Source: Halothermothrix sp. DTU029 (lineage in GTDB: Bacteria > Bacillota > Halanaerobiia > Halanaerobiales > DTU029). Taken from it: 39,889 nt of DNA. Where the stretch lies: contig LFRS01000026.1 of the NCBI GenBank assembly GCA_001512435.1, positions 258 to 40,146 of the forward strand, written 5' to 3'. A program made the position numbers and the translations under genes. The notes under the pieces are model-generated. The model saw nothing but the letters and a program-made list of their open reading frames with translations. It had not been told where the DNA came from and ran no database searches. Below, piece after piece: positions 1 to 39,889 of this stretch; position 1 is the first letter of the stretch; each line of letters opens with the position of its first letter.

Positions 1-240
1 CAATACTCTGGTTCTGCTACCCTGAATACACTCAATAATGTCAGCAGTAATCAATTTAGCAACCAGTCTCCTGGTCAGTATAATCAGCAAAACCAATATA
101 GTCAGCAAAATTTCCAGACCAATATGGCCTCCCAGTATGGACAGAACTATTCTGCCCAACAGAATGCTGTAAATCAATACGGTGCTCAATACGCCTCAGG
201 AATTCAGGATGAAGATATAAGTAAATCATATTATAAGTAA
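1..240 (+). CDS. C-terminal part of a Gln/Asn/Tyr/Ser-rich protein (5' truncated)
   Basis: An open frame runs from the first base to a TAA at 238-240 and gives the last 79 residues of a protein whose start lies outside the window. The tail is strikingly low in complexity: about 29 of 79 residues are Gln or Asn, with many Tyr, Ser, Ala and Gly and recurring short units such as SQYGQNYS and NQYGAQYA. It ends in a more charged stretch (DEDISKSYYK). It is the only plus-strand gene and converges on the ABC-F gene. Such Q/N/Y-rich tails occur on spore coat proteins of the CotF type in Firmicutes and on some adhesive or prion-like surface proteins. A coat protein is my preferred guess, but the diagnostic N-terminal part is missing, so the function is unassigned. 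Confidence 0.7.
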   Translation, partial: QYSGSATLNTLNNVSSNQFSNQSPGQYNQQNQYSQQNFQTNMASQYGQNYSAQQNAVNQYGAQYASGIQDEDISKSYYK

Positions 241-269
241 TCTTCAGAATGAAAATATTCCAATAGGAA

Positions 270-301
270 AAAGGGATAGGTAAAAAAATACCTATCCCTT
301 T
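270..301. terminator. Bidirectional Rho-independent terminator
   Basis: A 13-bp perfect inverted repeat (270-282 with 289-301, core AAAGGGATAGGTA) encloses a six-base A-rich loop. On the plus strand it is followed by TCTTTTT, and on the minus strand by a run rich in T (TTCCTATTGG region, weaker). It lies 30 bp after the plus-strand stop and 17 bp beyond the ABC-F stop, so it can end both convergent transcripts; the plus-strand U tract is the better one. Confidence 0.85.
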
Positions 302-317
302 CTTTTTGCTCTTCTTC

Positions 318-2240
318 CTATAACATTAACTCTTCCCATTGGAGATATAAGTCATTCAATTCTTCCTGGAGTTTTTCATAGTCATTCTTCATTTCATTTA
401 ATAATTCAATATTATCCAGGTTTTCTGGATCAATCATGGCCATTTCCAGGTCCTTTATTTTTCTTTCTTTTTCCTCAATACTCTCCTCAAGGGCTGCAAT
501 CCTATTCTGTCTTTTCCTCTCCTGACGGGCTTCTTCCTTTAACCTGTGGTAATCTGACTGGTATTCCTTTTCTTTGCTATCCTTTGCCTCTAATTCTTTA
601 TCCTGGAGGAATTCTTCTTTCTTTGACCTGTAGTAATCATAATTTCCATAGTATTTTATTAATTTGCCCTCTTCCAGTTCATAGATATAGTCAACTACTT
701 TATTTAAGAAATACCTATCATGGGAAACCAGCAAAACTGTACCTGGATATACCTTTAATACCTCCTCCAGGATCTCCCTGGAAGGTAAATCAAGGTGGTT
801 GGTGGGCTCATCCAGGATCAGGAAATTATAATCACCATTCATCAACTGGAGCAGCCGCAGGCGGCTCTTTTCACCACCACTTAGGGAGCCTACTTTTTTA
901 AAAACCTCATCATCAGTAAACAAAAAGGCTGCCAGGGCATTTCTGGCTTCATCTACGCTCATATTGGCTTCCCTTCTTAAGGCTGTAACCAGATCATCAT
1001 CAGGATTAAAACCCTCAAATTCCTGACTATAATAAGCAATTTTTACATTAGCCCCAAGCCTTAATGTCCCCTGGTCGGCCTTTAACTGGTCAAGAATAAT
1101 TTTCAGGAGAGTAGTTTTGCCGGTACCATTTCTGCCAATCAGGGCTACTTTATCCTGCCAGTATATATCCATGGCCAGGTTTTGCAGTAGCTCTAGGTCT
1201 CCAAATTTTTTATGGAGATTCTCTATATGGAGGACTTCTCTCCCACTTCTTTCATTCACTGTCAAATCCAATTGCATCTGCTTGCCATCTAATTCAGGCC
1301 TCTCAAGGCGTTCTATCCTCTCCAGGGATTTTTGCATGCTTTTTGCTCTCTTAAAAAGTTTTTCATTATTGGACTGGTGTCCCCATTGATAAAGTCGTTT
1401 TATTGCTTCTTCCATCTGCTTAATTTTCTTCTGTTGATTTTCATAAGCATTCTTTAATTGTTCATAACGTTTTAATCTTTCTTCTAAATAATAGGAATAA
1501 TTACCATGATAGATTTCATCACTGCCATTTTTTATTTCCACAATCCGGTTAATTACATGATCAAGAAAATAACGGTCATGGGAGATAATGATTATAGTCC
1601 CAGCATAATTCTTCAAATAGTCTTCCAACCATTGTATAGAAGGCAAATCCAGGTGGTTGGTCGGCTCATCCAGTAAAAGCAAATCAGGTTCAGTCAGAAG
1701 TAACTTTACCAGGCCCAGCCGGGTTTTCTCACCACCACTTAAATTATCTACAATCTTATTCTGCAATTCTTCTTCCCTGAACCCCATACCATAGGCAATC
1801 TGCCTGATCCTGGCTTCATACTGGTAACCACCGCTAAGTTCAAAGCGGTGCTGTAAATCACTATATTCCTCCATTAATCTATCCAGACCTGAACCACCCT
1901 TGTTACTGGCCTCACTAATACTTATCTCCAATTGGCGCAGACGCTTTTCAATAGTGGTCAGATTCTCATAAATTGTTTTTAATTCCTCAAAAAGGGTAAA
2001 ACCCTGGTTAAAATCAGGCATCTGGCTCAAATAGCCTAACTTTATCCCTTTTTTTATATAAAGAGAGCCTTCCTCAAAAGGCTCCATTCCGGCAATAATC
2101 TTAAAAACTGTTGTTTTGCCACAACCATTTGGGCCAATTAAGCCAACCCTTTCTCCCTCATTTACAAAAAGGGAAAAATCCTGCAAAACTTCTGTAATTC
2201 CATAGTTTTTTCTGATCCTATTCAGGCTAATTACCGACAT
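318..2240 (-). CDS. ABC-F family ATPase (translation factor / antibiotic-target protection type)
   Basis: A soluble protein with two ABC ATPase domains and no membrane segments, 640 residues from the ATG at 2240. Walker A motifs are GPNGCGKT (about residues 36-43) and GRNGTGKT in the second half; both domains carry LSGGEK signatures and LLLDEPTNHLD / LILDEPTNHLD Walker B sequences. A charged linker joins them and a long C-terminal coiled coil follows, as in YdiF/YfmR/Uup-like members. ABC-F proteins act at the ribosomal E site, resolving stalled ribosomes or protecting against antibiotics; which role applies cannot be read here. The longest frame begins at a TTG (2249) that abuts the AGGAG ribosome-binding site; the ATG nine bases from that site is the better start. 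It is the last gene of the obgE-yhbY unit, 12 bp after the yhbY stop. Confidence 0.93.
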   Translation of the reverse strand: MSVISLNRIRKNYGITEVLQDFSLFVNEGERVGLIGPNGCGKTTVFKIIAGMEPFEEGSLYIKKGIKLGYLSQMPDFNQGFTLFEELKTIYENLTTIEKRLRQLEISISEASNKGGSGLDRLMEEYSDLQHRFELSGGYQYEARIRQIAYGMGFREEELQNKIVDNLSGGEKTRLGLVKLLLTEPDLLLLDEPTNHLDLPSIQWLEDYLKNYAGTIIIISHDRYFLDHVINRIVEIKNGSDEIYHGNYSYYLEERLKRYEQLKNAYENQQKKIKQMEEAIKRLYQWGHQSNNEKLFKRAKSMQKSLERIERLERPELDGKQMQLDLTVNERSGREVLHIENLHKKFGDLELLQNLAMDIYWQDKVALIGRNGTGKTTLLKIILDQLKADQGTLRLGANVKIAYYSQEFEGFNPDDDLVTALRREANMSVDEARNALAAFLFTDDEVFKKVGSLSGGEKSRLRLLQLMNGDYNFLILDEPTNHLDLPSREILEEVLKVYPGTVLLVSHDRYFLNKVVDYIYELEEGKLIKYYGNYDYYRSKKEEFLQDKELEAKDSKEKEYQSDYHRLKEEARQERKRQNRIAALEESIEEKERKIKDLEMAMIDPENLDNIELLNEMKNDYEKLQEELNDLYLQWEELML

Positions 2241-2252
2241 CCCAAACAACTC

Positions 2253-2546
2253 CTACTGAGGTAATATATAAATAGGCTTTTCTTTATTCCTGCGATAGAG
2301 GATGAAAACATTACCGATGACCTGAACAACTTCTGCCTCACAGCTTGTGGCTAATTTTTCTGCTACATCCCTTACTTCTTCCAGTGAATTCTTCAACACT
2401 TTTCCCTTTACCAATTCATGGGCCGCTAAAGCCTCATCCATTTGATCTATAAGAGCCTGGTCCAGGCCACCCTTCCCTACATGGATAATAGGATTTAATT
2501 TATTGGCCTGTCCCTTTAGATAACTCCTTTGTTTTCCCCTTAACAT
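2253..2546 (-). CDS. yhbY: YhbY/YqeI-type CRM-domain RNA-binding protein
   Basis: Ninety-seven residues that are nearly all one CRM domain. Recognisable features are the N-terminal LRGKQRSYLKG helix, the conserved HVGKGGL loop equivalent to the GxxG loop of CRM proteins, HELVKGKVL in the middle and VQVIGNVFILYR near the end. Known family members bind the large ribosomal subunit precursor and assist 50S assembly, which fits its position directly after the 50S assembly GTPase ObgE (22 bp downstream). I chose the ATG at 2546 because an AAGGTGGTG ribosome-binding site lies six bases upstream and the length then matches E. coli YhbY and B. subtilis YqeI. The longest frame starts four codons earlier at a GTG located inside that binding site. 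Confidence 0.93.
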   Translation of the reverse strand: MLRGKQRSYLKGQANKLNPIIHVGKGGLDQALIDQMDEALAAHELVKGKVLKNSLEEVRDVAEKLATSCEAEVVQVIGNVFILYRRNKEKPIYILPQ

Positions 2547-2568
2547 TAAACTCACCACCTTTTATCTA

Positions 2569-3913
<1,345 letters not shown>

Positions 3914-4001
3914 CTAAAGATAATTAAAAAGCTAGGTTCAAGGTTTTTATATTTTTCAGAAATACCTTTATCAGCAAAGGATAAGGAAATATAAACTGAT
4001 A

Positions 4002-4035
4002 GTAAATAAAAACCCCCAGTTTAAGGACTGAGGGT
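4002..4035 (-). terminator. Rho-independent terminator after rpmA
   Basis: Read on the minus strand, ACCCTCAGT pairs with ACTGGGGGT (plus-strand arms 4012-4020 and 4027-4035, one G-U wobble, six-base loop) and is followed by TTTTTATTT. It begins nine bases after the rpmA stop, so rplU-rpmA ends here and obgE is transcribed separately. Confidence 0.85.
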
Positions 4036-4044
4036 AGATTATTT

Positions 4045-4323
4045 CTAATTAGCTAAACTTTCATATTGCTCTTCGCTATATACACTTATCTGGCGAGAAG
4101 ACTTACCCTTTCTTTCAAATGCAACATAACCGTCTATCTTTGAGAAGAGGGTGTCATCAGAACCTCTGCCAACATTTAAGCCTGGATGAAATTTAGTGCC
4201 TCTTTGTCTTACCAGAATACTTCCGGCTGTAACAAATTGTCCATCAAATCTTTTCACACCAAGTCGTTTAGAGTGACTATCGCGGCCATTTCTTGAACTA
4301 CCGCCACCTTTTTTCCTGGCCAT
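4045..4323 (-). CDS. rpmA: 50S ribosomal protein bL27
   Basis: Ninety-two residues with the L27 hallmarks: an N-terminal [16 protein letters not shown] arm that reaches towards the peptidyl transferase centre, [34 protein letters not shown] and a C-terminal beta barrel. The ATG at 4323 has GGGGTGG seven bases upstream; a TTG two codons earlier is disfavoured. In most Firmicutes L27 carries a short N-terminal extension removed by the protease Prp (YsxB), encoded between rplU and rpmA. Here the protein begins directly at the mature MARKKG form and only 52 bp separate it from rplU, so both the extension and prp are absent, a consistent pair. No spo0B-like gene follows either. Confidence 0.98.
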
Positions 4324-4375
4324 AATCAATCCACCCCCCTGTAATTATTTTTATAATAAATACATGTAATTTTCT

Positions 4376-4687
4376 TTAGGCCTCTATCTTTTCAATTAAA
4401 ACCTTTGTATAAGGCTGGCGATGACCAGTCTTTTTGCGATAACGTTTTTTCCTGCGGTATTTGAAAACAATAACCTTTTTGTTTTTGCCCTGTTCCAGGA
4501 CTTTACCAATTACTTTGGCTCCTTCCAATACAGGATTGCCAAATCTGGCTCCATTATCATCCACTACGGATAAAACCTGATCAAACTCTACAGTTTCACC
4601 AGCTTCTACAGGAAGTTTCTCTACCTTGATAATCATTTCTTCTTCCACTCTGTATTGTTTTCCACCGGTTTTAATAATTGCATACAT
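4376..4687 (-). CDS. rplU: 50S ribosomal protein bL21
   Basis: One hundred and three residues matching L21 throughout: [16 protein letters not shown] at the N-terminus, a [18 protein letters not shown] stretch, and the very basic [16 protein letters not shown] loop followed by [10 protein letters not shown]21 binds 23S rRNA and works next to L20. The start ATG at 4687 follows GGGAGGTGCAGCTGT, which contains a strong ribosome-binding site and the conserved end of the L21 leader RNA. It is the first gene of a two-gene unit with rpmA, preceded by a leader that probably senses free L21 and by a near-consensus promoter. Confidence 0.98.
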
Positions 4688-4689
4688 AC

Positions 4690-4795
4690 AGCTGCACCTC
4701 CCTTACCTCAAGACTCGCCGAAAGCAGGCAGCCTCTCTCTAATTGAGTTAGAGACATTTTATCTTCAGCCTGTCCCGTGCGGTTTTGGCAATACA
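4690..4795 (-). ncRNA. L21 leader RNA (ribosomal protein autoregulatory leader)
   Basis: The 5' untranslated region of rplU carries features I recognise from the Firmicute L21 leader family: an ACCGCACGGG segment near its 5' end, a central stem (TCTCTAA/TTAGAGA with a five-base loop, about 4735-4755), an outer CAGGC/GCCTG pairing, and the conserved run GGCGAGTCTTGAGG followed by GGGAGGTGCAG just before the start codon. Known leaders of this kind let L21 repress its own operon. The assignment comes from motif recall, not a covariance model. Confidence 0.75.
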
Positions 4796-4803
4796 ACGTA
4801 ATT

Positions 4804-4832
4804 ATTTTAGCATATTGCAGCTAAGCAGTCAA
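4804..4832 (-). promoter_or_regulatory. Sigma-A-type promoter for rplU-rpmA
   Basis: On the minus strand TTGACT (4832-4827), a 17-bp spacer and TAAAAT (4809-4804). It is the closest match to consensus in the window apart from the nagB promoter, and it sits just upstream of the L21 leader. Confidence 0.82.
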
Positions 4833-4896
4833 GTTTTAACTCACATAATTTTATCTTCCTGCATCTTTAACCAGTTTTCACTTTTTAAAATAGGAT

Positions 4897-5628
4897 CTAA
4901 TCTACAATTAAAGAAGCAGCTGCCTGATCCAGAATCAAGGTAACATCAGGGTGTAGCTGTAAAAATGAAGATGGTACCTGTGTAGTAACCTGGCCACAGA
5001 CGGTATCCCTGATAGCCTTTGCTTTTTTCTCACCACTGGCCAATAATATAATTCGCCTGGCTTTCAAGATCGTCCCCATGCCTACTGTTAAAGCCTTCTG
5101 TGGCACCTCTTCCATTGAGGAAAAAAATCTACTATTTACTTTAATGGTTTCTTCTGTTAAATTGACAAGGCCGGTATAGACATTTAAGCTTTCAGCTGGT
5201 TCATTAAAACCGATATGTCCGTTTTCTCCAATTCCCAGTACCTGAAGATCAATGCCCCCACTGGCTTCTATAGCCTTTTCATATTGCATACATTCCTCTT
5301 CAATGTCAGCAGCCATGCCATCAGGTAGATGGATATTTTCAGCTCTAATATTGATATGCTTAAAGAAATTTTCCTGCATGAAATAGTGATAACTCTGCAA
5401 ATCATCAGGGGGCAAGAGATAGTATTCATCCAGATTAAAGGTTTTTACTGCCGAAAAATCTACCTCACCCTCTTGATACATCCTTACTAATTCCTTATAC
5501 ATACCCAATGGGGTACTACCTGTTGCCAGTCCCAGTACAGTATCAGCTTTAAGTAAAACCTGACCGGCTACCAGTAAGGCTGCCTTTTTACTCATTGATT
5601 GATAATCTTCCTCAACAATTATACGCAT
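4897..5628 (-). CDS. nagB: Glucosamine-6-phosphate deaminase
   Basis: A 243-residue cytoplasmic enzyme converting glucosamine 6-phosphate to fructose 6-phosphate and ammonia, the last committed step of amino-sugar catabolism. Family features seen: the phosphate-binding [25 protein letters not shown] with the catalytic-site Asp, [11 protein letters not shown], and [14 protein letters not shown]. The start is the ATG at 5628 ([10 protein letters not shown]), five bases after an AGATGGTGA ribosome-binding site; the length then equals B. subtilis NagB within a residue. The longest frame adds MVKL from an ATG that has only A residues upstream. It follows nagA but the 167-bp gap contains its own strong promoter, so nagB can be expressed separately. 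No GntR-type regulator is encoded nearby. Confidence 0.95.
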
Positions 5629-5671
5629 AAGCTTCACCATCTTTTTTTAATATATAGTAAACCCTAAAAAA

Positions 5672-5700
5672 ATTATAATCCTTTTTTCCAGATACTGCAA
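5672..5700 (-). promoter_or_regulatory. Promoter for nagB
   Basis: Minus strand TTGCAG (5700-5695), 17-bp spacer, perfect TATAAT (5677-5672). Transcription should begin about 35-40 bases before the nagB ATG. The promoter lies in the nagA-nagB intergenic region. Confidence 0.78.
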
Positions 5701-5795
5701 ATCATTTTTTCTTTACTGCTTATATTCTATACTGGCCATTATAATATATAAATAGGTAAATATCCTTAAATAAATATGTAATTAAAGCACATTAA

Positions 5796-6944
5796 CTAAT
5801 AAATTCTCAAACCATCCTTAAAAACACTTTTCACCTTAAGCCCCTTATCCAGTAACACAAAATCAGCCCTATTGCCTGCTCTAATCCACCCCAGCTCATC
5901 ATCTAGACCCAGAAGGCGGGCTGGATTATAAGTTACCATATTTATAATTTTATATAAGGGAAGACTACTAATCCTGCTGATATTACGCACTGCCTGGTCC
6001 AGTGTTAACCTGCTTCCTGCCAGACTGCCATCGGCCAGGCGGGCTATCCCCTCTTTTACTATTACCGGCTGGCCACCAAACTCATATTCCCCATCTTCCA
6101 GAGTGCCAGCCCGCATCTGGTCAGTAACCAGAATAATCTGATTCAGGTCTTTTGCCTGCAAAACCAGCTGCAAAACTGCTGGATGAATATGAATAAGATC
6201 AGCTATTAGCTCTATACTGATATCTGTAGTTAAGGCAGTACCAATAATGCCTGGGTCGCGATGATGGAGGCCTGGCATGGCATTAAATAGATGTGTTATA
6301 TGACTAATACCTGACCTTAGGGCTTTAAGCATCTCTTCATAAGTGGCCCCACTATGGCCTGCAGAGCAAATAATCCCTTTTGCTCTAAGAAAGCTGATCA
6401 ATTCCTCTGCACCTTCAATCTCCGGGGCTAAAGTAACTATTTTAATAATATCAATAAAATTTTTTATCAATTCCAGATCCGGTAAGATAATATTTTCCTC
6501 TGCATGAGCACCTTTATATTTTTTGTTAATAAAAGGCCCTTCCAGGTGGCAGCCCAAAATTCTGGCACCAGTAGAACCAGTCCTCTCTTTCCTCATAGCA
6601 ATTCTAATAGCCTCTAAGGACCTGATAAGATCTTCAATAGGCATGGAGATAGTTGTTGGTAAAAAGGATGTTACTCCAGATTCTGGCAGGCTTTCTCTGA
6701 TGTGTAGCAGGGCTTCCTGACTGGCATCCATAGTATCAAAGCCAGCCACACCGTGAAAATGAATATCGATAAATCCTGGAGACAGATAATATCCGCCCCC
6801 ATCGATAATGTCCAGAGAAGAGCCTTTTTCCTGGCAAACATCCTTTTCCTTTATTATTATTTTTTCGATCCTATCCGAAAAGATTATTGAGCCCTTTTCA
6901 ATTTTATCCGGAAATATTATCTTTATATTTTTAAGGACCTTCAT
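5796..6944 (-). CDS. nagA: N-acetylglucosamine-6-phosphate deacetylase
   Basis: A 382-residue amidohydrolase-superfamily enzyme that removes acetate from GlcNAc 6-phosphate, feeding NagB. Metal and active-site motifs are present: DIHFHG (the HxH motif), CHLEGPF with the metal-binding Glu, SAGHSGATYEE and THLFNAM with the downstream His residues, and LVTDQM with the catalytic Asp. The C-terminal NPARLLGLDDELG and AGNRADFVLLD segments close the beta-sandwich. I chose the ATG at 6944, nine bases from AAAGGTG, over an upstream GTG that lies within that site. The ribosome-binding site overlaps the rng stop, 14 bp away, so nagA is probably cotranscribed with rng. GlcNAc 6-phosphate may come from an uptake system elsewhere or from cell-wall recycling, which would suit its location at the end of a cell-wall cluster. 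Confidence 0.95.
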   Translation of the reverse strand: MKVLKNIKIIFPDKIEKGSIIFSDRIEKIIIKEKDVCQEKGSSLDIIDGGGYYLSPGFIDIHFHGVAGFDTMDASQEALLHIRESLPESGVTSFLPTTISMPIEDLIRSLEAIRIAMRKERTGSTGARILGCHLEGPFINKKYKGAHAEENIILPDLELIKNFIDIIKIVTLAPEIEGAEELISFLRAKGIICSAGHSGATYEEMLKALRSGISHITHLFNAMPGLHHRDPGIIGTALTTDISIELIADLIHIHPAVLQLVLQAKDLNQIILVTDQMRAGTLEDGEYEFGGQPVIVKEGIARLADGSLAGSRLTLDQAVRNISRISSLPLYKIINMVTYNPARLLGLDDELGWIRAGNRADFVLLDKGLKVKSVFKDGLRIY

Positions 6945-6958
6945 TACAAACAACACCT

Positions 6959-8644
6959 TTAGACCAGTTCTGCCCTGGCAAAGGTCCGATAAACATCCCT
7001 GATTATTATCTTGACTTCCTGCTCAACCAGGCTGCCAGCCTCTTCTACAATAATTATATAACCACTGATTCTGGCTATTCCTGCACTGGTATTATTGATC
7101 TGTTTTTCCTCTATTAAAACTATGTATTCTTCCCCCTCCTGGACAGGCAGGGCTAATCTGGCCAGTTCCTTTTTACTACCCTTATTGATAATATTATATG
7201 TTTCCAGATGTAATTCATCATTTCCTGAAATATATATGTCCAGGCCCGTTCTCTCTTCCAATTCTTTCAACTTCTCTCCCCCTGTACCGATCAATACTGC
7301 AGCCACTTTGGGGTGGACTTCAAGGAGGATGGCAGAGAAGTTCTCTTTGACAGCCAGGTCTGATATTTCCCGGATGATCTTTAAGGCCATACCGCTTTCT
7401 GATATAACCATACCACTTCCCTGGCAATAAGGGCATTCTCTCTGGATTAATTCCCCAAAACCTTCCCTGACCTTTTTCCTGGTCATCTCCACCAGGCCTA
7501 GCTTTGTTAAGCCCAAAAGGGCTGTTTTGGTCTTATCTTTTTTTAACTCTTCCTGCAAGACCTCCAGGACCTTTTCCTGGTGTTCTTTCAAGGCCATATC
7601 AATAAAATCGATAATTATAATACCGCCTATATCCCTGATCCGGAGTTGGCGGGCAATCTCTTTAGCAGCTTCCAGATTAGTCCTGAAAACTGTCTCCTGT
7701 AAATTCTTTTTCCCGGTATATTTGCCGGTATTTACATCAATACTGACCAGGGCTTCTGTTTTATCAATAATAATATAACCACCGGAGTTTAGCCAGACTT
7801 TTCGGTTTAAGGCCCGGGCTAACTCCTTCTCGATATTATAATTGACAAAAATGGGGATCTCTCTTTCATAGAGGAAAATACGGCTTTTTAAGTCAGGTGC
7901 CACCCTCTCCAGGAGATTTATAATATATTCATAATCTTTTTCACTATCAACAACCAGTTTTTCCAGATCAAGGGACACATAATCCCTGACCAGTTGCATG
8001 ATTAAATCAGCATGTGTATATATTAAGGCTGGTGCTTTACTGGCCTGATAATCCTCCTGGATAGTATCCCAGATATGAATTAAATAGTCCAGGTCTTTTT
8101 TCAGCTCTCCACTACCCCTGTCCATAGCATTGGTTCTGATAATTACACCATATTTGTCTCCAAGAAGGTCCCGGCTGATCTTTTTCAGGCGGTCGCGTTC
8201 TTCTGTTGCCAGGATTTTGCGGGAAATATTGATTTTGTTATCATAAGGTAGTAAGACAAAATACCGGCCGGGTATAGAAATTTTGCAACTGGCCTTTGGC
8301 CCTTTGGAACCAATGGATTCTTTAATTATCTGGACCATGATTTCCTGGCCAGGCCTGATAATTTCCTGTACACTGAGCCTGTTTTCCTGCCAGAGTTTTT
8401 CTTGCTCCTTATCCAGGAGTGGATATAGATCATTAATATGCAAAAAGGCATTCCGTTCAAGACCAATATCAACAAAGGCTGCCTGCATTCCCGGTAAAAC
8501 ATCCTTTACCTTGCCCCGGTAAACATTACCGGCTATCTGTTCATGAATATCCTGTTCCAGTAAGAGATCCTCTAAATGACCATCTCGCAGGATAGCAGCC
8601 CTTTTTTCCCTTATACCGGAATTAATAATAATCTGTATACTCAT
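6959..8644 (-). CDS. rng: Ribonuclease E/G family endoribonuclease with C-terminal TRAM-like domain
   Basis: A 561-residue endoribonuclease of the RNase G/E type. An S1 domain (about residues 38-120, NVYRGKVKDVLPGMQAAFVDIG) precedes the catalytic region. The two metal-binding aspartates are visible in SIDVNTGKYTG (D303) and IIIDFIDM (D346), and a zinc-link CPYC at 404-407 indicates dimerisation. The family processes rRNA and degrades mRNA. The last 55 residues (AGIARISGYIIIVEEAG, then VKIIIRDVYRTFARAEL) look like a TRAM RNA-binding domain, which E. coli RNase G lacks. The ATG at 8644 has GGAG eight bases upstream; the DUF2344 stop is only four bases away, so the two are coupled. Location among rSAM, DUF2344 and cell-shape genes is conserved in clostridia. 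Confidence 0.93.
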   Translation of the reverse strand: MSIQIIINSGIREKRAAILRDGHLEDLLLEQDIHEQIAGNVYRGKVKDVLPGMQAAFVDIGLERNAFLHINDLYPLLDKEQEKLWQENRLSVQEIIRPGQEIMVQIIKESIGSKGPKASCKISIPGRYFVLLPYDNKINISRKILATEERDRLKKISRDLLGDKYGVIIRTNAMDRGSGELKKDLDYLIHIWDTIQEDYQASKAPALIYTHADLIMQLVRDYVSLDLEKLVVDSEKDYEYIINLLERVAPDLKSRIFLYEREIPIFVNYNIEKELARALNRKVWLNSGGYIIIDKTEALVSIDVNTGKYTGKKNLQETVFRTNLEAAKEIARQLRIRDIGGIIIIDFIDMALKEHQEKVLEVLQEELKKDKTKTALLGLTKLGLVEMTRKKVREGFGELIQRECPYCQGSGMVISESGMALKIIREISDLAVKENFSAILLEVHPKVAAVLIGTGGEKLKELEERTGLDIYISGNDELHLETYNIINKGSKKELARLALPVQEGEEYIVLIEEKQINNTSAGIARISGYIIIVEEAGSLVEQEVKIIIRDVYRTFARAELV

Positions 8645-8648
8645 CCCT

Positions 8649-9344
8649 TCATCTCCCTACTATCTTTTCATCAAGGGGGCTATAAAGCTCTTCTTTTACC
8701 TTCACATACAGGCCTTCACGCACGATATTGACAATTGGAACATAGGCCACATCTGGAGAAAAATCTGCCAGAGCCCTGCTGATTTCTTCAGGCCTGAGAT
8801 TTCTTTCACTTCCACTCTCTACCTGAAAAAGCCATTTTCCTGGTCCAATTATTTGGGCCCTCTGTATCATAGGCCTGATATTAATCTCTATATCTCCCTT
8901 TTTCACCCTTTCCCGCCTAACCCTTATCTCTTCTTCAGCCAGAAATCTATTTAACAGGTCTTCCTCAGCTATATTTTCTTGCTTAAAAACCATGGAAAAG
9001 ATGTATCTGGCTGTATTGATGGTAGCCATTAAGGCTTTACTATCTTCAGCTATAGAAACGGCTTTATTAATCTTGAGGCCAGGAGGTAGTTCTTGATTAA
9101 CCAGGCTAATAAAGTCCTTTATCTCCATTTCCTGATTTAATTGCAGATCAAAATATTCCTTCCAGCCAACCATACCTACCTTCAGAGGCTGGGCTAAGGC
9201 CAATTGGATATGAGGATTAAATCCTTTTGAATAAGCCAGGGGTAATTTAGCCCTCCTGAAAGCCCGGCGAAAGGTAGTCATCAATTCCAGATGTGAGATA
9301 TATTTAATTTCTTCTAATTTCTCAAACTCTGCCCTAATTAACAT
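8649..9344 (-). CDS. TIGR03936/DUF2344 family protein (radical-SAM-linked)
   Basis: A 231-residue protein of the family that always accompanies the TIGR03960-type radical SAM protein and in some bacteria is fused to its C-terminus. Family landmarks are the N-terminal IKYISHLELMTTFRRAFRRA segment, LAYSKGFNPHIQLALAQPL and GMVGWKEYFDLQL. The biochemical role is not established. I take the ATG at 9344, which overlaps the stop of the upstream radical SAM gene by 11 bases and is preceded by GGTGAT; the longer frame would reach 54 bases further into that gene. The overlap implies translational coupling and a stoichiometric partnership. Confidence 0.88.
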   Translation of the reverse strand: MLIRAEFEKLEEIKYISHLELMTTFRRAFRRAKLPLAYSKGFNPHIQLALAQPLKVGMVGWKEYFDLQLNQEMEIKDFISLVNQELPPGLKINKAVSIAEDSKALMATINTARYIFSMVFKQENIAEEDLLNRFLAEEEIRVRRERVKKGDIEINIRPMIQRAQIIGPGKWLFQVESGSERNLRPEEISRALADFSPDVAYVPIVNIVREGLYVKVKEELYSPLDEKIVGR

Positions 9345-11208
9345 TGCTATCACCACGGTATAATTCCAGTTTTGTTTCCAGTTCAAAGCAGATTGCACAA
9401 CCAGTACAGCCTGCCTGGCGGCAATCCTCTGTCAACCTCCCAGCCAGGGCTGCCTTATATTCCTCTTTTAAAAACTTTTTGCTGACACCCATATTGATAT
9501 GGTCCCAGGGCAGAATTTCCTCTAAATCCCTGGCCCGATGATAAGCAGCCATCTCCAGCTGATTCTCCCTGAAAGCAGCTTCCCAGATATCTATAGCAAA
9601 GGACTCACCCCAGCCATCAAACCTGGCCCCCTTCCGCCAGGCACTTTCCAGTACCCGGGCCAGACGACGGTCACCACGGGCAAAAACTCCTTCCAACAAA
9701 CTCAAATCCGGGTCATTCCAGCTAAAGGACAGGCCCTTGCCTCTTAGCTTATCTTTCAAATATTCCTGTTTTTCCTCTATTTCTTCTTTACTGCACATTT
9801 CTACCCACTGAAAGGGGGTAAAAGGCTTTGGCTTAAAGGTAGAAACACTTATATTTACCTGAATTTTTTTCCTGGACCTGGCGGATTTTTTCCGTACTTC
9901 TTCACCTATCTCCAGGACCTTTTTAGCCAGTTCAACAATACCGGCTATATCCTCCTGGTTTTCTGTAGGTAAACCGATCATGAAATAGAGTTTTATTGTA
10001 GACCAACCTTCTTCAAAGGCGGCCCTTACAGCATCATAGAGGTCTTCATCCTGTACACCCTTATTAATTACATCCCTTAATCTCTGGCTACCGGCTTCAG
10101 GAGCAAAGGTCAGGCCTGTTTTTCTGACCCTCTGGACCTCTCTGGCCAGGTTTACCGAAAAGCGATCCACCCGTAAGGAAGGTAAAGAAATACTGATTCT
10201 ATCCTCTTCATAACGCCTGGCCATGGTTTTGACCAGGTCAGCCACAGCACTATAATCCATAGTGCTTAAGGAGGTAAGAGACACTTCATCATAACCGGTA
10301 TTCTCCAAAATCTCATCAGCCAGTCTAATGATAGTCTCTTTACTACGCTCCCTGACCGGCCGGTAAGATATACCGGCAGCACAGAAACGACAACCCCTGG
10401 TACAACCCCGGGCAATCTCTATTACCGCCCGGTCATGAACTGTGTCCATATAGGGCATTATCATCTTTGTTGGGTAATAAGCCTGGTCCAGGTTTGATAC
10501 CACTTGCCGGCTTATCTTCTTTTTTACACCAGGATATTTTGGATTTATTGATTTTATCCGGCCCTCTTCATCATAGACAGGCTCATATAGTCCTGGTACA
10601 TATACTCCGGGAGTCTGGTTTAATTCCAGTAAAATCTCATCCTTTTTAAATTTCCTATCCTTTAATTCCTGATATTTTTTTACCAGGTCTACTATACCGT
10701 TTTCTGCTTCACCTATATAAAAAAGATCAAAAAAAGGTGCAATTGGTTCCGGGTTAAAAACAATAGACCCCCCACCTATAACCAGGGGATAAGTTTCATC
10801 CCTGTCCTTACTATAGAGGGGTAAGCCAGCCAGATCCAACATATTTATAATATTGGTATAGCTCATTTCATACTGGAGAGTAAAACCAAAAACATCAAAC
10901 TCAGTGATAGCTTTTTTGTTTTCCAGAGAAAATAAAGGAATACCTTCCTCCCGCAGCAAGGCTTCCATATCCAGCCAGGGAGCATAGGTTCTTTCACAGA
11001 TGATATCCTCTTCTTCATTCAAGAGATGGTACAGTAATTTTAAGCCCAGGTGAGACATCCCAATCTCATATAGATCAGGGAAGGCCAGGGCCACCTTAAT
11101 CTTATCTTCAGCCCATTCCTTTTTCACCATATTCCACTCATTACCTATATATCTAACCGGGTTTTTCACCTTATATAAAAGCTTATCTAACTTATCAGTT
11201 ACTTTCAT
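9334..11208 (-). CDS. TIGR03960-type B12-binding radical SAM protein
   Basis: A 624-residue radical SAM protein. The N-terminal part (residues 35-180, with ALAFPDLYEIGMSHLG and PLVIGGGS) resembles a cobalamin-binding Rossmann domain. The radical SAM cluster motif CTRGCRFC (C269, C273, C276) follows, then an AdoMet-binding barrel with LTFAPEAGSQRLRDVINKG and FMIGLPTE. The tail contains a further Cys-rich motif, CRQAGCTGCAIC, which could hold another iron-sulphur site. Substrate unknown; gene context suggests RNA or ribosome modification, an inference only. The ATG at 11208 has GAGGTGA four bases upstream. It overlaps the following DUF2344 gene. Confidence 0.93.
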   Translation of the reverse strand: MKVTDKLDKLLYKVKNPVRYIGNEWNMVKKEWAEDKIKVALAFPDLYEIGMSHLGLKLLYHLLNEEEDIICERTYAPWLDMEALLREEGIPLFSLENKKAITEFDVFGFTLQYEMSYTNIINMLDLAGLPLYSKDRDETYPLVIGGGSIVFNPEPIAPFFDLFYIGEAENGIVDLVKKYQELKDRKFKKDEILLELNQTPGVYVPGLYEPVYDEEGRIKSINPKYPGVKKKISRQVVSNLDQAYYPTKMIMPYMDTVHDRAVIEIARGCTRGCRFCAAGISYRPVRERSKETIIRLADEILENTGYDEVSLTSLSTMDYSAVADLVKTMARRYEEDRISISLPSLRVDRFSVNLAREVQRVRKTGLTFAPEAGSQRLRDVINKGVQDEDLYDAVRAAFEEGWSTIKLYFMIGLPTENQEDIAGIVELAKKVLEIGEEVRKKSARSRKKIQVNISVSTFKPKPFTPFQWVEMCSKEEIEEKQEYLKDKLRGKGLSFSWNDPDLSLLEGVFARGDRRLARVLESAWRKGARFDGWGESFAIDIWEAAFRENQLEMAAYHRARDLEEILPWDHINMGVSKKFLKEEYKAALAGRLTEDCRQAGCTGCAICFELETKLELYRGDSNVN

Positions 11209-11231
11209 CTTTTCACCTCATATATTTCTAC

Positions 11232-12098
11232 CTATATTATATCCTTCATCAACAACTCCTTATCCTTCTGGCCAAAATAGGAGCTTAACAAACGTGATTC
11301 ACTTATAATTCCTATTATATTTGAATTTAAATCCAGAATATAAAAGAGACTATATTTGACCGGATTAAGATAATAAATAGCTTCTTTTACCGGGAGAGAA
11401 CCATCAACAACCTGGCCGGATAATTCTCTGATTTTCAGCCCCCTATTAAAGTCTTCCCTCCTGGATAGGTACTGTAGGATATAATAAAGTAATTGTTTTT
11501 CTTCTTTATTTATCATACCATAGATAAAGAAGAAAAAAAACAAAAACCAGAGATTAGCCTTGCCTAAAGACAAAACTATAATTCCCACTAAAATACCGCT
11601 AATGGCAAAATATTTTGATATTTTTATAGCCAGTTCATTACCCCTTTTTATACCTCTACTTCTTACCAGAAAAGCCCGGAGAACCCTTCCCCCATCCAGT
11701 GGTAAAGCCGGGATTAAATTCCCAGTACCAATTAGCAGATTATATTGCAATAGCAGCAATAAATAATGATTTGTTTTCAGTAAACCAGAATAAAGAAAAA
11801 GATAAAGCAAAAGGGCAAAAAAGAGATTGAAAACTGGCCCAGCCAGGGCAACCCTTATCTCCTGCCAGGGCTCCATTTCCAGTAAACCACTATATTCTGC
11901 CATACCACCAAAGGGAAAGATTTCAATCCTGCCCACCTTATAACCTGCAGAATAGGCCATAATTAGATGGGCAAATTCATGAATTATTACCAGCCCAAAG
12001 GCAACCAGGGCTTCAGCCATCATATCCAGTAAAAAGAAGAGGAAAAAAACTAATAAAAAAAGGGGGTTAACCTTGATTGTCAATCCCCAGAATTTCAT
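11232..12098 (-). CDS. Site-2-protease-type M50 membrane metalloprotease (SpoIVFB-like)
   Basis: A 288-residue polytopic membrane protein with the zinc-protease motif HEFAH at residues 40-44 and the second motif LDGGR at 134-138 in NLIPALPLDGG. This is the arrangement of M50 intramembrane proteases such as SpoIVFB, which processes pro-sigma-K. The last 50 residues (PVKYSLFYILDLNSNIIGII) look like the end of a degenerate CBS-type regulatory domain. The ATG at 12098 follows GGGGGAGGGG. It lies between rodA and the radical SAM gene, the same position as in many clostridia. If the organism sporulates it may be SpoIVFB itself; no SpoIVFA partner is adjacent, so the name is left open. Confidence 0.88.
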   Translation of the reverse strand: MKFWGLTIKVNPLFLLVFFLFFLLDMMAEALVAFGLVIIHEFAHLIMAYSAGYKVGRIEIFPFGGMAEYSGLLEMEPWQEIRVALAGPVFNLFFALLLYLFLYSGLLKTNHYLLLLLQYNLLIGTGNLIPALPLDGGRVLRAFLVRSRGIKRGNELAIKISKYFAISGILVGIIVLSLGKANLWFLFFFFFIYGMINKEEKQLLYYILQYLSRREDFNRGLKIRELSGQVVDGSLPVKEAIYYLNPVKYSLFYILDLNSNIIGIISESRLLSSYFGQKDKELLMKDII

Positions 12099-12150
12099 TT
12101 AACCCCTCCCCCTTATTAAAATATATTCCCAGGAGAGAGGCTTTTATACT

Positions 12151-13290
12151 TTAGAAAACTATTTTCTTTCGTCGGATATTAACATTAAGCACTAAACCTA
12201 TGGCAATTAAAGAGGTTATCATGGAACTGCCACCATAGCTAATAAAGGGTAAGGGTAGGCCGGTAATAGGCATCAGGCCCATGGTCATACCGATATTCTC
12301 CAGGATATGAAAGAAAAACATGGCAGCTATACCGGTAGCAAGGAGACGGCCATAATTATCCTTGGCCTCCCTGGCAACATTGATTATCTGCCAGAGTAAA
12401 ATAAAATATAGGATTATAACAATTAAAACACCAATAAAGCCAAACTCCTCGCCTATAACTGAAAAAATAAAATCCGTATGTTTTTCTGGCAAAAACCTTA
12501 ACTGATTCTGTGTACCGGCAAAGAGTCCTTTCCCAAATAGCCTGCCAGACCCAAGAGCAATTTTGGACTGAATAATATTATAGCCAATCCCGGTAGGGTC
12601 TATCCCTGGATTAATAAAAACAATCAGCCGGTTCAATTGATATTTCTTAAAAAATATCAAGGGTGTATCAAATAGGAGGTGGGAGGCAATTAGTAATACA
12701 ACTAAGGAAAACCCACCACCAAAAATAAGGGTCATAAAGCGGACATTGGCCCCACCAACAAATAACATGCCAATAAAGATAGTGATCATTACCAGGGAGG
12801 TTCCCAGGTCATTCTGCAGTATAATCAAAAGGGTCGGAACCAGGACATATAAAAAGGGTTTTATAAAACCTGTCAAGTATTTCAATTCCTCCCTTTTGCT
12901 GTCAATAACCTCTGCCAGGACCAGAATCATGGTTACCTTGGCCAGTTCAGAAGGTTGGAAATTAAAGCCACCCAGACTTATCCAGCCCGTTCTTCCTTTA
13001 GCTGTAGTACCTATAATCAGTATCATGCCCAGGACAGCGACAGTTGCAATATAGATAATCGTTGAATAATATTGAAAGATCCGATAATCAAAAAACTGGA
13101 TAATAGCAATTAGAATTATACCCAAAACAACCGATATCAGCTGTTTTTTTACTAATCTAATGCCTGTGGCACTCTCCTTATTCAATTCACCGGCACTACA
13201 AATAGATAGAATGCCTATTGCAATCAGCAATAAGGTCACTATAGGTATATACCAGTTTACATTTTTAATTAGTTTCCTGTTTAAGAACAT
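12151..13290 (-). CDS. rodA: RodA-type peptidoglycan glycosyltransferase (SEDS family)
   Basis: A 379-residue membrane protein with about ten transmembrane segments. SEDS landmarks include GRTGWISLGGFNFQPSELAK, QNDLGTSLV, the extracellular GIDPTGIGYN whose Asp corresponds to the catalytic residue of characterised RodA, FSVIGEEFGFIG and GLPLPFISYGGSSM. RodA polymerises lipid II with a class B PBP during elongation; pbp2 and mreBCD lie in the same cluster. The start is the ATG at 13290, eight bases after AGGA, only ten bases beyond the minE stop; a TTG two codons upstream opens the longest frame. RodA rather than FtsW or SpoVE is assigned from context. Confidence 0.95.
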   Translation of the reverse strand: MFLNRKLIKNVNWYIPIVTLLLIAIGILSICSAGELNKESATGIRLVKKQLISVVLGIILIAIIQFFDYRIFQYYSTIIYIATVAVLGMILIIGTTAKGRTGWISLGGFNFQPSELAKVTMILVLAEVIDSKREELKYLTGFIKPFLYVLVPTLLIILQNDLGTSLVMITIFIGMLFVGGANVRFMTLIFGGGFSLVVLLIASHLLFDTPLIFFKKYQLNRLIVFINPGIDPTGIGYNIIQSKIALGSGRLFGKGLFAGTQNQLRFLPEKHTDFIFSVIGEEFGFIGVLIVIILYFILLWQIINVAREAKDNYGRLLATGIAAMFFFHILENIGMTMGLMPITGLPLPFISYGGSSMITSLIAIGLVLNVNIRRKKIVF

Positions 13291-13300
13291 AATCAAAATC

Positions 13301-13555
13301 CTATTCAGAACGTTTTATGGGAAAATTAGCAACCAATGCAGTAATACCTTCACTTCTATTTACTGCCATCTTAATTTTACGGTCATCAACCTTTACATAC
13401 TTTGATAACACTTCCAGCATCTCTTGTTTTAATGAATCCATCTCTTCCGGGGATAGCTTGATCCGGTCATGGATCAGGATAAACTGTAAACGTTCCTTGG
13501 CAATATCCTTGCTAGATCCGGAATCACTTCTCATAAATGATTTCAGGAAGTCGAT
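13301..13555 (-). CDS. minE: Cell division topological specificity factor MinE (probable ATC start)
   Basis: MinE drives pole-to-pole MinD oscillation by stimulating its ATPase. The family core is clear: SKDIAKERLQFILIHDR (MinD-interacting region), LKQEMLEVLSKYVKVD and the C-terminal dimer strands. The first ATG (13534) would give 77 residues and lacks any ribosome-binding site; it would also drop the amphipathic membrane-targeting segment, the equivalent of ALLDFF in E. coli. In the same frame, IDFLKSF precedes that ATG, and an ideal AAGGAGG lies exactly eight bases before an ATC codon at 13555. I therefore predict initiation at ATC, giving 84 residues. CTG at 13546 is a poorer alternative (17 bases away). 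The gene begins 14 bases after the minD stop. Confidence 0.9.
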   Translation of the reverse strand: MDFLKSFMRSDSGSSKDIAKERLQFILIHDRIKLSPEEMDSLKQEMLEVLSKYVKVDDRKIKMAVNRSEGITALVANFPIKRSE

Positions 13556-13563
13556 CTTAATCC

Positions 13564-13570
13564 CCTCCTT
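13564..13570 (-). promoter_or_regulatory. Ribosome-binding site that decides the minE start
   Basis: A perfect AAGGAGG on the minus strand (13570-13564), whose first base is the last base of the minD TGA stop. No ATG, GTG or TTG lies at a usable distance; an in-frame ATC is eight bases downstream and an ATT only two. Confidence 0.8.
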
Positions 13571-14367
13571 CAGGATAATCCTACTATTCTTTTAAACTTC
13601 TTTAACAGGGTTTCTTTTTCCAGGTTCATTAAAGGTAATTCTTCTCCATTAATCCTTCTGGCAATATTTAAAAATGCTGTTCCAGCACGACTATTCCCAT
13701 TTCTAAGGACAACAGGTTCACCCCTATTAGTGGAAATAACGATATTCTCATCTTCTGGTACCACACCCAGTAAATTAATTGCCAGAATTTCAATCATATC
13801 ACTGATATCCATCATATCGCCTTTTTCAACCATATCCGGACGCAGCCTGTTTATAACCACCTCTGGATTTTTCAAGCCTTCTGTCTCCAACAAACCGATA
13901 ACCCGGTCCGCATCACGGACAGCAGATACCTCCGGGGTTGTAACAATAATTGCTAAATCAGCACCTGCAATGGCATTTTTAAAACCCTGTTCTATACCGG
14001 CAGGTGAATCTACCAGTACATAATCCATCTCTTCTTTTAAACGGTCAGTTAATTCCTTCATTTGATAAGGTGTAACTGCATTTTTGTCTCTGGTCTGTGC
14101 TGCAGGAAGTAAAAAGAGATTATGTTGTCTTTTATCCCTGATTAGAGCCTGCTCCAGACGACAATTTCCTTCTACAACATCAACTAAATCATATACTATT
14201 CTATTTTCCAGCCCCATAACCACATCTAAATTCCGTAGTCCTATATCAGCATCTATCAAACATACTCTTTTATCCATCATGGCCAGGGCTGTACCTATAT
14301 TTGCTGTTGTTGTAGTTTTTCCTACACCACCTTTACCAGAAGTGACAACAATAACCTTACCTGCCAT
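13570..14367 (-). CDS. minD: Septum site-determining ATPase MinD
   Basis: A 265-residue ParA/MinD-family ATPase. The deviant Walker A motif GKGGVGKTT lies at residues 11-19, followed by LIDADIGLRNLDVVMGLE and VDSPAGIEQGF. The C-terminal amphipathic helix for membrane binding is visible as LLKKFKRIVGL. MinD recruits MinC to the membrane and is displaced by MinE, all three encoded here in the order minC-minD-minE of transcription. The ATG at 14367 follows GGGGG at seven bases. Presence of minE makes an oscillating Min system likely, unlike the DivIVA-anchored system of Bacillus. Confidence 0.97.
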   Translation of the reverse strand: MAGKVIVVTSGKGGVGKTTTTANIGTALAMMDKRVCLIDADIGLRNLDVVMGLENRIVYDLVDVVEGNCRLEQALIRDKRQHNLFLLPAAQTRDKNAVTPYQMKELTDRLKEEMDYVLVDSPAGIEQGFKNAIAGADLAIIVTTPEVSAVRDADRVIGLLETEGLKNPEVVINRLRPDMVEKGDMMDISDMIEILAINLLGVVPEDENIVISTNRGEPVVLRNGNSRAGTAFLNIARRINGEELPLMNLEKETLLKKFKRIVGLS

Positions 14368-14408
14368 ATAAGTTCCCCCTTTTATGTATAAAAAAATGTA
14401 TTACTAAA

Positions 14409-15011
14409 TCACCATAATTTCAAGGCTTCTACTATAATCATTCCGTCTTTTACATAAGCCCTTTCAGGAATTGATGCTCCTTCAGTATTTTTCTCATCCG
14501 GTGAACGGGAGATATAATTGCCGATTCTTAACTGGGTTGCCTGTAAACTTAGGGCAATAACCTGGGACTCATTGGAACCTGATGCACCGGCATGAACCAC
14601 ACCTCTAAGCTTCCCAACCACCAATATATCTCCTCCTGCTATAACCTCAGCTCCCGGATTAACATCTCCAATAATTACTATATTAGCAGGATATTTTATT
14701 CTCTGGCCAGACCTGATAGTCCTGTTTATTAAAATCGTATCCATGGTTCTGGGCCTGCTTTTTCTTTCCTGGCTGAGGAAATATAGTTGGCCAATATTTT
14801 TATAGCGAGATAAAATCTCAATAAGCTCCTTGATTTCATCAGCAGAAAGAATACGACCATTAGGGTTTATATACAGATCAACACCAGTAAAAAAATTATT
14901 AGCTTCAGCTGTATGTTTAATAAGGGCCTTTTTGATATTATCATAATCAATTTCTGGATTAAGATTAAGATAAACACCTTTACTTGTAACTCGAAACGAA
15001 ATAGCCTCCAT
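14409..15011 (-). CDS. minC: Septum site-determining protein MinC
   Basis: A 200-residue inhibitor of FtsZ assembly. The C-terminal half (about residues 92-200) is the characteristic right-handed beta helix: ILINRTIRSGQRI, IVIIGDVNPGAEVIAGGDI, VVGKLRGVVHAGASG and ALSLQATQLRIGNYI, which binds MinD and polymerises with it. The N-terminal domain is weakly conserved as usual. The ATG at 15011 follows AAAGGAGA. It opens the min part of the cluster, 123 bp after pbp2; I see no convincing promoter in that gap. Confidence 0.95.
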   Translation of the reverse strand: MEAISFRVTSKGVYLNLNPEIDYDNIKKALIKHTAEANNFFTGVDLYINPNGRILSADEIKELIEILSRYKNIGQLYFLSQERKSRPRTMDTILINRTIRSGQRIKYPANIVIIGDVNPGAEVIAGGDILVVGKLRGVVHAGASGSNESQVIALSLQATQLRIGNYISRSPDEKNTEGASIPERAYVKDGMIIVEALKLW

Positions 15012-15133
15012 ATAACTTCTCCTTTATCCCGAAGACATTTCTCCCACAAATACCTTCCCCTTAGCTTGCTTCAGACCAATTAAATCAAGAGAATACAAGT
15101 ATACTATTCGCTAGAAATACATAAAATCCTTCT

Positions 15134-16966
15134 TTATTCACTTCCCCCATCCCCTTGTAGGGAAAAATACTTTTCTATTACTCTGGCAGCAATCGGCAAG
15201 GTATAAGAGCTGGAATTACCTTCTTCCAGGAAAACCACTATGGCAATTTCTGGTTTATCTACAGGAGCAAAACCAGCAAACCAACCATGATTTGCCCCGG
15301 CTCCCGTCTGGGCTGTACCAGTTTTGCCAGCCACCTTAACTGGTAAATCCACAAAATGGCGGGAGGCTGTCCCATAGGAAGCATTAGTAGCTGCTACCAT
15401 TCCCTCCCTGAGTATTTCATAAGTGTTTTTTTTGAAAGGAACCTTATTAATAACTTCAGGTTTAAAATCTATAACTACTTCTCCATTGGCATCAATTATT
15501 TTATCTACCAGATGGGGCCTATACAAGGTACCCCCATTAGCAATAACAGAAACAAAATTTATCAACTGGATTGGTGTAACAGTGATTTTCTGGCCTATGG
15601 CTAAATGTACAGCATCACCGGGATACCAGATCTCACCCTGGGTTTTCAATTTCCATTCATTATCTGGAACCAGGCCTGCTTTTTCTCCTGGCAAATCAAT
15701 CCCTGTTAAACTGCCAAAACCATATTGCCTGGCTGTCCAGGCCATTTTCTCTCCCCTGTCTAATTTATATAATTCATGGCCCAGTTGATAGAAAACCACA
15801 TTATTGGAACGGGCAAAGGCCCTGATAAAATCTATCTCTCCCTCTCCCCAGCTTAACCAGTTACGGTACTCCCATTCACCAATGGTATATTTGCCATTTT
15901 TATCATAAAATTTGGTATCAGCTTTCACGCCAAGATTTTCTATGGCAGCAGTACCTGTCACCAACTTAAAGACAGAACCAGGATTCACCTGACTCATAAT
16001 TGGGCGATTAAACATTGGATTCAATGGATCATTATTTAAGGCAGCATACTCTTCATAAGTAATTCCACTGACAAACTTATTGGGGTCAAACTTGGGAACA
16101 CTGACCATAGCCAGGATCTTGCCATTATTGGGGTTCATAACTATACCCGCAGCCCCAGTGGGAGGAAATAATTCCGGTTCATCGGCAGCAATCTCCCGTA
16201 ATCTATAAAACTCTTCTTCCAGTATCTCCTCAAAATATTGCTGTAGTTCAAGATCAATATTAAGGATTAAATTATTACCGGCAATGGGTGGTTTAATGCT
16301 TAAGGTTTTTACCATCTGTCCACGACTATTAACTTCTATCTGTTCTATTCCATCATGGCCCCGCAAATACTGCTCATATTCCCTTTCCAGGCCTACTTTG
16401 CCTACAATATCACCACCACGATAATTATAGCCCTGTTCACTATAAGCCCTTAATTCACTTAAACTGATTTCCCCTACATAACCAAGGGTATGGGGGGCCA
16501 GATTTCCATAAACATAATCTCTTAAAGATGAACTTTCAACATAAACACCAGGTAGTTCATCTTTGTTTTCCCGTATAGCCACCATCATTTCCCTGGAAAT
16601 ATTTCTCCGCAGAAGAACAGCAGAAGAACTGTGGCCTTTGTTTTCATAATTGTTTTCTAATAGTTCCAGGTCCAGCCCGGTAATATTGGCCAGGCTTAAT
16701 AATAAATCCCCTACACTAATTTCTGGTGATACTTCATTTGGTAATAAATAAAGGTCATAGGCCTCCTTATTGGATACCAAAATATTTTCATTCCGATCCA
16801 GGATCTTCCCCCTGGGAGCACTGATAGGACGCTCTGAAAGGCGGTTTCCTTCAGACAATTCATAAAAATAATCACCCATGATTAATTGTAGTTGTCCTGC
16901 CCTTGCTGCCAGGATTAGAAGGGCCAGAGTAATAAGGATTTTAAAGACCTTTAAGCGCTCATTCAT
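15134..16966 (-). CDS. mrdA: Penicillin-binding protein 2 (class B, elongation-specific transpeptidase)
   Basis: A 610-residue class B PBP anchored by an N-terminal membrane helix (residues 9-27). After a pedestal/dimerisation domain (ISAPRGKILDRNE, GGDIVGKVGLEREYE) comes the transpeptidase domain with the catalytic SVFK (S331, K334), SNN at 387-389 and KTGTAQ at 548-553. The protein cross-links peptidoglycan along the side wall in partnership with RodA and MreC. Its ATG at 16966 overlaps the end of mreD by eight bases, with GGGGAG just upstream, as in mre-mrdA operons of many bacteria. The insert between SxxK and SxN is slightly compact but nothing essential is missing. Confidence 0.96.
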   Translation of the reverse strand: MNERLKVFKILITLALLILAARAGQLQLIMGDYFYELSEGNRLSERPISAPRGKILDRNENILVSNKEAYDLYLLPNEVSPEISVGDLLLSLANITGLDLELLENNYENKGHSSSAVLLRRNISREMMVAIRENKDELPGVYVESSSLRDYVYGNLAPHTLGYVGEISLSELRAYSEQGYNYRGGDIVGKVGLEREYEQYLRGHDGIEQIEVNSRGQMVKTLSIKPPIAGNNLILNIDLELQQYFEEILEEEFYRLREIAADEPELFPPTGAAGIVMNPNNGKILAMVSVPKFDPNKFVSGITYEEYAALNNDPLNPMFNRPIMSQVNPGSVFKLVTGTAAIENLGVKADTKFYDKNGKYTIGEWEYRNWLSWGEGEIDFIRAFARSNNVVFYQLGHELYKLDRGEKMAWTARQYGFGSLTGIDLPGEKAGLVPDNEWKLKTQGEIWYPGDAVHLAIGQKITVTPIQLINFVSVIANGGTLYRPHLVDKIIDANGEVVIDFKPEVINKVPFKKNTYEILREGMVAATNASYGTASRHFVDLPVKVAGKTGTAQTGAGANHGWFAGFAPVDKPEIAIVVFLEEGNSSSYTLPIAARVIEKYFSLQGDGGSE

Positions 16967-17459
16967 AAATATCTCCCCTGACCTGCCAGTATCTGTGGTA
17001 GAGATAATAGAGGAGTAAACTAATCAGGGCATTTAAGATAGCTGTAGGTAAGATTATTAGCTTCAGGGCCTGGAAATAATTCAGGCTAAATAACATGGTT
17101 TCCGACAAGAGAATAACCAGACTATCATGCAAAAAGGTCAGGAGAAAAATAATTACAGGTGGGAAAAAATATCTTTCTTTAAAATAGAGCCTCTCCAGAT
17201 AACCAGCTATACCACCTGATAGGGTCTTTACTACAATATATATCAGGGAACTACTACCCAGGAAAACCCCCTGAAATAATCCTGCCAAAAAGGCATAGGT
17301 CATTCCCTCATATACACCCCAATAGAGGCCAATAATTACAGCAGTAATCAGCAAAAAATCAGGCTTTACTCCTGCAAAAACCTGCTTAGCAGGAGGGAGC
17401 AGGATCTGAAGTATTAGAGCCAGAAGAAGTAAAACCAGGTTTACTATAAACTTTTTCAT
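16959..17459 (-). CDS. mreD: Rod shape-determining membrane protein MreD
   Basis: A 166-residue hydrophobic protein with five to six transmembrane segments, including the family-typical VKPDFLLITAVIIGLYWG and the LAGLFQGVFLGSSSL stretch. It belongs to the elongasome and helps connect MreBC with the PBP2/RodA synthase. The ATG at 17459 has AAGGAGGG about eight bases upstream; the longest open frame adds 13 residues from an ATG with no ribosome-binding site. It lies between mreC (36 bp upstream) and pbp2 (overlap of eight bases). Confidence 0.93.
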   Translation of the reverse strand: MKKFIVNLVLLLLALILQILLPPAKQVFAGVKPDFLLITAVIIGLYWGVYEGMTYAFLAGLFQGVFLGSSSLIYIVVKTLSGGIAGYLERLYFKERYFFPPVIIFLLTFLHDSLVILLSETMLFSLNYFQALKLIILPTAILNALISLLLYYLYHRYWQVRGDIYE

Positions 17460-17494
17460 AATCTTTCCCTCCTTGACCAAAAAGCCTGATTCTC

Positions 17495-18340
17495 TCAAAA
17501 ACCAGTAATGACCAAAACCTCTTCAATTGTTTTCCTATTCATAAATAACTTTATTTCAGCCTTTTGAGAAAGGCCATAATTGTCAGTTTCTACACTGATT
17601 ACCTCACCAATAGGTATACCCCGGGGATAACTATCAGACAGGCCTGAAGTAACAATAAGGTCACCAACCTTGATATCCCCTTCCTCACTATGGGTATTCC
17701 AGGAAATGTTCTCCATCAGGTTTACCTCCGGTTTATTGACCTGGCCCTTAAGTAGGCCAATAGCTCTGGATTCCGGCCTGTCTACAATACCTCCCACTAT
17801 AAACTCAGGATCATTGCAGAGCAGAACCTGGGCTGTAGTAGCCCCAACATATTCTATCCTCCCAACCAGAGCACCATCATAAGTAATTACAGGCATACGC
17901 TCCTCAATACCATCCCGTGAACCGAGATTAATTAGCAAGCGATTATCCCAATTAGAGAGGTTATAGCCAATTACATGAGCCCCCAGGCTTTCAAAGGCTG
18001 CCTGTTCTTTAAAGGATAATAATTCCCGGAGACGGCGATTCTCCCTTTTATAATAATCATTCAGTAATAATTGAATCCTGTATTGGGAAACTTCTTTCCT
18101 TAATTGCTCATTAGCTTCAATAAGGTCATCAATATTCATGATCCCATTCCAGTAAGCCTTTACATAATTAAAAAAGTTACTAAGACTTTCTATTACAGGA
18201 GTAACAAGATTATAAAAACCCTTTTTCAACCAGGTAAAAAAGGATATTTCCCGATCTGTAAAACGGCTTAAACCAAGTTCTGCTAATATAATCAGGACCA
18301 GAATAATGATAATTATAGTTTTATGATCTATCCTCCTCAA
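17495..18340 (-). CDS. mreC: Rod shape-determining protein MreC
   Basis: A 281-residue bitopic protein with one N-terminal membrane helix (residues 8-24), a coiled coil (about 70-115, with NDYYKRENRRLRELL) and the two beta barrels of the extracytoplasmic domain (AHVIGYNLSNWDNRLLINLGSRDGI and GDLIVTSGLSDSYPRGIPIG). It links cytoplasmic MreB to PBP2. The start is a TTG at 18340, preceded by CAGGTGGTGATGTT; no ATG gives a comparable N-terminus. Spacing to mreB is 29 bp. Confidence 0.95.
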   Translation of the reverse strand: MRRIDHKTIIIIILVLIILAELGLSRFTDREISFFTWLKKGFYNLVTPVIESLSNFFNYVKAYWNGIMNIDDLIEANEQLRKEVSQYRIQLLLNDYYKRENRRLRELLSFKEQAAFESLGAHVIGYNLSNWDNRLLINLGSRDGIEERMPVITYDGALVGRIEYVGATTAQVLLCNDPEFIVGGIVDRPESRAIGLLKGQVNKPEVNLMENISWNTHSEEGDIKVGDLIVTSGLSDSYPRGIPIGEVISVETDNYGLSQKAEIKLFMNRKTIEEVLVITGF

Positions 18341-18369
18341 AACATCACCACCTGAGCAAATTTCATAAA

Positions 18370-19437
<1,068 letters not shown>

Positions 19438-19502
19438 CTAAAACTATTATTTTAACTGGCATCAACTAAACCCGGTATAATTTTTTGTTTTTAGCTCCTT
19501 TT

Positions 19503-20198
19503 TCAGATCAATCCTCTCTCTCTCATGCTGACATAAATACCATCACCAATAATCACATGATCCAGGACATCTATCCCCATTACTTCCCCTGCTTCCAATA
19601 GTTTTTTGGTTATATTAATATCTTCACGACTGGGTTCAGGAATGCCACTGGGATGATTATGTACCAGGATCATGGCTGCGGCACTGCGTTTGATCGCTTC
19701 CTTAAATACTTCCCGGGGATGAACAATGGAACTGGATAGGCCCCCTTTACTAATAAGGGGTATAGCTATAACCTGATTTTTTATGTCCAGAAGGACTACT
19801 TTAAATACCTCCTGGGTCAGGTAGCGTAACTCTGGCATTAAAAGCTGAACAACATCCCCTGGAGTGCGAATCAAATCCCTTTCTTCCCTTTCCAGAGATG
19901 CCAATCTTTTACCCAATTCCACTACTGCTTTAATCTGGGCTGCCTTTGTATCTCCAATTCCTTTTAGCTCTTTTAGTTCATTAATGGATAAATAATTTAG
20001 AGCCTTTAAACCGCCAAATTTGTTGATAAGGTCCTGTGACAATTCTACGGCAGTTCTCCTGTCATTACCTACTCTGATTATTAAAGCCAGTAATTCTGCA
20101 TCAGTTAACCTTTCTGCTCCATATTTGATAAGCTTTTCACGGGGGCGTTCATCTGCAGGCATCTCTTTGATAGTAAACCTATAATCAACAGAGCCCAT
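19503..20198 (-). CDS. radC: RadC/JAB-domain family protein
   Basis: A 231-residue RadC family protein. The N-terminal half has a helix-hairpin-helix-like segment (LKELKGIGDTKAAQIKAV, near residue 80); the C-terminal half is a JAB/MPN+ domain with the metal-binding HNHPSG (H180, H182) and SREDINIT (D193). Despite the name, a DNA-repair role is not established and the molecular function is unknown. Location immediately upstream of mreB, after maf, is common in Firmicutes. The ATG at 20198 follows GGGGAG. Confidence 0.94.
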   Translation of the reverse strand: MGSVDYRFTIKEMPADERPREKLIKYGAERLTDAELLALIIRVGNDRRTAVELSQDLINKFGGLKALNYLSINELKELKGIGDTKAAQIKAVVELGKRLASLEREERDLIRTPGDVVQLLMPELRYLTQEVFKVVLLDIKNQVIAIPLISKGGLSSSIVHPREVFKEAIKRSAAAMILVHNHPSGIPEPSREDINITKKLLEAGEVMGIDVLDHVIIGDGIYVSMRERGLI

Positions 20199-20247
20199 AA
20201 ACTATCTCCCCACTTTTCTTTATAGAGCATATTTATATGAAAACTTT

Positions 20248-20823
20248 TTAAAAAATTGATATACCAAATTCCTTTAACATCTTTACCAAAAGATGAATAG
20301 GTAAACCTACAACAGTATAATAAGAACCCCTTATTGACTCCACAAAGGCACCACCTATGCCCTGTATACCATATCCACCTGCCTTATCCAGGGGCTCCCC
20401 TGTCCTGACATAATTTCTAATATCATCATCTGAAATTGGACCCATAGAAACCTCTGTCCTGTCATAATCTACCAATATTCTGCCTGAATTTGTTTCATAA
20501 AGAGCCAGACCAGTAAGAACAGTATGGTCTTTATTCCGGAGATTCTTCAACATCAAGATTGCCTCCTCCGGGTTCCTTGGCTTGCCCAGGATCTCTCCTT
20601 CCAGCATAACAATAGTATCTGAACCTATGACCAGGGCATTCTCTACTAAAGTGCCAACTCCTTCTGCCTTGGCCTTTGAGAGTTCCTTCACCATCTCTTC
20701 AGGTGGCAGAGCAGCAAAATCCTTTTCTTCGATTTTACTTGGAATGACAGTAAAATCCAGGCCCAACATCTGCAATAAGTCCTGCCGGCGTGGAGAGTTG
20801 GAAGCCAGTACAAGTTTAGCCAT
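20248..20823 (-). CDS. maf: Maf family nucleoside triphosphate pyrophosphatase
   Basis: A 191-residue Maf protein, a nucleotide pyrophosphatase (dTTP/UTP type in characterised relatives) that removes non-canonical nucleotides and affects septation when overexpressed. Motifs: LASNSPRRQDLL at the N-terminus, VIGSDTIVMLEGEILGKPR, and DKAGGYGIQGIGG, which carry the substrate- and metal-binding residues. It starts at the ATG at 20823, overlapping the preceding membrane-protein gene by eight bases, with GGGGAGGGG upstream. Position next to radC-mreB is classic. Confidence 0.95.
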   Translation of the reverse strand: MAKLVLASNSPRRQDLLQMLGLDFTVIPSKIEEKDFAALPPEEMVKELSKAKAEGVGTLVENALVIGSDTIVMLEGEILGKPRNPEEAILMLKNLRNKDHTVLTGLALYETNSGRILVDYDRTEVSMGPISDDDIRNYVRTGEPLDKAGGYGIQGIGGAFVESIRGSYYTVVGLPIHLLVKMLKEFGISIF

Positions 20824-21343
20824 CTCCAGCCCCTCCCCCCTCTACTACTGGCAAATATCTGCTTGTAAAATAAGTAATCAGGCCTACACCTATTCCAGTA
20901 GGGATAGCCAGTAAGGTTAAATAAGGTAAGTAATAAAAGATTCCTGGATTTTTGATAATAAAATAGGCAATTAACAACTGGCCCAGGTTATGAAATACTG
21001 CTCCAATTATACTAACACCAATTAAGCTAAATTTATCCTGGAATAGATAATATACTAAAGCCATAAAGAGATAACCTGTCAGACCCCCTCCTAAGCTAAG
21101 ATAGAAATTTATACTTAGAAAAGTTCCTGCATATAGTGAACCTATTAATACCCTTAAAAAGAAGATGGTTAATCCTCCCCTGAAACCAATTAAGACCAGG
21201 GCAATCAGGTTTACTATATTGGCAAGACCCAATTTAGCCCCAGGAACCAGGATAGGCATGGGGATCATGGCCTCAACAAAGTGTAATATCAATCCCAGGG
21301 AAACCAATAAACCTATCAGAACAACTTTTCTTGTATTACGCAT
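20816..21343 (-). CDS. Gx transporter family membrane protein (heptaprenyl diphosphate synthase component I family)
   Basis: A 175-residue integral membrane protein with five to six helices and the family-typical LVPGAKLGLANIVNLIALVL, LRVLIGSLYAGTFLSINF and GLTGYLFMALV segments. The family is annotated as heptaprenyl diphosphate synthase component I or Gx transporter. Its fold resembles the substrate-binding S components of ECF importers, so a transport role is at least as plausible as an enzymatic one. In clostridia it commonly sits between rnf or nusG-domain-II genes and maf-radC-mreB, as here. The ATG at 21343 follows AGGAAAGG. Confidence 0.88.
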   Translation of the reverse strand: MRNTRKVVLIGLLVSLGLILHFVEAMIPMPILVPGAKLGLANIVNLIALVLIGFRGGLTIFFLRVLIGSLYAGTFLSINFYLSLGGGLTGYLFMALVYYLFQDKFSLIGVSIIGAVFHNLGQLLIAYFIIKNPGIFYYLPYLTLLAIPTGIGVGLITYFTSRYLPVVEGGGAGDG

Positions 21344-21436
21344 ATAATAACCTTTCCTGTTTATACTCTTTAAACCTACTTAATTAAATTCAATAAGTGC
21401 CTGGTATAATCCTTTATCAAACCGGGAAAATTATCA

Positions 21437-21458
21437 GGTAAATACAGGGATATTTACC
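21437..21458 (-). terminator. Small hairpin at the end of the NusG domain II gene
   Basis: GGTAAATA (21437-21444) pairs with TATTTACC (21451-21458) around a six-base loop, overlapping the stop codon at 21454. On the minus strand it is followed by TGATAATTTTCCC, a poor U tract. It may attenuate transcription into the Gx gene or simply protect the message; a full terminator is doubtful. Confidence 0.3.
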
Positions 21459-21870
21459 AGCTAACACCATCCAGGCCTGTCTCCTCAGCCTCAATCCAGA
21501 TAGAAATCTGGTTCGGTATACAGATAATCATGGGACCAGGATTCTCAATCCAACCTGTCTTTACACAGGTCTTTTCCAGATCATCAGGAGGGGCTTCTTT
21601 CATCCTGACCTTACCATTAGAAGCTTCAATTATACTGATACCTATTGGACCTTCTACCTCAATATAGAGAGGCTCTCCATAGGTACTCTCCAGGCCAAAC
21701 CTTATCTCTTCCTGATTTCCTTTCTGAATTACAAGAAACATTTCTGTACCCTCTCCTGTTTTCCCCTGAAAAGGATTGAAGGGAAATAAAATCCCACTCA
21801 GGCTTAAGACTAATAAGAAGAGGATCAATATCTTGTCATTTCTCGTTAGATAGTGCCACAAATCTTTCAT
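21454..21870 (-). CDS. NusG domain II-containing protein
   Basis: A 138-residue protein with one N-terminal membrane anchor (residues 13-31, KILILFLLVLSLSGILF) and an extracytoplasmic NusG domain II-like fold. The family signature is visible as GPIGISIIEASNGKVRMKEA followed by KTCVKTGWIENPGPMIICIP, which retains two Cys residues of the domain. Function unknown; in many anaerobes the gene is near rnf or FMN-binding protein genes, suggesting a link to Rnf flavoproteins (inference). The ATG at 21870 has only a weak ribosome-binding site. It leads the unit nusG-II, Gx, maf, radC. Confidence 0.85.
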   Translation of the reverse strand: MKDLWHYLTRNDKILILFLLVLSLSGILFPFNPFQGKTGEGTEMFLVIQKGNQEEIRFGLESTYGEPLYIEVEGPIGISIIEASNGKVRMKEAPPDDLEKTCVKTGWIENPGPMIICIPNQISIWIEAEETGLDGVSW

Positions 21871-21919
21871 AGCAATTACACCGGTCCCTATCTTAATATT
21901 AAAGTTAATCCATTAAATT

Positions 21920-21948
21920 ATTGTAACATTTTTTTACAATAAAGTCTA
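21920..21948 (-). promoter_or_regulatory. Possible promoter with overlapping operator-like inverted repeat
   Basis: On the minus strand TAGACT (21948-21943), a 17-bp spacer and TACAAT (21925-21920) form a moderate promoter for the NusG domain II gene. A perfect 7-bp inverted repeat, ATTGTAA and TTACAAT separated by seven bases (21920-21940), covers the spacer and -10 box, where a repressor would block RNA polymerase. Confidence 0.5.
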
Positions 21949-21955
21949 GATTTTA

Positions 21956-22003
21956 TAGAAGAAAACAAAAAATCAGGAATTGGACTGAAACCATTCCTGA
22001 TTT
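21956..22003 (-). terminator. Rho-independent terminator of the carbohydrate locus
   Basis: An 11-bp perfect stem, AAATCAGGAAT and ATTCCTGATTT (21970-21980 with 21993-22003), with a 12-base loop. Read on the minus strand it is followed by TTTTTTGTTTTC. It lies 28 bp after the stop of the last permease gene and marks the end of that operon. Confidence 0.88.
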
Positions 22004-22031
22004 ATTATTTTACTTATTTTTTCTGCAAGTA

Positions 22032-22901
22032 TTAATCCAGGCCACTGGTGCTCATTGTCTCAACAACCCTTGCTTGATTAATTACAAAAATAACTATTGG
22101 AACTATCATCAAGACCAGGCCAACAGCAGCTCCTACCCCTGCCCTGGCAATTCCACCCCAGATAACTTGGGTTAAGGCATAGGGCAAGGTCTTGAGTTCC
22201 TCACTATATATAAAACGGCTTCCTGTCTCCCGCCATAATTGTTGGACCGAAAGAATCATCAAGGTTAACCAGGCAGGCTTCACAATAGGCATCACTATCC
22301 GCCAGAAAATAGTTAATTCACTGGCCCCATCAACCCTGGCTGCCTCAATCAACTCATCTGGAACCATTGCTACCATAAACTGCCTCATTAAAAAGAGCCC
22401 TAAACTCATTCCCCAGGCCGGAACAATTAAAGCTGCATAAGTATCAACCCAGCCTATCTTGGCCATAATTAAATAATTAGGAATAGCTGTTACCTGATAG
22501 GTAAACATCAAAGATAAAACTACAGTCTGAAATAAAAAGGGCTTAAAGAGAAAATCATGTTTGGCCAGAGGATAGGCAGCCATTGAAGCCAGGATGATAT
22601 GTCCCCCTGTCCCTACTACCACCAATAATAAGGTATTAAAAAAATACCTGGACATAGGCACCCAGGACTCGCCCATAAGAACAAATAGATCCACAAAATT
22701 CTTAAAGGTCGGGTTCCGGACAAAAAACTGTGGAGGATATAACCACAATTCATTTAATGGTTTAAAGGCCTGACTGATCAGAAAAACCAGAGGTATGGCG
22801 GTAAAAACAGCACCAATTCCCAGAAAAGTAAAGAGAAAGACATCGCCACCAAGAGAGCGATTTAATCTCTTCCGCCTGATCCTGAACTTTGCTTTCATCA
22901 T
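22032..22901 (-). CDS. Carbohydrate ABC transporter permease, MalG type (second importer)
   Basis: A 289-residue inner-membrane permease with six predicted helices and the MalG-class EAA loop ELIEAARVDGASELTIFWRI ahead of the fifth helix, which docks the ATPase. The C-terminus (VVETMSTSGLD) is typical of carbohydrate uptake permeases of the CUT1 group. It starts at the ATG at 22901 (a second ATG follows) with AAGGGGG upstream, nine bases after the MalF-type partner. It is the last gene of the operon. The partner binding protein is most probably the giant one two genes upstream. No ATPase gene is adjacent. Confidence 0.93.
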   Translation of the reverse strand: MMKAKFRIRRKRLNRSLGGDVFLFTFLGIGAVFTAIPLVFLISQAFKPLNELWLYPPQFFVRNPTFKNFVDLFVLMGESWVPMSRYFFNTLLLVVVGTGGHIILASMAAYPLAKHDFLFKPFLFQTVVLSLMFTYQVTAIPNYLIMAKIGWVDTYAALIVPAWGMSLGLFLMRQFMVAMVPDELIEAARVDGASELTIFWRIVMPIVKPAWLTLMILSVQQLWRETGSRFIYSEELKTLPYALTQVIWGGIARAGVGAAVGLVLMIVPIVIFVINQARVVETMSTSGLD

Positions 22902-22910
22902 TTATCCCCC

Positions 22911-23870
22911 TTAATCCCTTAATTTAGCCAAATACTTCTGCACAAGCCTCTGGGTAATAACCATAAAAGCAAAAAGGATAACTGCTATAGCCGAAGCATA
23001 ACCCATTTCAAAACGAATATTGCCATAATCCATCAAATGGCTGACTATAGTCCTTGCAGCATAATCAGTACTGGGAAAACCAACCAGGGCAATCAGCTGG
23101 TCAGCAGCTGCAAAGGATTGAGTTATGGTCATAATTGCGCCAAACATCATATGTGGTACTATCTGGGGCAAAGTAATATACCATAATTCCTGCCACCTAT
23201 TGCGGATACCATCTACAGCCCCAGCTTCGTAGAGGCTGGTATCTATACCCTGCAAACCACCGATAAAGGAAAGAAAACTTGTACCCAGACTGGACCAGAG
23301 AACACATAGTATTGATACAGGCATTATATAGGCTGGATCCTGAAAAAACTGAATTGGCTCTGTAATAATACCCCAGTAAAGAAGGATACCATTAACATAT
23401 CCATAAGCACTTCCATCAAACATTATCTTCCAGATAAAATATACCTGGCCAGTTAAAGCTGGAGCATAAAATAATAGGGTTAGGAAAGCCCTGATTTTAG
23501 GTTGTAATTCATTAATCATCCAGGCCAGTATTAAACAGGCAAAAAAGCTAATTGGTCCTGTCACCAGTGCAAAAACAAAGGTATTCTTGATGGCAATTAA
23601 GAAGACATCATCATCAAGAAAGAGCCGTAAATAATTATGCAATCCTTCCCATTGTGGTGGTTCCAACATATTATAATAAGTAAAACTTAAAGCTATGGCG
23701 ATAATCACTGGCAGTATTGTGAAAACAAAGAAGATAGTCCAATAGGGCATCACCAGAAGATAAGAAACCTTATTCTCTTTTAGATCACTGATTACATAAG
23801 TGGATATTCTTTTTATCTTTCCACCAATCCCCCTAATCAAACCCTTATTACTTTCTAGAACAGGTTGCAT
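22911..23870 (-). CDS. Carbohydrate ABC transporter permease, MalF type (second importer)
   Basis: A 319-residue CUT1 permease with six helices and an EAA loop, SLYEAGAVDGIRNRWQELWY followed by ITLPQIVP; EAG in place of EAA is a mild variation. The N-terminal 40 residues are cytoplasmic and basic. The ATG at 23870 follows GGAGG at seven bases. It lies 44 bp after the giant binding-protein gene and forms the heterodimer with the following MalG-type permease. Sequence similarity to the other MalF-type permease in the locus is only that of the family, so the two systems are not a recent duplication. Confidence 0.93.
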   Translation of the reverse strand: MQPVLESNKGLIRGIGGKIKRISTYVISDLKENKVSYLLVMPYWTIFFVFTILPVIIAIALSFTYYNMLEPPQWEGLHNYLRLFLDDDVFLIAIKNTFVFALVTGPISFFACLILAWMINELQPKIRAFLTLLFYAPALTGQVYFIWKIMFDGSAYGYVNGILLYWGIITEPIQFFQDPAYIMPVSILCVLWSSLGTSFLSFIGGLQGIDTSLYEAGAVDGIRNRWQELWYITLPQIVPHMMFGAIMTITQSFAAADQLIALVGFPSTDYAARTIVSHLMDYGNIRFEMGYASAIAVILFAFMVITQRLVQKYLAKLRD

Positions 23871-23914
23871 AAAATAACCTCCACTCTTTAATCTAAGCTT
23901 TTCCTGCTCCGACT

Positions 23915-26878
23915 TTAATCTGCTTCTTCAATCCAGTACATTTTCTGATATTCTGCCGGTAGTTTTTCCAGTTCTGTCTCCAGGCCGAACTCTCTTCTTT
24001 TGTTGCTAATCTCCTTATTTATTTTCCGATTATACTCCAGTAAAGTCTCTCTTGGCGGTTCGTGGGAATAAATCACTTTCCGGAAAGCGTTATCTAAATG
24101 ACGCCCCACCATATAACCTCCTGGAACCTCCGGTAAACCTTTAACCCATTCCCATTGTTCCAACAATACTTCCAGCTCCTCTACCCTCCAGGGTAAAAGT
24201 TGAAGAGCTTCTATATTGGCTGTGGGGTATCTGGCTGCTGTACCCATAATACTTTCCAGTTCCCGTCCAAACCTTACCTGGGTTTCTGTACTGGTCCACC
24301 ATTTCAAAAATTCCCAGGCTGCCTCTTTATCTCTGGCATTCTTCATAATAATGGCTCCTGGCCCCTGGTTTGCTGTACCATAACCAAGAGCCGGGCTTGT
24401 TCTATCTATACTCCCGTCTTCCCGAAGAGTACCAGGAAGCAAGGTAAAACCCCATTTACCCCTCAGCTCTGGTGCAAAGACCTCCAGGTGATTTCGGAAG
24501 GTATAGCCGGTTATCAACAAAGGCATCTCTCCCATCCTGAAATAATTGGCATAATCATAATAAAGGGGCAAATTGTAGAGTTCATATAATTCTGTCCATC
24601 TAGTAAAAGCATCAATGGCCAGTTCTGAATCAAGATTGGTTTCAATACCATCTACCTTATATAATTCACCACCACTCTGGTAGAGGAGCATTAACATGGT
24701 GGAAACACCGGCATGGGCTACTATGCTCCCGGCTCCAGATGTTGCTTCACCAATACCACCTACTGCAATCTGTTCAATATTGGAATAGGGTAGGCCAAAA
24801 TCCATATTATTTTTCTGTAATTCTGCAATAACATGGAGGACATCATCCCAGGTCTGGGGCAGGTCAACGCCCATTTCCTGTAAGATATCAGTCCGGTAAA
24901 AGAGTACAGGGAAGATTTGCTGTTCAGGTAAGGCAAAAACACTATCCCTATATTTAAAAGGCACTAAAGAACTATATTTAAACCTGGTTGCAACCTCAGG
25001 AAAATCCTCAAACTCTGTCAGGTCTACAATAGCCTTACGGATAAAAAAGTTTATAGGAACTGCCTGGGAAACAGATAAGGCTACATCTGGCCCTTTATCC
25101 GCCAGGGTTGCTGGTAATATAACCCCTTCCTGGATTAGCTCCAGATTAACCTGAATCCCCGTCACCGGAGTAAAAGAATCTTCGATCATGGTTTTCAGGG
25201 TCTGGGCCTGATCCCGGCCTCCCCCAATCCAGACCTTGATGCTTTTGCCTTCATCATAGACATTTCCTATCTGATTATAATCATGGGTAAATGAAGCAAT
25301 AAAAGATTTAAGCTCATGAACCAACACCTGCCAGACTGATGGACTGGCTACAGGCATTTTTTCATCTGGACCAGCAATAACCAGATAATCCATTTGTAAG
25401 GGTTGTTCAGTTGTCATTAAGATCCAGCTACCAAGAGATGCCAGGTTGTCCCTTAACTCTGCCAGGCTTCTTGGTATTCTATCATCTGGCCTTTCTGCCA
25501 ATAAATCCAGCTGATGAGCCAGGCTATTTAAAAGAGAGACATGGTCTCCTTTTTCTCCAGTATATTCCTCCAGTTCAAAGGCCAATCTTCTTAAGGTCTT
25601 ACTCTGTTTCTGTAATCTATCTACCAGTGAAGGAATCTTATTCTCCAGTTGATAAGTCCGCATTGGGTCAGGATTACGGGAGGTAATCATAATAATCTGC
25701 CGATAAATAGTGGATAGTTCATAGAGGACTGAATTTGTATTAGCTATCATATCAGCAAAATCCCCCAGAACAACCTCCAGTTTAATTATATTTTCCCCTT
25801 TATCCAGGTAAATTAGATAGGGGTCTTCTGCTGATTTACCCGGGACAACCATCTGGTAATAATTAGAGTAATTAAAACGGATTGCCTCTGCTTCCTTAAA
25901 AGGAACCTGTCCATTAATGTATAATTTCCGTACTGTAAAGGAACCACTTCTGACATTTTGCTTGGCTTTTATCCCAATTTTATAAAGACCTGCTTCTGGA
26001 ACATCTACTTTCCAGGCTATCCACTGGCCTGCTTTGTTCCAGCTTTGCCCCCCAATGGTATTCAGGCGTATCTGGGCAGGATGGTATGGCTCTACTGTAG
26101 GATCCGCTTTATCATAGACAGGATAAAGGGTTTTACTGGAACGGTAAAGAGCATCTTCAGCCTGGACTATACAGATAAAATCATCAACTTTTTTATAACC
26201 CTTTTCCCTATATTCTTTTACTACTTCTTCGTAAGCTAAAGGACTGGCATACTGGAAAAGCTTCAGATAAGCTATAGCCATAGGCTCCCTTCTGGATACC
26301 AATCTTACTTTATTGCTTCCTTGATTGAAATAAAATAGATAAGGTTCAGAACTATAACCCATGGAATCCTCCAGTAGTTTGGTCTGCCAGATAAACACTT
26401 CTTTCTGGGGGGATCTAATATGGTTTCCCTGATTATCTATCCAATATCCATACTCATCTGTCCAGACCCGGGGAAATTCCAGAAACCTGGCTCCATCAAA
26501 GGGCATTTCACCATTAATAACTAAAGCTCTCTCAATATCCCCCCCTCTTCCTTCCAGGGGAAAATATTTTATCTCTATATTATAAAGGCCACTTTCAGGG
26601 ATCTCCACCTCCCATTCAACATAGCCACTTTCACTGGTAGCCAGGGCTTTTATGCCGGCCAGATTATCTATTACCTGGATATTATCCATATCTGTATCTA
26701 CATAATCCCAGGCTGGAATTATTAACTCCAAATCAGGCCTGTCGGCCTTTCCAGCCTTGCTCAGGTATTCCATATAATCCATATCTATTACTTCCAGGAC
26801 CCGGGCTTTTATGGGAGTTCTTATTAACATCATAAATATAAGTACAGTAATAATTATAAATATATCCCTCTTCTTCAT
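23915..26878 (-). CDS. Giant extracellular solute-binding protein with two N-terminal beta-sandwich repeats
   Basis: A 987-residue exported protein, more than twice the size of usual sugar-binding proteins. Residues 5-25 form a signal or anchor helix. Two repeats follow (about 80-210 and 232-372), each with the pattern W-x-V-(E/D)-(I/V)-P-E-(S/A)-G-L-Y-x-I-x-I-K and later R-x-L-x-I-N-G-x-x-P-F: see EWEVEIPESGLYNIEIK and AWKVDVPEAGLYKIGIK. They resemble carbohydrate-binding-module-type beta sandwiches. A helical linker (374-545) leads to a family 1 solute-binding domain (about 546-987; IKVWIGGG, LYRTDILQEMGVDLPQTWDD). I use the ATG at 26878; the longest frame adds 39 residues with no ribosome-binding site. 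No lipobox is visible, so it may stay anchored by its helix. Presumably it feeds the MalFG pair that follows. Confidence 0.9.
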   Translation of the reverse strand: MKKRDIFIIITVLIFMMLIRTPIKARVLEVIDMDYMEYLSKAGKADRPDLELIIPAWDYVDTDMDNIQVIDNLAGIKALATSESGYVEWEVEIPESGLYNIEIKYFPLEGRGGDIERALVINGEMPFDGARFLEFPRVWTDEYGYWIDNQGNHIRSPQKEVFIWQTKLLEDSMGYSSEPYLFYFNQGSNKVRLVSRREPMAIAYLKLFQYASPLAYEEVVKEYREKGYKKVDDFICIVQAEDALYRSSKTLYPVYDKADPTVEPYHPAQIRLNTIGGQSWNKAGQWIAWKVDVPEAGLYKIGIKAKQNVRSGSFTVRKLYINGQVPFKEAEAIRFNYSNYYQMVVPGKSAEDPYLIYLDKGENIIKLEVVLGDFADMIANTNSVLYELSTIYRQIIMITSRNPDPMRTYQLENKIPSLVDRLQKQSKTLRRLAFELEEYTGEKGDHVSLLNSLAHQLDLLAERPDDRIPRSLAELRDNLASLGSWILMTTEQPLQMDYLVIAGPDEKMPVASPSVWQVLVHELKSFIASFTHDYNQIGNVYDEGKSIKVWIGGGRDQAQTLKTMIEDSFTPVTGIQVNLELIQEGVILPATLADKGPDVALSVSQAVPINFFIRKAIVDLTEFEDFPEVATRFKYSSLVPFKYRDSVFALPEQQIFPVLFYRTDILQEMGVDLPQTWDDVLHVIAELQKNNMDFGLPYSNIEQIAVGGIGEATSGAGSIVAHAGVSTMLMLLYQSGGELYKVDGIETNLDSELAIDAFTRWTELYELYNLPLYYDYANYFRMGEMPLLITGYTFRNHLEVFAPELRGKWGFTLLPGTLREDGSIDRTSPALGYGTANQGPGAIIMKNARDKEAAWEFLKWWTSTETQVRFGRELESIMGTAARYPTANIEALQLLPWRVEELEVLLEQWEWVKGLPEVPGGYMVGRHLDNAFRKVIYSHEPPRETLLEYNRKINKEISNKRREFGLETELEKLPAEYQKMYWIEEAD

Positions 26879-27036
26879 CCTTTCTACCCCCCTCCTCCTA
26901 TCTAAAACTCCTGCAGAGAATTTAAGAAAACCTTTATTATGAAAATAACTTTTTATAGTTTTTATTATGAATATAAAAGATAAAGGAATAAGCATTTTAA
27001 TTTCATCTACTTATAAATAAGGAATAAAGCCAGAAG

Positions 27037-27065
27037 TCCTGTGTCCCTAAACAAGGGACACAGGA
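27037..27065 (-). other. Strong intercistronic hairpin between the two binding-protein genes
   Basis: A 12-bp perfect stem, TCCTGTGTCCCT paired with AGGGACACAGGA (27037-27048 with 27054-27065), around a five-base loop, 16 bp after the stop of the smaller binding-protein gene. The minus strand then reads CTTCTGGCTTTATTCC, which is no true U tract, so it is better seen as an mRNA-protecting or partially terminating hairpin that sets relative expression of the binding proteins. Confidence 0.6.
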
Positions 27066-27080
27066 TTATAATATACTTGC

Positions 27081-28391
27081 CTAGTCATTAAATTCTTTGT
27101 CCAGAACCTGCTGAATTACTGGTGCCACCGCTTCCATAGCAGAAGCAGGACTCTGTCCTTCATAAAGGGCCTTACCAATAGCTCCACCCAGTGGATAACT
27201 GGTATCCCAGGTTGGGCCAAGGATACCTTCCATAATATACATCTCTCCGGACCATTCTTCTGCAGCCCTTACCAATACTTCATAGGAAATCTCATCCAGT
27301 GCTGCTTCGATCAACATTTCTTCTATGCCTTCTTCTTCCTCATCTGCCCTGAAAAGGAACCTGTGCAGGGCAACTAAACCCATGGGGTATTTAGAATTAA
27401 CAGGCAGATAAAAGGAATCAGCCTGCCTGGCCGGGAATTGGTAATCATCTACATGAGGTCCTTTTGGTAATGGTACTATACCATATTCAAATTCAACAAC
27501 ATCTGTAAAGCTGGGATCAATGATATTCCATAAGGGGAAGGAGGCCATAGCTACCTGGCCAGCCAGGAATTCTTTCTGTTGCCAGTCCCCTTTGGAAATA
27601 TTCATCAGCTGGGACCACTGTCTCAATTTTCCTAAATAATAAGTAGCTGCTTCACTATCATAGGCAAAAACATGCCTGCCATTTTCGTCTATTATAGTAG
27701 GATTAGCACCATTGGAAAAACCCCAGACCGCAATATCTTGCTGCCCAATACCCCATTGATCCAGTTCACCATCACCATCAGTATCCCGGGTTGCCCTGAT
27801 GGCAATTTCCTCCATAGCATCATAAGTCCATTCACCACTTAGATAAAGTTCATCCAGGGCTGGTAATCCATCCCGGGCAAATATTTCTTTATTCCAGACA
27901 AGGAATTCTATAACACCAATCGGACTTTTACCTGCTCCCAGGGAATACTTTTCTCCTCTCTTGACAAAGGTATCTGTTACAACCCTCTGGGAAAAGAGGA
28001 GATCATCATAATAGGAGGCAGGCACTATTTCACTAATTGGGTATAAGGCATTTTTAGCAATCATACCCATAACTGCATTACTGGGCAGCATCCAGATGTC
28101 ATAACCTGACTCATCACTTAAAAGGCGGTTCATCATATTTTCAGCTATTCCATCCCAGGGAAGTCCCAGGTAGCGGATTTCTCCTATATTAAACTTCTCC
28201 ATAGCCTCTGCCAGCCGGCCAGGATAATCCCCACCTTCCATAAAACTTTCTCTGGGATCATAAAAGCCAACATAGGTTACAGTAGCTCCGCCAAAGTCAA
28301 TATTACCGACATCAAAAGGCAGTTCATAGGCAAATAAGCAAGCAGAGAACAATAAGCCAAGAGCTAAGGTCATTAAAAACAACTTTCTCAC
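27081..28391 (-). CDS. Extracellular solute-binding protein (first importer)
   Basis: A 436-residue family 1 solute-binding protein with a hydrophobic signal peptide (residues 5-20). LFSAC at 14-18 could be an atypical lipobox, with C18 lipidated. The mature part contains binding-protein features: FGGATVTYVGFYDP, WNKEIFARDGLPALDELYLSGEWTYD (domain-closing segment), AMASFPLWN and a Tyr/Trp-rich C-terminal lobe. Start is the GTG at 28391, with GGGGG eight bases upstream. It follows a MalG-type permease gene after a 120-bp gap that holds a hairpin, and precedes the giant binding protein, so the locus has two binding proteins back to back. Substrate not deducible; beta-linked glucan oligosaccharides are suggested only by the GH1 gene. 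Confidence 0.93.
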   Translation of the reverse strand: MRKLFLMTLALGLLFSACLFAYELPFDVGNIDFGGATVTYVGFYDPRESFMEGGDYPGRLAEAMEKFNIGEIRYLGLPWDGIAENMMNRLLSDESGYDIWMLPSNAVMGMIAKNALYPISEIVPASYYDDLLFSQRVVTDTFVKRGEKYSLGAGKSPIGVIEFLVWNKEIFARDGLPALDELYLSGEWTYDAMEEIAIRATRDTDGDGELDQWGIGQQDIAVWGFSNGANPTIIDENGRHVFAYDSEAATYYLGKLRQWSQLMNISKGDWQQKEFLAGQVAMASFPLWNIIDPSFTDVVEFEYGIVPLPKGPHVDDYQFPARQADSFYLPVNSKYPMGLVALHRFLFRADEEEEGIEEMLIEAALDEISYEVLVRAAEEWSGEMYIMEGILGPTWDTSYPLGGAIGKALYEGQSPASAMEAVAPVIQQVLDKEFND

Positions 28392-28483
28392 TACACAATC
28401 CCCCTTTTTTTATTTTGTAATGAACCCTTAACAATCTCTTTATCTATCTACCATTAATCCCCCCTTGTATAAATGTATTTTTT

Positions 28484-28510
28484 AAATTCCTGTATAGATG
28501 ACAGGAATTT
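28484..28510 (-). other. Intercistronic hairpin before the solute-binding protein gene
   Basis: A 10-bp perfect inverted repeat, AAATTCCTGT and ACAGGAATTT (28484-28493 with 28501-28510), directly after the stop of the MalG-type permease (28512). On the minus strand it is followed by an A run, so it is not a terminator; it may stop 3' decay or mark an RNA processing point that boosts the binding-protein message, as known for binding-protein genes in other CUT1 operons. Confidence 0.5.
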
Positions 28511-28511
28511 A

Positions 28512-29537
28512 TTAGCCTACAATACCGGTTCTCTGGATACTTTCAATAAAATACCGCTGCATAAAAGCATAGAGGACCAGCAAGGGAGCTATATAGAGAA
28601 TCATTCCAGTATGCCTAATGATGGAAGCATACTGACTCTTCAATTTATTATGATCACCATCAAGGGCCTTCAAGGCTGCCCCCTGTAAAGCCTGTAAGAG
28701 AAAATTCCCCTGTCCACTTAAAAAGATAGTATTATAGAAATAGTCATTCCACTGCCAGACAAAAGAGAAGAGAAAAATTACTACTAAACCAGGAATAGCA
28801 CCAGGCAACATAATCCTGTAGAAGGTTTTAAAAACACCTGCTCCATCAACATAAGCCGCTTCCTCCAGATCCCTTGGCATCCCCTTAAAAAATTGTCTCA
28901 TCACATAGATAAACAAACCATTCCTCAAACCAACTGCTGTCGCAGAGATTAAAATAAAAGGCCAATAACTGTTTAATAAGCTGATCCCTGGTTCAGGCAA
29001 CAAACCAAAGAAGGTAAAATACTTAAAATTAAGAGAAAGAGGTACAGTAATCATGGTAGGTGGTACTACCAGAGTAAATACTGCCAGGGAAAAAATGAAT
29101 TTATTACCAGGAAATTTAAAGCGGCCAATTCCATAGGCTACAGCAGTACAGGATATTAATTGCAGTATACTTACTGTCAGGGTCAATAGTAATGTATTAA
29201 AAAAACTTACAGGATAATTCATGGCCTTCCAGGTAACCCTGTAATTATCCAGAGTAAAATTTCGTGGAATCCACCGGACAGTCTGGTCAAAAATGTCTGC
29301 TTCAGTCATAAAGGAGGTAACCAGTTTTTCCAATAAGGGCATCAGGATAATATAAGAAACTCCGATCAAAAATAAGGCCCTGATTATGCTTATTGAAATT
29401 CCTTTAATTTTCTTATTGAATCTACTGGCCCGGTTCCGGTCTTTTTCCCGGTTAATCTGATCCAGGATATCTGCTGCCTGGAGCCCGGCTGTTCTGACAA
29501 ACCTGACCTTTACACCTGTATCAGTATTTGTTTCCAT
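28512..29537 (-). CDS. Carbohydrate ABC transporter permease, MalG type (first importer)
   Basis: A 341-residue CUT1 permease with a long charged N-terminal tail (about 50 residues before the first helix) and six membrane helices. The ATPase-docking loop reads DLEEAAYVDGAGVFKTFYRI followed by MLPGAIPG, a canonical EAA motif. The ATG at 29537 follows GGGGAGG at about seven bases. It lies 12 bp after its MalF-type partner and upstream of the 436-residue binding protein, which should be its receptor. The extra N-terminal length compared with the other MalG-type permease of this locus (289 residues) shows that the two systems are distinct. Confidence 0.93.
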   Translation of the reverse strand: METNTDTGVKVRFVRTAGLQAADILDQINREKDRNRASRFNKKIKGISISIIRALFLIGVSYIILMPLLEKLVTSFMTEADIFDQTVRWIPRNFTLDNYRVTWKAMNYPVSFFNTLLLTLTVSILQLISCTAVAYGIGRFKFPGNKFIFSLAVFTLVVPPTMITVPLSLNFKYFTFFGLLPEPGISLLNSYWPFILISATAVGLRNGLFIYVMRQFFKGMPRDLEEAAYVDGAGVFKTFYRIMLPGAIPGLVVIFLFSFVWQWNDYFYNTIFLSGQGNFLLQALQGAALKALDGDHNKLKSQYASIIRHTGMILYIAPLLVLYAFMQRYFIESIQRTGIVG

Positions 29538-29549
29538 AATTATCCTCCC

Positions 29550-30440
29550 CTATTCCTGATAAAATACCCATCTGGAAGAAACTTTTATAGTAATACCCAG
29601 GATTATAAGAATCATCACAAAATACAAAACAGCCATTGCCATACTGACACCATATCCTGCTCCCATTATGGCTTCATCTCTCACTAACATCACCACTTCA
29701 TTAGTGGTTGTTAAGAAGGTATCAATAATTGTATAAACTGCATTTGTCAGGATAATTGGACTCATCATCGGGAAGGTTATCAACCAGAATGATTCCCAAC
29801 CTGTAGCTCCTTCCACATCTGCCGCCTCATAAATAGAAGGTGGGATAGACTGTAGTCCAGCCAGAAAGATTAAAATCTGAATTCCGGAAGCCCTGATAAT
29901 ATCAGGTATTCTGTCTACAGCCCCAAGAATAAACTCTATAAAACCCTCAGGCAGCTTGGTATTCATCAATAAATTCCTCAAGCCAACACCGGTAAAAATT
30001 AATTCTGCATTCCTGGCCCCATGGAGGAGCTGTGTAACCATATCATCGATATCCATCTGAATAATTATCCCTGCACTCAGGATAACCGGTAAAAAGAAGA
30101 TTGTTCTGGCCAGAAACCGGCCTTTAAACCTCTGATTTAAAACAAGGGCTGCAAAAAAACTAAAGGCTAAAACCAGGGGTACATTGGTTATGGTATCTAA
30201 AATAGTTTCCACAAATATTCTCAAAAAATCAGGATGAACATTTAAAATATAGCCGTAATTATCGAAACCTTTAAAGTTTAAAACAAAGCCCTCCCTGCTT
30301 ATTACCAGCTCATTAAAACTGAAAATAAAGGCCTGAATAAAAGGATAGAAAAAAAAGAGAGTAAAGCCCAGCAAAAAAGGCAGGGAAAATAAATAGCCAG
30401 CCAGTATCCTTCTTTGTTTAAAAGATAACCTCTTTTTCAT
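29550..30440 (-). CDS. Carbohydrate ABC transporter permease, MalF type (first importer)
   Basis: A 296-residue CUT1 permease with six helices and the EAA-loop sequence SIYEAADVEGATGWESFWLI followed by TFPMMSP. Its ATG (30440) overlaps the stop of the DUF5696-type gene in an ATGA arrangement, with AGGAGG eight bases upstream, so translation of the secreted glycosidase-like protein and the importer is directly coupled. The region between helices three and four contains an extra segment (residues about 128-175, GVGLRNLLMNTKLPEGF) compared with the other MalF-type protein, perhaps an extracytoplasmic loop that contacts the binding protein. Confidence 0.92.
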   Translation of the reverse strand: MKKRLSFKQRRILAGYLFSLPFLLGFTLFFFYPFIQAFIFSFNELVISREGFVLNFKGFDNYGYILNVHPDFLRIFVETILDTITNVPLVLAFSFFAALVLNQRFKGRFLARTIFFLPVILSAGIIIQMDIDDMVTQLLHGARNAELIFTGVGLRNLLMNTKLPEGFIEFILGAVDRIPDIIRASGIQILIFLAGLQSIPPSIYEAADVEGATGWESFWLITFPMMSPIILTNAVYTIIDTFLTTTNEVVMLVRDEAIMGAGYGVSMAMAVLYFVMILIILGITIKVSSRWVFYQE

Positions 30441-33163
30441 TGCAAATCCTCCTGTATAACTTTAAAATCTTCCCCCTTTACCTCTACCCCTTCTACCATT
30501 ACTGCCTCTTGATTATAATTAACTATAACAGCTTTACCATTTGCATAAACTGTTTTAAAGACATTATCTGCTAATTCCATATGGTCGATTATTCTCTGAT
30601 TATAGGTTTCTTTTAAAAGTTCATTTAAAGCCTGGTACAGTTCAGCTGCCTCTGGCAACCATTGCCGATAATTCAGGGCATACTCGTTCTCAAAGACTGT
30701 TCTTTTAACTGCTGATGATTCACTATAAATACCCCGGTAATAGGGGATAGCTCCTGTCTCCATAGATTTTAGTAGGGAGTATTGATTATATAACATATTC
30801 AGGGGCTGGCCAGAATAATCTATATAGCCATGTAAGACAATTGGTAAAAAAGGTATGCCTTTATCAATAATATTGGCTCCAGTACTGTAAAGAGGCGTTT
30901 TTACTACCTGGTCTACATAGGGTAAAGTATAGGCATTTCCTCCTTCTACCAGCAATTTCACTTCCTGTTCTTCTTTTAACTTCTTCAATACATTGACTAC
31001 ATTATTCAAGGACTGTTGCCGGTCAATATTCTTAGCAGGATTAGTTCTATAATCAGAGTTTAATTGTTGCCCCAGGTGTCTTAAAGAAAGGGCGCCTATA
31101 TTATATTTACTGTATTCTTTAAGAAAATTATCTACAAAAGATGAAAGAAACTTGCTGGATAATAGCAATCTTCCTCCCTTAAATTTTTCCTGTTTAGTAG
31201 CCAGATTATAATCAGGGATACTGGCTATCTTTCTATTTAAAAAACGGGCTGCATATCTCCTATTTAAAAAATCATTCCAGAGATTAGTTTTATATATATT
31301 ATAAAAACTCAAATCCGGATATACTTCTATACCTTTGGCCTCCAGAAAAGTTAAGAGGTCTTTAAAATCTTTTTCAGTACCGGCTGTTTTTTCCAGTCTT
31401 AGTTTCCTGGGTAAATAATGGTGTTCTCCACCGGCCAACCAGCCTGTTAAACGTAATTTTAGATCCTTAATCCCCTCTTTATCTAATTCTTCGATGATTT
31501 CTTTAACCTGCTGAAAATTTGTCACTGCTTTTGTCAGCCTTCTGGGTATACCCAGGACAGGCTTTGTCTCATGAATAGAAGTAAGCAGTTCCAGCATAAA
31601 GGGGATATTTTCCCTTTCTTCCAGGGGGCTTAATTTATATTTTCCTACCAGATACTCCTGATATCTATGGGCCATGCCAACATAATTGGCCTTTTCTCCA
31701 TTTAAGAAACTATATCTTATCTGGATATTTCCTTCAGGTAGGCGGGATTGAAAGAGGCTCATCTTTGTTTCTTCCCATTCATAGCCAAAGACAAGTTCTG
31801 TTCTTTGCATGGTAATAAAACTGGCCTGGACTGTATTATAGGAAGAGGTTCGCCCGGCTATATCTGCTTTAATATTAGCAAAGGCATCTCCCTCCTCTAT
31901 AATGGCCAGAAAGGCTTTATCTCCATTTTTTAAGCCATAAACCGGAATATGTAATTGTTCAGTTATTTCAGGAATTCTCTCTCTCGGCTGCAGGGCATAA
32001 TCCAGCCCATAAAGGTTTTTCCCATAGGGTTTTGCATCCAGGCGGCCATTATTTAAATAAATCAGGGCACCAGACCCATCAGGAACAAAGATATATCCTT
32101 CGGCATCACTTCCTGCAGCACCAAAGTAGGGTAATATATCCAGTGAATAAAGGGGATAAGTCTCCATAGAACTCTTACCTGCTACCAGGACTTTTTCAGG
32201 ATAGGTAACCTTATCTAAGGGCACCCTGACCAGAAAATCCTTCCCATCCAGCAAATAGTCGATAGTAACATGAAAAACACGTTGATTAGGTACTGGAGGC
32301 TCCAGATTGAGTTCTTGATAATCTTTTGCCAGCTCCTCGGGACTATAACCACTATTCTGGAAAGCCAGGAAAATATTATCCCGGTCCCAGGCCCGGATAG
32401 TCCTCTTCTGTACATAGACCTGCTTATCTTTTAGATAATTTAAATCTTCTGCCTTGAGGTCAGCTATACTGGCCAGATCATTTCTGTTGTTAACATAAAT
32501 ACCCAAAAAGTGCAGGACCAACCTTTCAAAATCCCTTTCCCTCATCTCCTCTAAAGGAGTGGTAAAGGCATAGTTCCCTAAGACTCCATCTTCATCAAAG
32601 TTGTAGATATCAAGTTTCCTCCCCTCTGGGCCCAGGGGCTCCAGACCAAAGAGGTGATATTGGGAGAGCAAAAACTCCTGTTCCTCAACAGGCAAATTCT
32701 TCAAGACCTTCTCTTCCATACTTTTTTGTTCAATAATTAGAGGAATTAAGTCTTCTTTTTTCCACTCCTGGCCAACTACATAATCAATACTGACTCCATT
32801 TTCTATTAAATTAATCTCATATTGGTTAAAAAGGATACTATCGGAGTAATTATTCATAAACATTTGTCTATTACCAGGTAGATAATATGATAGGGAAAAC
32901 TGGGCATTTAAGACATCTTTATCTGAACCCCTGGCCACCTTCTCTTCCTTATCCCGTCCAGGAGGATTGGAATACCAGATAATCCCACTATCTTTTTCCT
33001 GAACAGCCACTTCTGTTGTGTCATAATTAAGATAAAGGATTAAATGTTCATTTTCTGCCACCAGACTATAGGCATCTAAGTCAGCTGCCCTTAGGTCTAC
33101 TGCAAAAAGGCCAGAAATTATATAGAAAGCAAGTAATATGGCCCAGAATCCTTTTCTTCTCAT
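30437..33163 (-). CDS. Secreted DUF5696-type protein, glycosidase-like architecture
   Basis: A 908-residue exported protein with a signal peptide at residues 5-25. A long N-terminal part (30-500) looks like an all-beta supersandwich: LYLNYDTTEVAVQEKDSG, GYIFVPDGSGALIYLNNGR (354-373, which I associate with the DUF5696 family) and FVGYEWEE-like strands. Residues about 520-815 have the alternating pattern of a TIM barrel: LKLRLTGWLAGGEHHYLP, GIEVYPDLSFYNIY, GALSLRHLGQQLNSDY, VKLLVEGGNAYTLPYVD and LPIVLHGYIDYSGQPLN. A small beta domain ends it. Supersandwich, barrel and small beta domain together are the layout of GH31/GH36/GH101-like glycosidases, so a wall-side glycan-cleaving or glycan-binding role is plausible but unproven; catalytic residues cannot be named. 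Start ATG 33163 after GGAGG-rich DNA; a longer frame reaches into the previous gene. Confidence 0.8.
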   Translation of the reverse strand: MRRKGFWAILLAFYIISGLFAVDLRAADLDAYSLVAENEHLILYLNYDTTEVAVQEKDSGIIWYSNPPGRDKEEKVARGSDKDVLNAQFSLSYYLPGNRQMFMNNYSDSILFNQYEINLIENGVSIDYVVGQEWKKEDLIPLIIEQKSMEEKVLKNLPVEEQEFLLSQYHLFGLEPLGPEGRKLDIYNFDEDGVLGNYAFTTPLEEMRERDFERLVLHFLGIYVNNRNDLASIADLKAEDLNYLKDKQVYVQKRTIRAWDRDNIFLAFQNSGYSPEELAKDYQELNLEPPVPNQRVFHVTIDYLLDGKDFLVRVPLDKVTYPEKVLVAGKSSMETYPLYSLDILPYFGAAGSDAEGYIFVPDGSGALIYLNNGRLDAKPYGKNLYGLDYALQPRERIPEITEQLHIPVYGLKNGDKAFLAIIEEGDAFANIKADIAGRTSSYNTVQASFITMQRTELVFGYEWEETKMSLFQSRLPEGNIQIRYSFLNGEKANYVGMAHRYQEYLVGKYKLSPLEERENIPFMLELLTSIHETKPVLGIPRRLTKAVTNFQQVKEIIEELDKEGIKDLKLRLTGWLAGGEHHYLPRKLRLEKTAGTEKDFKDLLTFLEAKGIEVYPDLSFYNIYKTNLWNDFLNRRYAARFLNRKIASIPDYNLATKQEKFKGGRLLLSSKFLSSFVDNFLKEYSKYNIGALSLRHLGQQLNSDYRTNPAKNIDRQQSLNNVVNVLKKLKEEQEVKLLVEGGNAYTLPYVDQVVKTPLYSTGANIIDKGIPFLPIVLHGYIDYSGQPLNMLYNQYSLLKSMETGAIPYYRGIYSESSAVKRTVFENEYALNYRQWLPEAAELYQALNELLKETYNQRIIDHMELADNVFKTVYANGKAVIVNYNQEAVMVEGVEVKGEDFKVIQEDLQ

Positions 33164-33188
33164 ATACCACCATCCACCTTCCTCCTGT

Positions 33189-35414
33189 TTATAATCGCAG
33201 GAAAATTTCATTATATATTTCAGAAACAAACCGCATTACATGTTCTCCCAGATTGAAAAATAAGACCCCGATAAACATAGTGAAGGCGATTCCGAAAATA
33301 ACCAGAATAGTGACCAGAATATTCTTGCTACTATCATACTGATGAATAGTCATGGTCCCAAAAAAGAGTAAGAACAATGACCAGAGTAGGGAAATTACTA
33401 TAAATGAACCTATTAATACCCCTTCCTCTTCAAGGAGGAAATTACTGATGATTGTTACCGGTATATTGATAATAATAACCGGGGTAAAGGCATAGGCAGT
33501 AGCTATATAGATATCACTAAAGGTCCCTTTTCCCTCCATTAAGGTTGTTAAGGACCAATTGACTATGACCCAGAGCATAAAGGGGATCAAGACACTGCTA
33601 AATTCAAATAATATGTTCAGATTGGCCAGATCATTAGTGTTAAAAATAAAGCCCATATACTGTCTCTGGAATACATAAGTAAGTGAAAGGAAAATTAAGA
33701 GGACTGTGGCTGCAGGGAGATTCCCCCTTTTTTCATGTTTTAAATCCCAGAAGCCATCAAAGGGATGAAAAATTACATATCTGGCAAAGGATAATCCATC
33801 AATTGTCTTCACCAGATATAAATATAATATTCCCAGTTTTCCTTTTATAAAACTGGCCAGTGTCCATTGCTCAGCTTTGATATAATTCATGGCCGCAAGC
33901 TCCGAACTGGCAATACCCTTCAGGACCAGAGGTCTTAGCCCCTCTCCTATTTTTCTATAAATTTTTTTCCTAATAGATAGGAGCAAAATTAACAATACTG
34001 CAACAAAAATATAGGTATTTATATTGGCTTCAATTACCTCTTTACGATAGAGTTCAAAGGCCTTGGAGTAATTACTTCTATCCTGGCCAAGTTTGAAATT
34101 TACCATAGCCTCCAGAAAATTATCTGCCTGCAAATGGGCTTTACCAATCCCGGTGTAGGCAAGGTCATAATTGGCATTAATATCTTTTAACTGACTCCAT
34201 ACCTGGGCAGATTCCCGATATAAGCCCCGGTTATAAAGGTCGAGGGCGGTATGAATTAACTTCTGATAATAAGTTGGAGTAAAAACAGTAATACTATTCA
34301 ATTGCTCATCCAGAACCAATATATAATCATCTAAAACGGTTAAGGCCACAGGTGAAAGAAAATTACCCCTGTTATTTCCCTTTTCCCCAAAGACATATAA
34401 GAGGTCACCATAGTAGTCATATGTAAATACCCTTCCTCTTTCCTTATCGAGGACACTATATATTCCATTTTCCCTTGACCAGATGTCCACAAAACTTGAA
34501 CCTGGCAAAATATACTCTCCCTGGGCATTTCGCAGGGATGAACCGTGATCACCAATAGGAGGGGTAAAACCTTCTCTCTTCAGGACATCAGCACCAGCAG
34601 GGTTTAGTCTCCTGACAGCTTCTTCCTGCCGGATCTGGCCTGAAGCTACTGTAGTATAGATAAAACCTTTCTCATCAACATGAAGATTACTATACTCGGT
34701 AGGAAGAATCAGGGATAACCTTTCCTGCCTGGCCCTGGAAGAAAATCTTCTCCAGAGATAATCAATAATATTGGGATTAACCCTCGGTGCCCCAATAAAA
34801 CCTCTAAATTTTCCATCCAGATCAAATTCCATAATTCCTTCATAGACTTTATCAGCGATTACATAAGTTCTCCCCACATTATCAACTGATATTTTTATCG
34901 GAAAATAATTGAAATTCTGATTAAATAAATCCTCATTTCCCGGGACCGGTGAACTAATTATACGAAGCAGTTCACCGGAACTATCCAATACCACGATACG
35001 GTTATTATTGCGATCTGCTATATAGAGGACTCCCTCTTCACTAACATGAATCCCATATGGCTGATTAAAGGTATCTTCCTGGCCATTGTTATTAAATGAA
35101 GAGATAACCTTAACCAGATTCCAATCTTTATCTATAACTACAATGCGGTTATTACCAGTATCCGCTACATAGACCAGGGAATTATTCCAGGCAAAAATAT
35201 CCTGGGGTTTTCTAAAATTATCTATTTCCAGTTCCTTGCCACCTATTACCTTTAATGGTTGATAGGCCTGTGGTGCTGCTACCGGTTCAGACCAGAAGTC
35301 ATAGGTATAACTATGGTAGGGAACTGAATAGGTAGAATGACCTGCCCCAACCAGGCAGGAAGATATCAGCAGGAGAACAATAATTAAGGCTAGAAGCCGC
35401 CCTGTCCTTAGCAA
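33189..35414 (-). CDS. NHL beta-propeller / TPR / Yip1-domain membrane lipoprotein
   Basis: A 741-residue multidomain protein. A signal sequence with a lipobox-like LISSC (residues 16-20) suggests lipid anchoring. Residues about 60-390 form an NHL-type propeller, with repeats such as PQDIFAWNNSLVYVADTGNN and YGIHVSEEGVLYIADRNNN, each ending in NRIVVxD. A TPR-like pair (LDLYNRGLYRESAQVW; AYTGIGKAHLQADNFLEAM, about 395-460) leads to a membrane helix (472-490), a linker, and a C-terminal Yip1-type domain with about five helices (550-735). Proteins with this layout occur next to DUF5696 proteins and CUT1 permeases; no function is assigned. The propeller faces outward and could bind or sense glycan while the Yip1 part scaffolds in the membrane. 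TTG start (35414) with AAAGGAGG eight bases upstream. Confidence 0.85.
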   Translation of the reverse strand: MLRTGRLLALIIVLLLISSCLVGAGHSTYSVPYHSYTYDFWSEPVAAPQAYQPLKVIGGKELEIDNFRKPQDIFAWNNSLVYVADTGNNRIVVIDKDWNLVKVISSFNNNGQEDTFNQPYGIHVSEEGVLYIADRNNNRIVVLDSSGELLRIISSPVPGNEDLFNQNFNYFPIKISVDNVGRTYVIADKVYEGIMEFDLDGKFRGFIGAPRVNPNIIDYLWRRFSSRARQERLSLILPTEYSNLHVDEKGFIYTTVASGQIRQEEAVRRLNPAGADVLKREGFTPPIGDHGSSLRNAQGEYILPGSSFVDIWSRENGIYSVLDKERGRVFTYDYYGDLLYVFGEKGNNRGNFLSPVALTVLDDYILVLDEQLNSITVFTPTYYQKLIHTALDLYNRGLYRESAQVWSQLKDINANYDLAYTGIGKAHLQADNFLEAMVNFKLGQDRSNYSKAFELYRKEVIEANINTYIFVAVLLILLLSIRKKIYRKIGEGLRPLVLKGIASSELAAMNYIKAEQWTLASFIKGKLGILYLYLVKTIDGLSFARYVIFHPFDGFWDLKHEKRGNLPAATVLLIFLSLTYVFQRQYMGFIFNTNDLANLNILFEFSSVLIPFMLWVIVNWSLTTLMEGKGTFSDIYIATAYAFTPVIIINIPVTIISNFLLEEEGVLIGSFIVISLLWSLFLLFFGTMTIHQYDSSKNILVTILVIFGIAFTMFIGVLFFNLGEHVMRFVSEIYNEIFLRL

Positions 35415-35444
35415 AAGCCTCCCCTCCTTTGCCAGATTATCTTA

Positions 35445-35473
35445 ATATTAAAAGCAAATATATCATCTTTCAA
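35445..35473 (-). promoter_or_regulatory. Promoter of the main transport operon
   Basis: Minus strand TTGAAA (35473-35468), 17-bp spacer, TAATAT (35450-35445). It precedes the NHL/Yip1 gene and follows the hairpins behind the GH1 gene, so the transport operon can start here independently of thuA-like and GH1. No catabolite-response or operator element is obvious around it. Confidence 0.7.
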
Positions 35474-35522
35474 AGAGCCTTTTTCTCAATTAATTAAATA
35501 TTCACTTAATTATAAATACAAC

Positions 35523-35542
35523 GAAGGAAATAAAATTCCTTC
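35523..35542 (-). terminator. Hairpin pair behind the GH1 gene, partial terminator
   Basis: GAAGGAA (35523-35529) pairs with TTCCTTC (35536-35542) around six bases; on the minus strand it is followed by GTTGTATTTATAATT. A second stem, TGAGAG with CTCTCA (35559-35575), covers the GH1 stop and is followed by ATATTTTATAG. Neither is strong, but together they fit termination or attenuation between GH1 and the downstream operon. Confidence 0.45.
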
Positions 35543-35572
35543 TTTTGCTATAAAATATTGAGAGCTTTACTC

Positions 35573-36931
35573 TCAGGCATAAAGGGCCTCCCCCTTTGTC
35601 TCGATGACTTTTTTGTACCAGTAAGCAGAATCCTTAATAATCCTCTCCCCTGTTTCAAAATCTACATAGATTAAACCAAAGCGCTCCAGATAGCCCTGGG
35701 CCCATTCAAAATTGTCCATCAAGGACCAGTGGAAATAACCCTGAATATCAACACCATCTTCTCCAGCCTTTTGCAATTCCCTTAAATACCTGTTAGTAAA
35801 ATCTATTCTCTGGGGATCATGTACCTTACCATCCACTGCCACCCAATCTACATTGGACATACCGTTCTCTGTTATTATGACAGGTTTTTTGTACCTTTCA
35901 TAATAAAATCTTGGTCCCCAGTAGAGGGCTTCAGGAGTAATAGGCCAGTAATAAGCATTTCTTGCATAACCTACTTTTCTCTCTGCAGGCACAGCCTGAC
36001 CTTTATCATCCAACTTTACACAAACACCCTGATAGATATTTACACCAAAGAAATCAATTGGTTCTGAAATAATTTTAAAATCATCGGTTTTAATTTCTGG
36101 CAGATATTCCTCAAATATCTTTAAACCCTCTTCTGGATATCTACCCAGAATTACAGGATCCATCCACCAGTTTATAGCCCAGAGCCCTTTATCTTCCACA
36201 GAAAAACTTGCTCTTCTGGCAACCTGAATATTCTCTTCACTCTTTGTTGCAGGAAAAACAGGAGAATCTGAAGGAGCCAAACCAATACGGCAATCCTGTA
36301 CAGAGGTCTCTCTAATTACCCGGGCCCCTTTTCCATGAGCCAGGAGTACATTATGGCTTATCTGTAATAAATCTTCCATACCCAATTTTAAACCTGGAGC
36401 ATGAACTCCATCCTTATGGCCCAGATTTACAAAAACCTGAGGTTCATTAATAGTTATCCAGTTCTTAACCCGGTCTGACAGCTTCTGGACAACAACTTCT
36501 GTGTATTCGGCAAACCAATCTGGACTATCTGGATTCAGCCAACCACCTTTTTTGTATAATTCATAGGGATAATCCCAATGAAAAAGGGTAATATATGGCT
36601 CAATACCATTTTCCAGTAGTTCATCTATTAATTTATCATAAAAATCCAGGCCTTTCTGATTTACTTTGCCTGTGCCATTAGCTAAAATCCTTGGCCAGGA
36701 TAGAGATAGACGATAAGCCTGAAGGCCAAGCTCCTTCATCAGTTGAACATCTTCCTTATACCTGTGATAGTGGTTACAGGCAATATCCCCGTTGTCTCCA
36801 TTTTCAATAGCTCCTTTTTGGCGGGTAAAAATATCCCAGACTGATAATCCTTTTCCATCTTCATAGGCGGCACCTTCGATTTGGTATGAAGCTGCTGCTG
36901 CACCCCAGACAAAGTTTTCCGGAAATTTCAT
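35573..36931 (-). CDS. Glycoside hydrolase family 1 beta-glycosidase
   Basis: A 452-residue cytoplasmic TIM-barrel hydrolase. The N-terminal FPENFVWGAAAASYQIEG and DIACNHYHRYKEDVQLMKEL are the GH1 signature region; the acid/base Glu is E163 in TINEPQ and the nucleophile is E355 in ITENG. SLMDNFEWAQGYLERFGLIYVD ends the aglycone side. There is no signal peptide, so it should split beta-glucosides or related oligosaccharides after ABC import; nothing indicates a 6-phospho-glycosidase, which would suit a PTS instead. Ile-Asn (TINEP) replaces the more frequent Phe/Leu/His-Asn, a minor change. The ATG at 36931 follows AAAGGAGGG; an upstream ATG lacks such a site. It follows the ThuA-like gene after 58 bp. 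Confidence 0.96.
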   Translation of the reverse strand: MKFPENFVWGAAAASYQIEGAAYEDGKGLSVWDIFTRQKGAIENGDNGDIACNHYHRYKEDVQLMKELGLQAYRLSLSWPRILANGTGKVNQKGLDFYDKLIDELLENGIEPYITLFHWDYPYELYKKGGWLNPDSPDWFAEYTEVVVQKLSDRVKNWITINEPQVFVNLGHKDGVHAPGLKLGMEDLLQISHNVLLAHGKGARVIRETSVQDCRIGLAPSDSPVFPATKSEENIQVARRASFSVEDKGLWAINWWMDPVILGRYPEEGLKIFEEYLPEIKTDDFKIISEPIDFFGVNIYQGVCVKLDDKGQAVPAERKVGYARNAYYWPITPEALYWGPRFYYERYKKPVIITENGMSNVDWVAVDGKVHDPQRIDFTNRYLRELQKAGEDGVDIQGYFHWSLMDNFEWAQGYLERFGLIYVDFETGERIIKDSAYWYKKVIETKGEALYA

Positions 36932-36989
36932 GAGAAGCCCTCCTTTATTATGTTTATTCATTTGTATCTTGTTATATTTTAGTAATGAT

Positions 36990-37619
36990 TTACCATTCCA
37001 CTCCCTTTATAATTAATTTTGCCATCATTTCCTCTTTCAACACTTCCAGAGTATGGCCAGGAGTTAAACAATACACCTTTCCTTGTCCATATTGATGAGC
37101 CCAGCCAGCTATAGCATTGCCGTATTCCTCACTTTCTGCTTGCAAAAAGACTGTAGTATCTTCTAGATCTACATCAACAATATATAGTTCATCAACAATC
37201 TTAAATTCTTCTATTTCCTCTACAGGAAACAAATCATTCTTCACAGGACTGACTAAAATTTCTGGATGTTCTTCCGGGTGTTCAAGAAAATGGCCCTTGA
37301 CAACTTGCCGTAAAATTCCCTCTGTCGAAAAATCAGCCAATCCACAATGTAATACCAGTAATTTGCCACCACTGGAAACATAATTATCGATAAACTCTTC
37401 TTCTTCAGTGGTGATCCAGATTTCATCATTTGGGTTTAATTTCCCAGAGCAAGCCAGGATAAAAACATCATATTCCTCCAGTTCCTGCCAGGGAATCTCC
37501 CGGTAATTATCTTTAATATCTAAGGAATACTTATCTCTCAAAATACCTTCTAGCCCTTCCCTTAAATAGTCTGCCCCATGGTAAAAATCACCTGCTAAAG
37601 CCAGTATTTTCTGCATCAT
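36990..37619 (-). CDS. ThuA-like (class I glutamine amidotransferase-fold) protein
   Basis: A 209-residue soluble protein of the ThuA-like group, which has a flavodoxin/GATase-like fold. Visible features: KILALAGDFYHGADYLREGL with the conserved His-Gly after the first strand, YDVFILACSG, GGKLLVLHCGLADF (the nucleophile-elbow region, with Cys as in GATase) and GQGKVYCLTPGHTLEVL near the C-terminus. ThuA was described in trehalose and related disaccharide use, where 3-keto sugars are involved; the exact reaction is unclear. As first gene of the GH1 unit it may act on the imported sugar or an oxidised derivative (inference). ATG at 37619, followed by a second ATG, with AAAGGAAG upstream. Confidence 0.78.
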   Translation of the reverse strand: MMQKILALAGDFYHGADYLREGLEGILRDKYSLDIKDNYREIPWQELEEYDVFILACSGKLNPNDEIWITTEEEEFIDNYVSSGGKLLVLHCGLADFSTEGILRQVVKGHFLEHPEEHPEILVSPVKNDLFPVEEIEEFKIVDELYIVDVDLEDTTVFLQAESEEYGNAIAGWAHQYGQGKVYCLTPGHTLEVLKEEMMAKLIIKGVEW

Positions 37620-37643
37620 CTTTTCTTCCTTTCTAAAATTATC

Positions 37644-37682
37644 TTATGTAAAAATAGAGGTACCAGAAAATATAGTACCTCT
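37644..37682 (-). terminator. Rho-independent terminator of the rnf operon
   Basis: Read on the minus strand, AGAGGTAC and GTACCTCT (plus-strand arms 37656-37663 and 37675-37682) form an 8-bp stem with an 11-base loop, followed by ATTTTTACATAAG. It lies 40 bp after the rnfB stop, separating rnf from the carbohydrate locus. No clear promoter is visible between it and the ThuA-like gene, so some read-through may drive that unit. Confidence 0.7.
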
Positions 37683-37722
37683 CTAATGATATTTCAATAA
37701 TAAGTCTTTTTGCCTTCATCCT

Positions 37723-38541
37723 TTAAACTGCTTCAATTACTTCAGCATAAAACTCTATGGTTTTTGTAGGGCACTTTTCTGCACATAAACCACAATTGGT
37801 ACATTTCCCATAATCCATAATAGCCAGATTATTTTCCATCCTTATAGCATTATCAGGACAGACCTTAGCACAGATCCCACAACCTATACAGCCTACTGAG
37901 CAGATCTGGCGCACAACCTTCCCATGATCATGGGAAGAACACCTGATATAGGTTCTCATACTGATTGGAGCCAGTGTTATTATACTCCTGGGACAGGCCC
38001 TGACACATTCCCCACATCCTGTACATTTATCAGGGTCTATTTCCGGTAAACCATTATCATTCATTATAATAGCATCAAAAGGACAGACAACAGCACAATC
38101 ACCTAAGCCCAGACAGCCATACTGACAGGCTTTAGTCCCTCCAGGAACCATATTGGCTGCCTTACAGGTCTGTATGCCCTGGTATTCAGCCCTGGCAAGG
38201 GTTTCCTTTAAACCACCTTTACATAATACCTGGGCTATTTCTCTCTCTCCTACAGTAGCAGTAGTCCCCATTATTTCCGCTATGGCCTGAGCTGTTGCAC
38301 TGCCTCCAACAGGACAACCTTCTACCGGTGCCTCTCCAGAGACAATTGCTTCAGCCAGGGCAGCACATCCTACATAACCACAGGCACCACAATTTACCCC
38401 CGGGAGTGCTTCTTCCACCTGGCTGACACGTTCATCGACCTCTACTTTAAAAGCTTTAGCAGCAAAGCTTAGTCCTACAGCCAGGAGTGCTCCCAGCCCC
38501 CCCATACTGATCAGAGAGGCTATATATATATTATTCATCAT
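37723..38541 (-). CDS. rnfB: Rnf electron transport complex subunit RnfB
   Basis: A 272-residue iron-sulphur protein with an N-terminal membrane helix (residues 7-28) and the RnfB [4Fe-4S] motif CGACGYVGC (51-59) with C76. Ferredoxin-type clusters follow: C139-C153 (YGCLGLGDCAVVCP, spacing slightly unusual), CTGCGECVRACP (173-184), CIGCGICAKVCP (218-229) and CTNCGLCAEKCP (247-258). RnfB accepts electrons from reduced ferredoxin and passes them into the complex, which pumps sodium or protons while reducing NAD. Two ATGs lie behind GGAGGTGAA (38541 and 38538); I use the first. The longest frame starts at 38589 without a ribosome-binding site. It is the last gene of the operon, 95 bp after rnfA. 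Confidence 0.97.
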   Translation of the reverse strand: MMNNIYIASLISMGGLGALLAVGLSFAAKAFKVEVDERVSQVEEALPGVNCGACGYVGCAALAEAIVSGEAPVEGCPVGGSATAQAIAEIMGTTATVGEREIAQVLCKGGLKETLARAEYQGIQTCKAANMVPGGTKACQYGCLGLGDCAVVCPFDAIIMNDNGLPEIDPDKCTGCGECVRACPRSIITLAPISMRTYIRCSSHDHGKVVRQICSVGCIGCGICAKVCPDNAIRMENNLAIMDYGKCTNCGLCAEKCPTKTIEFYAEVIEAV

Positions 38542-38636
38542 TTCACCTCCAGGATTACTTAGAAAAAGTTGGTTTCTATCTATCCACATCCATAGATACG
38601 ATATTTACTATAAGTTCTATATAATTCCAGATAAAT

Positions 38637-39227
38637 TTACATGGAAATTAAACCAGAGAAGCCCATAAAGGCCATAGCCATGATTCCGGCTATAATAAGG
38701 GTAATGGGAACACCCTTTAATACTCCGGGTACATCGGCAAACTCCAGATTCTCTCTTAGGCCGGCCATCAAAACAATTGCCAGGGTAAAACCAACACCGG
38801 CAGCAAAAGCAAATATAACACTTTCAATAAAATTATATCCTTCTGATGGTATCAATAAAGCCAGACCCAATATAGCACAGTTAGTAGTAATCAGAGGCAG
38901 GAAAATTCCCAGTGCCCTGTATAAAGCCGGACTGGTCTTTTTAATAAACATCTCTACAAACTGGACCAGGGCAGCTATTACAATTATAAAAATCACAGTT
39001 TGGAGAAATTGTAAATTAAATACCTCCAGTATATAGGTATTAATCAACCAGGAAGCCATACCGGTTAAAGTCATAACAAAGGTTGTGGCCATACCCATAC
39101 TGAAAGCTGTTCCTATCTGATTGGAAACACCCAGAAATGGACAAATTCCCAGGAATCTTACCAGAATAAAATTATTTACCAGTATAGTACTTGCAAATAA
39201 GAGCAAAATATGGGTAAACTGTTCCAT
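38637..39227 (-). CDS. rnfA: Rnf electron transport complex subunit RnfA
   Basis: A 196-residue membrane protein with six helices, belonging to the RnfA/RnfE (NqrE/NqrD-like) pair that forms the symmetrical membrane core. Conserved [18 protein letters not shown] at residues 18-35 and [13 protein letters not shown] near residue 115 carry the cysteines that bind the intramembrane iron-sulphur cluster. Its ATG follows the rnfE TAA directly (TAAATG), so the two are translationally coupled. Confidence 0.96.
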
Positions 39228-39824
39228 TTACTTCACCCCTTTGCTTGAAATATAATTCATCAAGGCCAGCAAAATACCCAGTGAAATAAAGGCACCTGCC
39301 GGTAACAGCATTATAGCCATCTGTGGATACCAACCGCCCAGAATTTGCACACCAAAGATAGAACCACTACCCAATAATTCGCGGATTATACTCAAAAGCA
39401 AGAGGGCCCAGGTAAAACCTAAACCCATACCTAAAGCATCGGCAATTGAATCCAGGACACTATTTTTAGAGGCAAAGGCCTCAGCCCTACCAAGGATAAT
39501 ACAATTAACTACGATTAAAGGTATAAAAAGGCTTAAAGCACTTGCTACACCGGGCAGAAAAGCCTTGAGAATATAATCAACCAGGGTAACAAAGGTGGCA
39601 ATAATTAGTATATAACTGGGTATACGGACATTTTCCGGTATCAGCTTTTTAACCAGGGAAATAATTATCTCAGATGCCAACAGGACAAAAGCTGTAGCCA
39701 GACCCATAACCAGGCCATTTACAGCTGCATTGGTAACAGCAAGAGTCGGACACATCCCGATAACAATTCTAAAGGTTGGATTCTCATCCCATAAACCATT
39801 TTTCAGGATTTTCAGGAATTTCAT
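39228..39824 (-). CDS. rnfE: Rnf electron transport complex subunit RnfE
   Basis: A 198-residue membrane protein with six helices homologous to RnfA. The cysteine-bearing motifs are VIGMCPTLAVTNAAVNGL (about residues 21-38) and IPLIVVNCIILGRAEAFAS (about 101-119), the latter a hallmark of RnfE/NqrD. The ATG at 39824 shares its A with the rnfG stop (TAATG), with GGAGGTGAG upstream, so translation is coupled. Confidence 0.96.
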   Translation of the reverse strand: MKFLKILKNGLWDENPTFRIVIGMCPTLAVTNAAVNGLVMGLATAFVLLASEIIISLVKKLIPENVRIPSYILIIATFVTLVDYILKAFLPGVASALSLFIPLIVVNCIILGRAEAFASKNSVLDSIADALGMGLGFTWALLLLSIIRELLGSGSIFGVQILGGWYPQMAIMLLPAGAFISLGILLALMNYISSKGVK

Positions 39825-39889
39825 TAGTACTCACCTCCGCCAAGACTGGTAGCCCCTGTTGTGACTGTTGCTCCGGTAGTAATTGTAGC
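39824..39889 (-). CDS. rnfG: C-terminal end of RnfG (5' truncated by the window)
   Basis: Twenty-one codons and a stop remain, ending in ITTGATVTTGATSLGGGEY. RnfG carries a covalently bound FMN on the Thr of an SGAT-type motif near its C-terminus; here two related TTGAT units occur, one of which may be a decoy or a tail repeat. Identity rests mainly on position directly before rnfE. The remaining N-terminal part, and rnfC and rnfD, would lie beyond the right edge. Confidence 0.75.
   Translation of the reverse strand, partial: ATITTGATVTTGATSLGGGEY

Follow-up and report, generated by a model that had tools for sequence, protein, structure and literature searches.

A large solute-binding protein with two CBM35-like domains in a conserved two-importer cassette of Bacillota

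The locus and its genes

The window (the whole stretch of Halothermothrix sp. DTU029 DNA analysed, 39,889 nt) carries on its minus strand a single frame of 987 codons, with its ATG at 26878 and its stop ending at 23915, the limits given for it in an earlier note on this DNA. AGGAGGAGGGGGGT, an AGGAGG-rich ribosome-binding sequence, lies 5′ of the ATG. The product, here called bigSBP, is more than twice the size of a usual solute-binding protein (SBP), as that note had remarked, yet normal within its own family (about 950-1,050 aa). The rarity that the note implied did not hold up: the family is widespread and sits inside a conserved cassette. A gene-fusion artefact or sequencing error was rejected, given the single open frame and full-length homologues in dozens of genomes, as was a one-off fusion, since family and cassette are both widespread.

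Judged by sequence and structural model, the domain order from N to C terminus is a hydrophobic segment, two CBM35/CBM6-like beta domains (D1 and D2), a helical bundle and a presumed cargo-binding SBP domain (Table 1). Clostridial homologues also begin with a long hydrophobic helix, in which no cleavage site is obvious. A convincing lipobox is absent from the family: lipobox-like matches are confined to 2 of 42 homologues, and in one of these the match is at residue 7, so that the start of that protein is probably mis-called. An identity as a lipoprotein was rejected on this count.

In agreement with the earlier identification, the C-terminal half belongs to the carbohydrate-type SBPs: the Pfam SBP_bac_1 match at residues 559-867 (1.5e-18) scores 68.3 bits against a curated cut-off of 26. 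An NCBIfam scan of the protein assigned no family, and the public annotation of its relatives is "extracellular solute-binding protein." The best sequence match of the SBP domain is Lin1841, the beta-1,2-gluco-oligosaccharide SBP of Listeria innocua (5ysb, 5ysd, 5yse, 5ysf; 1.2e-11 with the single sequence, 1.1e-25 with a profile), which is also among its best fold matches. Lin1841 differs in being only about 400 aa long, without N-terminal domains, and identity in the fold alignment is about 20%; its ligand is therefore not transferable to bigSBP.

Directly downstream lie perm2A and perm2B, both CUT1-type permeases with an EAA-type loop; such loops are retained in all four cassette permeases of the window. 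From this arrangement, perm2A and perm2B are predicted to form a CUT1-type ABC sugar importer with bigSBP as its receptor and a saccharide as the predicted ligand. The cassette contains no ATPase gene; a single UgpC-family match above the curated cut-off (496 bits) is found elsewhere in the genome, and a shared UgpC/MsmX-type ATPase presumably powers the importer.

Within positions 22032-30440 (minus strand) a single cassette combines two SBPs with two full CUT1 permease pairs. The cassette, of seven genes, has a conserved order: large SBP, perm2A, perm2B, NHL/YIP1 (as a single gene or as two), DUF5696, perm1A and perm1B, to which a second SBP is frequently added; this order is sometimes permuted, the window being one such case. 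The DUF5696 protein is GH129-like, with no fully conserved Asp or Glu among 36 homologues, and may therefore be a glycosidase-like protein without catalytic activity. The NHL-propeller/YIP1 protein recurs as a cassette member and is split into two genes in some Clostridia.

Table 1. Features of bigSBP, its cassette and the free-standing relatives of its N-terminal half
Feature	Position	Strand	Basis
Large SBP (bigSBP), 987 aa	23915..26878	-	Translation and ribosome-binding site; SBP_bac_1 1.5e-18, residues 559-867
N-terminal hydrophobic segment, residues 1-25; candidate signal peptide or membrane anchor	26804..26878	-	Model helix 2-20
D1, residues 44-212; diverged CBM35/CBM6-like beta domain with conserved insertion D148, G151, N152, E160, W164, D171	26243..26749	-	Repeat of D2; AF2 blocks mostly 84-97; 2w47 E 0.0023; conservation counts
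D2, residues 230-375; CBM35/CBM6-like beta domain, QxE motif 239-241, invariant N273, W280, R317, F335, always-aromatic 341	25754..26191	-	Sub-threshold CBM_35 276-307; 5x7g E 9.2e-6; counts in 42 homologues
Helical bundle, residues 376-540, with strand 494-502 and helix 515-531	25259..25753	-	AF2 secondary structure; kept with D1-D2 in free-standing 544-aa homologue
SBP_bac_1 domain, residues 541-965	23984..25258	-	Pfam; Lin1841 sequence match; fold search 5ci5, 5ysb
CUT1-type permease perm2A	22911..23870	-	PF00528 3.5e-8; EAA-type loop YEAGAVDG...LP
CUT1-type permease perm2B	22032..22901	-	PF00528 1.4e-8; EAARVDGAS...MP
Second, ordinary-sized SBP, 436 aa; most variable cassette member	27081..28391	-	SBP_bac_1 1.4e-10; lost or diverged in most cassettes
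CUT1-type permease perm1B	28512..29537	-	PF00528 1.8e-14; EEAAYVDGAG
CUT1-type permease perm1A	29550..30440	-	PF00528 1.5e-7; YEAADVEGAT
DUF5696 protein, distant GH129 relative	30437..33229	-	PF18952 9e-190; profile match to 5opq, 5wzn ~1e-9
NHL-repeat beta-propeller with YIP1 membrane domain	33189..35414	-	PF01436, PF04893
GH1 beta-glucosidase adjoining the cassette	35573..36961	-	TIGR03356 over cut-off; PF00232
Free-standing D1-D2-bundle proteins	L099:7178-8812, L101:5151-6743, L104:977-2584

The N-terminal half

The two copies of a motif set that had been noticed in this half are present, at a spacing of exactly 200 residues: IPESGLYNIEIK at residues 93-104 and VPEAGLYKIGIK at 293-304, each followed by a second motif (RALVINGEMPF at 117-127, RKLYINGQVPF at 317-327). 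The repeat exceeds chance: a Smith-Waterman alignment of residues 44-212 with 230-375 scores 111, against 29.8 +/- 5.2 (maximum 73) for 2,000 shuffles (z 15.5). Compared as profiles (hhalign), D1 and D2 match with 99.4% probability (E 4.4e-21, 33% identity over 92 columns). By these comparisons they are diverged copies of one domain.

Pfam matches to this half (CBM_35, Golvesin_C, and CBM_6) are all sub-threshold. CBM_35 scores 19.6-23.6 bits in the window protein, the higher value with the N-terminal half alone, against a curated cut-off of 28; the domains are therefore called CBM35-like here rather than filed as members of the family. When the N-terminal halves of 17 homologues were scanned singly, CBM_35 was matched in every one (17/17, best 3.7e-8). 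Against PDB sequences, the D1 profile matches the CBM35 structures 2w47 and 2vzp weakly (E 0.002-0.005), and the D2 profile the CBM35 domain of CITase (5x7g, E 9.2e-6).

An AlphaFold model of the full chain, built from a 17-row alignment, has a mean pLDDT of 70.5. Its beta domains (about 50-210 and 275-372) are mostly confident; the SBP-domain part is poor, mostly 40-65, so that the placement of the domains relative to each other cannot be read from the model. A fold search with the whole chain is dominated by the SBP domain, and no CBM fold appears among its 50 top matches, which are SBPs and other folds; the N-terminal half was therefore modelled and searched alone. This model (mean pLDDT 84.3, pTM 0.82) consists of two beta domains, and a Foldseek search against the PDB ranks CBM35/CBM6 structures first (2w1w 9e-8, 2w47 3e-7, then 3zm8, 2cdo, and 2vzp), with target-normalised TM of about 0.6-0.7 for isolated CBM modules. 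The proposal of two CBM-like beta sandwiches in this half is thereby borne out in silico.

Among known systems, the closest to this half is CBM family 35 (2w1w and 2w47 of Clostridium thermocellum, 2vzp of CsxA, 5x7g and 3wnk of CITase), the top folds for D1-D2 as well as their weak sequence matches. The window protein differs from these in falling below the Pfam cut-off, in the absence of the classical site residues from D1, and in having its modules joined to a transport receptor rather than an enzyme.

The two copies differ in what they have kept. In D2, N273, W280, Y299, R317, and F335 are invariant (42/42 homologues), and position 341 always holds an aromatic residue (W, Y, or F; likewise 42/42). 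The domain carries QxE where the N-terminal calcium motif of CBM35 is E-x-E. W280 and position 341 are candidate residues of the CBM6/35 cleft, judged by pattern rather than by coordinates. D1 has no conserved aromatic pair in the 42-homologue counts (the corresponding position is A80 here and varied in other homologues) and no E-x-E motif, and so seems to be degenerate, without the aromatic and calcium-site residues expected of CBM35. It has a near-invariant loop of its own (D148, G151, N152, E160, W164, D171 in the 42 homologues).

What the earlier note called a helical linker does contain helices, at 374-490 in the model, and is better described as a conserved bundle. Proteins of about 450-545 aa that match D1, D2, and the bundle are found in one family of genomes (G065, G111, G149, G183). 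One of 544 aa (L099), taken together with three relatives, matches the whole N-terminal half with a profile probability of 100% (E 1.3e-44, 470 columns), and its alignment stops exactly where the SBP domain would begin. The occurrence of the whole half as a free-standing protein makes it a module rather than a linker. In G065, SBP-domain relatives (423-473 aa) also stand alone. A candidate split gene (L068) was rejected, the proteins between its SBPs being unrelated to D1-D2. The same genome family encodes a 377-aa tandem CBM35 protein (L102:6934-8067), this one above the Pfam cut-off, in an operon with CUT1 relatives of perm2A and perm2B and two MalK-type ATPases. This operon and the free-standing N-terminal halves are independent arrangements; they link the CBM-like pair to importers and show that its covalent attachment to an SBP is dispensable.

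Distribution and conservation

Among 399 genomes sampled across the phylum Bacillota, the N-terminal module (counted at E < 1e-60) is present in 38. The large SBP and DUF5696 occur together in 36 genomes, one without the other in 2 and 1, and neither in 360 (Fisher p ~1e-47, uncorrected for phylogeny). The window's own genome has a second bigSBP copy, at 52% identity. Homologues, often several per genome, are found in Halanaerobiales, Clostridia, Lachnospiraceae, Butyrivibrio, and Paenibacillus, and gene order is kept across Halanaerobiales, Clostridia, Butyrivibrio, and Paenibacillus. Two public examples, WP_073386906.1 (Butyrivibrio fibrisolvens plasmid pNP243) and WP_110042926.1 (Paenibacillus cellulosilyticus), are matched over 90-95% of the chain and lie in cassettes of the same order, NHL/YIP1 and DUF5696 genes included; they differ in sequence (31-40% identity) and in their neighbours, GH43 for the former and UgpC with LLM-class oxidoreductases for the latter. 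A two-component system also adjoins the Butyrivibrio copy.

The neighbours vary generally: GH1 in the window, GH10 in many cases, and elsewhere GH38, GH43, GH16, or GH2/GH27, with LacI or GntR regulators. Among 63 flanking proteins, 12 are GH10, 3 GH38, 2 GH43, 2 GH16, and 7 LacI. Since the flanking enzymes differ from one cassette to another, this type of cassette, taken as a whole, apparently handles different carbohydrates.

Within the cassette, conservation is uneven. Median identity to the window copy over 25 loci is 58-59% for perm2A and perm2B, 52% for D2, 49% for the SBP domain, 45% for D1, 41% for the bundle, 40% for NHL/YIP1, 36% for DUF5696, and 32-38% for perm1B and perm1A. For the second SBP, a recognisable counterpart is present at just 9 of these 25 loci, some of the loci being cut short ahead of it. 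On these figures the large SBP with perm2A and perm2B is the stable core of the cassette and the second SBP its variable part. Conservation in D1 and D2 is roughly at the level of the SBP domain among cassettes that apparently serve different sugars; this also fits docking to a shared partner.

Possible roles of the N-terminal half

SBPs are usually thought to bring small sugars freely to the pump. Halanaerobiales are a diderm lineage; in a diderm, a secreted SBP is periplasmic, and a true polymer would not normally arrive there. A long ligand of bigSBP would therefore be an oligosaccharide, not an intact polymer. Capture of such an oligosaccharide chain by D2, followed by hand-over to the SBP domain, is the reading we favour, with about an even chance of being correct. 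The N-terminal hydrophobic segment would then anchor the protein at the membrane or send it across, with the bundle as a possible spacer; the paired aromatics of D2 might grip one part of the chain, while the SBP domain would pass its end, or a short segment, to the permeases of its importer, one of two in the conserved carbohydrate-uptake cassette. D1, its classical site lost, could be a structural or docking domain.

The main rival to capture and hand-over is docking to cassette partners. The invariants of D1 and D2 recur in cassettes whose neighbouring enzymes differ, an odd pattern for a CBM that gives specificity; a shared protein or glycan partner fits as well as cargo capture. The N-terminal half might thus be a putative assembly platform rather than a glycan binder, its sandwiches and bundle docking the SBP to DUF5696, the NHL propeller, and the permease loops in an uptake complex at the membrane. 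The near-perfect co-occurrence of large SBP and DUF5696, the gene order kept across four groups, the many near-invariant residues in D1 and D2 despite different neighbouring enzymes, and the far greater variation of the second SBP all point this way. Such a platform is harder to reconcile with free-standing N-terminal halves in genomes without a strong DUF5696 match, or with D2, whose retained aromatic pair is what a sugar site would be expected to show; we consider it possible. It is unlikely that the half itself binds nothing and consists of decayed CBM folds, kept as a stalk that raises the SBP domain above the membrane or envelope: the length and sequence of a stalk would be expected to vary, yet this module is constant in size, with dozens of near-invariant polar and aromatic residues, and it exists without an SBP. 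The CBM35 match below the cut-off, the loss of canonical site residues from D1, and the lack of a lipobox, which calls for some other anchoring or spacing, are nevertheless what a stalk would predict. Finally, bigSBP might be mainly a sensor, reporting glycan binding through the NHL/YIP1 membrane protein, with transport by perm2A and perm2B secondary. The regular presence of a propeller-plus-YIP1 protein in the cassette and the two-component system beside the Butyrivibrio copy would suit this role, which we regard as very improbable: perm2A and perm2B are the most conserved members and keep their ATPase-coupling loops, so transport seems central.

More speculatively, and with considerable doubt, the large SBP might form an undescribed receptor complex with the GH129-like DUF5696 protein and NHL/YIP1, a complex common to two CUT1 importers, with D1, D2, and the bundle as its core for both glycan capture and docking. 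If so, monoderm and diderm Bacillota would gain a counterpart of the capture machinery of Bacteroidota. The SusD/SGBP surface glycan systems of that phylum are alike in general idea only, a glycan being caught near the importer by extra binding modules; they use other proteins and a TonB-dependent importer where an ABC importer is found here, and no Pfam match to SusD or SusC was seen among the window gene products scanned. The likeness is one of analogy, not membership. The conserved receptor with its two CBM-like domains and bundle, tied as it is to two importers, a GH129-like protein, and a propeller membrane protein, suggests that many Clostridia, Paenibacillus, and Halanaerobiales have an organised apparatus for uptake.

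Each part of bigSBP is of a known kind, a CUT1 SBP and a CBM35-like fold. The open literature searched (weak evidence, most subscription papers lying outside it) names DUF5696 nowhere and does not describe the cassette, and a search of it for CBM-SBP fusions gave nothing relevant. The domain combination is present in databases and, as far as we searched, apparently undescribed.

Two further observations concern neighbouring genes. The operon with the tandem CBM35 protein also encodes a protein matching BetaGal_ABD2, GH2_N, and CBM4_9. On the Paenibacillus cellulosilyticus plasmid (L120), the cassette is followed by three LLM-class flavin oxidoreductases, unexpected beside a sugar importer.
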